Source: Pleurocapsaceae cyanobacterium CSU_1_1 (GTDB lineage Bacteria > Cyanobacteriota > Cyanobacteriia > Cyanobacteriales > Xenococcaceae). From it: DNA of 47,130 nucleotides. Position 1 is the first letter of the stretch, and each line of letters starts with the position of its first letter. Shown here one piece after another: positions 1-47,130 of the stretch. The DNA lies in the NCBI GenBank assembly GCA_012034765.1, contig JAAUOU010000020.1, positions 1 to 47,130 of the forward strand, given 5' to 3'. A program made the translations under genes and the position numbers. Below the pieces are notes generated by a model that worked only from the letters and a program-made list of their open reading frames with translations, was not told where the DNA came from and searched no databases.

Positions 1-423
1 TATCTGCCACCCAGTTAACGGATTAGTTTTGAACTGAGGAAACAAAATAGATTTCATCTGTCCATATTTTTTGAAGCGAGGAAAACCATAGCCTCGTTTC
101 TGAAAGAAGTCCCAAGCATCGTGCAAACGTCTAATATTAGTTTGGAGTACCTGTGAGGGGACGATCTTTAGCCTAGGAAATTGCTTTTTCGCTTTGGGCA
201 GATTGTTTTGTTGCTGGTGGTAACCAGGAAACGGATAATCCGCAGCCATAATATATTCTGATTCCAGACTACATCTATCAATCGGACATTTCCTGGAAGC
301 AATCCAATCTTTTAGTTCTCGCAGCGCATAGTTATAGCTAACGCGACAAGTTTCTAACCACTCGTTGAGTAAGTCAATTTGATTGCTATCTGGGTAAATG
401 CGGTAGACATAGTTTAGTATCAT
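1..423 (-). CDS. tnpB: TnpB-family (IS200/IS605 OrfB) protein, N-terminal part, cut by window edge
   Basis: Reading leftward from an ATG at 421-423, an open frame of 141 codons runs to position 1 without a stop. It begins MILNYVYRIYPDSNQ and continues with NEWLETCRVSYNYALRELKD and, later, FPRFKKYGQMKSILF. These are typical N-terminal features of TnpB, the RNA-guided nuclease of IS200/IS605 elements and ancestor of Cas12. The RuvC-like catalytic part and the 3' end, where a guide (omega) RNA would be encoded, lie outside the window. No TnpA transposase is visible on the visible side, so this could be a TnpB-only (IS1341-type) element. Whether the gene is intact cannot be judged here. Family assignment is firm from the N-terminus alone. 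Confidence 0.85.
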   Translation of the reverse strand, partial: MILNYVYRIYPDSNQIDLLNEWLETCRVSYNYALRELKDWIASRKCPIDRCSLESEYIMAADYPFPGYHQQQNNLPKAKKQFPRLKIVPSQVLQTNIRRLHDAWDFFQKRGYGFPRFKKYGQMKSILFPQFKTNPLTGWQI

Positions 424-737
424 ATAGATAGTTTACCACAAACAAAGATAATTGGTAGAATATTGTTGCTTTATGCGAAGCGGTATCCTTTAGGGCGCAG
501 TTTGTTTATTGGTCGGGCTGTATCCCGACGCGAAGCTAGTGCTTTAGTGCAACCCTAAAACATTGGCGGTACTCAGCTTCGCTTCGATATATCCGCCTCG
601 TTTATAGGGTGGGACTTAGCTCGACATTCCTGTTAAATTAAATATAGATGAGCCAATTAACAACATTATTGACAACTCAATAGATAATATAAGCTTGTCC
701 AGGTTGATTTTTGGACTCAATTACCTAAGTACCTTTC
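424..737. other. Intergenic region with small palindromic repeats
   Basis: No coding sequence is seen in these 314 bases. Around 474-500 and 525-600 there are GCGAAGC/GCTTCGC blocks and a CCTTTAGGGC motif. Versions of both recur near 11650, 29525, 37990 and 38140, so this is a dispersed repeat family. A TTGACA lies at 669-674 in an AT-rich stretch upstream of the DUF3084 gene, but no well-spaced -10 box accompanies it. Confidence 0.5.
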
Positions 738-2156
738 ATGACCAGCGGTTGGATTCTCATTGCAGCAATTTTTCTTTTAGGCGGTATTGTTGCAGTATTT
801 GGCGATCGCGTAGGAACTAAAATAGGTAAAGCTAGACTGAGATTATTTAACCTCCGTCCTCGCCAAACAGCCATGATCATCACCTGGATTACAGGGATGT
901 CAATTTCGGCTCTTACTTTAGGCATTCTTTTTGGTTTAAGTGGCTCCTTGAGAAGAGGTATCTTTGAGCTTGACGATATTCTTAAAGAAAAGAGACAAAC
1001 CGAAGCGGAATTAGACCAGGCACAACAGGAACAACAGCAAGTACAGCAGCAGCTATCTAAAGTCAAACAGGAACAAACTCAAGCAGTAGTCAACCTAAGT
1101 GCTACTAATCAAAATTTTGAGCGTTCAAAACAGCAGGTCAAAAAAATTTCCGCTCAAGCCAAAAAACTACAACAAGAGTTAGACAGTTTGTTGGCCGAAC
1201 GCTCAAAACGACAGGGACAGCTAAACCAACTACAACAGCAAAGCCAGGAATTACAGTCCCAACTTCAGCAACGAGAGCAAAAAATTACTCAGCAGGATCG
1301 GGTTCTCTCAGAAAAAGAAGTGCAGCTACAAGATCTAGAACAGCAACAACAATTACTACAAACCCAAGTGCAAGAAAGAGATCGCTCAATTTCCCAATTA
1401 GACCAAGCGATCGCCTCAGCCGAAGTGAGTTTAAAACTCCGAACTAAAAGACTCGAACAGCTAGAATCTCAACTCGCTTTCTTATCGAGAAACGTGGCAG
1501 CTTTAGAACAGTCTTATCAAGAATTAAGGGAAAAAAAGATTGCCGTGGTCAAGAGTCAGGTACTATCTTCAGCAGTAGTTAGAATTATCGATCCCAATGC
1601 GGCAAAATTGGCGATCAACAGTTTATTGAGACAGGCAAACACCAACGCGGTTAAGGCAACTCAGTTTAGTGGTGCAAAATCCGAACAAGAGATCGTCAAA
1701 ATCACTAGGTCACAGGTAGAACAGCTAGAATCACAGATCCAAGATGGTCGAGACTATGTGGTGAGAATTATTTCGGCGGGTAACTATGTTCAAGGAGAAC
1801 AAGAAGTTAGGGTGTTTGCTGATGTAGCGCTCAATCAACAAATATTTCAAGCGGGGGAGGAAATTGCCACTGTATCGATTGATTCTCAAAATGTTACTCG
1901 TCAAGAAGTGCAGGAAAGATTAAATTGGTTGTTGGCAGTGTCTAAATTTCGCGCCCAACGAGCAGGAACATTAGGTGAGATCGAAATAGGTGATAATCAA
2001 ATAGAAAATCTGGTTGATTTTGTCGATCAAATTACTCAAGCTGCTGAACCTGTCAAAGAAATCAGAGCGATAGTTGCTGAGAATACCTACACTGCGGGGC
2101 CGTTAAAAATTGATTTTGTAGTGATGCGAAATGGCAAGGTAGTTTATAGCACTTGA
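738..2156 (+). CDS. DUF3084 coiled-coil membrane protein
   Basis: This 472-residue protein has two N-terminal membrane segments (about 4-22 and 46-68). They are followed by a long Gln/Glu-rich coiled coil (about 75-260) and a C-terminal globular region (about 265-472) of the DUF3084 type. The family is widespread in cyanobacteria and has no established biochemical role. The architecture suggests a membrane-anchored scaffold. The start ATG at 738 gives the conserved opening of membrane segment, GDRVGTKIGKARLRLFNLRP, then second membrane segment, so I trust it. Codon usage and HIP1 content match the surroundings. The gene stands alone. Family confidence is high and function is unknown. Confidence 0.85.
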   Translation: MTSGWILIAAIFLLGGIVAVFGDRVGTKIGKARLRLFNLRPRQTAMIITWITGMSISALTLGILFGLSGSLRRGIFELDDILKEKRQTEAELDQAQQEQQQVQQQLSKVKQEQTQAVVNLSATNQNFERSKQQVKKISAQAKKLQQELDSLLAERSKRQGQLNQLQQQSQELQSQLQQREQKITQQDRVLSEKEVQLQDLEQQQQLLQTQVQERDRSISQLDQAIASAEVSLKLRTKRLEQLESQLAFLSRNVAALEQSYQELREKKIAVVKSQVLSSAVVRIIDPNAAKLAINSLLRQANTNAVKATQFSGAKSEQEIVKITRSQVEQLESQIQDGRDYVVRIISAGNYVQGEQEVRVFADVALNQQIFQAGEEIATVSIDSQNVTRQEVQERLNWLLAVSKFRAQRAGTLGEIEIGDNQIENLVDFVDQITQAAEPVKEIRAIVAENTYTAGPLKIDFVVMRNGKVVYST

Positions 2157-2643
2157 ATGGTGAGTAATGGGTAATGAGTCATGAGTAAAAATGGATTGTA
2201 GCGATTGTCTTGATTGTCAAATTATCAATTTATTAATTCTTTATCTAAAATCTATTTCTTAGGCGATCGCTGTGCGTAGTTTTAGGATCGCACTTGACAG
2301 GCTATTGCGATCGCAATACTTCTCAATACTTTCAATTAAGGCGATCGCAGATATTTTAAGTGAACTATTTTTGTTGGGTTTCGCGGACTCTACCCAACCT
2401 ACCAGAACAGCTTTCAACTGAAATCTATTTCTTAAGCGATCGCTGTGCGTAGTTTTAGGATCGCGCCCAATACTTCTCGTTTAGGGATTTAGGGATTTAG
2501 GGATTTAGGGAAATGATTAAGCCCCAATCCCCTAATGCCCCAATTCCCTACTGTTCTAGTTTTTCTATTAGTTGTTAAACGAGAAGTATTGGGATCGCGC
2601 CTTGTAGGTTATTTGTGATCGCAACACCTCTTAATACTTTAAA
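2157..2643. repeat. Repeat-rich gap: two copies of a ~101-bp HIP1-containing unit
   Basis: Unit A (about 2248-2348) and unit B (about 2421-2656) share the order: AAATCTATTTCTTA, HIP1 site, GTGCGTAGTTTTAGGATCGC, a second HIP1-like site, TTAAGGCGATC. Unit B is longer because it is interrupted by the MITE-like insertion at 2467-2592; without it the two units are nearly the same length. A GTTGGGT...ACCCAAC hairpin (2373-2398) separates them. Unit B runs into the last codons of the SMR gene. No protein or RNA gene is seen. Confidence 0.75.
2459..2600. mobile_element. MITE-like element (2467-2592) with 8-bp target duplication
   Basis: The ends are perfect inverted repeats: CCCAATACTTCTCGTTTA at 2466-2483 and its exact reverse complement at 2576-2593. 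The element taken as 2467-2592 is flanked by GATCGCGC at 2459-2466 and again at 2593-2600. The interior is G-rich on the left (tandem TTAGGGAT) and C-rich on the right, so the whole can fold into an imperfect hairpin. It encodes no protein. A related copy lies at 37196-37332. The 8-bp duplication implies a transposase supplied from elsewhere, which is not identifiable here. Confidence 0.8.
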
Positions 2644-2985
2644 TTAAGGCGATCTCTCTAATAAATTTAAACCGATTACACCAATAAGAATTGCACCAAT
2701 AAAAATAATTTTTAATAAACTAATACTTTCATTAAATAATAATATACCGATAATAGTAATTCCAATTATTCCCAATCCAGACCAAATAGCATAGGCGATA
2801 CTAATGTCTATGGTTTTAATAGCTATACTTAAAAATCCAAAAGCGAGAATATAGCCTATGGAAACTCCTATTAAATAAATAGATTTGAAAGATCCATTGG
2901 TCATTTTTAGACACGTGGTAGCCAAGATTTCAGAAATAATCGCAAAAAACAAAAATAATTCGTTTCTGTGGCTCATGATGTTCAT
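2644..2985 (-). CDS. SMR-family small multidrug exporter
   Basis: This 113-residue protein with four predicted membrane helices has the usual length of EmrE-type small multidrug resistance transporters. The conserved membrane-embedded glutamate is visible in SEILATTCLKMTNG (Glu19 from the first Met), as is the signature AYAIWSGLGIIGI in helix 3. SMR proteins act as dimers that exchange protons for cationic compounds or guanidinium/polyamines; the substrate cannot be told here. The start at 2985 is supported by an AGGAGG box at 2993-2998, seven bases upstream. A second ATG three codons in is less well placed. The last codons lie inside the duplicated repeat unit, so the C-terminus may have been shaped by repeat insertion. 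No regulator is adjacent. The gene is AT-rich, and transfer is possible but unproven. Confidence 0.9.
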   Translation of the reverse strand: MNIMSHRNELFLFFAIISEILATTCLKMTNGSFKSIYLIGVSIGYILAFGFLSIAIKTIDISIAYAIWSGLGIIGITIIGILLFNESISLLKIIFIGAILIGVIGLNLLERSP

Positions 2986-3071
2986 TATTCCGCCTCCTGA
3001 CCCAACAAGTTAACTACCTTGTTTTTATTTAACTCAAGGGCAAGCTAATACCCACCCTTGTATTTTTAAAC

Positions 3072-5270
3072 CTAGCCAATCAATTCCATTGCACGTTTCA
3101 CAAAATTATCCGCCGTAATCCCATTAAACTCCATAATTTGACCAGCACTAGCCGTAGTTTCCCCACGTTTCCAAGCAAAAACATCACGCTTACTATTACT
3201 ACGCAACATCACAGGTTCTAACATCGCACTTGAACCACCTGTAACCCCCAGTAAAGCCTCACCATCAAACATAGCGGAGAATTCAGCATCACTAAGAAAA
3301 TCACCATCCTGTTCGCGACTGCAACTATCCCAGGCGACATCGCTAGGGCGATATAAACGACGGGGGTTAATTATCGAGATGATTTTAGAACCAATACCCT
3401 GAGATTTTAACTGTTGAGTAGCTTCAAAAACAGGAATTAAAGTCATATCGCCAATGACAGCAAAAACTACTGTTTTCTCGCCTGGAGTCTCTTGTAAAAC
3501 TATGCCTCCTTTAGCTAATGCCTCACGGGTTTGTTCCAGGGTAGTACGAATTTCTAGGGGAGATTTACTAGCGGTAATAGTAATGCCCTTATTTTTTGTG
3601 CCTAGCGCCCATTCATAACAAACTTGGATACTGTTCGCATCACAGGGAAAGAGGGGAAATATATTGCCATTACGCATCATCCCCGCAAAGTAATTTTCTA
3701 CTTCAGGACGTTGATGTGTCCAACCGTTACGCCCTTGTTCCAATGCTCCTGCGGTAAACAAAGTTATAGTAGAAGGTGTAGAACGACGTAATTCTGCCAT
3801 GGCTTGGGTTACAGTTTGCCAGATGGGTAAACCGTTAATCACAAAAGATTCATAGGAACACCACAAAGTACGCGCCCCAAATAAAGCCTGGGCTGCTGCT
3901 AATCCCGCACAAGCATCTTCACTCAAGGGTTCATATACCTGTCCTTGAGGTTGCTGTGAATAGGTTTCATCGGTAGTTGGGTGAATAATTTTTAGGGCTG
4001 TATTAATGTTTTTAATCCCCGATGCAGCATTACCATCAGCATTTGCCACCAAAAAGTCTCGATCTTGCTGTCCGACATAGGCAACAATTTCACCCATCGC
4101 TGTCGTTGCTACTTGCTTTTCTCCACCAACGGGATATTCTTGCAGGGGAATCTTACCTAGATCGCCAATTGAGTATTCATGCTCAGTAACAACTGTGTTA
4201 ACCGCAGCGCCTCCATTTGAGCGGACATAATTATCTCTAACTAGTTGCCAAGCTTCGGGAGTTAAGGCTCTTTCTTTTAAGGCTGCCACAATATAGTCTT
4301 TTTCTAAGCTATCCCCAGGATAAAGGTTATGAGACTGAGCGCCCCGCTTATGCACTCCTGCCCCTTTAAGCTGCTTAACAATCAAGACAGTCAATTTACC
4401 ATCGAGGGCTGATTTAGCTGCTTTATCTGTCTCTTCTAATACTGCTCGTGTAAATGCCATTCTTCCTGCTTGAGAAAACAGAGTGCTGTCTACATAGTCG
4501 CTCACCTGATTGCTATCGTCGTAATCTTTGGCATTGACCAGAATAACCTCAGTAAAACCATTACCTGCCCAATAGTTAATCATCTGCTCGTTGGTTTTAG
4601 TGGAAACCATGCTGTGATGTTCTTGGGAATAGCCATTCCAAACCAGAATTGGCAAGAAGTTAGTCACATGGGGAAATGCCGTATTAAAGTGACCAAAGCT
4701 ACTCATGATATATGGTTCACCTAAGCCACCATCGCCTATAGTCACAGGAAATAATACCCCAGGATGAAGTTTTGCCCCCGCCATCGCAAAGTGCTGTCCT
4801 TGTCCTAATGGCCCTGCGGGGTTTAATAAACCAGGGATTTGTCCTGAAAGATGCCCTAATAAACCATGAGTTTCCCGAAAGCGATCGCCCATTTCCTGGA
4901 CATTATTAATCCCCATCGCCTCTAAAGAAGTATCGAGAAAGACGTTGCTATAAAAGCCTGGGGCATGGTGTCCCACTTCCGTAATAATATTTTTGTGACC
5001 GAGCATTACCAAAGAAGCGATCGCCTCGGCAATAGAAGCAAATCCTCCAGGATGTCCAGACTGCTTACTAGCAGTGACTTGCAGGGTTAAATAACGTAGG
5101 GCATCAGCAGCCAACATGGTTTGGTAAACCGCTGCGGGATCTGTGGGGGAAGCAATCGCAGTTTCCCCTTTTTTAATGGCAGGAGAACTATATTGATCAA
5201 AATCTGGCAAGCTATCTTTGAAATATTGAATTCCTTGACAAAAAGCGGGAATGTTTGTGGCAACAGTCAT
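3072..5270 (-). CDS. Phosphoketolase-like thiamine-diphosphate enzyme
   Basis: This 732-residue TPP-dependent enzyme looks transketolase-like at first sight (SGHPGG, His73). The cofactor motif is GDG at 179-181 with Asn212 in LPILVWNGY, which resembles phosphoketolase (LPILHLNGY) more than transketolase. Other phosphoketolase-like blocks are GHHAPGFYSN (100-109), LWCSYESF, NGWTHQRPEVENYF, FPCDANSIQVCYEWAL, and a C-terminal LSDAEFSAMFD followed by a GETT segment. Phosphoketolases split xylulose-5-P or fructose-6-P to acetyl-P, but substrate residues have diverged here and activity is inferred only. General databases may label it transketolase. It has its own upstream gap and no operon partner. 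Superfamily is certain; the reaction is not. Confidence 0.75.
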   Translation of the reverse strand: MTVATNIPAFCQGIQYFKDSLPDFDQYSSPAIKKGETAIASPTDPAAVYQTMLAADALRYLTLQVTASKQSGHPGGFASIAEAIASLVMLGHKNIITEVGHHAPGFYSNVFLDTSLEAMGINNVQEMGDRFRETHGLLGHLSGQIPGLLNPAGPLGQGQHFAMAGAKLHPGVLFPVTIGDGGLGEPYIMSSFGHFNTAFPHVTNFLPILVWNGYSQEHHSMVSTKTNEQMINYWAGNGFTEVILVNAKDYDDSNQVSDYVDSTLFSQAGRMAFTRAVLEETDKAAKSALDGKLTVLIVKQLKGAGVHKRGAQSHNLYPGDSLEKDYIVAALKERALTPEAWQLVRDNYVRSNGGAAVNTVVTEHEYSIGDLGKIPLQEYPVGGEKQVATTAMGEIVAYVGQQDRDFLVANADGNAASGIKNINTALKIIHPTTDETYSQQPQGQVYEPLSEDACAGLAAAQALFGARTLWCSYESFVINGLPIWQTVTQAMAELRRSTPSTITLFTAGALEQGRNGWTHQRPEVENYFAGMMRNGNIFPLFPCDANSIQVCYEWALGTKNKGITITASKSPLEIRTTLEQTREALAKGGIVLQETPGEKTVVFAVIGDMTLIPVFEATQQLKSQGIGSKIISIINPRRLYRPSDVAWDSCSREQDGDFLSDAEFSAMFDGEALLGVTGGSSAMLEPVMLRSNSKRDVFAWKRGETTASAGQIMEFNGITADNFVKRAMELIG

Positions 5271-5438
5271 AAATCTATCCTTCTTTGAGGGAACTGCAAG
5301 TTTTAAGTAAATCTTACAGTTTTGGGGTAGCTCAAGAAAAAAAAATATCGCTCAAAACTGTTATTTATCAATGCCACACATAGTTATTTATCAATCGTTG
5401 TAGCAATTAGCTTGAATAAATCTCTTGACTGAGATTGG

Positions 5439-5720
5439 CTACTCTTGCTCTAGCAAGCGACTCAATTTGTTTCTTACATCCAGCATTTTTTCATCACATT
5501 TAGGTACGGCAACCACACGCAGATCAATTTCCAAAATATTGTCTAATCTGGTGGTTTTTTCCCAGACTTTTACCTCCTCTGCCGACTCATGCTGATAGCG
5601 AAAAGTTACTGTATCTAAATCTACCTCAATTATTTCAACATTTTTAACCCAACCATTGCTGCTTTTGATATATAGCCAAACATTCGGCTGTCCGATCAGT
5701 TCCTGTAGTTTAGTTTCCAT
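5439..5720 (-). CDS. Small conserved cyanobacterial protein, function unknown
   Basis: A 93-residue soluble acidic protein without signal peptide or membrane segment. Alternating hydrophobic strands (VWLYIKSSNGWVKNVEIIEV, then TVTFRYQHE) followed by WEKTTRLDNI suggest a small beta-barrel-like fold. The spacing loosely recalls a cyanobacterial family that I know as DUF6679, but I cannot confirm this by eye. It is transcribed in the same direction as the phosphoketolase-like gene, lying 168 bases upstream of it, so an operon is possible but not evident. Length and codon use look natural. Confidence 0.55.
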   Translation of the reverse strand: METKLQELIGQPNVWLYIKSSNGWVKNVEIIEVDLDTVTFRYQHESAEEVKVWEKTTRLDNILEIDLRVVAVPKCDEKMLDVRNKLSRLLEQE

Positions 5721-5920
5721 AATTAGAAATTAAATTGTCTACGTAAATGTATAAAATATTGCATCTACTATAAGATATATTTTTTTCCTGGGCACGATCA
5801 ATAAATACAAAATTTATCTAACCCAAGAGAGACGACTTAATATAATCTGTTTGGTGAGAGATCGCTTGTCACCTTGATAACTTAAGATCGAGAAATAGTA
5901 GAAAAGTTATTTAAACCTAC

Positions 5921-6847
5921 ATGTCCAATATTCAATACGTCGGTATGACTGTTGCCAACATGGAGCAGTCAATTAAGTTTTATACAGAAGTCCTTTCGTT
6001 TCAAAAAATCAAGGATCTAGAAGTTGCGGGGGATGATTGGTCTAAGTTACAGGGAATTTTCGGGTTGAGGATGCGGGTTGTTCAGATGCAGCTTGGAGAA
6101 GAGATGATTGTCCTAATGGAATACTTAACCCCCCAAGGACGACCAATACCTGTTGATTCCCGTAGTAACGATCGCTGGTTTCAACATATTGCGATCGCCG
6201 TTAAAGATATGGACAAAGCTTATCAGCATCTGCGTCAGTATAATGTCAAACATACTTCTACCAGTCCTCAAACACTACCAGGGAATTTAAAATCGGCGGG
6301 AGTAGAGGCGTTTTACTTTAAAGATCCTGATGGACATAATCTTGAATTAATTACCTTTCCACCAGACAAAGGAGATCCCAAATGGCTACAACAAACCGAT
6401 AAGTTGTTCTTGGGCATTGACCATAGTGCAGTAGGGGTAAAAGATGCTCAAGCTAGTTTTGGATTATATCGCGATCGCCTTAAGCTAGAATTAGCGGCAG
6501 AGGTGGAAAACTACGGGAGCGAATTTGAACACGTAACCTGTGTCTTTAGCTCACGAGTTCATGTTAATAGTTTAAAAGGCAGTGAGGGGATTGGTTTTGA
6601 ATTATTAGAATACATTGCTCCCACCGATGGCAAAAGCATGCCTGTAGATAGTCGAGCTTGCGATCTCTGGCACTATCAAACCGTAATCTCAGTAGACGAT
6701 TTAGTGAGTCTCGAACAGGAATTACGCTCTGCACCCTGTCAATTTATTTCCCCTGGCATAGTTAAAATGTCGAGTAATCAACTGGGATTTAGTCAGGCTC
6801 TGTCTATCAGAGATTTAGATGGACATGTTTTACATTTAGTAAATTAA
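5921..6847 (+). CDS. Two-domain VOC (glyoxalase/dioxygenase superfamily) protein
   Basis: This 308-residue protein is made of two VOC modules (about 1-150 and 160-308). The first opens IQYVGMTVANMEQSIKFYTE and has FQHIAIAVKDMDKAYQHL and FKDPDGHNLELI, the usual metal-site strands with a C-terminal Glu. The second has GIDHSAVGVKDAQASFGLYR, HYQTVISVDD and IRDLDGHVLHLV, with a leucine in place of Glu next to the final His, so its metal site may be altered. VOC enzymes include glyoxalases, extradiol dioxygenases and hydroxyphenylpyruvate dioxygenase; the substrate here is unknown. It is followed 66 bases later, same strand, by a 2-oxoglutarate/Fe(II) oxygenase-type gene, but a palindromic repeat sits between them, so they may or may not be co-transcribed. 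Confidence 0.75.
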   Translation: MSNIQYVGMTVANMEQSIKFYTEVLSFQKIKDLEVAGDDWSKLQGIFGLRMRVVQMQLGEEMIVLMEYLTPQGRPIPVDSRSNDRWFQHIAIAVKDMDKAYQHLRQYNVKHTSTSPQTLPGNLKSAGVEAFYFKDPDGHNLELITFPPDKGDPKWLQQTDKLFLGIDHSAVGVKDAQASFGLYRDRLKLELAAEVENYGSEFEHVTCVFSSRVHVNSLKGSEGIGFELLEYIAPTDGKSMPVDSRACDLWHYQTVISVDDLVSLEQELRSAPCQFISPGIVKMSSNQLGFSQALSIRDLDGHVLHLVN

Positions 6848-6853
6848 TAATGT

Positions 6854-6876
6854 AGGGGCGAAAGGCTTTTCGCCCT
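6854..6876. repeat. AGGGGCGAA-type palindrome
   Basis: AGGGGCGAAA (6854-6863) and TTTTCGCCCT (6867-6876) form a near-perfect stem with a 3-base loop. The same motif recurs at 11970-11992, 34579-34606 and 38110-38167. It could influence transcript stability between the VOC and oxygenase genes but has no U-tract typical of a terminator. Confidence 0.7.
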
Positions 6877-6913
6877 AAATATTCAGCTTGGTCAAAACCA
6901 TTTAATTTGCAAA

Positions 6914-7894
6914 ATGAACGACATTCTCTTTAATGAAATCCCTACCGTCGATCTCCATGATTTTGTTTCAGATAATCCTGCAATTAAGCAAAATTTTGTG
7001 CAAACTTTGGGCAATGCTTTTGAAAATATTGGTTTTGTGGCAGTGAAAAATCATGGTCTATCTGATGCCATGTCTGAAAATCTCTATCATTCGGTAACGC
7101 AGTTTTTCGCCCTTCCCGAAGCAACAAAACTAAACTACGAAATAAAAGGAATAGCTGGACAAAGGGGCTATACTGCCAAAGGAAAAGAACACGCTAAAGG
7201 TAGAAGCATCGGCGATCTCAAAGAGTTTTATCATGTGGGACAAGAACTAGCAGAGGCAGAATTAACTCGCTTGAATTACCCTCAGAATATCTTTCCCTCA
7301 GAAGTACCAGAATTTGCCACCGCCACAATCACCGCTTACCGCGTTCTAGAAGCAGCAGGAGTTCAAATCCTTAGAGCGATCGCTCTTTACCTCAAGCTAG
7401 AGGAAAATTATTTTGATTGTCAAGTCCAACTAGGCAATAGTATTCTGCGCCCAATTCATTATTTCCCCATTAATAACCCTCAAGATATTCCCGCTGATGC
7501 AGTACGGGCAGCAGCCCATGGCGACATTAACCTGATTACTCTATTAATGGGTGCTAGCGCTGAAGGTTTACAGATTCTCCGTCAGGATGGCAAATGGATT
7601 CCTGTTACCGCTCTACCTAATCAAATAGTGGTAAATGTGGGAGATATGTTGGCAAGATTGACTAACAAAAAACTCAAGTCAACTATTCATCGGGTAGTTA
7701 ATCCCCCAGAGGAATTGTGGAATACGCCTCGATATTCGATTCCTTTTTTTATGCACCCAGTTTCCGAAATGAATCTTAGTTGTTTGCCGCACTGTATTGA
7801 TGATGAACATCCTAAAAAGTTTGCCGATCTTACCGCAGGGGAATTTTTGACTCAGAGATTGCGAGAAATTGGCTTAATCGAAGAAGATGTTTGA
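6914..7894 (+). CDS. Isopenicillin N synthase-like 2OG/Fe(II) oxygenase
   Basis: A 326-residue non-heme iron oxygenase. The N-terminal DIOX_N-like part (IPTVDLHDF, then FENIGFVAVKNHGL, about 8-49) is followed by the double-stranded beta-helix core. Its iron triad is visible as His202 and Asp204 (AAHGDINLITLL) and His259 (STIHRVVNP). Arg273-x-Ser275 (PRYSIPFF) is the usual 2-oxoglutarate-binding pair. Length is normal for the IPNS/flavanone-hydroxylase-like group found across cyanobacteria. The substrate is not predictable. The start gives the typical ExPTVDL opening. It lies just after a two-domain VOC gene and converges with another oxygenase gene at 7983. Confidence 0.85.
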   Translation: MNDILFNEIPTVDLHDFVSDNPAIKQNFVQTLGNAFENIGFVAVKNHGLSDAMSENLYHSVTQFFALPEATKLNYEIKGIAGQRGYTAKGKEHAKGRSIGDLKEFYHVGQELAEAELTRLNYPQNIFPSEVPEFATATITAYRVLEAAGVQILRAIALYLKLEENYFDCQVQLGNSILRPIHYFPINNPQDIPADAVRAAAHGDINLITLLMGASAEGLQILRQDGKWIPVTALPNQIVVNVGDMLARLTNKKLKSTIHRVVNPPEELWNTPRYSIPFFMHPVSEMNLSCLPHCIDDEHPKKFADLTAGEFLTQRLREIGLIEEDV

Positions 7895-7982
7895 AAAGTC
7901 GAAATAATGGCGATTAAAGAGGGGTACATTATCAATTATCCATTATTAATCATCAATTATTGAAGTCGTTGCTTGCTATTGC

Positions 7983-8732
7983 TTAGCTGGTAGATAGATC
8001 GACCAAATGTTTATGCCATTGCTTTTGATTTTTGTAGGCATCTTTAACATACGGCGAGTAGCGGATTAAGTTAATTAAAAAAAGGTTGAGAACTGAAACA
8101 GGAAACTTTGTCGGTCTAACAATATCCATAAACAATATCACTCGAATTTCGTTGGTTTTATTCCAGGCTTCATGAACAAAAGAATCATCAAATAAAAGAC
8201 TTTTTCCCTCTAACCAATGGCGAAATTCAGTTCCTACTCGAATAAGGCAATTTTCTCGATCCTGGGGAACTTTTAAGGCTAGTTGATAACGCAATAATCC
8301 CTTATAAGGACCACGATGTTCGGGAATATGTTTTCCTGGTAGCAAAATTGAAAAGAATGCTGTTTTCATCCCTGGTATGCTCTCGATGAGTGAAGCCGTC
8401 AATGGGCAACGCTGGCAGTTTTGCTCTATTTTGATGCCATAGCCATACAGAAAGAAAGTTTTCCATAAACCATCGTTACTCAAACGATATTGATCTGGAG
8501 AAATATCGTGAAAGCCAGGTAATTGCTCCGTAGATTCTAAAACTACATCTAGTTCTTTTCTAATAGTTTGCCAGTTATCTTCAAGTTTTGATGTCCAATC
8601 AAAGTAATTGGCATCGAAAAAAAAATCATTGCCGATCGCCGAATAACGTGCGATCATGTTTTCTAACCAATGAAGAATTGTTTTACCAACTTTATAAATT
8701 AAAAAATCTCTAATTGTTTGTTTGAGCTTCAT
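7983..8732 (-). CDS. Aspartyl/asparaginyl beta-hydroxylase-like oxygenase
   Basis: A 249-residue protein of the AspH family (Asp_Arg_Hydrox). The core holds LPGKHIPEHRGPYKG with His139, LLRYQLALKVP, and DDSFVHEAWN with His187, followed by Arg197. AspH enzymes use two His ligands for Fe(II) and bind 2-oxoglutarate through a conserved Arg, which fits. In mammals they hydroxylate Asp/Asn in EGF domains; bacterial members have mostly unknown targets, and some act on lipids. The N-terminal 20 residues are hydrophobic with basic residues and may associate with membrane. The region about 106-112 includes a Cys pair (NCQRCP). It stands alone, converging with the IPNS-like gene. Confidence 0.8.
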   Translation of the reverse strand: MKLKQTIRDFLIYKVGKTILHWLENMIARYSAIGNDFFFDANYFDWTSKLEDNWQTIRKELDVVLESTEQLPGFHDISPDQYRLSNDGLWKTFFLYGYGIKIEQNCQRCPLTASLIESIPGMKTAFFSILLPGKHIPEHRGPYKGLLRYQLALKVPQDRENCLIRVGTEFRHWLEGKSLLFDDSFVHEAWNKTNEIRVILFMDIVRPTKFPVSVLNLFLINLIRYSPYVKDAYKNQKQWHKHLVDLSTS

Positions 8733-8901
8733 AGCATCAATTTTCCAGACAACTAAACTTAACTAACTTAAAGTTATGAGATTACTATAACTAGGTTTTT
8801 GATTCTGGCGTAGAATACCAAATCCTGATGGCAAAAAGATTTTTAAAGATTTTGTAAGTTTCTTAACCTTGACTTGAGCCAATTGTGCAAGTTGTACTGG
8901 A

Positions 8902-9771
8902 TTAAAATTTTCGGGGAATGTCATCAAAAGAATAATTATCGCTATTTTGATGATTGATAATCGGCTCTAATAAGCGATCGCCTTCGGGAATAAATTCTTG
9001 ATATTTATACTTGGCAATGTTTACTTGAGGTTGGCTCAAGATTTTACGCAGATAATCTTGTTGAAGACTAGAACCCTGTTCAATCATATCTTTGGCTTGA
9101 CGACCCTGATGATCGGTAATAGTTAGAGATGCTCCACTACTGACCAAAAGCTCGACTACTTCTAGACGAAAATTAGCCACCGCATACATTAAAGCTGTTT
9201 TACCCTCTGGTGTTTGAGCGTCAATTTCTGCACCACTATCTAATAAATACATAATGATTTGTAGCTTGTGCTGCATTGGTCGAGCATCCTGAATGCCTAA
9301 GATAGCTGCTTTCATCAAAGGAGTCTTGCCATTTTTCGCTTTGAAGTTGGGGTCAGCACCATGTTTGAGCAAGAGCTTGACAGTATCGATCAAACACCAA
9401 AGAATAGCAATATCTAAAACAGTACGTCCTTGACTATCGCGAACATTGGGGTCAGCGCCATGTTTGAGCAATAAACTTAAACACTTTGATTTAGCAGTAA
9501 TTGTATAGGAAGTTTTTGGGCGATCGCCTATTTTTTCTAAAGGCAAAGTAAACCAGTCTTTACTAAACGCCAAGAAGATTAAAGGCTCATTAGCTTGACC
9601 GACAATCCGAATATTTGGGTCAACTCCTCGCTCCAATAGCTTTTTGACCGCCACAAGATCGTTATTAGCTACCGCCTCAGCCAATTTTAATTCCAGGCTG
9701 TTGCCAAAAGCACGATTTTTAACAAGATGATAGATAATCCAACTCACGAGCTTAAATTTCATTATTTCCAA
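8902..9771 (-). CDS. Ankyrin-repeat protein
   Basis: This 289-residue protein is built from about five ankyrin repeats. Clear ones are LLERGVDPNIR, LLKHGADPNVRDSQGRTVLDIA, LLKHGADPNFKAKNGKTPLMKA, LLDSGAEIDAQTPEGKTALMYA and LVSSGASLTITDHQGRQAKDMI, between about residues 35 and 235. The first 20 residues (MKFKLVSWIIYHLVKNR) are hydrophobic-basic and may contact membrane. Ankyrin repeats bind other proteins; the partner is unknown. Two ATGs are near the start (9771 and 9762). The downstream one matches a duplicated start sequence at 9835-9837, so the true start may be 9762. It follows no operon. Confidence 0.85.
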   Translation of the reverse strand: MEIMKFKLVSWIIYHLVKNRAFGNSLELKLAEAVANNDLVAVKKLLERGVDPNIRIVGQANEPLIFLAFSKDWFTLPLEKIGDRPKTSYTITAKSKCLSLLLKHGADPNVRDSQGRTVLDIAILWCLIDTVKLLLKHGADPNFKAKNGKTPLMKAAILGIQDARPMQHKLQIIMYLLDSGAEIDAQTPEGKTALMYAVANFRLEVVELLVSSGASLTITDHQGRQAKDMIEQGSSLQQDYLRKILSQPQVNIAKYKYQEFIPEGDRLLEPIINHQNSDNYSFDDIPRKF

Positions 9772-9786
9772 ATAGAACCTTGTGCC

Positions 9787-9837
9787 TTAGTGCTGGTTAT
9801 ATTGATAGATTACCCAACTTCTTAACTTAAATTTCAT
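9787..9837 (-). pseudogene. Relic of a second ankyrin-gene start
   Basis: Upstream of the ankyrin gene an ATG (9835-9837) opens a 16-codon frame reading MKFKLRSWVIYQYNQH. It closely matches the N-terminus of the adjacent gene (MKFKLVSWIIYHLV), then hits a stop. The underlying DNA is an imperfect direct repeat of about 35 bases. This looks like the remnant of a tandem paralogue whose body has been lost, or a partial duplication of the gene start. Confidence 0.6.
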
Positions 9838-9894
9838 CTTTGATTAGATCAAATGTATCTTATGGGCTGAGTAATCTAACCACGATTTCAGCAA

Positions 9895-11408
9895 CTATTC
9901 GTTCTGAGAAGGAGCGCGCCCATAAAGATGGGTCAGATATTTGAGGCGACCACTCAATTCATCGTTAAAGGCTTCAGCACGACAGCGCCAACTCCAGTTA
10001 CCCGTAGCTTGAGAAGGAGTGTTCATTTTAGCATCTGTTCCCAAACCCAAAATATCTTGAAATGGCAGCACGACAGTATTACCCACTGAACCAAGAGCCA
10101 GGCGAATCATTGCCCAGTGAATGCCGTCGTTGCCTATACAACCGAGGTAATCGATCACTTGAACGTTTTCTTCAGGCGATCGCCGATCAAACCAGCCGAC
10201 AGTAGTGTCATTATCGTGAGTACCTGTATAAACAATACAGTTGTGGTTTGTAAAGTTATAGGGCAAAAAACCATTAGCGCGATCGCCATCAAAGCCAAAC
10301 TGCAAAATTTTCATGCCAGGAAAGTTAAATTTATCCCGTAGCGCCTCAACTTCAGGAGTAATCACCCCCAGATCTTCTGCCACAATTGGTAGTTTACCCA
10401 ACTGTTTCTCTAGCCGTTGGAAAAATTCATCCCCAGGAGCATCCAGCCAAGTGCCGTTCATTGCGGTAGTCTCTCCGTGGGGTACTGCCCAGTAAGCTTG
10501 AAAGCCTCTAAAGTGATCGATTCGAACAATATCAACATATTCCAAGATGGCTTCTACTCTTCTGATCCACCATTAAAATCAGTTTTTTCCAGTTCTTGCC
10601 AGTTATATACAGGATTACCCCAAAGTTGTCCTGTTTCACTAAAGTAATCTGGGGGAACACCAGCCATTAAGGTGGCTTCTCCTGTATCGGGATCTAGCTG
10701 AAAAATCTGGCGGTGCGCCCAAACATCAACGCTATCATGAGCAACATAAATAGGAATATCGCCTAAAAGCTTAATACCTTGCTCGTTGGCGTATTGCTTA
10801 AGATTTTGCCACTGACAGAAAAACTGATACTGGACAAACTTATGGAAGAAAATGTCATCAGCTAATTTAACAGCCCATTCTGCCATTGCTTGAGGTTGGC
10901 GAGTGGAAATGTCTGCTGCCCATTGATTCCATGCGCTACCATGATGAGCATTTTTTAATGACATAAATAAAGCGTAGTCACTCAGCCAATCATTGTGTCG
11001 GTTACAAAAACGTTGCAACTCTCCTTTTTCTTCATCCGAGGCGATCGCTTTAAAGCGATCGCTTGCCTTGCGCAGCAAAGGCATTTTTGTTTCAATCACC
11101 CCCTCAAAGTCCACTTGATCTGGAGGAAAGTCTGGCAGATTCTGTAGATCCTCCTTGGTTAATAAATCCTGTTGTTGCAGAACTGCGGGGCTAATTAATA
11201 GCGGATTTCCTGCCAAAGCAGAATAAGATAGATAGGGAGAGTTGCCATAACCTGTCGGTCCGATTGGTAGTATTTGCCATATTTGCTGGTCACTATTTGC
11301 CAAAAAATCGACAAATCGATATGCGTTCTCGCCCAAATCGCCAATCCCAAAACGGCTAGGCAGAGAGGTGGGATGAAGTAATACACCGCTAGCGCGAAAA
11401 TCTAACAT
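9895..11408 (-). CDS. malQ: 4-alpha-glucanotransferase (amylomaltase), frameshifted
   Basis: Amylomaltase (GH77) moves alpha-1,4-glucan segments in glycogen/maltodextrin metabolism. Two adjacent frames together give a normal-length enzyme of about 500 residues. The N-terminal part (11408 to 10554) has SGVLLHPTSLPSRFGIGD, GPTGYGNSPY and DIPIYVAHDSVDVWA. The C-terminal part (10545 to 9895) has VDIVRIDHFRGF, with the nucleophile Asp, PIVAEDLG with the acid/base Glu, and YTGTHDNDTT. The join is near 10572-10578: restoring one base in the codon after GATTTT yields DF-x-WWIRRVEAILEYVDIVRIDHF, the expected sequence. Everything else is conserved, so the break is probably a one-base sequencing or very recent deletion. 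The gene is monocistronic. Confidence 0.85.
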
Positions 11409-11769
11409 TTATGATGGATGAATTTTAGTAATTTTTGTCTTAATGTGGTTATAAATTACTCTGCCGTGAGACGACAAAGTGATTTTTGACCGTTGCTGAA
11501 ACCTTAACTTTTCCAAAGCTTTGGTATCTGTCTAATTTACAAAAGTTTGGATAACGTTATTTAGCATTGTGTAACAAATTCCTGCTCAGATGTAGTCGAT
11601 TTTTGGTAGCGTAATATATCAGGAAAAAATAACTAACCTCGACAATAACCTTATCCGAAGGTGTATCCTTTAGGGCAATGGGTCACAGACCCACAACGGT
11701 TTTGTCTCGCAAATTAAAACTTTATTTAAAGATTTGCCTTCGGCTATCTTGATTTAGGAGAATCAAACG
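11409..11769. other. Intergenic region between divergent malQ and psbZ
   Basis: No coding sequence is visible. A CCTTTAGGGCA repeat motif lies near 11668. An AGGAG box (11756-11760) stands ten bases before the psbZ ATG. Promoters for both divergent genes must lie here, but no clear consensus pair stands out. Confidence 0.4.
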
Positions 11770-11958
11770 ATGACTATTTTATTTCAGTTGGTACTAGCTG
11801 CTCTAGTTCTATTTTCTTTTGTCATGGTAATTGGCGTTCCCGTCGCCTATGCTTCGCCCCAAAACTGGGAGCAATCGAAATCTTTGATCTATGTTGGATC
11901 GGGAATCTGGACTGTTCTGGTGGTGGCAGTGGCAGTGTTAAACTTTTTTGTCATTTAG
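11770..11958 (+). CDS. psbZ: Photosystem II protein PsbZ (Ycf9)
   Basis: This 62-residue protein has two membrane helices (about 1-25 and 38-61) joined by the conserved lumenal loop [14 protein letters not shown]. PsbZ is a small PSII core subunit that stabilises PSII supercomplexes and the binding of Psb30 and PsbK. Length and loop are canonical. An AGGAG ribosome-binding site lies 10 bases upstream. ribH follows 86 bases downstream on the same strand, an arrangement also seen in other cyanobacteria. A small AGGGGCGAA-type palindrome in the gap may separate the two transcripts. Confidence 0.97.
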
Positions 11959-11969
11959 ACGACAAATTC

Positions 11970-11992
11970 AGGGGCGAACAGCAGTTTGCCCT
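11970..11992. repeat. AGGGGCGAA-type palindrome in psbZ-ribH gap
   Basis: AGGGGCGAAC and GTTTGCCCT flank a 4-base loop, a stem of the same family as at 6854. It lies 12 bases after the psbZ stop and could stabilise the psbZ mRNA 3' end. Confidence 0.6.
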
Positions 11993-12044
11993 AGTCATGT
12001 TTGAACCGACGAATATTTTTACTGTTCTTAGATAATTTTGCTTT

Positions 12045-12617
12045 ATGACTGTTTTTGAGGGAACGTTTGCAGGAGACGTATCAAAGCTGCGGATGGCGAT
12101 CATAATTGGTCGCTTTAATGATCTAGTAACGGAAAAGTTAATTTCTGGATGTCAAGATTGCTTGAAACGTCACGGTATTAATATTGACCCTGATAGTGGT
12201 CAAGTAGACTATGTATGGGTTCCTGGTAGCTATGAGATTGCCATGGTAGCGCGACAATTAGCTTTTTCTGGTGGTTATAATGCGATCATTTGCCTTGGGG
12301 CAGTTATTCGCGGGCAAACGCCTCACTTTGAATATGTATCGTCCGAAGCAGCCAAAGGAGTCGCCGCAGCCAGCTTTCAATCAGGTGTTCCCGTGATTTT
12401 TGGTGTTCTAACGGTGGATACGATGCAGCAGGCGCTTGAGCGAGCAGGTATCAAAAGTAACTTGGGCTGGAATTATGCTTTGAATGCCTTGGAAATGGCA
12501 AGTTTGATGCAACAGCTTAATAATCGAGTTTTATCTACTTCTCCCGCTGGCTTACCTTCAGGAAGCGAGGCGATCGCCTTACCTAAAGTTATTGGACAAA
12601 ATGCGTCTAATAGTTAG
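12045..12617 (+). CDS. ribH: 6,7-dimethyl-8-ribityllumazine synthase
   Basis: RibH joins 3,4-dihydroxybutanone-4-phosphate with the ribityl-aminopyrimidine to make lumazine, the penultimate step of riboflavin synthesis. The 190-residue protein shows the conserved [42 protein letters not shown] (with the catalytic His) and [21 protein letters not shown]. The core ends near residue 160, where [10 protein letters not shown] completes the last helix. The remaining 30 residues are a Ser/Pro-rich tail ([14 protein letters not shown]) that is longer than in most bacteria. The enzyme normally forms pentamers or 60-mer capsids. Confidence 0.95.
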
Positions 12618-12655
12618 TCTAAGTAGATGAAGTAAATGAAGAAGTTAATTTACTT

Positions 12656-13396
12656 TTAATTATGGGATATAGCGACAAAGGTGAGAAAGCCGAGGGCAAA
12701 AAGAATGATAAAAACGAGCAGTTTGAATTCAAAGCTCATCATCGTTTTCCTGGCTCGACTGATGGTAACATCGTGAAATCCAGAGTTATTGCGTTGCTGT
12801 TTTAAAGCAGAATACTTTTGTCTGACTTGATTTTTTGCTAATAAAAGTTCTAATTCGGCTGATTTTTTATCTACTTTGGGAGGCGACATCGGTGATGTTG
12901 GTAAAGTTACATTGTTCTCTGTGGGGATTATTTTTATGGTTTCAACAGAATTAATTGATGTTCGGTTTGTTGAGTTGAGTTGCTGGTTTTCTCGATTTAA
13001 AGGTGCTAACAATTCTGATTTAAATGCTGAGTATCCTTGATGTACTAGTTTTATTGCCCATTCCAGTTCTTCAGCAGAGACATTTTTGAGCAGATATCCC
13101 TTGGCACTTGATTCTATTGCTCGACTGACATACCTTTCGTCTTCATAGCTACTGAGCATAATTACTTTAACATTGGGGAATTTAGAGGCGACTTGATTAG
13201 CAACGGCAATCCCATCAATGTCAGGTAAATTTATATCTAGTAATACGACATCTGGTTGAATTGCTTCTATCTGTTTCAAGGCAGTCTTACCGTCTTCGGC
13301 AAAACCTGCTAATTCAATTTCAGCGGAATCTTCTAATAATACTTTTATGCCTGTGCGGATGATATTTTGGTCATCGACTATTAAGGTGCGAATCAT
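12656..13396 (-). CDS. Response regulator receiver with C-terminal membrane anchor
   Basis: Residues 1-120 are a NarL-type receiver: DD at 8-9, phosphoacceptor Asp54 in VLLDINLPDIDG, and GYLLKNVSAEEL with the conserved Lys near 106. NarL proteins normally continue into a LuxR-type helix-turn-helix. Here there is instead a low-complexity Ser/Thr/Asn linker (about 140-180), a short charged helix (AELELLLAKNQVRQKYSALK) and a final hydrophobic segment, LLVFIILFALGFLTFVAIS (about 224-242). No DNA-binding domain is present in this frame, so the protein is probably a membrane-tethered receiver acting on a protein partner. Seven residues before the membrane segment lies RARKTM, suggesting a cytoplasmic N-terminus. 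It converges with ribH. Confidence 0.8.
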   Translation of the reverse strand: MIRTLIVDDQNIIRTGIKVLLEDSAEIELAGFAEDGKTALKQIEAIQPDVVLLDINLPDIDGIAVANQVASKFPNVKVIMLSSYEDERYVSRAIESSAKGYLLKNVSAEELEWAIKLVHQGYSAFKSELLAPLNRENQQLNSTNRTSINSVETIKIIPTENNVTLPTSPMSPPKVDKKSAELELLLAKNQVRQKYSALKQQRNNSGFHDVTISRARKTMMSFEFKLLVFIILFALGFLTFVAISHN

Positions 13397-13635
13397 ATTT
13401 AATTTAAGTGGGTGAATAGGAAAGATAGAAAAATAAAATACTTTTAAAATAATTTTTTATAGGTTACCATCTTACATTTTTTTGTCAAAATATAATAGCT
13501 AGTATTATCTTTGAAAACTCTTAAATATCATAAAATAACTAAATATACACAGTATCGACAAAAACGCCTGGTCTATACTAAATCTAGTGATACATCTAAA
13601 ATTAAATAAGTTGTTTTCTACTGAGCAAAAAATTT

Positions 13636-15126
13636 ATGATTAGTGCTGCACCAGCCAAGACAGAGTATGAAGCAATTATTGGCTTAGAAACTCACTGTCA
13701 GTTAAACACCGAAACCAAAATATTTAGTCGCGAAGCTACTAAATTTGACGGTGATAATCCCAATGCAAATATCTCTCCAATTTGCTTAGGTTATCCAGGA
13801 GTACTCCCTGTTCTTAATGAAAAAGTATTAGAGTATGCAGTTAAGGCAGGGTTAGCTTTAAACTGCCAAATTGCCCCCTATAGTAAATTCGATCGCAAAC
13901 AGTATTTTTATCCTGATTTACCCAAAAATTATCAAATTTCTCAGTTCGATCTGCCCATTGCCGAACACGGTTGGGTGGAAATCGAGATTGTGGAGCAACC
14001 CAACACTGAACCAATTAGAAAGAAAATTGGTGTTACTCGTCTGCATATGGAAGAAGATGCAGGAAAGTTAACTCATGGTGGTAGCGATCGCATTGATGGT
14101 TCGACTTATTCTCTGGTAGACTTCAACCGTGCAGGAATACCCCTGGTGGAAATTGTTTCCGAACCCGATCTGCGTACGGGGAAAGAAGCAGCAGAATATG
14201 CCCAAGAAATCCGCCGAATCATGCTTTATTTAGGCATTAGTGATGGGAAGATGAATGAGGGTTCTCTACGCTGTGATGTGAACATTTCTGTGCGTCCTGT
14301 GGGACAAAAAGAGTTCGGCACTAAGGTAGAAATTAAGAACATGAATTCTTTTAGTGCGATTCAAAAGGCGATCGACTATGAAATCGAAAGACAAATTGCA
14401 GCAGTAGAAAACGGCGAGCCGATCTATCAAGAAACTCGTCTCTGGGAAGAAGGTACACAACGTACGAAAAGTATGCGTCTGAAGGAAGGAAGTAGCGACT
14501 ATCGTTATTTCCCTGAACCAGATTTACCGCCAATTGAGGTGTCAACACAACAGCTAGAAACCTGGAAAGCCGAATTGCCTGAACTTCCTCTTAGCAAACG
14601 TCATCGCTATCAAGCAGACTTAGGCTTATCAGCTTACGATACCAGAGTGTTGACAGACGATCGCGCTGTCGCTGAATATTTTGAAGCAGCGATCGCTGCG
14701 GGGGCGGATACTAAGCAGGTGGCTAACTGGGTCATGGGAGATATTGCTGCATATGTTAATAGTAATAATTTAAAGATTACGGAAACCCAACTCAAGCCTG
14801 AAATTTTAGCCGAGTTAATCAGCTTGATTACGGACGGAACGATTAGTGGCAAAATCGGTAAAGAAATCTTACCCGAACTGTTAACTAAAGGTGGTTCAGC
14901 TAAAGCTTTAGTTGAAAGCAAGGGCTTGATTCAAATTTCTGATACAGGAGAAATTGAAAAAATTATCGATGCGGTCATTGCTGCACATCCCCAGGAGTTA
15001 GAACAATTCCGTGGTGGTAAGACGAAGCTAAAAGGCTTTTTTGTCGGGCAAGTTATGAAGCAAACTGGTGGACGTGCCGATCCTAAACTGGCGAATCAAT
15101 TATTGGCTAAGAAACTACAGGGTTAA
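13636..15126 (+). CDS. gatB: Asp-tRNA(Asn)/Glu-tRNA(Gln) amidotransferase subunit B
   Basis: GatB, with GatA and GatC, converts Glu-tRNA(Gln) to Gln-tRNA(Gln), essential in cyanobacteria, which lack glutaminyl-tRNA synthetase. The 496-residue protein has the canonical IIGLETHCQLNTETKIFS opening, RKQYFYPDLPKNYQISQFD, LHMEEDAGKLTH, DFNRAGIPLVEIVSEPD, DVNISVRP and SDYRYFPEPDLPP. It ends in a YqeY-like tail, [21 protein letters not shown]-type. Start and length are normal. The last 95 bases (15032-15126) are duplicated at 15536-15630; this copy is the one in frame with the gene. Confidence 0.97.
   Translation: MISAAPAKTEYEAIIGLETHCQLNTETKIFSREATKFDGDNPNANISPICLGYPGVLPVLNEKVLEYAVKAGLALNCQIAPYSKFDRKQYFYPDLPKNYQISQFDLPIAEHGWVEIEIVEQPNTEPIRKKIGVTRLHMEEDAGKLTHGGSDRIDGSTYSLVDFNRAGIPLVEIVSEPDLRTGKEAAEYAQEIRRIMLYLGISDGKMNEGSLRCDVNISVRPVGQKEFGTKVEIKNMNSFSAIQKAIDYEIERQIAAVENGEPIYQETRLWEEGTQRTKSMRLKEGSSDYRYFPEPDLPPIEVSTQQLETWKAELPELPLSKRHRYQADLGLSAYDTRVLTDDRAVAEYFEAAIAAGADTKQVANWVMGDIAAYVNSNNLKITETQLKPEILAELISLITDGTISGKIGKEILPELLTKGGSAKALVESKGLIQISDTGEIEKIIDAVIAAHPQELEQFRGGKTKLKGFFVGQVMKQTGGRADPKLANQLLAKKLQG
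15032..15126 (+). repeat. gatB 3'-end direct repeat, copy 1
   Basis: The last 95 bases of gatB. Copy 2 (15536-15630) has the same length with six transitions and no indels. In the GatB frame five of the six changes are synonymous and one is Gly to Ser. Confidence 0.9.
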
Positions 15127-15130
15127 GTAC

Positions 15131-15562
15131 ATGAAAGCTACTTTCGAGGGTGTACTGTTCTATCTCGGCTTGGGACTGCTGTTCAGCCACGAGCTTGACG
15201 CAATTGTCCAGGCTGAGTGGCGTCTGCTGTATGTCGTGAGATCAATGGCGGATGAACAAGCCATGCCAATTTTCATTGCGTTGCATGTTCCGTTGTTCGC
15301 TTTCATCGTCTGGCTTACCCACCACAACTCGTCAACCGTACAGTTGAGATCTCGGATCGTGTTCAATGCCTTCTTAGTAATACACGCTGGTTTGCATTTC
15401 CGCCTTTCCAATGATCCACTCTATACCTTTAACTCTTTTTTGTCGCAAGGCTTGATCTTTGGAGCTGCGATATGTGGAGCGCTTGCACTTGTTTCTAATC
15501 TCTTCACTCGTAGCCACGATGCCTTGTACAATGTCAAGGCTTTTTTGTCGGACAAGTCATGA
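15131..15562 (+). CDS. DUF6713-like membrane protein, probably acquired
   Basis: From the ATG at 15131, four bases after the gatB stop, the gene encodes 143 residues with about four membrane helices. It opens [20 protein letters not shown], continues [16 protein letters not shown], then [19 protein letters not shown]. This matches my memory of the DUF6713 family, which has no known function. The gene is visibly richer in G+C than its neighbours, contains no HIP1 site and uses codons unlike theirs, which points to transfer. Its last eight residues (KAFLSDKS) are read, in a different frame, from the second copy of the gatB 3' end. No ribosome-binding site is evident, and translation may be coupled to gatB. 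Confidence 0.7.
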
Positions 15563-15630
15563 AGCAAACTAGTGGACGTGCCGATCCCAAACTGGCGAAT
15601 CAATTGTTGGCTAAAAAACTACAGGGTTAA
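15536..15630 (+). repeat. gatB 3'-end direct repeat, copy 2
   Basis: A 95-base duplicate of the gatB 3' end, including the stop codon, 504 bases downstream of copy 1. Differences relative to copy 1: GGG/GGA, GTT/GTC, GGT/AGT, CCT/CCC, TTA/TTG, AAG/AAA. The copy's start also provides the last codons and the stop of the DUF6713-like gene. Confidence 0.9.
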
Positions 15631-15692
15631 TTAATTGTTAATAGCAATGCTGTAGCAGATTCAAAATGAATGATTTACAACTCATATCAATT

Positions 15693-15985
15693 ATGAAAAC
15701 ATTGGCTGATTTCAAGCAAATTTTGAGTCAAGATAAGACGCTGTTGCGAGAACAGTATCGAGTCACGAGGCTGGGTATTTTGGCTCCTATGCAAGGGGAG
15801 AAGAGACACCAGAGAGCGATCTTGATATTTTGATTGATTACGAACAGGCTCCAACGTTATTTCAGTTGGTGGAGTTGCGAGACTATTTGAGTAAGCAAGT
15901 TGGCTTGAAAGTTGACTTAGTGACTAAAAATGGACTGAAGCCGAGAATGCAAGCACGTGTTCTATCAGAAGTTGTTGATATATGA
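15693..15985 (+). pseudogene. MNT-type minimal nucleotidyltransferase (antitoxin), frameshifted
   Basis: From the ATG at 15693 the frame reads MKTLADFKQILSQDK and, after a one-base correction near 15779-15782 (TTTT where five T are expected), continues GIFGSYARGEETPESDLDIL. It then gives IDYEQAPTLFQLVELRDYL and KVDLVTKNGLKPRM, ending at TGA 15983-15985. GSYARGE...SDLDILI is the Pol-beta type nucleotidyltransferase signature (GS...DxD) of MntA-like antitoxins, which AMPylate their HEPN toxin partner. The size (about 97 residues) is normal. The next frame overlaps its stop by four bases, as expected for such pairs, but the partner is destroyed. Confidence 0.75.
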
Positions 15986-16046
15986 CAAAACGCACTCTGT
16001 CAGAATTAAGTCTATTGAAATCTTAGGGGAAGCGATCGCGAGCTGA
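15982..16046 (+). pseudogene. HEPN (DUF86) toxin remnant
   Basis: An ATG at 15982 overlaps the nucleotidyltransferase stop and begins MTKRTLSELSLLKS before a stop at 16024. In another frame 16011-16046 reads SIEILGEAIAS, which resembles the conserved LEIIGEA block of HEPN/DUF86 RNase toxins. The middle of the gene, including the RxxxxH active-site region, is missing. This looks like an internally deleted HEPN gene. Confidence 0.5.
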
Positions 16047-16076
16047 GAAAGACAGCAGTAACAAAAGGCGATCGCC

Positions 16077-16254
16077 ACAGAACAATTCCGTATAATAATA
16101 TAGTTAGACAGCCGATGCAACCTCGCTTAACGCTTTTATTGGTAATCATGCCGATTCACATACTCATTGTGTTGATTGCCGATATCGCCTATCCACGACT
16201 CGTGAGACAGGATGAGAAGTAGTTATACAGAACAATTCCAGATAATAAATAGTT
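16077..16254. repeat. Short direct repeat flanking a small ORF
   Basis: ACAGAACAATTCC followed by an AT-rich ATAATAA...TAGTTA tail occurs at 16077-16106 and again at 16227-16254. The copies are 150 bases apart. AGAACAATTCCGT also occurs inside gatB near 15000. The repeats bracket the 35-codon frame at 16115-16222. Confidence 0.55.
16115..16222 (+). CDS. Possible 35-residue single-pass membrane peptide
   Basis: An ATG at 16115 opens a frame reading MQPRLTLLLVIMPIHILIVL and then IADIAYPRLVRQDEK before a stop. It has a positively charged start, one hydrophobic stretch of about 22 residues and a charged tail, which is the look of a small membrane protein. No good ribosome-binding site is seen, and I recognise no family. 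It lies between short direct repeats in a region of decayed genes, so it could be a fragment. Coding status is uncertain. The remainder of the gap to 16363 shows no further gene. Confidence 0.35.
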   Translation: MQPRLTLLLVIMPIHILIVLIADIAYPRLVRQDEK

Positions 16255-16363
16255 ATGCGGCTCAGGCTATTGGTGGGGCAGTAGTTTAAGAAGTATCTGT
16301 TGGTCTAGTTGCACTCGAAGCTCTTAAGTAAAGTAAGGCGATCGCTTTGTCTTGTGCTGTATC

Positions 16364-17689
16364 CTAAAGTAACAATGCCGCTCTTTCGGCTAAACTAGAT
16401 CGCTCTCCCTTAAACAGGGTAATATGACCTGCGATCGGTTCATTTTTAAATCTTTCCACTACATAAGTTAAACCGTTACTAGCAGCATCAACATAGGGAT
16501 TATCAATCTGATCGGGATCTCCTGTTAAAACAATTTTTGTCCCTTCTCCTGCGCGGGTGATAATAGTTTTTACCTCATGGGGAGTCAGGTTTTGCGCCTC
16601 ATCAATAATCAAAAACTGCTGGGGAATAGTGCGACCTCGAATATAGGTCAGAGGTTCAATTTGCAGTATGCCCATCTCAATTAATTCTTCATGTCCCCTG
16701 CGCCAATGTCCAGGTTTTTCTGAAACATCTTGAGTACGAAAGATTAAGTCAAAATTATCATAAAGAGGCTGCATCCAAGGGGTGAGCTTTTCATTAATAT
16801 CTCCAGGGAGGTAACCAATATCTTTTCCCATCGGTACAACTGGACGTGAGATTAGCAGACGATTATAGAGCTTTTCATCAGCTACTTTTTGTAGTCCTGC
16901 GGCGATCGCCAATAAGGTCTTTCCTGTCCCTGCTTTACCTACCAGAGTGACCAGTTTAATTGAGTCCTGTAATAAAAGATTGAGGGCAAATCTTTGCTCA
17001 CGGTTACGGGGTTGAATACGCGAAACACCAAGTTTTGGTAGCGCTATTAAAGGAATGATTTTGCTGCTGCTGCCTTCTGCCATACCTAATGCTGTGTGAG
17101 ACGGGTTCAGGCTGTCTACCAGGGTGATATCTTGATTAGGTAAAAATTCTTGCTCCAGCGTTACCGAGCCAGCTTGGAAAAATTCAGCTATTTGCTCGGG
17201 GCTAACTAACACTTCTGTAGAGCCAGTATAAAGCTCATTAACGTCTACTTTGTCGGTTTCATAATCTTCTGCATGTAAACCTAATGCGTCGGCTTTAATT
17301 CTTAAATTAGTATCTTTGCTGACTACCACCACGGGACACTGACAGTTTTGTTTAGACTGCATTCCCACCGCCAAAATCGCGTTATCGGCGACATCACCAC
17401 TCAATTCTAGGGGGAGGGTTTTAAGGGTGTCGCGATCGCTCAAGGCAACCCTGAGAGTCCCACCATTACTTAAACTTACTCCTGTGGTCAAATTCCCTTG
17501 CTGGCGTAATTGATCCAAAGTACGGGCAACTTCTCTGGCATTACGACCAGTCATTTCTGGCTGCTTTTTAAACCGATCTAGTTCTTCAATTACAGCGATC
17601 GGCAAGACTATTTCGTTGTCTTCAAAGCGTAAAATAGCGGTGGGGTCATGAAGTATTACATTAGTGTCAATTACAAAGATTTTTTTCAT
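16364..17689 (-). CDS. PhoH2-type PIN domain-PhoH ATPase fusion
   Basis: The 441-residue protein has an N-terminal PIN ribonuclease domain (MKKIFVIDTNVILHDPTAIL, Asp8; then IEELDRFK and DNAILAV acidic positions). It is followed by a PhoH ATPase domain with Walker A VGKAGTGKTLLA and Walker B FLIIDEAQN. It also has SRPVVPMGKDIGYLPGD and GDPDQIDNPYVD. PhoH2 proteins are described as RNA helicase/RNases; the role in cyanobacteria is not settled. The start gives the conserved KKIFVIDTNV. The gene lies 14 bases downstream of the acyltransferase gene on the same strand, so the two may be co-transcribed. Confidence 0.92.
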   Translation of the reverse strand: MKKIFVIDTNVILHDPTAILRFEDNEIVLPIAVIEELDRFKKQPEMTGRNAREVARTLDQLRQQGNLTTGVSLSNGGTLRVALSDRDTLKTLPLELSGDVADNAILAVGMQSKQNCQCPVVVVSKDTNLRIKADALGLHAEDYETDKVDVNELYTGSTEVLVSPEQIAEFFQAGSVTLEQEFLPNQDITLVDSLNPSHTALGMAEGSSSKIIPLIALPKLGVSRIQPRNREQRFALNLLLQDSIKLVTLVGKAGTGKTLLAIAAGLQKVADEKLYNRLLISRPVVPMGKDIGYLPGDINEKLTPWMQPLYDNFDLIFRTQDVSEKPGHWRRGHEELIEMGILQIEPLTYIRGRTIPQQFLIIDEAQNLTPHEVKTIITRAGEGTKIVLTGDPDQIDNPYVDAASNGLTYVVERFKNEPIAGHITLFKGERSSLAERAALLL

Positions 17690-17703
17690 TAATACTTGAA
17701 TAT

Positions 17704-19059
17704 TTACTTATTACTTACTGTTTCTTCTAAAGCTTGTTGCAAGTTTTGAGTTAGATTGGCTACAGCCTGACGACGATTGGTTTGATATTGTTCCCAATAG
17801 TCAGCAATCAAAAATGGGGGCATGGCGGTTAGTTTTACCTTTTTTTGACCAAGATAGGGAGTTTTAACCTTAGATCCTTTTAATTTGGCTACCATCGTCC
17901 ACAGCAATATGATTGTATCGGCAAATCTTTCAGCGCTGAGATTTTCAGCTACATAGTAGCCCGTAACGCTGACAAATGTTTCCACAAGCCTCATATGCCA
18001 TAGACGTAACTCGGCTTCTGAGGCGACTAAATCAGCTAATCCTTTGACTTTGACTAATTCTGAGATATCTTCGCGATAAATACGATTCCAGCCTGCTTGT
18101 TCGACGCGACGACAGCGATCGCTAATAGTGCCGTTGGACTTGATGCCGAATGATTGCTCTGCCACTTTTAAAGCTGCATCTAATAAAGCTTGTAAACGTT
18201 GGGAAAAATCTTCACTGGTTTCTAGTTGCTGTTGATAATACTTACGATAAAAATCTTCCATCAAAGATAAAAGATGTTCTGCTAGATTCACCAGCCGTTG
18301 ATAAAGTTCGGTTTGCTGACTTTCGTTGGGAGTTTGACCGTTAATTAACCCCATAATACGGTTAGAGGTAGCTAGTAAACCGCTATCAACTTCTAATTTT
18401 GCCAACAGCCGATCTAAATATTGCCAGGGCGCTGTTTGATAAACATATCTAATCCCCACAGGTGCGATTGCTACTGCCTCATCTCGTTCTGCTTTAATTA
18501 GATCTTCTTGACACCAAAAGCCAAACTGGGCAATCCCAGGCTCAATCGGACTAACTATTTCATTATGACCATTGGTAGCACCTTCAGGGGCAGCAGCCAA
18601 GGGAAATTGTCCATTAAGAAACAAGTCACGAATCGAGCGCAAACCCGCCCGATCTACTGCCCCACGCCGAATGGGAGTTCCTCCTAATTGGGAAATTCCC
18701 CAGCCAACTTTTGTTCCCGCCCAAAGAGGAATACCGCGATCATAGATAAAATGAGCATGTACGGGCGATCGCAAAGTAACTTTTTGTTGCCGTGCTAGGC
18801 TGGGCAGTTGATTCCACAATAATTGCGCCAGACAGGGAGGATCGATTACCGTGGGGTGACGAAATGCCAGCATAAACCGCATCTTACCCTGCTGAAACTG
18901 CTGATAGAGGTCGATTAGTTCCTCGGCGTGATTTATTTCTACCCTAACAATACTGCGGTTATAGCGTAACCAAAAAGGAATGATAGTCTTAGTGATGTTC
19001 CAAATGACAGGATTATAAGCGGGAGGAATAAACTCTAATGAAGACTGGGCTTGGGTCAT
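17704..19059 (-). CDS. PlsC-type acyltransferase domain protein
   Basis: The 451-residue protein carries a glycerolipid acyltransferase domain in its N-terminal half. The HX4D motif appears as FRHPTVIDPP, and the block PLAAAPEGATNGHNE corresponds to the family's EGT/EGG motif III. PlsC-domain enzymes acylate lysophosphatidate or related acceptors. This protein is much longer than PlsC (about 240 residues), with a helical C-terminal half (about 230-451, including SLMEDFYRKYYQQQL) of unknown role. It starts with a hydrophobic, non-cleaved region. The acceptor is not predictable. It lies directly upstream of phoH2 with a 14-base gap. Confidence 0.8.
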   Translation of the reverse strand: MTQAQSSLEFIPPAYNPVIWNITKTIIPFWLRYNRSIVRVEINHAEELIDLYQQFQQGKMRFMLAFRHPTVIDPPCLAQLLWNQLPSLARQQKVTLRSPVHAHFIYDRGIPLWAGTKVGWGISQLGGTPIRRGAVDRAGLRSIRDLFLNGQFPLAAAPEGATNGHNEIVSPIEPGIAQFGFWCQEDLIKAERDEAVAIAPVGIRYVYQTAPWQYLDRLLAKLEVDSGLLATSNRIMGLINGQTPNESQQTELYQRLVNLAEHLLSLMEDFYRKYYQQQLETSEDFSQRLQALLDAALKVAEQSFGIKSNGTISDRCRRVEQAGWNRIYREDISELVKVKGLADLVASEAELRLWHMRLVETFVSVTGYYVAENLSAERFADTIILLWTMVAKLKGSKVKTPYLGQKKVKLTAMPPFLIADYWEQYQTNRRQAVANLTQNLQQALEETVSNK

Positions 19060-19200
19060 TGTGGTTAACTTAATTATTTAGATAAGTAGATGAGTGTAAT
19101 GGACTTATATCAATTCCTTTTTTTGAACAAAATGTGTAGTTTGTTAACATATTTTTTAGACCTGATAATTACAGATTATTTAATCTAGTTGAGAATTTAC

Positions 19201-20435
19201 TTATTGAGAAGAATCCAAGCTCTTTGAAAATGCCATGATTAAAACAACGCCAAAAACCCCTACCGCTGTGCCTAAAGCTCCAGAGACAATGTAAACTGTA
19301 CGGCTTGACTCTAGCGCAAATGCAGCACCTGCAAAATAGCCAGTAATAATTGCTACATTTCTCAGGGCGAAGTAAGCCGCGAATGCGCGACCATACATTT
19401 GGTCGAAAACGCGCTTGTGAAGCAAGGTTCTAACTGCCACGTTAAACAAGCCATTTGCCATCCCTCCCACAACGTAGGTTACAATCACTACTATCAAAGT
19501 GGGAAAAATACCTGATATCCCTAGAGAAACTCCAATTAGTGTTGCTCCGAACATAGAAAATAGCTCTAATCGTCTTTCAACAAACGAAGTACCTCCCGCC
19601 AATGCTCCAAATATAATTCCTACCCCCCATACAGCCACTAAAATTCCGTAGGTTACGCTGTTGCCTTCGAGAACTTGACGTACAAAAAAGATAAAGGCAA
19701 CATCAGATACAGAACTTGCCAACATAACTGCTGTAAATACGGGAATTACAACTCTCAAGATGCGGTCTTGCCACAAGATCTTAATGCCAGCAAAAACCCC
19801 TTCAAAGATCTTCTTTTGCTGACTTTTTTATCTCTATGGAACGACGACGAATGCCAGAGAACCAGATCACAGGAGCTGCAATCAGAAATGTTGCCCCATC
19901 TATCAAAAATGCCATTGATATACCATTATTTTGAGCAACAATTAAGCCACCCAAGACTGTGCCAATAAGCGAACCAAAACGTTGGGAAATTTCTACGACA
20001 GTATTCGCCCAAGCTGTTTTTCCCAGAGTAGATGTACTGCTATTAATAATAATAGGTAGTAAAGTGAAGAGGGCAGGTCCACTTACTGTAAACAAGCAGC
20101 CCAATATTGTTGCACCTAAAAGAACCAGAACAATGTTGTTGGTCGTCGCCAGTAAGCATAGAAGTAACCCTTGTAAAACTAGAGTAATTACCAGCACGCG
20201 AGTAGTATTAAAGCGATCGATCAGCTGACCTGAAAATGGACTGAGCAGGATTCCAGGAACTAGCTGTGCTGCTAGTAACATTGAAATTGATAAGCCAGAT
20301 GAGGATGCACTTTCAACTTTAAATATGAAAGCAACTAAGGCTACTTCGTCTCCAAACGTTGAAAAAAAAATTATGCTAATTAAAAAAAATTATGTAAGCA
20401 AAACTTAGACGATGTTCAACTGAATTTGGCTTCAT
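19201..20435 (-). pseudogene. MFS exporter with two frame breaks
   Basis: Three pieces joined in order give a 12-helix major-facilitator protein of about 410 residues, like the EntS/MFS_3 group. The start (ATG 20433-20435) gives MKPNSVEHRLSFAYIIF. After removing one base from the A8 run at 20382-20389 it continues as LISIIFFSTFGDEVALVAF and on to LSPFSGQLIDRFNTTRVLV. A second extra base in the T6 run at 19824-19829 separates the C-terminal half (WQDRILRVVIP to FSKSLDSSQ). Both breaks lie in homopolymers, so the gene may be intact in the organism. The substrate is unknown, though this group often exports siderophores or macrolides. Confidence 0.75.
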
Positions 20436-20513
20436 TAAAATAATGGTTTTTCACAAGTCATCCTGCGGATTTCTTTTCTTTGCAAATTAATCAAGTTGAT
20501 CTTAGCTGCCAGT

Positions 20514-20627
20514 TTAGTCTTTTTTGTTCATTGCACCAACACCTTGAAAGAGCAAAAATAAGCCACTCAGAACAATGAGCAGTGCAGCTACCCCAAACGT
20601 AATGTCTGCCCAGTTGGTATTTTCCAT
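20514..20627 (-). CDS. 37-residue single-pass membrane protein
   Basis: On the minus strand an ATG at 20625-20627 opens the frame MENTNWADITFGVAALLIVL, continuing SGLFLLFQGVGAMNKKD and a stop at 20514-20516. A short acidic start, one hydrophobic helix (about 10-30) and a basic end are typical of small photosystem, NDH or cytochrome complex subunits. It does not match PsbZ, Psb30, PetN, PsbX or NdhP as I know them. It lies between the MFS gene and the divergent gene at 20697. I think it is real but cannot name it. Confidence 0.5.
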   Translation of the reverse strand: MENTNWADITFGVAALLIVLSGLFLLFQGVGAMNKKD

Positions 20628-20696
20628 TTGCTTTTTCAAATTGAATATAGAATACTTAAAATATTATCTATCCTTGACCTACCGAATCGAACAAGA

Positions 20697-20969
20697 ATGT
20701 TTCGAGTTATAACTCCTGGTTTTGAGGCGCATTATGAACGTTGGACAGATGCCTTAAATCAGGCAAATTCTTTAATCCCTAACTGTAAAGGTCTGTTGAA
20801 AGATATTAGGATTTATTACGGTGAAAACTTGATCTGGCTCTATAGCCGTTCCCACAAGTATCCTCAATATATTGGGGCAGGAATTTACGATAAGTTAGCC
20901 AAGCTATTTATTACCGAGGCAATGGCAGAAGCAGCTACCCAAAACCCTAGTGTGGAAAAAGATGATTAA
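20697..20969 (+). CDS. Conserved-looking small protein, function unknown
   Basis: I place the start at ATG 20697, giving 90 residues beginning MFRVITPGFEAHYERWTDAL. An upstream in-frame ATG at 20628 would add 23 residues of unconvincing sequence and collide with the divergent small gene. The protein is soluble and mixed alpha/beta (LKDIRIYYGENLIWLYSRSH), without recognised motifs. A C-terminal helix (AKLFITEAMAEAATQ) is followed by an acidic tail. No operon: rpsU follows 277 bases later. Likely cyanobacterial, function unknown. Confidence 0.55.
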   Translation: MFRVITPGFEAHYERWTDALNQANSLIPNCKGLLKDIRIYYGENLIWLYSRSHKYPQYIGAGIYDKLAKLFITEAMAEAATQNPSVEKDD

Positions 20970-21160
20970 AGCATTTAAGGAACAGAATAAATTATCAAAT
21001 TATTGTTTTAACCTAAACTGACGCTAAATATACTAGGGAGATCAATAGGGTTGGGTTATTGGTTTATACTGTACTGTGGGATATCGAGGGTGCTAAATAA
21101 TAAATATTAACAGTAGAGTCTCGTATTTAAGTTTAGAACTAAGTTTGCTGGCTGTACAGC

Positions 21161-21166
21161 TATAAT
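21161..21166 (+). promoter_or_regulatory. Putative -10 box upstream of rpsU
   Basis: A consensus TATAAT lies 80 bases before the rpsU start codon. No good -35 box sits 16-18 bases upstream, so this is suggested only by the perfect -10 and its position. Confidence 0.4.
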
Positions 21167-21246
21167 GAAAGGCTCAACAGACAGAGGCTAATAGACTATA
21201 AACTAAATTCTTACCATCGTACATTAAACAAGGAGGATGATTTTTA

Positions 21247-21423
21247 ATGACCCAAGTGGTTGTTGGACAGAACGAAAATATAGAATCTGCGCTGCGTCGT
21301 TTTAAACGTCAAGTGTCCAAAGCAGGTATCTTTGCCGATATTAAACGTCGTCGTCACCACGAGACGCCAATCGAAAAACGCAAGCGTAAAGCGATCGCTC
21401 GTCGCAAAAAACGTTACCGTTAA
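21247..21423 (+). CDS. rpsU: 30S ribosomal protein S21
   Basis: This 58-residue basic protein reads [20 protein letters not shown], then [20 protein letters not shown] and a Lys/Arg-rich tail. The [10 protein letters not shown] and KRRRHHETP blocks are diagnostic of S21, a small-subunit protein near the 16S rRNA 3' end that helps initiation. A strong AGGAGG box (21231-21236) lies ten bases before the ATG. In cyanobacteria S21 genes are often near RNA-binding or cold-responsive genes; here it stands alone with its own apparent -10 and a downstream hairpin terminator. Confidence 0.97.
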
Positions 21424-21558
21424 ATTGATTATTTGCTTTACTAGGTTGCACAGCTAAACCGCATCAAAACATTTAAACAGTTTTGAATCATTTCTTGAGT
21501 TGCAGATGGTGCATAGGTTTACGTTATTAGTAGCAGCAGTAAGAAAATATTATTTACC

Positions 21559-21594
21559 AGCGATGTAGCGCCTTAAGCAACTGCATCGCTTTTT
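21559..21594 (+). terminator. Rho-independent terminator downstream of rpsU
   Basis: AGCGATGTAG (21559-21568) pairs with CTGCATCGCT (21581-21590) with a single wobble, followed by TTTTT. It lies about 135 bases past the rpsU stop and before the histidine kinase gene. Confidence 0.75.
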
Positions 21595-21666
21595 ATATAC
21601 TTTTTATTTATTTTTAATTATTTCTTACCTAACATATTTATAAATCAAATTAATCATCATTAAATT

Positions 21667-23138
21667 GTGGATTTGATACCTATTGCCGATAATCAGTCAT
21701 ATATAATTTGCGATCGCAACTTAACAGTTGTGCAGTTTTCAGCAGATGCAGCAAAATATGCGACTCAAGCAGTTAGAGTAGGTCAAGATCTTCTCGCCTG
21801 TTTACCTGAAATGGTTGGTTTAGAAACAACAGTTACAGAAATACTGAGGGGAGAACAAGACAGTTTTACCCTCGAAGCTATTCTGCGGGATCGCCAAGAT
21901 GGCGAAGGGCTATATTTTAATCTGGTAATTCAAAAGATCGAGCAGCAGATCGTAATTTTCTTGGAAGATGTTACCAAATCTATTTTGTTGCAACAATCGT
22001 CAGTGCAGAGGCTTAATGAGCTTGAAATCACTCTCAATAAACTACAAAGATTTGAATACTGCACCAACAAGATCATCGCCTCTATGCAGGATGTGCTGTT
22101 GATCACCTCTCCTTTAGGCATAATCGAGCGAGTTAATAAATCTGCTACCGAATTATTTAAGCAACCAAAATCTGATTTAATCAATCAATCAATAGGCGAT
22201 TTAATCACCGATCCTAATTACGATCATCAGGAAATTTATAGCTCATTATTGAGTTCAGAGGATATAGTCAGCAAAATAGAGGTTAGTTTTACTAGCAAGC
22301 AATCCCAAACGATTCAGATTGAATTTGACTGCTTTATTGCTCCTACCGAAGTAAAAGACTTTTTTAATTGTGTTTATATTGGTAGAGATATTACTGCCAG
22401 AAAACAAGTAGAAGCAGAAATTCGTAAGTCTCTCTCCCGCGAAAAAGAGCTAAGAGAGCTTAAATCAGGATTTATTTCAATGGCTTCCCATGAATTTCGT
22501 AATCCCCTTAGCAGTATTCTGTTATGTGTACAGAATCTGCGCGAAAACACCCTCGAACTTGATCCTGCCAATCGTGAATTCTATTTGCAATCAATCCAAG
22601 ATTCAGCCTTAACCATGAACTCGTTATTAGAAGATATTTTAGTTCTCAGTAAAACCGAATCGGATAAGCAAACTCTCAAGCTAGAACCAATAGAACTCAG
22701 ACTTTTCTGTCAAAAGATTATTCATAAATTGGCTTCGCTCTATGCTAATCAAACAGTTAATTTTGAATATCGCTTGGCAGCCGACATCGTTAATTTAGAT
22801 CGGGTAACTTTGAGTAATATTTTAAATAATTTACTTTCTAATGCCCTCAAGTATTCTCCTGAAAAACGGTGGTTAATTTAATTGTTACCGCTCAAATTGA
22901 ACCTCCAGGGATTACAATAGAAGTTAGCGATCGCGGCATTGGTATTCCTCAAGAATCACAAAAACATTTATTTGAATCCTTTTATCGAGCAAGTAACGTC
23001 AGTTCTTTTCCTGGTACTGGCTTAGGTATGTCAATTGTCAAAAAAACGGTCGATCTTTATCAAGGCTCAATTACCGTAGATAGTCAGATTGGTCAGGGAA
23101 CAAAAATTATTGTTTATCTACCAATACCAATAAAATAA
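21667..23138 (+). CDS. PAS-domain histidine kinase, frameshifted
   Basis: The two frames together make a sensor kinase of about 490 residues. An N-terminal PAS-like region (1-105) is followed by a PAS domain (about 132-245, VLLITSPLGIIERVN to IGRDITARKQ). The HisKA box has SMASHEFRNPLSS with His275. The ATPase part has an N box (NLLSNALKYS), G1 (VSDRGIGIP) and G2 (GTGLGMSIVKK). The break is at the A5 run 22862-22866: adding one A gives YSPE-KTVVNLIVTAQIEPP and reconnects the ATPase domain. There are no membrane segments, so it is cytosolic. The start is a GTG. No cognate regulator is adjacent. All catalytic motifs survive. Confidence 0.85.
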
Positions 23139-23195
23139 AATAAAATAAAATTAATTAATCAAAATACTTTTATTTGTCCTATAAAAATATCTACC

Positions 23196-23837
23196 ATGAA
23201 CGAAATTACTAAGACAGAGATACGCAAAAGATTGGGAAACATTACTCAACTTCAAGAACTTTTATTTGGCGACCAAATTAATGAATACAATTCTAAATTA
23301 GAGCAATATAATCAAAGATTAGATACTCTTGAAGCAAATTTGCAAAAATCCCAGAAAACGATTGAAGCATCTATTGCTCAAGCAGAAAAAAAGCTGTTTG
23401 AACATATATTTTCAGTGGCTAGCGCTTTAGAAAAAAATAGCCATACTCAGATTTCAAAAACTCAAGAACAACAGCGAAAACTGCAACAACAGCTTGACAA
23501 GGTAGTAAAATACAGTCAGGAACATCTAGATTTTTTACACCAAAGCTTAAATACTAAAACCAATAGTCTCAAAAGCGAAATTACTCAGACAAAATCTGCT
23601 TTAGACCAAGATTTAAATTTAGTTAAGCAAGATCTTTTAGCCAAGCTAGAAAATAATCTAGCGGAACTTACTACCGATAAAATTTCTCGTACTGATCTAG
23701 CAGAAGTTTTCTTTGAATTATCTCTTAAGTTAAAGAGAACGGATGCAGATTTAAATCTTGCCGACTCAAAAGATCTAAAAACATTTACGGAAGATTCTCA
23801 GGCTAATTTGATGCTTCCTGAAACAAAACAAACTTAA
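23196..23837 (+). CDS. Coiled-coil protein, function unknown
   Basis: This 213-residue soluble protein is almost entirely alpha-helical coiled coil (about 25-165), rich in Gln, Lys, Glu and Leu heptads. A conserved-looking opening is TKTEIRKRLGNITQLQELLF, and a C-terminal helix is ISRTDLAEVFFELSLKLK. The opening recalls cyanobacterial proteins that set up a short helical pair before a coiled coil. It lies 57 bases after the histidine kinase and 46 before TIGR03032, all on the same strand, so co-transcription is likely. Function unknown. Confidence 0.6.
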   Translation: MNEITKTEIRKRLGNITQLQELLFGDQINEYNSKLEQYNQRLDTLEANLQKSQKTIEASIAQAEKKLFEHIFSVASALEKNSHTQISKTQEQQRKLQQQLDKVVKYSQEHLDFLHQSLNTKTNSLKSEITQTKSALDQDLNLVKQDLLAKLENNLAELTTDKISRTDLAEVFFELSLKLKRTDADLNLADSKDLKTFTEDSQANLMLPETKQT

Positions 23838-23883
23838 CTATTACGGGAAAACCGCCGTAACAGATGTAAAACTACTTTTTTTA

Positions 23884-24945
23884 ATGTTAGAAAACCAGAA
23901 CAAAAATAGCGGTTTAAACATCACTTCCTCACCTAACTTCACTCAATGGTTAAGCGATCGCTTTGTTAGTCTGGCTTTTACTACTTATCAAGCAGGTAAG
24001 ATCTTTTTCGTTGGCTTGCAGCCTAACGGTAATCTATCAGTCTTTGAGCGGACTTTTGACCGTTGCATGGGTTTGTGGGTCAATAACTCTAGTTTATATC
24101 TAAGTTCTCGTTATCAAATCTGGGGTTTTGAGAATGCCTTAGCAGCGGGACAAACCTATAAAGACTATGATGTTCTCTATATTCCTCAATCTAGCTCCAT
24201 TACAGGAGATCTAGACGTACATGATTTAGTGGTAGATTGCTCTGGAAAACTGATCTTTACCAATACTTTATTTAACTGTTTAGCCACAGTTAGTCATACC
24301 CATAGCTTTGCTCCTCTATGGCAGCCTGAATTTATTTCTCAGCTAGTAGCAGAAGATCGCTGTCATTTGAATGGAATCGCCCTACAAGAAGGTAAAATTC
24401 GCTATGTCACTACCATTGCTCAAACAGATCAAGCTAATGGCTGGCGCGATCGCCGTCATGATGGAGGCTGCATCATTGATATTACTAATAATCAGGCGAT
24501 CGCTACAGGATTGTCAATGCCCCATTCTCCGCGCTGGTATCAGGAGCGTCTCTGGGTATTAAATTCTGGCACTGGTGAATTTGGTTATCTAGATTTACAG
24601 CAGGCAAAACAGCAGGCAAAATTTGAGCCTGTCGTTTTTTGTCCAGGCTATCTTCGCGGCTGTGCCTTAAGGGAAAATTATGCGGTGGTAGGCATCTCGC
24701 AATTAAGAAATAAAACTTTTTCTGGCTTACTGTTAGAGCAAAAATTGCAACAAGCAGACACAGAATCATTTTGTGGTCTATTGATTATCGATTTATTGCA
24801 AGGAGAAATTGTTCACTGGTTAAAGCTAGAAGGTGTGGTGAACGAACTATATGATGTTGCCATCTTACCAAACGTGAGAAGACCTATGGCAATTGGTTTT
24901 AAATCTGATGAGATCGAGAGACTAATCACAATTGAGCGCCTATAA
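23884..24945 (+). CDS. TIGR03032 family protein
   Basis: The 353-residue protein matches TIGR03032: FTQWLSDRFVSLAFTTYQAG, KIFFVGLQPNG, FDRCMGLWVN, DVHDLVVD, LIFTNTLFNCLATV, HLNGIAL and MPHSPRWYQERLWVLNSGTG. These are beta-propeller-like repeats. The family occurs in cyanobacteria and proteobacteria, often near tetratricopeptide or prolyl-hydroxylase genes, with no known activity. It lacks a signal peptide, so it is probably cytosolic. It follows a coiled-coil gene with a 46-base gap. Confidence 0.85.
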   Translation: MLENQNKNSGLNITSSPNFTQWLSDRFVSLAFTTYQAGKIFFVGLQPNGNLSVFERTFDRCMGLWVNNSSLYLSSRYQIWGFENALAAGQTYKDYDVLYIPQSSSITGDLDVHDLVVDCSGKLIFTNTLFNCLATVSHTHSFAPLWQPEFISQLVAEDRCHLNGIALQEGKIRYVTTIAQTDQANGWRDRRHDGGCIIDITNNQAIATGLSMPHSPRWYQERLWVLNSGTGEFGYLDLQQAKQQAKFEPVVFCPGYLRGCALRENYAVVGISQLRNKTFSGLLLEQKLQQADTESFCGLLIIDLLQGEIVHWLKLEGVVNELYDVAILPNVRRPMAIGFKSDEIERLITIERL

Positions 24946-25240
24946 TTTGGCTAATTATTTGATATTTACGGCACTTTTCAACTAATTAAAAACGTAGTCT
25001 ATTCAAATGAAAACGGCTGTAAGCAATTGAACCAATAAAGCTTGTTCTCCTCAACTTTAACTTTTTAAGCTGACGTTTTAGCTAAGGGTGGCTATAGTTG
25101 GATACCACTCTTAAACAAAATCAAAACTGCAATGTTCTGGTGTCAGACGGTGGTTTTTTCTAGCTACATATATTTTTAATATTTTTAAACTTGTCATTTT
25201 CTTAGTCCAGTAGCGATCCAACTATAACTAACCAATATCT
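24946..25240. other. Intergenic region with an imperfect hairpin
   Basis: No gene is visible. TAAGGGTGG and CCACTCTTA (about 25083-25114) form an imperfect stem around CTATAGTTGGATA, without a U-tract. The rest is AT-rich and presumably holds the promoter of the secreted protein at 25241. Confidence 0.4.
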
Positions 25241-25819
25241 ATGAATAGATATAGCGCAACAATTATTTCCATTGGGCTATCCTTGATCTTAATTAACAAC
25301 TATGGCATGGATCGTGCGATCGCCAAGCAAGTTATAGGCCATCCCATCAATAACTGTAGTCAAATAGGTAAGGAGTCTTTCATCTCTTCAAATACGATTC
25401 CAGTTGACCATATTGTCGATCAGGCTAATTTAATCGCATCTACTAAAACTACATTTGATGCTACTCAATCAAGCTTGTGGTGGGCAACGCTACAGTTCGA
25501 TCCATTTGACGGTAACTTAGTACAAAATTGGTTTGCTTATCCACAAAAACAGCAGATTAATTTAGTTGTTAACTGGCAACTGTGGACTTTACTAGACTAT
25601 TTTGGACGCTATCGCTTTGTGAATCAATTTGGTACTGTCGCCAGAAAATATGGTTATAGTCTCAATATTTTTAATCAAAAGGATCAGTGTTTGGCTAGTT
25701 ATCAATATAATTCCACCAGTATTCCTCCCAAATGGGAACTCAATTTAGAACAATCAGGGAGGAGCAGTTTATCTATAGAACCTCCGCCACAACAGCCATC
25801 TATTATGGAAACACCTTAG
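25241..25819 (+). CDS. Secreted or lipoprotein-like cyanobacterial protein, unknown
   Basis: A 192-residue protein whose N-terminus (MNRYSATIISIGLSLILINN, then AIAKQVIG) looks like a signal peptide with cleavage near AIA-K, implying export to periplasm. The mature part has the block SSLWWATLQFDPFDGNLVQNW, a DYFGRYRFVNQFG stretch and a Pro-rich end. This WWATxQFDPF pattern is familiar from conserved cyanobacterial proteins of unknown function. The last four bases overlap the 3' end of the convergent tRNA nucleotidyltransferase gene. Confidence 0.6.
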   Translation: MNRYSATIISIGLSLILINNYGMDRAIAKQVIGHPINNCSQIGKESFISSNTIPVDHIVDQANLIASTKTTFDATQSSLWWATLQFDPFDGNLVQNWFAYPQKQQINLVVNWQLWTLLDYFGRYRFVNQFGTVARKYGYSLNIFNQKDQCLASYQYNSTSIPPKWELNLEQSGRSSLSIEPPPQQPSIMETP

Positions 25820-27037
25820 TTACTAGATTGCAAAATGGAGTTGGCAAAGTCGATCGCCTGTTGAGGAGTAGTTACTTTCGACTCGATCTGGGCGATCTGG
25901 ATCTCGGTCAATAATTCACCAATTACACGAGCAGGTTTGAGGTTTAATTCCCGCATCAAATCATTACCCGTCACTAGACATTGAGGATGAGCTACTGGAT
26001 CGCGAGGATCTAGATAACGCTTAATCAAAGGAGAGGTAATTCTGCTGGAGATTTTTAGGGCGATCGCTCTTGCCATTAAAATTGGGAAAATGTCTTTAAC
26101 TTTTAAAAACCAAAAATACTGTTCTCGTAAGCTCATTTGTTGAGTTATCTGCTGTAGCAAAGGTAAATACTTTACTGTTTTGGTTATGGCTTTAATTTGA
26201 TTGCGAGCATATTTTAAGCGGGTTAATTCGGCTTCTGCCATGTCAGCTTCGGCGGCAACTAGAGCCGATAATTTTGCCAAAATGTCTAATGCTGGATACT
26301 CTAAGCCAGACTCAAGACAAAATTCAATTCCTCTGGTGATCTTGTCTAACTGTGCTAAATCAACTTGGTGGCTATTTGGTAACCAAAAATTTAATAAACC
26401 ATCCTCTATTGCTGCTGCAAGCCATTTATTTCCTTGAGGTGCGGTAAATAGATAATTTAATTCTGTTTGAACTCTTTCTGGGGCAATTTTTTTTTAATAA
26501 AGAAGCGCGCTTGGCGATCGCTTTTTGCGTCTCTGCCTCAATTGTAAAATTTAGTTGTGCTGACTGGCGATAGGCTCTAAGCAGTCTCAAGGGATCGTCT
26601 TCTAGGTTTTTAACCGCTACCATCCTCAACACACCCTGTTCTAAATCTGCCAAACCCCCTAAAGGATCGACTAGCTGTTGTGATTTAAGATTGTAGGCGA
26701 TCGCATTAATCGTAAAGTCCCTACGCTGCAAATCCGTCTCTAAAGTTGCCCCTTCTTGGTTTGCCAGATCTAACGTCCCCTGTTCAAATACTACTCTGGC
26801 AATTTCTCTCACTTCATCTAACACCACAAACCCGCCATGATAACGGCGAGCAAATCGTTTAGCTGTGGCGATCGCTTTTTCGGGTAAAACAAAATCTAAA
26901 TCTAGAGGAATCTTGTAACGCTGCAATAAAGCATCTCTTACCGAACCTCCTACCAAATAAGCGCGATCGGGCAATTGAGCTAAATCACCAGGAAAATCGA
27001 CTTGCGCTAAATATAATTTGATCTTGGCTATGCTCAT
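25816..27037 (-). CDS. tRNA nucleotidyltransferase / poly(A) polymerase family, frameshifted
   Basis: Class II nucleotidyltransferase (CCA-adding or polyA polymerase). The N-terminal part shows YLVGGSVRDALLQR, DLDFVLP with the catalytic Asp pair, RRDFTINAIAYN and EDDPLRLLRAYRQ, ending at SLLKK. An A9 run (26487-26495 on the plus strand as T) shifts the frame; with eight A it continues IAPERVQTELNYL and on to the C-terminal helical part (YPALDILAKLSA to NSILQSSN). The corrected protein is about 406 residues, normal for the family. Cyanobacteria usually have separate CCA and polyA enzymes, and which one this is cannot be decided here. A9 could allow transcriptional slippage that restores some product. 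Confidence 0.85.
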
Positions 27038-27132
27038 TTAAACTTATTTAACTAAACTTCTCTAATTTATTGCTGTCTGAGCTAAATTAACAATTAAAGC
27101 ATGAAGTCCAGTTAGAAAAATAGTTCAATCTT

Positions 27133-27381
27133 ATGTGTATCTGTATTAACTGCTACTATGTAGATCGCTGTAAAACCTATAACGCAGTGGAAACCCAGCA
27201 TGAACAACCCCACTTGACGGAAAATCCCACTTTTGAACCCAACGAACCTAGTATCAACGTCAATATTCGCACTCTAGACGACACTATTGAAATGGAATGG
27301 GATGTAGTGGGCTGCCAAAGCTTTGTCCAAGAAGCTGGAAAATGGGCAAGTTTACGCCCTGGTGAAGCCGTACCAACTTAG
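27133..27381 (+). CDS. ycf34: Ycf34 family protein
   Basis: An 82-residue protein with the Ycf34 signature MCICINCYYVDRCKTYNAVE, including Cys2, Cys4, Cys7, Cys13, plus Cys61. Ycf34 is conserved in cyanobacteria and some plastids, and the Synechocystis protein has been reported to bind an Fe-S cluster and to affect photosynthetic electron transport. Length and Cys pattern are canonical. It is followed directly by a heptamer tandem repeat and then DedA. Confidence 0.93.
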   Translation: MCICINCYYVDRCKTYNAVETQHEQPHLTENPTFEPNEPSINVNIRTLDDTIEMEWDVVGCQSFVQEAGKWASLRPGEAVPT

Positions 27382-27385
27382 GCAA

Positions 27386-27448
27386 TGAACATTGAACATT
27401 GAACATTGAACATTGAACATTGAACATTGAACATTGAACATTGAACAT
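27386..27448. repeat. Heptamer tandem repeat (TGAACAT)9
   Basis: Nine exact copies of TGAACAT run from 27386 to 27448, five bases after the ycf34 stop. This is a short tandemly repeated repetitive (STRR) sequence of the kind described in cyanobacteria. It has no spacers, so it is not CRISPR. Copy number is likely variable. Confidence 0.9.
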
Positions 27449-27510
27449 TGACACTATTACTAAATCCACGTCATCATAGGGAATAATATTAATCTTTGTA
27501 ACGACGTAGA

Positions 27511-28141
27511 ATGTCATTTGAATTTTTCTCGTTAGACACTCTACAGGAACTTGCTCGCCTCTATGGTTACTGGGCAGTGTTTGTAGGGATTGCGATCGAA
27601 AACATGGGAATTCCGCTTCCTGGTGAAACCATCGTGATTGTGGGCGGGTTCTTGGCTGGGAGTGGCGAATTAAACTACTGGTGGGTTTTGGGGAGTGCGA
27701 TCGCTGGAGCAGTTTTAGGAGATAATTTTGGCTATTGGGTTGGTCGTTTTGGAGGTTGGCAACTTTTAGTAAAAATCGGGCGTTTATTCCGTCTTCAAGA
27801 ACAACAGCTAGAGCAGGCAAAAGATCGCTACAGCCAAAATGCAGTACAGGCAGTTTTTTGGGGCAGATTTGTTACGTTGCTGAGAATATTCGCAGGGCCT
27901 CTAGCAGGTATCACTCAAATGCCCTATAAGCAGTTTCTTTTGTGTAATTTTGGAGGCGCGGCGGTGTGGTCAACAACAATTGTCACTATTGCCTTTTTTT
28001 TTGGGAAAGACAGTTTCTTTAGAGCAAATTGTGGGTTGGGTAACTCAATTAGGTTTTGTAACATTATTGTTGGTTATTGTCATACTATGCGTACCTCTAA
28101 TTTGGGAATATGGGTATAAAAAACTTTTTGCCAAAGATTAA
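27511..28141 (+). CDS. DedA/SNARE-associated family membrane protein, frameshifted
   Basis: The protein reads MSFEFFSLDTLQELARLYGY, then ENMGIPLPGETIVIVGGFLA, GDNFGYWVGRFGG, VFWGRFVTLLRIFAGPLAGI and MPYKQFLLCNFGGAAVWS. These are canonical DedA motifs; the family includes flippases for undecaprenyl phosphate or phosphatidylethanolamine. The frame breaks at the T9 run 27994-28002. With eight T it continues FFLGKTVSLEQIVGWV and ends IWEYGYKKLFAKD at 28141. The corrected length of about 209 residues is normal. No operon partner. Confidence 0.85.
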
Positions 28142-28162
28142 TGCTGCTGGCAAATCGACTAA

Positions 28163-28555
28163 TTAACTAATTAAAGTATCTTTAGCGCTTTTTGGTTGTC
28201 GTCTTGTCCTGCCTCGATCAATCGCAGCCTCAGATTGCTCTTGATTAGTACTTGATTCAATCTTCAGCAAAATTTTGGGACCAGATTTGGCTAAACGGAC
28301 AATCATGCCGTCTAAGGCGGTCTTTTTTTCGATTGCTTCGCCATCAATATAAGTACCATTAGACCCTACGTTAACTACCTCCCAGCAGTCTATACCTAAT
28401 TTTCTAATCTCGACGTGATGGCGGGATACTACGGCACTATAAAGAACTACTTCATTATCGGTAGCACGTCCAATTTTAATAATCGGTTCATCTCGGAATT
28501 CCCAGCTTTGAACCGCTACTGATTGAAGAGGATGTAATAAAGTTAGTGTAATCAC
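28163..28555 (-). CDS. FHA-domain protein
   Basis: A 130-residue protein that is essentially one forkhead-associated domain: IKIGRATDNEV, SAVVSRHHVEIRK and VGSNGTYIDGEAI contain the conserved Gly-Arg, Ser-Arg-His and Asn-Gly-Thr residues. FHA domains bind phosphothreonine peptides. The C-terminal 30 residues are charged and probably disordered. No kinase is adjacent. It converges with DedA. Confidence 0.9.
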   Translation of the reverse strand: MITLTLLHPLQSVAVQSWEFRDEPIIKIGRATDNEVVLYSAVVSRHHVEIRKLGIDCWEVVNVGSNGTYIDGEAIEKKTALDGMIVRLAKSGPKILLKIESSTNQEQSEAAIDRGRTRRQPKSAKDTLIS

Positions 28556-28777
28556 AGATTTGTTTTAATAAGCATTAAATTAAATAGTCTAAAATCTCAA
28601 GCAGCAGACTTTTGTTTTCAATAGACTCAAGAAATTTTCCACATAGCGCATTTCAGTCGATAAAATTTAAACTGTATCGAGTTCGTCGCCTTAATATTAG
28701 CTGATGAAAACAAGAGTGTCTTTGATTTGATTCAATTAGATACAAAAACTGTGGCTCGACCAAACTGACCAAACTAA
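28556..28777. other. Intergenic region upstream of FHA gene
   Basis: AT-rich, without coding frames or clear hairpins. Confidence 0.3.
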
Positions 28778-29101
28778 CTAGCGCCAGTTCTTATTTTCCA
28801 AGTCTCTAATCTGTCGTTCTAGGCGATCGATCCGTCCTCTTAATTCGTCCATTTCTGCCTGACGAGGAACTCCCAAATCTTGGAGCATGTTTTTCATCTG
28901 TCGCTCTGCTTGTTTTTGCATACCGTCTGAACCAGTATTGATCTGGGACATGAGGTCATCTACAAAAGATTTTGCTTGTTCTGGATTAATTTTGCCTTCT
29001 TTGACCCATTCTTGGCTTACTTCTCTAATTTTTTCTGCCACTAGCGAAGTTGTACCTACTCCCAACATCATTAACTGTCTAAGCCAATCGCTATTATCCA
29101 T
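28778..29101 (-). CDS. Phasin-like helical protein
   Basis: A 107-residue protein of two helical parts. Residues 1-65 carry LMMLGVGTTSLVAEKIREVSQ and WVKEGKINPEQAKSFVDDLM, which matches cyanobacterial phasin-like proteins. The C-terminal part is a Leu/Arg heptad coiled coil (ELRGRIDRLERQIRDLENK). Similar proteins associate with membranes or granules, or bind other proteins as oligomers. A PHA-granule role is not shown by context, as no pha gene is here. The start overlaps the divergent TIGR03792 gene's upstream region. Confidence 0.7.
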   Translation of the reverse strand: MDNSDWLRQLMMLGVGTTSLVAEKIREVSQEWVKEGKINPEQAKSFVDDLMSQINTGSDGMQKQAERQMKNMLQDLGVPRQAEMDELRGRIDRLERQIRDLENKNWR

Positions 29102-29195
29102 TGTGCAATCTCCTAAATTTTTATTTACTATCTTATTAGATCGTAAAATAACCCAATATAAATATTATCGAACTTTTTTCATAATTAAGAATTAT

Positions 29196-29516
29196 ATGGT
29201 TATTGAGTGGCTCAAATTTAGAGTAGATTCAGCAAGCCGAGAACAGTTTATTCAGCAGGACGAAAAAATTTGGACAGCTTCGTTGTCTACTTATCCTGGG
29301 TTTTTGGGTAAAGAAGTGTGGATTGAGCCTAATGCAGCAGGCAAAGTGATTTTTACAATTCGTTGGCAAACTCGTGAACAGTGGAAATCAATTCCCGTCA
29401 AAGATCTAGTTGAAATTGAACAAAAGTTCGCTGCCGTTATGAGAAAAATGAACATCAAATACAAAATGACTGAAAGTAAAGAGTTTCAAATCCGCAAATT
29501 TCCCTCGAAGCAATGA
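29196..29516 (+). CDS. TIGR03792 family protein
   Basis: From the ATG at 29196 the protein is 106 residues: MVIEWLKFRVDSASREQFIQ, then KIWTASLSTYPGFLGKEVWI, RWQTREQWKSIP and EIEQKFAAVMRKMN. This is the dimeric ferredoxin-like (antibiotic-biosynthesis-monooxygenase-like) TIGR03792 family of cyanobacteria, function unknown. An earlier in-frame start at 28887 would overlap the divergent phasin-like gene and is rejected. A heptamer repeat lies just downstream. Confidence 0.8.
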   Translation: MVIEWLKFRVDSASREQFIQQDEKIWTASLSTYPGFLGKEVWIEPNAAGKVIFTIRWQTREQWKSIPVKDLVEIEQKFAAVMRKMNIKYKMTESKEFQIRKFPSKQ

Positions 29517-29555
29517 GCAGTAATCAGTCCTAAAGGATAAGCTTCGCAAATAATT

Positions 29556-29583
29556 AGTAATCAGTAATTAGTAATCAGTAATC
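29556..29583. repeat. Heptamer repeat AGTAATC/T x4
   Basis: Four contiguous copies of AGTAATY (29556-29583) end five bases before the zinc-ribbon start codon. It is another STRR, with a CCTAAAGGATAAGCTTCGC motif of the dispersed repeat family about 25 bases upstream. Confidence 0.75.
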
Positions 29584-29587
29584 AAAA

Positions 29588-29953
29588 ATGCCTAGCTGTC
29601 CCCAGTGTCAAAAGCCTGTAGATGCTCAGGCGCTTAGTTGTCCCTATTGTGATAACCCCTTAAAAGCTTTTGGTCATCCTGGTATGCCTTTATACCAGTC
29701 ATCTGATGGTACTAGCTTATGCGATCGCTGTACCTATCATTTAGACGATACCTGTAATTTTCCCCAACGTCCTGATGCGAAAAGTTGTACTTTGTTTCAT
29801 GATGCTTCTGTTCCCTTAATTGGAGCTAAAGAGATCCCTGCTAGTCAGCTAGGGTGGCGGGGATTTAAAAACTGGCTCTATCGCTATCGAGGTTTAATTG
29901 CGATCGCCTTATTAATTTTAATTAGTGTCACTATTGCTTTGAGTTCTAGCTAA
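29588..29953 (+). CDS. Zinc-ribbon membrane-anchored protein
   Basis: A 121-residue protein with an N-terminal zinc ribbon (CPQCQKPVD, then CPYCDNPL), a second Cys cluster (LCDRCTYHLDDTCNFPQRP, then CTLFHD) and a C-terminal hydrophobic helix (GLIAIALLILISVTIALSS). It is probably membrane-anchored with the ribbons in the cytoplasm. The pattern resembles known cyanobacterial zinc-ribbon proteins of unknown function. It is preceded by a heptamer repeat and converges with the TetR-fusion gene. Confidence 0.75.
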   Translation: MPSCPQCQKPVDAQALSCPYCDNPLKAFGHPGMPLYQSSDGTSLCDRCTYHLDDTCNFPQRPDAKSCTLFHDASVPLIGAKEIPASQLGWRGFKNWLYRYRGLIAIALLILISVTIALSSS

Positions 29954-29971
29954 TTTGTAATTATTAATCAA

Positions 29972-31192
29972 TTAAACTTTTTTATCTAAACGTGCTGCTG
30001 ATTCCAATGCAGCCTTGTTTCTCGCTCTTTGAGCATATTTGTGTAGGTGTTCGACGTTAATTCCGCTGAGAATGCTTAAATCTTCTAGTTCAATTCCACG
30101 CATTAACATCTCCACGCACCAAGTCTGCCTTGCTTGGTTTATTCCAGGAGACTCTCCTTGAGGAGTAAGCAGATCGTTGGTTAGATTGCGCCAGATTGTC
30201 TGTATCTCCGCTGCACTAATAGCATCATTTACATCGTTAATAAAAATTGCAGCCTGTTCATCCTTACGACTTTTTAACCATTGAATTAGAGGATTAATAG
30301 TGCTTGAGCCGTAACGAAAACCCATCACCCATTGATTAAGGGGAACTTGTCGTTCATGTCCATAATTTACTTGTAGCAGATGTTGCTGTGGCTCAACTAT
30401 AGAATGCGATCGCTCTAAATGTAAAACTTCAGTCAAAGATAAACCCGCGCCAAATAGGACATAGATCAAAGCGTATTCTTGCTTACCCGTTTTCTTGGCT
30501 TTTTTGAAGAGCGATCGCACTAAACTAGCAGGTAAATCAGCAATTTCGTCTGAATCAACTTTGACAATACTAGTTTCTGTAACCCTAATGCTTGAAGCAA
30601 AAGAACCCTGTAAAAACAAAGTTACTAAGCTTTCTAAAAAATCGTTGTGGTCTGACCAATTGATATATCCTTCTGTACTGGACTCCACAATAAAATAGCC
30701 GATCAGCAAAAAATTCAACAGATTAACGATTTGTTCTGAAGTTAAATCGCTGGACAAGTTTTCTTTGGCGATCGCTTGTTCTAAATAATCCGCCACATAA
30801 CGATTTGCCTCACTTAAACCTTTCCCTAATGCTATTCTGTTTTCGACAGGGTAATTTCCCGCTTCCCCGACAATAGAACGAACTAGATCGGGTGCTTTAT
30901 TTAAGGTACGCAAGCTTTCTTGAGCATATTCCTGTAAGAAGTCGGCTACGTTATCTTTGGCATTTGCCTGTTCGACTAAAGCATGGACTAGTTTTGCAAA
31001 AACCGCTGAATCTTGAATTACGGCTAAAAGCAAGCGATACTTGTTGCCAAAATTACGAAACAATGTGACCTCGTTCACCTGAGCGCGTTCGGCGACTGCT
31101 TTGGTGGTAGTTTCTGTTACTCCTCTTTCAGCAAATAAATCTAGTGCTGCTTCAATTAGACGTGCTTTGGTGGATTTTCGCGGAGTAGACAT
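29972..31192 (-). CDS. TetR regulator fused to a degenerate tyrosine-recombinase-like domain
   Basis: The 406-residue protein begins as a TetR/AcrR repressor: STKARLIEAALDLFAERGV and AQVNEVTLFRNFGNKYRLLL give the helix-turn-helix (about 8-54), followed by a helical ligand/dimer region to about 200. TetR proteins usually end there. Here another 190 residues follow. YALIYVLFGAGLSLTEVLHL (about 240-259) matches the GLRxxELLxL helix of tyrosine recombinases with the catalytic Arg lost, and GINQARQTWCVEMLMRG-type sequence (350-366) parallels HxLRHTxAxxLL with Arg355 kept. HKYAQR (384-389) occupies the YTH position, with Tyr386. Two His positions are lost, so recombinase activity is unlikely. It is divergent from the desaturase, whose promoter holds matching dyads. 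Confidence 0.75.
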   Translation of the reverse strand: MSTPRKSTKARLIEAALDLFAERGVTETTTKAVAERAQVNEVTLFRNFGNKYRLLLAVIQDSAVFAKLVHALVEQANAKDNVADFLQEYAQESLRTLNKAPDLVRSIVGEAGNYPVENRIALGKGLSEANRYVADYLEQAIAKENLSSDLTSEQIVNLLNFLLIGYFIVESSTEGYINWSDHNDFLESLVTLFLQGSFASSIRVTETSIVKVDSDEIADLPASLVRSLFKKAKKTGKQEYALIYVLFGAGLSLTEVLHLERSHSIVEPQQHLLQVNYGHERQVPLNQWVMGFRYGSSTINPLIQWLKSRKDEQAAIFINDVNDAISAAEIQTIWRNLTNDLLTPQGESPGINQARQTWCVEMLMRGIELEDLSILSGINVEHLHKYAQRARNKAALESAARLDKKV

Positions 31193-31365
31193 ATTACAGA
31201 TCAGAACTGATAATTTTGTTTGTCACTATTGATAGATGACGCTTAACCATAATGATTCTTTAATTATATTTATGCTGAACATTTCAAATACTTTATATTT
31301 CAACTACTTGTCCCCATTGCAACCAGAGCATTTTGCTATCAACCACAAGTTTAAATTAAGAAAAT

Positions 31366-31380
31366 GTAAGTATCGCTTGC
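31366..31380. promoter_or_regulatory. Operator-like dyad O1
   Basis: GTAAGTATCGCTTGC is an imperfect palindrome with arms GTAAG and CTTGC. Its reverse complement matches O2 at 12 of 15 positions. It overlaps the -35 box of the desaturase promoter. Inference: binding site for the divergent TetR-type regulator. Confidence 0.55.
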
Positions 31381-31405
31381 TTTGTTAAAAATAAATTGTT
31401 ACACT
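31377..31405 (+). promoter_or_regulatory. Putative desaturase promoter
   Basis: TTGCTT (31377-31382), a 17-base spacer and TACACT (31400-31405) form a plausible promoter. It is overlapped by O1 and followed closely by O2. The implied leader is about 165 bases. Confidence 0.5.
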
Positions 31406-31412
31406 GCAATAT

Positions 31413-31427
31413 GTAAGCGACACTTGC
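31413..31427. promoter_or_regulatory. Operator-like dyad O2
   Basis: GTAAGCGACACTTGC is an imperfect palindrome like O1, centred 47 bases downstream and near the expected transcription start. An additional half-site GTAAG is at 31433-31437. Confidence 0.55.
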
Positions 31428-31575
31428 AAAAGGTAAGAGACTCCGCGATGCCCAAAGAACTAAGGGAACACTAGAGTTATTAGCTTAGTAAGAGTCTTAT
31501 GGGGTTAGCGCCTAGCGTAATCGCTAAAGCTGCAAAACTCTGTAACTTTAAACATTTGAGGACGAGTTTTTAGTA

Positions 31576-32418
31576 ATGACACAGCAATTGATTGCTCCCA
31601 AAAGCCAAATATTGGCTCAACCAGAAGAGAAACTACAGCTATGCTGGGTAAACATCATTTTCTTTGGTGCTTTTCATCTCATTGCGTTATCCGCACCTTG
31701 GTTTTTCTCTTGGTCTGCTTTAGGAGTAGCAATTTTCTTTCATTGGCTCACTGGTAGTATTGGTATCTGTTTAGCATATCACCGCATTTTGACTCACCGC
31801 AGCTTGGAAGTTCCCAAATGGCTGGAACGTATTTTAGTTACCTGTGGCGCACTAGCATTACAGGGTGGCCCGATTTTCTGGGTAGCAGGACACAATCTAC
31901 ATCATGCTCATACAGAAGACAATGACAAAGACCCCTACTCGGCAAAAAGAGGTTTTTGGTGGAGTCATATGGGTTGGTTGATGTATAAACAAGACAAGTA
32001 TTTCGATTACGAGCAATATAAAAAATATGCTCCCCGCGCCGACAAAGACCCTTACTATCGTTGGATAAATAAAAACTTTATTCCTCTTCAAATTGCTTTA
32101 GGTCTGGCTTTATATGCTTTAGGCGGTTGGTCTTGGGTGGTCTACGGGATCTTTGTTAGAGCCGTAACTCTTTGGCACTGTACCTGGTGTGTCAATAGCG
32201 CAACTCACTTCTGGGGTTACAAAAACTTCGAATGTGAAGATGGTTCTCTTAACCTTTGGTGGGTCGGTATCCTCGCTTACGGCGAAGGTTGGCACAACAA
32301 CCACCACTTCAATCCTCGCGTAGCTAAAGCTGGTCAACGCTGGTGGGAAATCGATGTTACCTGGTGGGTAATTCAAGTGCTGCAAGTTTTGGGACTAGCA
32401 AAAAAAGTAGTATCCTAA
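31576..32418 (+). CDS. desC: Acyl-lipid/acyl-CoA delta-9 type fatty acid desaturase
   Basis: A 280-residue membrane di-iron desaturase. The three histidine boxes are visible: HRILTHR (69-75, HX4H), HNLHH (106-110, HX3HH) and HNNHH (240-244). Hydrophobic segments lie around 25-60 and 170-200. Lengths and motifs match cyanobacterial DesC, which introduces the first double bond in stearoyl/palmitoyl chains of membrane lipids; DesC substrates are acyl-lipids. Assignment as delta-9 is by size and box pattern, not proven. The leader between promoter and ATG is long. Divergent TetR-fusion regulator and paired dyads suggest repression in response to a lipid-related signal. Confidence 0.85.
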   Translation: MTQQLIAPKSQILAQPEEKLQLCWVNIIFFGAFHLIALSAPWFFSWSALGVAIFFHWLTGSIGICLAYHRILTHRSLEVPKWLERILVTCGALALQGGPIFWVAGHNLHHAHTEDNDKDPYSAKRGFWWSHMGWLMYKQDKYFDYEQYKKYAPRADKDPYYRWINKNFIPLQIALGLALYALGGWSWVVYGIFVRAVTLWHCTWCVNSATHFWGYKNFECEDGSLNLWWVGILAYGEGWHNNHHFNPRVAKAGQRWWEIDVTWWVIQVLQVLGLAKKVVS

Positions 32419-32457
32419 AGCCAAACTTGTAAGAAAATTAACTATTTAAATACTATT

Positions 32458-32497
32458 AGCGATCGCCTTGACCAAAAAAAGCGATCGCTTTTTTTAT
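32458..32497 (+). terminator. HIP1-stem terminator after the desaturase
   Basis: AGCGATCGC (32458-32466) and GCGATCGCT (32481-32489) form a perfect 9-bp stem followed by TTTTTTT. It is 40 bases past the desaturase stop. HIP1 octamers here serve as terminator arms. Confidence 0.85.
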
Positions 32498-32633
32498 AGC
32501 ATGAAGCAAGAATCTGTTATTACAATGTTATTACTCAGACGGTTGAGATGATGAGGATGTAAACATGGCAAATAACTCTTCTCCCGTCATGGTTTTGGTT
32601 TCGTTAGCAAAAGACCAACAGGATTTAGGATCG

Positions 32634-33446
32634 CTAATATTTTTCAGGTACAAAACGTTGAGTTTGTAAGGGAGGACGTTCATAGTCGAGCGCTTTTTGT
32701 CGGGGAGGTAGCTTAATGTTTTCAACGGGTAAATCTTCATAGGGAACAGTTGCCAAAAAATGACTAATAAAGTTTAGTCGCGCACTTTTCTTATCGTCAG
32801 CTTCTACCACATTCCAAGGTGATTCAGAGATATCTGTGGCAGCAAACATATCATCTTTTGCTCTTGAGTAATCGACCCATTTCTCCCGCGCGTGTAAGTC
32901 CATCGGGCTAATTTTCCAGCGTTTGGTGGGATCTTTAATTCTGTCTTGAAAGCGTTTTTCCTGTTCGCGATCGCTAACGGAAAACCAATATTTAACTAAA
33001 ATAATTCCTGAGCGCTGAATCATGATTTCAAACTGGGGACATGAACGCATAAACTCGTTGTATTCATCATAAGTACAAAAACCCATCACCTTTTCTACTC
33101 CTGCACGGTTATACCAACTGCGATCAAATAAGACTATCTCTCCTGCTGTGGGAAAATGTGCCACGTATCTTTGAAAATACCATTGATTTCTTTCGCGATC
33201 GCTGGGAGTTGCTAACGCCACTACTTTACAAACACGGGGATTTAGAGTTTCACTAATTCGTTTAATGGCACCGCCTTTACCTGCTGCATCTCGACCTTCA
33301 AATAGCACGATTATCTTTAAACCTTTGTGCTGTACCCAACGCTGTAGCTTAACTAATTCAACCTGTAACTTTGCTAGTTCTGCTTCATATTTTTTCTTGC
33401 TTATTTTCTGATTTGCCTGCTGTTTTTTGCTATTTTTTTTACTCAT
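32634..33446 (-). CDS. ppk2: Polyphosphate kinase 2
   Basis: A 270-residue PPK2 of the single-domain class: VLFEGRDAAGKGGAIKRI with Walker A (51-59), NPRVCKVVALATPSDRER, WYFQRYVAHFPTAGEIVLFD-type block and DRSWYNRAGVEKVMGF with the Walker-B-like Asp and lid residues. PPK2 transfers phosphate between polyphosphate and nucleotides, usually making GTP or ATP from diphosphates. The N-terminus is Lys/Gln-rich (MSKKNSKKQQANQKISKKKY). It faces a terminator on its 3' side and a divergent epimerase upstream. Confidence 0.92.
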   Translation of the reverse strand: MSKKNSKKQQANQKISKKKYEAELAKLQVELVKLQRWVQHKGLKIIVLFEGRDAAGKGGAIKRISETLNPRVCKVVALATPSDRERNQWYFQRYVAHFPTAGEIVLFDRSWYNRAGVEKVMGFCTYDEYNEFMRSCPQFEIMIQRSGIILVKYWFSVSDREQEKRFQDRIKDPTKRWKISPMDLHAREKWVDYSRAKDDMFAATDISESPWNVVEADDKKSARLNFISHFLATVPYEDLPVENIKLPPRQKALDYERPPLQTQRFVPEKY

Positions 33447-33600
33447 AATTCTCTTGCTCCATATAGCAATTCATAGTTTACGTTATAGACTAATTTTTCT
33501 TTAGGCGCTGATTGAGCTTTAATAAAGGTATAGTAAAAGTTTTTCTGGGCTAGTAGCACTTTAAAAATATCTAGTCATCAGATTATCAATCCAAAATTAT

Positions 33601-34518
33601 ATGAAGATCGCAATTACAGGGGCAACGGGGCTAGTTGGCAGTCATTTGGTAGCTCAACTAAACCAAAAAGGACACCAAATTGTAGTCTTAACCCGTAACC
33701 CCAGCAAAGCAGAAAAAGTGTTTCCCGCCTCCACTTTTGCTAATTTAGAAATTGTTCAATATACTCCTCAAGAGTCGGGGGAATGGCAACAAAGCATTTC
33801 TGGTTGTGATGCAGTAATCAATCTGGCGGGAGAACCAATTGCTGAACGTTGGAGTAACCAGCAAAAACAGGCAATCATGGAAAGTCGCCAGCTAGGAACT
33901 AGAAAATTAGTGGAAGCGATCGCGATCGCCGAACAAAAGCCACAAGTGTTAGTTAGTGGGTCGGCGATCGGCTACTATGGCACCAGCGAAACCACAACCT
34001 TTGACGAAACTAGTGGATCGGGTAGTGATTTTTTGGCGCAGGTCTGTCAAAATTGGGAAACTGAAGCACAGAAGGTAACCGAACAAGGAGTACGTTTGGT
34101 TATTCTAAGGATCGGTATTGTGCTGGCTAATGGTGGTGCATTAGGGAAAATGATCGGCCCTTTTAAGATGTTTGCTGGTGGCCCTATTGGTAGCGGTAAG
34201 CAGTGGTTTTCTTGGATTCACCGCCATGATTTAGTTAATTTAATCTGTCAGGCGGTGGAGAATCAATCAATGTCGGGAGTCTATAACGCTACTGCACCTA
34301 ACCCTGTGCGGATGGGTAAGCTATGTCAAACTTTAGGGGAAGTGATGAATCGTCCTTCTTGGCTACCCGTACCTGATTTTGTTTTAGAACTCTTACTGGG
34401 TGATGGAGCGATCGTGGTTTTGCAAGGACAGCAGGTATTACCCACCAAGACACAGCAGCTTGGGTTTAACTATCAATATCCAGAGCTTAAAGCTGCTTTG
34501 GCAGATATTGTTAATTGA
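33601..34518 (+). CDS. TIGR01777 family NAD-dependent epimerase-like protein
   Basis: A 305-residue SDR-superfamily protein: Rossmann start MKIAITGATGLVGSHLVAQL, VINLAGEPIAERWS, SGSAIGYYG and RIGIVLANGGALGKMIGPFK. The sequence WFSWIHRHDLVNLI and a C-terminal DUF1731-like part (PSWLPVPDFVLELLLGDGA to LKAALADIV) confirm the TIGR01777 family. Members are linked in the literature to cell division or thylakoid organisation in plants and cyanobacteria; the chemical activity is unknown. No signal or membrane segment. It lies upstream of a palindromic repeat. Confidence 0.9.
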   Translation: MKIAITGATGLVGSHLVAQLNQKGHQIVVLTRNPSKAEKVFPASTFANLEIVQYTPQESGEWQQSISGCDAVINLAGEPIAERWSNQQKQAIMESRQLGTRKLVEAIAIAEQKPQVLVSGSAIGYYGTSETTTFDETSGSGSDFLAQVCQNWETEAQKVTEQGVRLVILRIGIVLANGGALGKMIGPFKMFAGGPIGSGKQWFSWIHRHDLVNLICQAVENQSMSGVYNATAPNPVRMGKLCQTLGEVMNRPSWLPVPDFVLELLLGDGAIVVLQGQQVLPTKTQQLGFNYQYPELKAALADIVN

Positions 34519-34578
34519 CTATAGTCATTCCAATTAATTGACCTATGCTGGCACATGATGCGAGAATCGATAATCCTC

Positions 34579-34606
34579 GTAGGGGCGATTCGCGAATCGC
34601 CTCTAC
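34579..34606. repeat. 28-bp near-perfect palindrome of the AGGGGCGA family
   Basis: GTAGGGGCGATTC is followed directly by GCGAATCGCCTCTAC; only one base pair mismatches. The stem lacks a U-tract. It lies between the TIGR01777 gene and the convergent membrane protein gene. Confidence 0.75.
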
Positions 34607-34647
34607 TAGTAGTTCTCTGTTACGACAGTTTTGCCTAGAACCAAGCA

Positions 34648-35415
34648 CTAACGCGATTTATGACCAAACCAGCTACGTTCTTTTACTTGAGAATACTTAC
34701 AGTCTAGTAATTCTACAACATCACTCATTTCGCCGTTGCTTTTTACCCAACCCTCCTCAACATCAGGGAAATCTATTTTACAGTTCTCGCATTTTTTTTC
34801 TGAGTAAAATCGAATCGGACACCAGAAAGATTCGACATTTCGCAGCATTTCTGTCCCCAGCGACCATACTCCCGTCATCCAGTCGCAATATAAACACCAA
34901 ATTAGGTCATAACCAACTAAGCCTGTAAACTTTTGACGAGAGACATTTACCCAATCGCGAGCTTGATATTTAGGCAACCCTACTAGCCATGTCAAGGGAG
35001 GATAAGCGAAGATTTCGACGAATCGAACTGTCCAAAAACAGGGGAGCGCTAATAAGGTGATCCAAACTGCCAGATGATTACGCCAACCGCCAACGATACG
35101 GCTCAAGGTAGGAAAAATTTTTGGTTCTCGGCGACTTTTATAGTTGACTAGCTCATGAAAAATAATCCAAATCCAAACTGTACTGAATTGGGCAATTAAT
35201 GCAGCGATCGCACCTCTTCCTCCAGCTATCAAAGAGCCAACTAGTAAAGGGAACAACATAAAGTATGCCAGCAATAAATCGATTCCTGGTGCCTGGCAAA
35301 GTGAATCTGCTAACTGTTCTCCTGGTTTGCCTAAACGAGACGGGAGATGAAGTAACAAGGAACTGCAAACTAAAATTGTTGTCAATGATAAATAAACTTG
35401 AATTAGTAAATTCAT
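34648..35415 (-). CDS. Cys-rich membrane protein, unknown
   Basis: A 255-residue protein with about four N-terminal membrane segments (4-22, 48-68, 75-90, 115-140). It has a soluble C-terminal half that contains GLVGYDLIWCLYCDWMTGVW, FWCPIRFYSEKKCENCKIDF and a final charged tail. The CxxC pairs suggest metal or thiol chemistry at the membrane. The composition and the CLYCDW...CENC layout look like a conserved cyanobacterial family, but I cannot name it. The start ATG at 35415 has an AGGAG-like box 9 bases upstream. Confidence 0.6.
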   Translation of the reverse strand: MNLLIQVYLSLTTILVCSSLLLHLPSRLGKPGEQLADSLCQAPGIDLLLAYFMLFPLLVGSLIAGGRGAIAALIAQFSTVWIWIIFHELVNYKSRREPKIFPTLSRIVGGWRNHLAVWITLLALPCFWTVRFVEIFAYPPLTWLVGLPKYQARDWVNVSRQKFTGLVGYDLIWCLYCDWMTGVWSLGTEMLRNVESFWCPIRFYSEKKCENCKIDFPDVEEGWVKSNGEMSDVVELLDCKYSQVKERSWFGHKSR

Positions 35416-35694
35416 GTAAAAATCTCCTGGATTTAAGTCCCATGCAGCGTAAAGCTTAAAATAATCGACTCAGTATTGATTTTATTTTGTTTAATATTTT
35501 GTAATGCTCACTTTTTTTAATTGTACATATAATACTTTTATATATAGATTACGTAATATCAAATAGATACAAGTAAGTCAAAAACTTAATAAATGATTAA
35601 TAAAATAGCCATTAGTGACTAATGCTAGTTTATCTACATTTTTTCATGGCTATATATGTTGATAAGCTAAATTGCCAATCTTATTTTAAATAGG

Positions 35695-35724
35695 TTGACA
35701 ACGAAAAAAAATAAATTTTATAAG
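35695..35724 (+). promoter_or_regulatory. Putative promoter of CFA-like methyltransferase
   Basis: A perfect TTGACA (35695-35700) and TATAAG (35719-35724) are separated by 18 bases. The predicted start of transcription near 35731 lies in a following hairpin, giving a leader of about 138 bases. Confidence 0.5.
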
Positions 35725-35728
35725 GTTT

Positions 35729-35752
35729 TTTTTGCTAAATTTTTAGCAAAAA
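35729..35752. repeat. Perfect 11-bp inverted repeat at the promoter
   Basis: TTTTTGCTAAA (35729-35739) and TTTAGCAAAAA (35742-35752) flank TT. With A's after the stem rather than T's it is not a normal plus-strand terminator. It may be an operator dyad or 5'-leader stem. Confidence 0.55.
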
Positions 35753-35868
35753 GCTTGAATGTTATAGTCTTGAGTCGATAAAACAATTATCAACAATCAT
35801 CAACTGGAAATTTTTGATTTTACAGTAGTTTATAGCTGTTAACATTAATTTAATTCAGGAGAAAAACT

Positions 35869-37140
35869 ATGAGTTCTACTTTACAACTTCGCTCCCATAA
35901 GCAAAATTCTCTTTCCCGAAAAGATAGTAAAGTAATTGATACTTTGCTAAGTCAAAATATTCAAGTTCTCATTGAAGAAGAAGCGCAATCTCAATCAAAT
36001 CCTTGGGATATTATTTGTCAAAGCGATCGCCGAAACTATGTACTCCAGCAATTTGTTCAGCTGAAAACTTTGGGTTTAGGAAATACTTATGCAGCAGGAT
36101 TTTGGCATTGTGCCAGATTAGATCTTTTGTTTGAACGTCTTTTTGCTCTCAATTTAAGTACCAAGTCTAACTCCATTCTATTTGAGATGCCCAATTCACC
36201 CGCATTAATTTTGGAACAGTTACTGTATAAGTTTTTTAATGTCTCTTTAATTAAGCAACATGATGTAGCAAAAATACACTATGACTTACCGACAGAGCTA
36301 TATGAAAGCTTTCTCGAAGAATCAATGAAATATACGACTGGAGACTGGACAGGATTAGAGCGAATTCCTGAAAACTTGAATACTGCTCAAAGACAAAACC
36401 TAGAATATTGGGTTAATGAACTACAAATTCGGGATGGAGATATTATTCTTGATTGTGGCTGTGGGTGGGGAACTTTACCTCAACATTTAGCCAATCGTTT
36501 CGATCTTACCTATATTGGCATTACGATTTCAGATGTACAGGTAGATTACTGTCGCTCGAAATTTGCGGGAGTTGCCAATTTCTATTTTTATAATCACAGC
36601 TACCATAATCAATATCAAAAAATTCTTGCCGAATCTGGTGTCGATCGCATTACCAAGTGCATCTTTTTAGAAACTATCGAACATGGTGGAACTAAAAACT
36701 GGGGAGATATCCTCCACAATATCCGCACAATTATCACTCAAGATGGTCTTTTGGGTATTCAAACCAATGGAGCAGATCATTCAGTCTTGGTGAGCGATCC
36801 CTATATCAATCGCTATATATTTCCTCATCTGGCTTTAGGCTCTCCTTCTGAATTAGGTAAAGCGATTGAGAAAAACCGTCAGTTTATTATGTGCCGACAA
36901 AACAATATTTCTCAACACTATGGAGTAACTTGGAGAACTTGGAATTATTACTTCCAAAATAACTGGAGTAAAATCGAGCCTTGTATTAATAAAATCATCG
37001 ATTCAACCCCATTTTCCACCACAGCAGAATGGAAACGTCATTGGGAATATTTCTTGTTACTTTGTGCGGGTGCTTATGATGCAGGAACTTATCCTCAGCT
37101 TTATCAACTTACTGCCAAACCCAATTTTTTTCCTAACTAG
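35869..37140 (+). CDS. Cyclopropane-fatty-acid synthase-like methyltransferase
   Basis: A 423-residue SAM-dependent methyltransferase of the CFA synthase (Mycolic_acid_cyclopropane) family. The substrate-approach segment HYDLPTELYESFLEESMKYT and the SAM motif IILDCGCGWGTLPQHLA are clear; FLETIEHGG occupies the position that in CFA synthases carries EMIEHVG. The N-terminal 130 residues are specific to this protein. CFA synthases add a methylene to unsaturated phospholipid chains; here the E of MIEHVG-type region is partly changed, so modification of another lipid is possible. AGGAG lies seven bases before the ATG. A MITE and STRR follow its 3' end. Confidence 0.8.
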   Translation: MSSTLQLRSHKQNSLSRKDSKVIDTLLSQNIQVLIEEEAQSQSNPWDIICQSDRRNYVLQQFVQLKTLGLGNTYAAGFWHCARLDLLFERLFALNLSTKSNSILFEMPNSPALILEQLLYKFFNVSLIKQHDVAKIHYDLPTELYESFLEESMKYTTGDWTGLERIPENLNTAQRQNLEYWVNELQIRDGDIILDCGCGWGTLPQHLANRFDLTYIGITISDVQVDYCRSKFAGVANFYFYNHSYHNQYQKILAESGVDRITKCIFLETIEHGGTKNWGDILHNIRTIITQDGLLGIQTNGADHSVLVSDPYINRYIFPHLALGSPSELGKAIEKNRQFIMCRQNNISQHYGVTWRTWNYYFQNNWSKIEPCINKIIDSTPFSTTAEWKRHWEYFLLLCAGAYDAGTYPQLYQLTAKPNFFPN

Positions 37141-37155
37141 TACCGCTACGCGGAA

Positions 37156-37183
37156 GTCAAAAGTCAAAAGTCAAAAGTCAAAA
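37156..37183. repeat. Heptamer tandem repeat (GTCAAAA)4
   Basis: Four exact copies of GTCAAAA (37156-37183) stand just after the CFA-like gene and five bases before the MITE flank. The same heptamer in opposite orientation occurs at 38067-38108. Confidence 0.85.
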
Positions 37184-37187
37184 GTAT

Positions 37188-37340
37188 CACAAGGGTCAAT
37201 ACTTTTCGTTTAGGAAGATAGGGGATGTAGGGATGTAGGGATATGGGGAGATAATTAATCACCAATCCCCTAATTTTTTAATTCCCCATTTTGTCAGTTC
37301 TTCAAACTAAATTGTTAAACAAGAAGTATTGCCACAAGAG
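37188..37340. mobile_element. Second MITE-like copy with near-perfect 8-bp duplication
   Basis: The element 37196-37332 has ends TCAATACTTTTCGTTTA and TAAACAAGAAGTATTGC, which share the core CAATACTT..TCGTTTA/TAAAC..AAGTATTG with the copy at 2467. It is flanked by CACAAGGG (37188-37195) and CACAAGAG (37333-37340), one base apart in identity. The left interior is G-rich (GGGATGTAG repeats) and the right has AATCCCCTAAT, also found in copy 1. No coding capacity. Confidence 0.75.
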
Positions 37341-37407
37341 TATAACATCACAAGTTTAACCGTTTAAAGCCTCTTCTAATTGAGCTAATAGCCAGGACGT
37401 AGCCCTA

Positions 37408-37782
37408 TTACCAACCAAGAAATCCTGATATTTGACTTGCCAAAGTGAGGGAATCAAAAGGTTTATTAATTACTCCTTTTGCTCCTGCATTATAAAAGCG
37501 ACGGCGATCGCTGGCTTGAGCTTTGGCAGTAATAAAAATAGTCGGAATGTTTTTGGTTTCTGGGTTAGACTGCAACTTGGCTATAGTTTGAATACCGTCT
37601 AGTTCGGGCATCATGGCATCTAAGAGGATAGCATCTGGTTTTTCTTTTTCGGCGATCGCAATTCCTTCCTTACCGCTAGAGGCACTCATCATTGACCAAC
37701 CAGCCTCGTATTCAAGACAAAACTGCGCCAGGGTTTTGATGTCATCCTCATCATCAATAAATAAAATACGTTTTACATTCAT
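37408..37782 (-). CDS. Single-domain response regulator
   Basis: A 124-residue receiver domain without output: RILFIDDEDDIK, phosphoacceptor Asp55 in AILLDAMMPELDG, Thr/Ala in IFITAK and GAKGVINKPFDS with the conserved Lys. Stand-alone receivers often serve in phosphorelays or, in cyanobacteria, in motility and phototaxis. No kinase is next to it, but a large hybrid regulator with an HPt domain lies 381 bases upstream on the same strand and could exchange phosphate with it. It is bracketed by STRRs in opposite orientation. Confidence 0.9.
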   Translation of the reverse strand: MNVKRILFIDDEDDIKTLAQFCLEYEAGWSMMSASSGKEGIAIAEKEKPDAILLDAMMPELDGIQTIAKLQSNPETKNIPTIFITAKAQASDRRRFYNAGAKGVINKPFDSLTLASQISGFLGW

Positions 37783-38163
37783 GTATTAAAGTTAAAGTCA
37801 GATAAAATCTTTAAGATTTTATTTTTAAGGATTTTATCTGTTAAATATGATTATTTTGTGATGGTTAATTATTTCCAAAACTTATATTATAGCAGTTAGG
37901 AAATCAGGACAGGATAATCATAAAAGTTTTGTATTAAAAATACTATGCATAGATTACAATTTTCCCTGACTTCTGACTACATGTGGCTGACGCGAAGCTT
38001 ATGCGAAGCGGTACACCCAACTAAGCGGCGCAAGCCCTTTAGGGAATCCTTTAGGAAAAGCCTTTGTGACTTCTGACTTCTGACTTTTGACTTTTGACTT
38101 CTGACTTCTGTACGGGCGAATGGCGACGCGACGTAAGGAGCTAATCCTTTAGGGCATTCGCCC
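37783..38163. repeat. Repeat-rich intergenic region with heptamers and a palindrome
   Basis: No gene is visible. TGACTTY repeats (six copies) occupy 38067-38108, in inverse orientation to (GTCAAAA)4 at 37156. GCGAAGC/CCTTTAGGG motifs lie at 37990-38060. GTACGGGCGAATG (38110-38122) pairs with GCATTCGCCCCTAC (38154-38167), around a loop with ATCCTTTAGGGC. Confidence 0.75.
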
Positions 38164-39975
38164 CTACTTCTGACTTTGAATGCGTTTCAAACGATTGAGA
38201 ATGCGGTTGGCTAATACAGAGCCAGTTACAGGCTTACAAATATAATCATCAGCACCCATGTTGAAAGCTTGATTCTTAGTTTGGTTGTCTTGATGTACGC
38301 TCAGAAATAAAACTGGTAGATGCTGCCAATAGCGATCGCTTCTTAAAATCTGACAGAGTTCAATGCCATTTAGATCGGGCATATCTATATCTAACACTAA
38401 GATGTCTGGCTCTGTACTCTCTAAAACTTCCCAAAACTGAGTCGATTTATCTAAAATATTTATTTCAAAGCCCCAGGGTTCAAGAGAGATTAACAAAGAT
38501 AATAGTAGTTGAGGATCGTCATCGATAATTAGCACTTTGTTAGCCTTACCAAGATTGTCCATTAACTCGGAAATGGCTTTAACTGCTATTAGTGGTTCTA
38601 CTGGGTGCTGCAAAATTAAATTTCCTCCGCTACGAGCAAAATTTAGACGATCAAACAATTGGGGAGATTCAGCAATTGCAACTATAGGTACGTTAGGTTG
38701 GTGTTGATGTAGCTGTTCGAGAAATTCTAAGTCTTCTCCATCAGGAAAAACAATCTTATGTAGCAGAGCATCGATAGATTCTCGTTCAAGTATTCTCTGA
38801 GCTTGAGTTAAATCTGTAGCAATATGAGTCTTCATGCCATGATTATCAGCTTCAGTCATCAACTGTTGATCGAGATTTGGATCGTGACTGGGATCAATAA
38901 TCAATAGCGAAATATTTTTGCTCAGTACATCTTTAATTTTCTCAAATGGCTGGTGCTGTAAATCGGCTCTCAGGGATGTTGTCAGGTTAGTCAGCTGTTC
39001 TAAGTCTTCTGGCTTGAGTGGATTGTGATCCACAAATAGTTCAAATTGCTTGGCAATCTTCGATCCCTCTGGGAAACCAAAGCATCCTAACGAACCTGCT
39101 AATTTATGAGCCGAATTTTTGGCTTGTGCCTGTAATTCTGCTGTGACATTGTTTTCGGCTAAGGCGATCGCTAGCTTTTCTAGGCTAGCCAATCTTTCAA
39201 AAGCTAAATCTTTAAACTGTAACCAAATCTGATTAATATCGGCGGTTCTCTTTGGTGGTTGAGGATTAAGTTGAGACAGCGTCTCAGCTGTATGATTGTC
39301 GTCATCTGTCTTTAGCCGATAGCCTACACCGTAAACTGTTTTAATCGTATCTTTTGCCATTCCAACCGCTTTGAGCTTTTGGCGTAATCCTTTAATGTGA
39401 GTTCTAACCGCCTCCTCTCCTGGCGGATCTTCCCCTGCCCAAAGATTGTTGATAACTGCCCCTGGACTGAATACCTGTTGTGGGTGACGCATGAATAGTT
39501 CCAACATGCCGTATTCTTTGGGAGTTAGAGGCAAAAGTTGCTGTTTGTGGTGAACTTCATGAGTTTTGGGATCGAGCTTAAGGTTTCCCCATTCTAAGAT
39601 CGGGGAGGATATGCTAATTTCGCGACGTAGCAACGCTCGAATTCGTGCAGTTAATTCTTCAAAATCGAAGGGTTTGACCACATAATCATCTGCACCAGAG
39701 TCCAACGCTAATACTTTATCATTTTGGCGATCGCGAGCAGTCAAGAGCATAATTGGCATAGTGTAGCCTTCTGCTCTAATTTGCTGACAAAGCTCTACCC
39801 CATCAATGTCGGGCAGCATCCAGTCTAGAACTACTAGATCGAAGTCAAACAGCAACACAAACTCCCAAGTCATTTCTCCTGTGGTGGCAATATCCACCGC
39901 ATAACGCTGCTCAACTAGCTTGCTTGCCAGTGCTTCCATCAATTGTTCGTCATCGTCTACAAGCAAGATTCTCAT
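38164..39975 (-). CDS. Hybrid response regulator REC-wHTH-HPt-REC-REC
   Basis: A 603-residue protein. Residues 1-118 are an OmpR-type receiver (LLVDDDEQ, Asp51 in VVLDWMLPDIDG, KPFDFEEL). Residues 125-222 are a winged helix DNA-binding domain (LLPLTPKEYGMLELFMRHP to VYGVGYRL). Residues about 248-345 form an HPt domain with His290 in AHKLAGSLGCFG. Residues about 355-475 are a degenerate receiver (LLIIDPSHD, no clear acceptor Asp). Residues about 480-600 are a full receiver (VLIIDDDPQ, LVLDIDMPDLNG, KPVTGSV). This arrangement would allow an internal phosphorelay coupled to transcription. It lies 86 bases after the GT39-like gene on the same strand. Confidence 0.85.
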   Translation of the reverse strand: MRILLVDDDEQLMEALASKLVEQRYAVDIATTGEMTWEFVLLFDFDLVVLDWMLPDIDGVELCQQIRAEGYTMPIMLLTARDRQNDKVLALDSGADDYVVKPFDFEELTARIRALLRREISISSPILEWGNLKLDPKTHEVHHKQQLLPLTPKEYGMLELFMRHPQQVFSPGAVINNLWAGEDPPGEEAVRTHIKGLRQKLKAVGMAKDTIKTVYGVGYRLKTDDDNHTAETLSQLNPQPPKRTADINQIWLQFKDLAFERLASLEKLAIALAENNVTAELQAQAKNSAHKLAGSLGCFGFPEGSKIAKQFELFVDHNPLKPEDLEQLTNLTTSLRADLQHQPFEKIKDVLSKNISLLIIDPSHDPNLDQQLMTEADNHGMKTHIATDLTQAQRILERESIDALLHKIVFPDGEDLEFLEQLHQHQPNVPIVAIAESPQLFDRLNFARSGGNLILQHPVEPLIAVKAISELMDNLGKANKVLIIDDDPQLLLSLLISLEPWGFEINILDKSTQFWEVLESTEPDILVLDIDMPDLNGIELCQILRSDRYWQHLPVLFLSVHQDNQTKNQAFNMGADDYICKPVTGSVLANRILNRLKRIQSQK

Positions 39976-40061
39976 TAGTCTGGATTGGCCTGGTAGGTAC
40001 TTCTCATTAATATACTATCGAGAAACTCTTGTTAAGAAAAATCGAAGTTTTTTATTACTCA

Positions 40062-41630
40062 TTACTCATTATTTGCCCCTGATAAGGTATAAAGGTAGGC
40101 AGAAGCTCCCGTCTGCTCAAACGAGTCTCTTTTTTGACCGATGCGATCGAGATATTCAATTATTTCTGCTTTTTTTTCGGCATTTGCACGCAAAATAAAC
40201 CAAACTCGACGATCCTTTAATGGTTGCAACTCTTTACCCAAATCCTGCTGTAAATCTTGCTTTTGCTCATCGCTATCAAAGTTAACTGTGCCGAGAGTAT
40301 AGTCTAGATTGTTATATTTTTTTAACTTTAGATAATAAGTAAAAGCTAGGTTGCCCTCTGCATAAACGTATACCTTATCTCCTGGTTGATTTTGCTCCAC
40401 CACATATGCCAAAACTGGTTTAACTTCCTGTTTTAATTCAGGTTTAACAAGTAAGGTACTAGATCTGTAAATTGGCAGGATCGTTAAAGCAACCAAAGAT
40501 ATAATTCCTAACATTGCCATCAACCGAGTTCCTCTGGCGCTTGTGCCTCGATTTAGCTGCTTTATTGGCGACAGCATCAAGACAATTCCTTCCGCTACGA
40601 TCATCATCCCGAAAGGTGCTAAAAATAGAGTCAGACGATCTTGAAAAGGATATTGATGAAGATAAGCAGCGAGTATGCTAGCGACAAATGGAGCAATTAG
40701 AGCAAAAAAGAGCGTCCGATTGTGGCGATACCAGGCAATACAGCCGACGATAAAAGCAAAAATACCAATGCCGTCAGTTATACCCAAAAACCCCATGGGA
40801 TGATAGAAAAACTTAGCTAACGCATCGAATAACCACAAAATATCAGCGAATGAATCTGGATATCGCCCTGCCCAAGAAGAACTTAGATCTTCATTGTTCA
40901 CAGCATCGGCAATATTAATTAAGTAGAACAAACCGAAACTAATCAACCAGGCAACATAAATTCCCAGACGATTGATGATAATTTTTCCCCAGGATCTTCT
41001 CGAAGCCGTGCCTAAATTCCATCCCTCCATTCCTGCCATAACTAAAACCGCAGGATAAGAAAGCCAGATTGCTAAACTACCCAAAGCAGCAAAACCCAGC
41101 ATTTCTTTAACTTTTAAAATTCGATGTTGAGCTTCAACTATAAACCAAAACAGAATTAGCGCGATCGCCACATCGCTAGAGTAAGGTTTTAATTCGGTGG
41201 AAAAGTAAACAGTAAAACGAGTACAGGCAAATAAACACAGAGCGATCGGTGCAGCCCAAGTTGAACTATATCGGCGCACCAAAGCATAAAACACCCCCAA
41301 AGATATAATGCTGGCAATAAACGGCAATAACCTGAGAGCATATTCGCTGTTACCCCACAATTGCGTCGCCAGTTTTTCAACCCAGAGAAAACCGAGAGGT
41401 GCTGACTGATTATAATCTAGGGTTTGAGATAACTCTCCGTAAGAGCGATCCAGAATATTGACAGCTAAACTAAGTTCATCTCCCCAAAGCGATCTATTAC
41501 TGAGATATTGAACGGTTCGAACTAAAATACCCCAAAAAATGCCCAATAAAGCTAGATAATTAGCATATTTAGTCCAATTTACTTGATTGAAATTATTGTT
41601 TGACACCGCAAAACACTCAAATAGTTTCAC
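40062..41630 (-). CDS. GT39-like polytopic glycosyltransferase
   Basis: A 522-residue integral membrane protein with about ten hydrophobic segments. The N-terminal motif RSLWGDELSLAVNIL with an acidic DE pair in the first loop and APLGFLWVEKLATQLWG are features of dolichol/undecaprenyl-phosphate-sugar using GT-C enzymes (ArnT/PMT type). The C-terminal 100 residues form a soluble domain (NQPGDKVYVYAEGNLAFTYY). These enzymes transfer sugars to lipids or proteins on the outer face of the membrane. Acceptor unknown. No other glycan gene is near. Confidence 0.75.
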   Translation of the reverse strand: MKLFECFAVSNNNFNQVNWTKYANYLALLGIFWGILVRTVQYLSNRSLWGDELSLAVNILDRSYGELSQTLDYNQSAPLGFLWVEKLATQLWGNSEYALRLLPFIASIISLGVFYALVRRYSSTWAAPIALCLFACTRFTVYFSTELKPYSSDVAIALILFWFIVEAQHRILKVKEMLGFAALGSLAIWLSYPAVLVMAGMEGWNLGTASRRSWGKIIINRLGIYVAWLISFGLFYLINIADAVNNEDLSSSWAGRYPDSFADILWLFDALAKFFYHPMGFLGITDGIGIFAFIVGCIAWYRHNRTLFFALIAPFVASILAAYLHQYPFQDRLTLFLAPFGMMIVAEGIVLMLSPIKQLNRGTSARGTRLMAMLGIISLVALTILPIYRSSTLLVKPELKQEVKPVLAYVVEQNQPGDKVYVYAEGNLAFTYYLKLKKYNNLDYTLGTVNFDSDEQKQDLQQDLGKELQPLKDRRVWFILRANAEKKAEIIEYLDRIGQKRDSFEQTGASAYLYTLSGANNE

Positions 41631-41694
41631 TTATTAAACATCAAACATAGTTAGCTGGCAGCAATTATCTCAAAAACTACATAGAACCCATTTG

Positions 41695-42024
41695 CTATCT
41701 TATTCTTTGATTCTGCCAATCTGCTCGGTTCAAGCGATAAACAAAACAGTCATCATCACCAAACCATCGCTGCTCGACAAATTGGAAGCCAAAACGTTCA
41801 TAGAAGCGATGAGCGCGGGTATTATTGGCGAGAGGATCGATCAGCACTGCCGTCACAAAAGGCTCGCTGAAACATCGAGCAAGGGCAAGCTGCATCATTT
41901 GTGTGCCATAACCTTTGCCCAAATCAACCTCTTCACCAATCCAGATGTCAATAGCACGAAGATTTGTGGGAACATCACCCCAATAATGGCTATCTTCAAA
42001 TTTACTTGGCAAGTTCCGCTTCAA
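41695..42024 (-). pseudogene. Truncated GNAT acetyltransferase, C-terminal half
   Basis: The frame reads SHYWGDVPTNLRAIDIWIGE, then LGKGYGTQMMQLALARCF, AVLIDPLANNTRAHRFYERF and FVEQRWFGDDDCFVYRL, which is the acetyl-CoA-binding half of an AAC(6')-like GNAT enzyme (QxxGxG/A loop as GKGYGT). The first half that should precede GDVP is absent: 23 bases of its upstream frame are inside the glutathione peroxidase gene, whose stop at 42002 it overlaps. A deletion or rearrangement seems to have joined the two. It could in principle be translated from an ATG at 42022-42024 but would lack the N-terminal strands. Confidence 0.8.
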
Positions 42025-42484
42025 TTGCCTTAATCAACTCACCAGAAGTAGGAGTGACACCACTACCAAAGCGAGCGACAACATCACCCTGTTTGCTAAT
42101 GAGAAATTTCTCAAAGTTCCAGGCGACATCGCCTTTTGGCTCTATAGAGTTGGTGAGAGTTTGGTATAAAGGATGTTGCTCAGGCCCTTTGGCATGTACC
42201 TTATCCATCATGTCAAAACTAACGCCATAGCTAGTTTCACAAAACTTAGCAATCTCTTCGTTCGTTCCAGGTTCTTGTGCGCCAAAATCATTACAGGGAA
42301 AGCCCAGCACTCTTAAGCCCTTTTCGCGGTAATCTTGGTTTAGCTGCTCTAATCCTTTGTATTGGGGAGTGTAGCCACAATAAGAAGCGACATTAACAAT
42401 TAACAATACCTTACCCTGATAGTCAGCAAATGTTTCAGATTTGCCTTCGATATTTTTGACGGCTAGATCAGATATATTGCTCAT
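42002..42484 (-). CDS. Glutathione peroxidase family protein
   Basis: A 160-residue thiol peroxidase: VNVASYCGYTPQYKGL with the peroxidatic Cys36, GFPCNDFGAQEPG with the second Cys64 and Gln70, and AWNFEKFL with Trp122 and Asn123, completing the catalytic tetrad. Cys-type enzymes of cyanobacteria usually reduce lipid hydroperoxides with NADPH- or thioredoxin-derived electrons rather than glutathione. The start at 42484 has an AGGAG-like box (AGGAGA) upstream. The stop overlaps a truncated GNAT remnant. Confidence 0.92.
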   Translation of the reverse strand: MSNISDLAVKNIEGKSETFADYQGKVLLIVNVASYCGYTPQYKGLEQLNQDYREKGLRVLGFPCNDFGAQEPGTNEEIAKFCETSYGVSFDMMDKVHAKGPEQHPLYQTLTNSIEPKGDVAWNFEKFLISKQGDVVARFGSGVTPTSGELIKAIEAELAK

Positions 42485-42512
42485 ATTCTCCTAAAAACTC
42501 GATTAATTAAAG

Positions 42513-43297
42513 ATGTCAGATCGTACTCTATCATCCCTCGATACTCAGGTTATCAAAATTGGTGACTTATCTGTCAGGGTTGCTGCTGACGCGATTGAAT
42601 TAACCCAAGATGTAACGACGCTGGCACAAGATTATCTTCAATCATTGCTTGAGCAACAAGAAACTGTCAGGATTATTTTAGCAACAGGCAATTCACAGCT
42701 GGACTTTTTAACAGCGATCGCCCAAGGAAATCTACTAGATTGGTCACGGATTATTTTTTTCATCTCGATGAGTATCTGGGAATAGCTGCCGATCATCCTG
42801 GTAGCTTTCGTTATTATTTATATCACCAGGTAGAAAAACCGCTACAGCCACGGCAATTTTATTACCTCGCAGGAGATGCTCAACAACCCTTAAAAGAATG
42901 CGATCGCTATCGTAATTTATTACAGCAGCAAACCATTGACCTTTGTATGTTGGGCATCGGAGACAACGGACATCTAGCTTTTAATGAACCTAGCGTCGCC
43001 GATTTTAACGATCCACAAGTGGTAAAGTTAGTGAAGCTGGAAGCAAAGACGCGCCAACAACAAGTAAACGGAGGCTACTTCGGAGATTTAGCAGCAGTCC
43101 CCAGCTATGCCTACACTTTAACTATTCCTACAATTTGCGCTGCCAAGCGAGTATTTTGTTTGGCAGGAGGCAGTCATAAGACACAAGTTGTCAGACAGAC
43201 TCTCAAACAGGCGATCGCGCCTAATTTCCCCGCAACTATCTTACGGACTTTACCTCACGCAACTTTATTTTGCGATCGCGATTCTTTTGATAATTGA
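42513..43297 (+). CDS. GlcN6P deaminase / 6-phosphogluconolactonase-like protein, frameshifted
   Basis: The first frame covers MSDRTLSSLDTQVIKIGDLS to FLTAIAQGNLLDWSRII, including ILATGNSQLDFL. A break lies in the T7 run at 42754-42760; with eight T it continues IFFHLDEYLGIAADHPGSFR, then LCMLGIGDNGHLAFNEP and YAYTLTIPTICAAKRVFCLA. Motifs of GlcN6P deaminase (GIGxxGHIAFNEP) are all there, giving about 261 residues. In cyanobacteria such NagB-like proteins are often annotated as deaminases, but 6PGL relatives are close. Which reaction it performs is not certain. Confidence 0.8.
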
Positions 43298-43328
43298 CTG
43301 CTCACCGCCCTAAAGGGATCGATGATTC

Positions 43329-43349
43329 TAGCTTTTAGCTTTTAGCTTC
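43329..43349. repeat. Heptamer repeat TAGCTTY x3
   Basis: TAGCTTT, TAGCTTT and TAGCTTC stand in tandem after the NagB-like gene, another STRR of lower copy number. Confidence 0.65.
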
Positions 43350-43453
43350 TAAAACTACTGATGATGTATAGGTGCGATCGCAGAAACCCTAAAATTACCA
43401 ACAGTAAAATATCGAGAAGACAAAAAATAAAAACAGTGTCATAATGCAAAAAA

Positions 43454-43690
43454 ATGACACAATATATAACTAAAGTCAATGCACAAGGACGGATCGTAAT
43501 CCCTATTGAGTTACGTCAGCAATTAGGACTTGTAGCTGGATCTAAACTCATTGCGCGGTTAGAGGGAAATCGGCTCGTTTTGGAGAAGCCTGATGATGTG
43601 TTTCAGCGTCTGCGCTCGACGTTTAATTCCTCAGAGTCACTGGTAGAAGAGTTAATAGCAGAGCGAAGAGTTGAAGCTGCTAATGAGTAA
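43454..43690 (+). CDS. vapB: AbrB/MazE-type antitoxin (VapB)
   Basis: A 78-residue protein with an N-terminal swapped-hairpin AbrB domain: ITKVNAQGRIVIPIELRQQL, then GSKLIARLEGNRLVLEKPDD. The C-terminal part (about 50-78, SSESLVEELIAERRVEAANE) would wrap the toxin. It overlaps the following PIN-domain toxin gene by eight bases, the usual arrangement for coupled VapBC. Antitoxins of this kind bind their own promoter. Confidence 0.88.
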   Translation: MTQYITKVNAQGRIVIPIELRQQLGLVAGSKLIARLEGNRLVLEKPDDVFQRLRSTFNSSESLVEELIAERRVEAANE

Positions 43691-44063
43691 TGGTTACGTA
43701 GTCGATGCCTCAGCGATTTTAGCATTGCTGAACGATGAGACAGGAGCAGATAGAGTTCAGTCCGTCTTAGAAAATGCAACTTGTTTTATGTCAGTCGTCA
43801 ATTGGTCAGAGGTTGCTCGAAAATTAATAAGTAAAGGGCAAGTAGTAGAACCAGTAGCGGAGAGTTTGCAGGCTGTTGGGTTGGAATTCAAAAGTTTTGA
43901 TTATAGTTTAGCTGTAGCAACGGCTCAAATTGAAGCTCCATCACTTTCGTTGGGAGACAGAGCCTGTTTGTCTTTGGCTGCTACTTTAGGAGCAATAGCA
44001 CTAAGTGCAGATCGAATCTGGCTGACTTTTGACATTGGTGTTACTGTCGAGTTAATTCGCTGA
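43683..44063 (+). CDS. vapC: PIN-domain toxin (VapC)
   Basis: From the ATG at 43683 the protein is 126 residues with MSNGYVVDASAILALLNDET (Asp8), NWSEVARKLI (Glu), LSLGDRACLSLAATLG and ALSADRIW acidic residues, the PIN catalytic set. VapC toxins cleave tRNA or rRNA. An earlier in-frame ATG at 43671 would add four residues and increase the overlap; I prefer 43683, which gives the 8-base overlap with vapB. The pair appears intact with no frame breaks, unlike the MNT/HEPN pair at 15.7 kb. Confidence 0.9.
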   Translation: MSNGYVVDASAILALLNDETGADRVQSVLENATCFMSVVNWSEVARKLISKGQVVEPVAESLQAVGLEFKSFDYSLAVATAQIEAPSLSLGDRACLSLAATLGAIALSADRIWLTFDIGVTVELIR

Positions 44064-44087
44064 ACAGCAAAATATTAAAAACAAATA

Positions 44088-44210
44088 TTATGTTGAAGTT
44101 CCTCCGTTAATGCGATCACAAAAATCCTCGAAATTACAACAATAAATGACCTGCTGTTTTGCCGTTTGCAGGAGTCGATCAATTAACGTCAATACCTCTT
44201 TTCCCGTCAT
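44088..44210 (-). CDS. Possible 40-residue ORF, unrecognised
   Basis: On the minus strand between glyS and vapC, an ATG (44208-44210) opens MTGKEVLTLIDRLLQTAKQQ, continuing VIYCCNFEDFCDRINGGTST and a stop. The composition looks like coding sequence, with three Cys, but no ribosome-binding site or family is apparent. It may be a gene fragment or chance frame. Confidence 0.25.
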   Translation of the reverse strand: MTGKEVLTLIDRLLQTAKQQVIYCCNFEDFCDRINGGTST

Positions 44211-44227
44211 TGCCAGCAGCCAATTAC

Positions 44228-46369
44228 TTACCCTTTAACGATCTCCCCAAAATCAGCTAAAACCCTGGCGTGATTCCGCAACAATCCTAAAAGATTCAAG
44301 CGATTGCGTTTAATATCAGGATTTTCTGACATTACTAAGACGCTGTTGTCGCCATCAAAAAAGTTACTTACCACAGGAGCAATTGTCTTCAAACCATCAA
44401 TTAGTGATTGATAATTGCGCTCTTGTTGTGCTGCTTCTGTCTGGGATAATAAATCACTGAGGGCTTGATAAAATTCTCGCTCAGAAGATTCTGCAAACAG
44501 TTCGGGATTAACTAAGCCTTGAGGATCTAGAGTCTGTGTATCCAAATCTCCTTGACTTGCCAGACGTGATGAACGATTAATCGTTGCGTAGATCTCATTT
44601 AGTTTGCCGTTTTTGCGGGCTGATTGTAAAAATAAAGCGCGATCGCGAATATCTAATAAATCCTCTAAAGCTCTTTGGGCATATTCTGGATCGTTATCTC
44701 CCACCACCCCATTAACTAGGTCATAATCCACCTGCTTTTCATCCTGTAGCAGTGTCCTTACTCGTTGCAGAAAGAACTCTTGCAAGGCTGTTAACGGGGA
44801 CTCGCGATCGCTGTGAGCGGAAACAAAATCGGCTGAACCCTGCTCTAATAATTGATTGAGATTAAGCGGTAAATCTGCCGACCAAATAATGTTCACAATG
44901 GCGTTAGCTGCCCGACGCAGAGCAAAAGGATCAGATGAACCAGTCGGAATCAACCCTAGACCAAAAATCCCGATTAGAGTATCAAGGCGATCCGCCAAAC
45001 CAACCACCTGACCATTTAAGGTAGTGGGCATAATATCACCTGCGCATCTAGGCAAATAGTGTTCAAAAATGCCCTTGGCTACAGTTGCTGACTCACCACT
45101 AACTACTGCATATTTTTCCCCCATCACGCCCTGTAGTTCAGGAAACTCATAAACCATCTGGGTGACTAAGTCTGCTTTGCATAATAAAGCAGTGCTTTCA
45201 ATCTCATTTTGCTGGGATTCATCTACGTTTAACTGTTCGGCAATCATTCTTGCCATATCAATAATGCGGTCAACTTTGTCCCGCATCGAACCTAAATCTT
45301 CCTGAAAGGTAACGTTCTCTAACTCAGGCAAATAGGTATCTAAATGCTCATCACAGTCTGCCTGATAAAAAAATTGTGCATCTGCGAGTCGGGCGCGAAT
45401 AACTCTACCATTTCCTTCGGCAATAATATTTTGCTTCTTAGGATCGCCATTGGAAATAGTAATAAAGTTGGGCAACAAAGCGCCTCCTTGCTCCTGATGA
45501 AGGGGAAAATAACGCTGATGGCTAACCATTACCGTCGTGATTACTTCCGTTGGTAAAGTAAGAAATTCCGCCTCAAATTTACCTGTAACTGCGGTGGGAT
45601 ATTCAACTAAATTAACAACTTCCGCCAGTAAATCTGGGTATATTTCTGCTTGTGCGCCTATTTCTTTAGCTCTCGCCCAGATATCTGCTTCAATCTTTTC
45701 CTTTCTAACTTTAGAGTCTACTTCTACCCCAGCAGAGCGCATTGTCGCAACATAATCTGTCGCTTGAGCAATGGCGATCGCTCTGGGGTGCAATACTCTG
45801 TGTCCGCGAGAAATGCGATCGCTTTGAATACTTGCTGAACCATTAACTAATTCTAAGGGTAGAACCTCGCTATTCCACAGCGCCACCAGCCAGCGAATCG
45901 GGCGAGCAAAACGTAAGTCACCATCTCCCCAGCGCATAAAGCGTTTGCCTTCTAAACCAGTAATCCACTCTAGGCATAGGTCTGGTAGAATCTCTGCCGT
46001 CTGACGACCTATAATCTGCTTTTGGATAAAGACAAATTCGCCTTTGTCAGTATCGCGAATTTCTAAATCTTCCAGGCTCACCCCCTGCTTACGGGCAAAA
46101 CCCTCGGCTGCTTTGGTAGGCTGGCCATTTTTGAATGCTGCTGTTACTGGAGGCCCTTTAATCTCTTCTTCTCGGTCTGCTTGGCGATCGGGAATGTTCT
46201 GAAGCAATACGGCTAAACGGCGAGGAGTTCCATAACACTCAACTTTGGCAGGATTAAGAAATTGCGCCGATAAACTATGAGGAATTTTAGTCTGCCATTG
46301 CGCGATCGCACTACTAACAAAATCTGCGGGTAATTCTTCTGTACCGACTTCCAACAAAAAATTAGCCAT
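44228..46369 (-). CDS. glyS: Glycyl-tRNA synthetase beta subunit
   Basis: The 713-residue beta subunit of the alpha2beta2 glycyl-tRNA synthetase. It opens [20 protein letters not shown] and shows [43 protein letters not shown] and ITISNGD. The blocks [38 protein letters not shown] and [12 protein letters not shown] follow. The C-terminal anticodon-binding region is complete. The partner glyQ is not in the window, as is common in cyanobacteria. No frameshift. It is a strong housekeeping marker. Confidence 0.97.
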
Positions 46370-46897
46370 AAACCATAAAAAAGATCTGCTTACTGCCGTA
46401 TCGTATCGTTTAAACAGGATAGCAGTTATCCGTAGTTCATTCTTAGTTATTCCTGTTCAATCCAAGATTCTGAAGATTGTATCTACTCAAGCTACGAGTT
46501 AATTCTTAATTGAATAACAATATATTATAAATTTTTTAAGTTATTATCAGAAATCTATATCTCCACTCGGATAGATACAAATAGACATAAGATAAGCTTA
46601 AGCAAATATCTAGCAATTTAGGGCAATAACGCTTAAATTAAGCTAATTTCCGGGAATTGCAATGTCACAAAAGTATACGAAATATTGTCAATTTATGAGG
46701 AAATTTTTTAAAATGTGTCCTTGAAGTTATCTGGATTTTTATCTTTCCCCTGCTAGGTTTTCTAGGTGTACAAATTGCCGAACTAAGGTGCAGACGCACC
46801 CTGGTCAGAATTATCAGCAAGACTTACCGTACAAAAATAGTCTTGATTTTCCGTTTCTGACCGTAAAAAATACAAATCTTAATTTTAGAACAAAAAC
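46370..46897. other. Intergenic region between divergent glyS and repeat-protein gene
   Basis: 528 bases, AT-rich in the middle. A small hairpin GGTGC-AGAC-GCACC lies at 46787-46800, without a U-tract. No ORF, RNA or clear promoter pair was recognised. Its length suggests a long leader or distal regulation for the repeat protein. Confidence 0.4.
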
Positions 46898-47130
46898 ATG
46901 CAAGATTCCTTAACTACTGAAACTACTGAAAACGTTGATTCAACTTACGTTGACAATGCTGGCAGCACGGAAAATTCAGGAACTAATGATAATTTATATA
47001 GTGGAGATACTCCAGAGAGTGAGGTAAGCGACTCGGTCTTTTACGACACGACTACCGATCAAACTGAGATTGATCAAACTACTACTGATCAAACTGAGAT
47101 TGATCAAACTACTACTGATCAAACTCAGAT
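46898..47130 (+). CDS. N-terminus of an acidic Thr/Asp-rich repeat protein, cut by window edge
   Basis: From the ATG at 46898 the frame stays open to the window end (about 77 residues). It begins MQDSLTTETTENVDSTYVDN, without a signal peptide, and is acidic and rich in Thr, Asp, Ser and Glu. From about 47040 a ten-residue unit, TTTDQTEIDQ, repeats in tandem, encoded by a nearly exact 30-base DNA repeat. Such starts are seen in large type I secreted (RTX-type) or cell-surface proteins of cyanobacteria. The identity of the rest is unknown. The repeat may vary in length between strains. Confidence 0.6.
   Translation, partial: MQDSLTTETTENVDSTYVDNAGSTENSGTNDNLYSGDTPESEVSDSVFYDTTTDQTEIDQTTTDQTEIDQTTTDQTQ

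Follow-up and report, generated by a model that had tools for sequence, protein, structure and literature searches.

What is a domain with the fold of a tyrosine recombinase doing in a TetR-family regulator that stands next to a desaturase gene? The question is raised by a locus in the window, by which we mean the whole 47,130-nucleotide stretch of DNA from Pleurocapsaceae cyanobacterium CSU_1_1 that was analysed. Here the gene of a 406-aa regulator (29972..31192, minus strand) is divergent from the gene of a 280-aa membrane fatty-acid desaturase (31576..32418, plus strand; PF00487), which was identified by ORF call and Pfam and is a conserved neighbour. We take the desaturase to be of the delta-9 type, and the same genome has one other desaturase homologue, which is 47% identical. 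Membrane-lipid desaturation is central to the cold and light acclimation of cyanobacteria, and the regulators of cyanobacterial desaturation known to us are two-component systems. Our reading, which as a whole we consider likely, is that the protein is an autoregulated TetR repressor of the desaturase, carrying a dead tyrosine-recombinase domain.

Domain architecture of the regulator

Based on the ORF call, Pfam, an AlphaFold2 model and alignment, the regulator was divided into a TetR helix-turn-helix (HTH; residues ~1-60), a TetR-type helical domain (61-198), a variable linker (199-217) and a tyrosine-recombinase fold (218-404). Membership of the TetR family follows from the Pfam model TetR_N (PF00440; residues 12-58, 51 bits against a cut-off of 24), and the second domain is all-helical, with modelled helices from 63 to 197 as in a TetR-like fold. 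In the C-terminal part, Phage_integrase (PF00589) matched residues 225-390 with 32 bits against a cut-off of 27.1. The TetR and Xer models of NCBIfam matched only below their cut-offs (25 of 27 matches shown), and as its FabR model scored 19.6 bits against a cut-off of 151, the regulator is not a FabR by that model.

The full-length AlphaFold2 model, built from 80 aligned sequences, had a mean pLDDT of 80.6 and a pTM of 0.50, with block means of 87-97 over residues 221-390. When it was compared with the PDB by Foldseek, XerA (E 6.8e-7), XerH, Tn1549 Int and Cre were matched, as were TetR proteins including TM1030 and Bacillus halodurans FadR; the whole-chain TM scores were low (0.28-0.39), as expected for a query with two domains. 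Modelled alone from 47 aligned members, the recombinase-like domain (29975..30541, minus strand) reached a pLDDT of 94.7 and a pTM of 0.90. All 50 Foldseek matches listed for this model were tyrosine recombinases by title, the best being XerA chains with TM 0.75-0.76 by query length. The domain sequence from the window found the archaeal Xer 4a8e at E 0.0063 and the domain profile found it at E 6.8e-6, while PF00589 was detected in 45 of the 47 members. The earlier note on this DNA had proposed, by eye, that a TetR regulator is fused to a recombinase-fold domain, and had suggested comparing the structure of the C-terminal part with tyrosine recombinases; the comparison found the structural match and, together with the PF00589 score and the domain model, bears the proposal out.

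Loss of catalytic residues and constraint on the domain

The catalytic positions were placed by alignment with 4a8e and their residues counted over 80 sequences. The first catalytic Arg is lost in 77 (Ser in 70, Arg in three), and the His of HxxR is found in none, being replaced by Glu in 49, Ala in 15, Asn in four and other residues in the rest. These counts agree with the losses of the first Arg and the His residues noted earlier by eye. The second Arg position holds Gln in 54, Arg in 25 and Lys in one, and the His/Trp position is Trp in 44. No sequence keeps all six residues (R-K-H-R-H/W-Y), as a tyrosine recombinase would; one is kept in 25 sequences, two in 44, three in nine and four in two. 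Judging by its residues, the domain is catalytically dead.

It could still be argued that the domain has recombinase activity, at all times or under some conditions, and rearranges the DNA between the two dyads described below, since two similar sites flank a short segment and the nucleophile position is Tyr in 75 of the 80 sequences (Phe in four, His in one). We regard this as extremely improbable, given the losses just listed and a maximum of four catalytic residues out of six. In addition, Pfam and AlphaFold2 revealed no core-binding domain N-terminal to the catalytic domain, where the TetR part and a low-conservation linker are found instead, and pairs of sites are also present at loci without the domain (L114, L159, L175).

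In 20 non-redundant rows, mean pairwise identity was 61.5% for the recombinase-like domain, 73.4% for the HTH, 57.2% for the TetR helical domain and 16.1% for the linker. The corresponding median dN/dS values (43-44 of 47 close pairs) were 0.145, 0.039 and 0.080 for the three domains. The recombinase-like domain is under purifying selection, which is weaker than that on the HTH and helical domain, making it the least constrained of the three. That ranking would fit a tolerated passenger of an old gene fusion, kept under weak constraint and without a specific job, as would the absence of the domain from the unfused locus L114 (genome G011), where the desaturase and both sites are kept and whose relatives of family code f18 carry the domain. 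A passenger seems unlikely to us, however, because a dN/dS of 0.145 still denotes strong purifying selection, 32 of 189 domain positions are invariant over 47 rows (drawn from the 80 closest loci) and the fusion is found in 76 of 145 genomes.

Many of the invariant residues fall in the stretch RQVPxNQWIMGKRYGSYTxNPL, which is partly an insertion relative to 4a8e. With a mean net charge of only +1.65, the domain shows no strong sign of DNA binding. Both features favour another possibility, that the domain is a second sensor or a partner-binding module with no role on DNA, its old active site having been rebuilt for a ligand or a protein. The ligand of such a sensor is still hypothetical, and we would give this explanation somewhat more than one chance in three.

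Occurrence of the fusion

A scan of GTDB genomes gave 127 relatives, of which the best 80 were kept. As ranking by full-length match favours fused genes, domain counts in 145 genomes are a fairer measure of how frequent the fusion is than these best 80 of 127, in all of which the fusion lies next to a desaturase gene (80/80 loci, gap between matches of at most 587 bp, the contig stopping within the desaturase in L050 and L053). L009, whose regulator gene has an in-frame stop, was left out of the protein counts. Of 386 genomes of the phylum, 41 had a full-length match. In the 145 genomes of the class the recombinase-like domain was present in 76, each time sharing one frame of at least 387 aa with the TetR part, although in G392 it is in two pieces. 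Apart from a weak hit in G024 (E 0.0017), which we judged to be spurious, the 145 genomes yielded no stand-alone copy.

The regulator is divergent from the desaturase, as in FabR- and DesT-like systems, in 80 of 80 loci. Further fused loci (L084-L113, L117-L127, L131 and L160-L170, with some repeats) also have an adjacent desaturase except L168. In L160 and L161 (genomes G393 and G409) the order is tandem instead of divergent: regulator, site pair, desaturase. L168 (G415) counts against our main reading: no desaturase was found in the 7 kb fetched, and upstream of its fused regulator there is one single one-mismatch site and no intact dyad pair.

Gloeothece citriformis PCC 7424 also has the entire module, with both sites 47 bp apart, on a mobilizable plasmid, pP742403 (NC_011730.1, L183). 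The annotation there names no more than a TetR/AcrR regulator and a fatty acid desaturase, and close by are genes that encode a protein with an orange-carotenoid-protein N-terminal domain and a light-harvesting-like protein. A viral or plasmid origin of the domain was considered and rejected: a search of viral contigs gave nine pattern matches, none of which was confirmed, phage records gave no match, and the sole plasmid match is the entire module itself.

Promoter and paired dyads

The gap between the two genes contains a predicted desaturase promoter, TTGCTT-N17-TACACT (31377..31405, plus strand), identified by sequence reading and conservation. It has an extended -10, with a TG at 31397-31398, one base upstream of TACACT. 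A generic sigma-70 scan did not report this promoter, because TTGCTT agrees with TTGACA at three of six bases and the scan needs four. Two predicted operators, based on dyad pattern and conservation, lie on it: O1 (GTAAGTATCGCTTGC; 31366..31380, plus strand) overlaps the -35, and O2 (GTAAGCGACACTTGC; 31413..31427, plus strand) lies at the expected transcription start.

When up to two mismatches were allowed, the joint O1/O2 pattern had four matches in the window against 0.74 expected, a number reached in none of 100 shuffles; as two of the four matches exist by construction and one is O2 on the opposite strand, the evidence for the sites is their conservation and a blind scan. GYAAG-N5-CTTRC occurs twice in the regulator-desaturase gap of all 81 promoters compared (the window and 80 loci), counting a site of L051 that has one mismatch and leaving aside, in L057, an extra one-mismatch hit between the two sites. 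Start-to-start spacing of O1 and O2 in the 81 promoters is 46 in 17, 47 in 55, 48 in four and 52 in two, with 43, 51 and 53 found once each. The promoter is kept along with the sites: TANNNT follows the TTGC of O1 by 16-18 nt in 81 of 81 (by 17 nt in 76), it is preceded by TG in 79, and O2 begins 3-13 nt after it.

The blind scan searched 145 genomes for two sites 25-40 bp apart, with a reversed pattern as control. It found 69 places in 68 genomes, against none for the control, and 66 of the 69 were within 2 kb of a fusion gene. Of the other three, two were beside the unfused orthologues of G011 and G456, and one was at a second locus in the genome of the window. Ten fused genomes had no strict pair (G170, G392, G396, G415, G416, G433, G446, G458, G473 and G478); in nine of these a pair is found when one mismatch per site is allowed, at a distance of 46 to 85 bp, and the tenth is G415. 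The earlier note had placed two dyads at the divergent desaturase promoter and named their conservation upstream of adjoining desaturase homologues as a check. This check was run, the conservation was found, and the claim is upheld by the 81 promoters and by the 66 of 69 scan places beside a fusion. The tandem loci show with which gene the pair goes: in G393 and G409 it is placed between the 3' end of the regulator and the desaturase, and the stretch fetched contains no exact site ahead of the regulator. The pair thus belongs to the desaturase promoter.

Sites over the -35 and the transcription start are in positions typical of repression. As the sites cover these elements of a conserved promoter, bound TetR dimers should repress the desaturase, and it is from the position of the sites that we infer repression. 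The regulator could instead be an activator, since TetR-family activators exist and FasR is named as one in an NCBIfam model. With O1 over the -35 and O2 at the expected start in the promoters compared, we consider this improbable.

Autoregulation is suggested by the closeness of O1 to the start of the regulator in most relatives: in 51 of 80 it lies 8-14 bp from where the aligned regulator match begins, although the distance in the window is 173 bp. The protein therefore probably keeps its own production in check. There is weak support for a mirror promoter that would serve the regulator and have its -35 within O2: the reverse NANNNT was found 9, 12 and 17 times at 16, 17 and 18 nt, which gives 38 of 243 tests against ~25 expected by a rough estimate from base composition. 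TANNNTA, potentially serving both strands, was seen in 40 of 76.

Sites elsewhere in the genome

In the window's genome there are nine pattern matches, made up of two pairs and five singles, against ~4.4 expected by chance (an estimate for a 20-bit pattern in 4.6 Mb). A wide regulon was rejected on this count, and as four of the singles (L134, L140, L141 and L142) are inside open frames. The remaining single, L137, is followed at 55 bp by a frame whose product, by eye, resembles HesB/IscA.

The second pair, with its sites 51 bp apart and a similar promoter, is at G000:C86:14487-14552 (L158, L177), and was also seen at L144/L178, L157/L180 and L179. It precedes a gene for a 142-aa protein, hydrophobic by eye, with genes for a small TetR protein and a thioesterase upstream. 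Out of 20 genomes searched, all four that hold the 142-aa gene, including the window's own, have the pair before it, with one mismatch in one site of L179. This gene is a candidate second target.

Unfused orthologues and the origin of the fusion

An unfused orthologue beside a desaturase was found in nine of the 145 genomes, with the dyad pair in three and one site in six. The regulator of G011 (L114) has 236 aa and keeps the desaturase and both sites, with a spacing of 47; no remnant of the recombinase-like domain was seen downstream. All eight sampled members of family code f27 are unfused. Of these, G448 and G456 (L175 and L159 among the loci) have two sites 49 bp apart. The other six (G177, G332, G406, G422, G431 and G440) show a single site, the one covering the -35; another exact motif was seen in G431, at the far end of its desaturase gene. 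The frame of the unfused regulator gene of G456 (L159) looks broken.

The earlier note had implied that the extra domain is tied to the two sites, and this part was not supported. Unfused L114, L159 and L175 keep the pair, and at some fused loci (L121, L163, L167, L169 and L170) the sites are 58-85 bp apart. Because the dyads are shared by unfused orthologues, the two-site layout is not set by the recombinase-like domain, and the case of L114, with both sites intact and no domain, counts against our main reading. Finding the same kind of sites at unfused orthologues would also suit a sensor or partner-binding role for the domain. The idea that the domain acts as a ruler of O1-O2 spacing was likewise discarded, because the unfused loci keep 47-49 bp and the promoter geometry stays fixed (17-nt spacer in 76 of 81).

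A tree was made of 69 TetR parts, from 56 fused genes, eight unfused genes and five paralogues, leaving out L159 with its broken frame. The unfused f27 genes fell near fused f28 and f53 genes on long branches, in a tree whose bootstrap had not settled, and G011 was separate from f27, branching with fused genes at a fork that was not resolved. A topology with the fused genes and L114 as one clade and f27 outside was not rejected (p-AU 0.44), and one with all fused genes as a clade without L114 had a p-AU of 0.084. The simplest reading would be that the dyads and the TetR protein came first, and that the domain was gained once and later lost in G011; it fits the tree without being proven by it.

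A third dyad within the regulator gene

A candidate third dyad, O3 (ACAAGTATCGCTTGC; 31030..31044, minus strand), which the earlier note had not described, resembles the other two and lies within the regulator gene, at codons 50-55 in the part that encodes the DNA-binding region. Its frequency was compared with 100 shuffles of synonymous codons within each gene, scored in one of three frames. Allowing up to two mismatches, 23 of 34 non-redundant fused genes carry it where 5.6 would be expected. No other position along the gene stands out as much: codon 353, which ranks second, has 15 against 6.7, and no position rose above 11 in the shuffles. With at most one mismatch the counts are 13 against 1.0 for O3, and 0 against 0.4 for codon 353. 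Among 20 further fused genes, from which L123 and L160 had been dropped as the anchor was absent, 11 match against 3.7 expected, six of them exactly. There was no excess in nine unfused orthologues (2 against 2.1 expected) or in five paralogues (2 against 1.7).

This excess is suggestive only, as related sequences are not independent and the unfused sample represents two lineages. A perfect third site is present in L162, L164 and L165, where O1 has one mismatch, but also in L120 and L126, where the promoter pair is intact. In a check of helical phasing, O1-O3 distances were strongly clustered. An intragenic dyad over-represented in fused genes only would point to a difference at the level of DNA, which speaks against a domain that only senses a ligand or binds a partner.

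Proposed mechanism

The mechanism that we propose builds on these computed features, namely the fusion and its fold, the lost catalytic residues, the purifying constraint, the conserved neighbour, and the sites with their promoter. A tyrosine-recombinase catalytic domain would have been absorbed by a cyanobacterial TetR-family repressor and then disarmed. TetR dimers would occupy O1 and O2, and the protein on the -35 and the expected start would shut out RNA polymerase, turning the desaturase off. By analogy with DesT and FabR, the ligand could be a signal of acyl-lipid or membrane-lipid state, which would be received in the TetR helical domain and lead to release of the repressor.

The recombinase-fold domain may serve as a non-catalytic accessory that cuts no DNA, and instead supports higher-order assembly or makes an extra DNA contact, for example with the intragenic O3. 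We prefer assembly or DNA contact to another role, with ligand or partner binding as a close rival, although this preference is tentative and its probability falls short of even. A more specific version, in which the recombinase-fold domains keep the capacity of recombinases to bring DNA sites together and join dimers on O1, O2 and O3 into a synapse-like loop locking both divergent promoters, is doubtful; if it were true, the fusion and O3 would have evolved together.

Comparison with known systems

The regulator most likely governs the unsaturation of cell membranes, and the fusion, the desaturase and the dyads have been kept in many cyanobacteria. This would be a dedicated desaturation switch, predicted from sequence, with operators in scores of cyanobacterial genomes, and through its naturally occurring relatives that are unfused or have a single site, the role of the extra domain can be tested directly. 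No report of a TetR-recombinase fusion was found in our literature searches, whose coverage of subscription papers and preprints was thin. What is known already is that TetR repressors can be divergent from desaturase genes and that recombinase domains are found in animal transcription regulators (the latter from PMC3212892).

According to PMC4273635, DesT of Pseudomonas aeruginosa and FabR of Shewanella oneidensis are TetR-family repressors divergent from an acyl desaturase gene, an arrangement shared with the window. Unlike DesT and FabR, the regulator in the window has an extra domain of ~190 residues and a conserved dyad pair. To our knowledge, neither DesT nor FabR has a recombinase domain.

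With Xer-type recombinases such as XerA, XerH and Tn1549 Int, the domain in the window shares the catalytic-domain fold and alignable HxxR and Tyr regions, but it is without the catalytic residues or a visible core-binding domain and is fused behind a TetR protein. It also differs from XerC of P. aeruginosa in pyocin control, which, as described in PMC9431673, is an intact recombinase with a proposed second role, whereas here the domain is fused and dead.

A further parallel is found in animals. The DUF3504 domains of KCTD1, ZMYM2/3/4, QRICH1 and WOC are domesticated Crypton tyrosine recombinases in which most catalytic residues are absent, and many of the host genes are transcriptional regulators with other DNA-binding domains, as in the window (PMC3212892). 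DUF3504 differs from the fusion in the window in its animal hosts and its other partner domains. It was not among the three families found at E 0.01 for the 47 domain members, and we assume that DUF3504 and the cyanobacterial domain are of independent origin. The regulator described here would offer, in bacteria, a counterpart to these domesticated recombinase domains of animal regulators of transcription.
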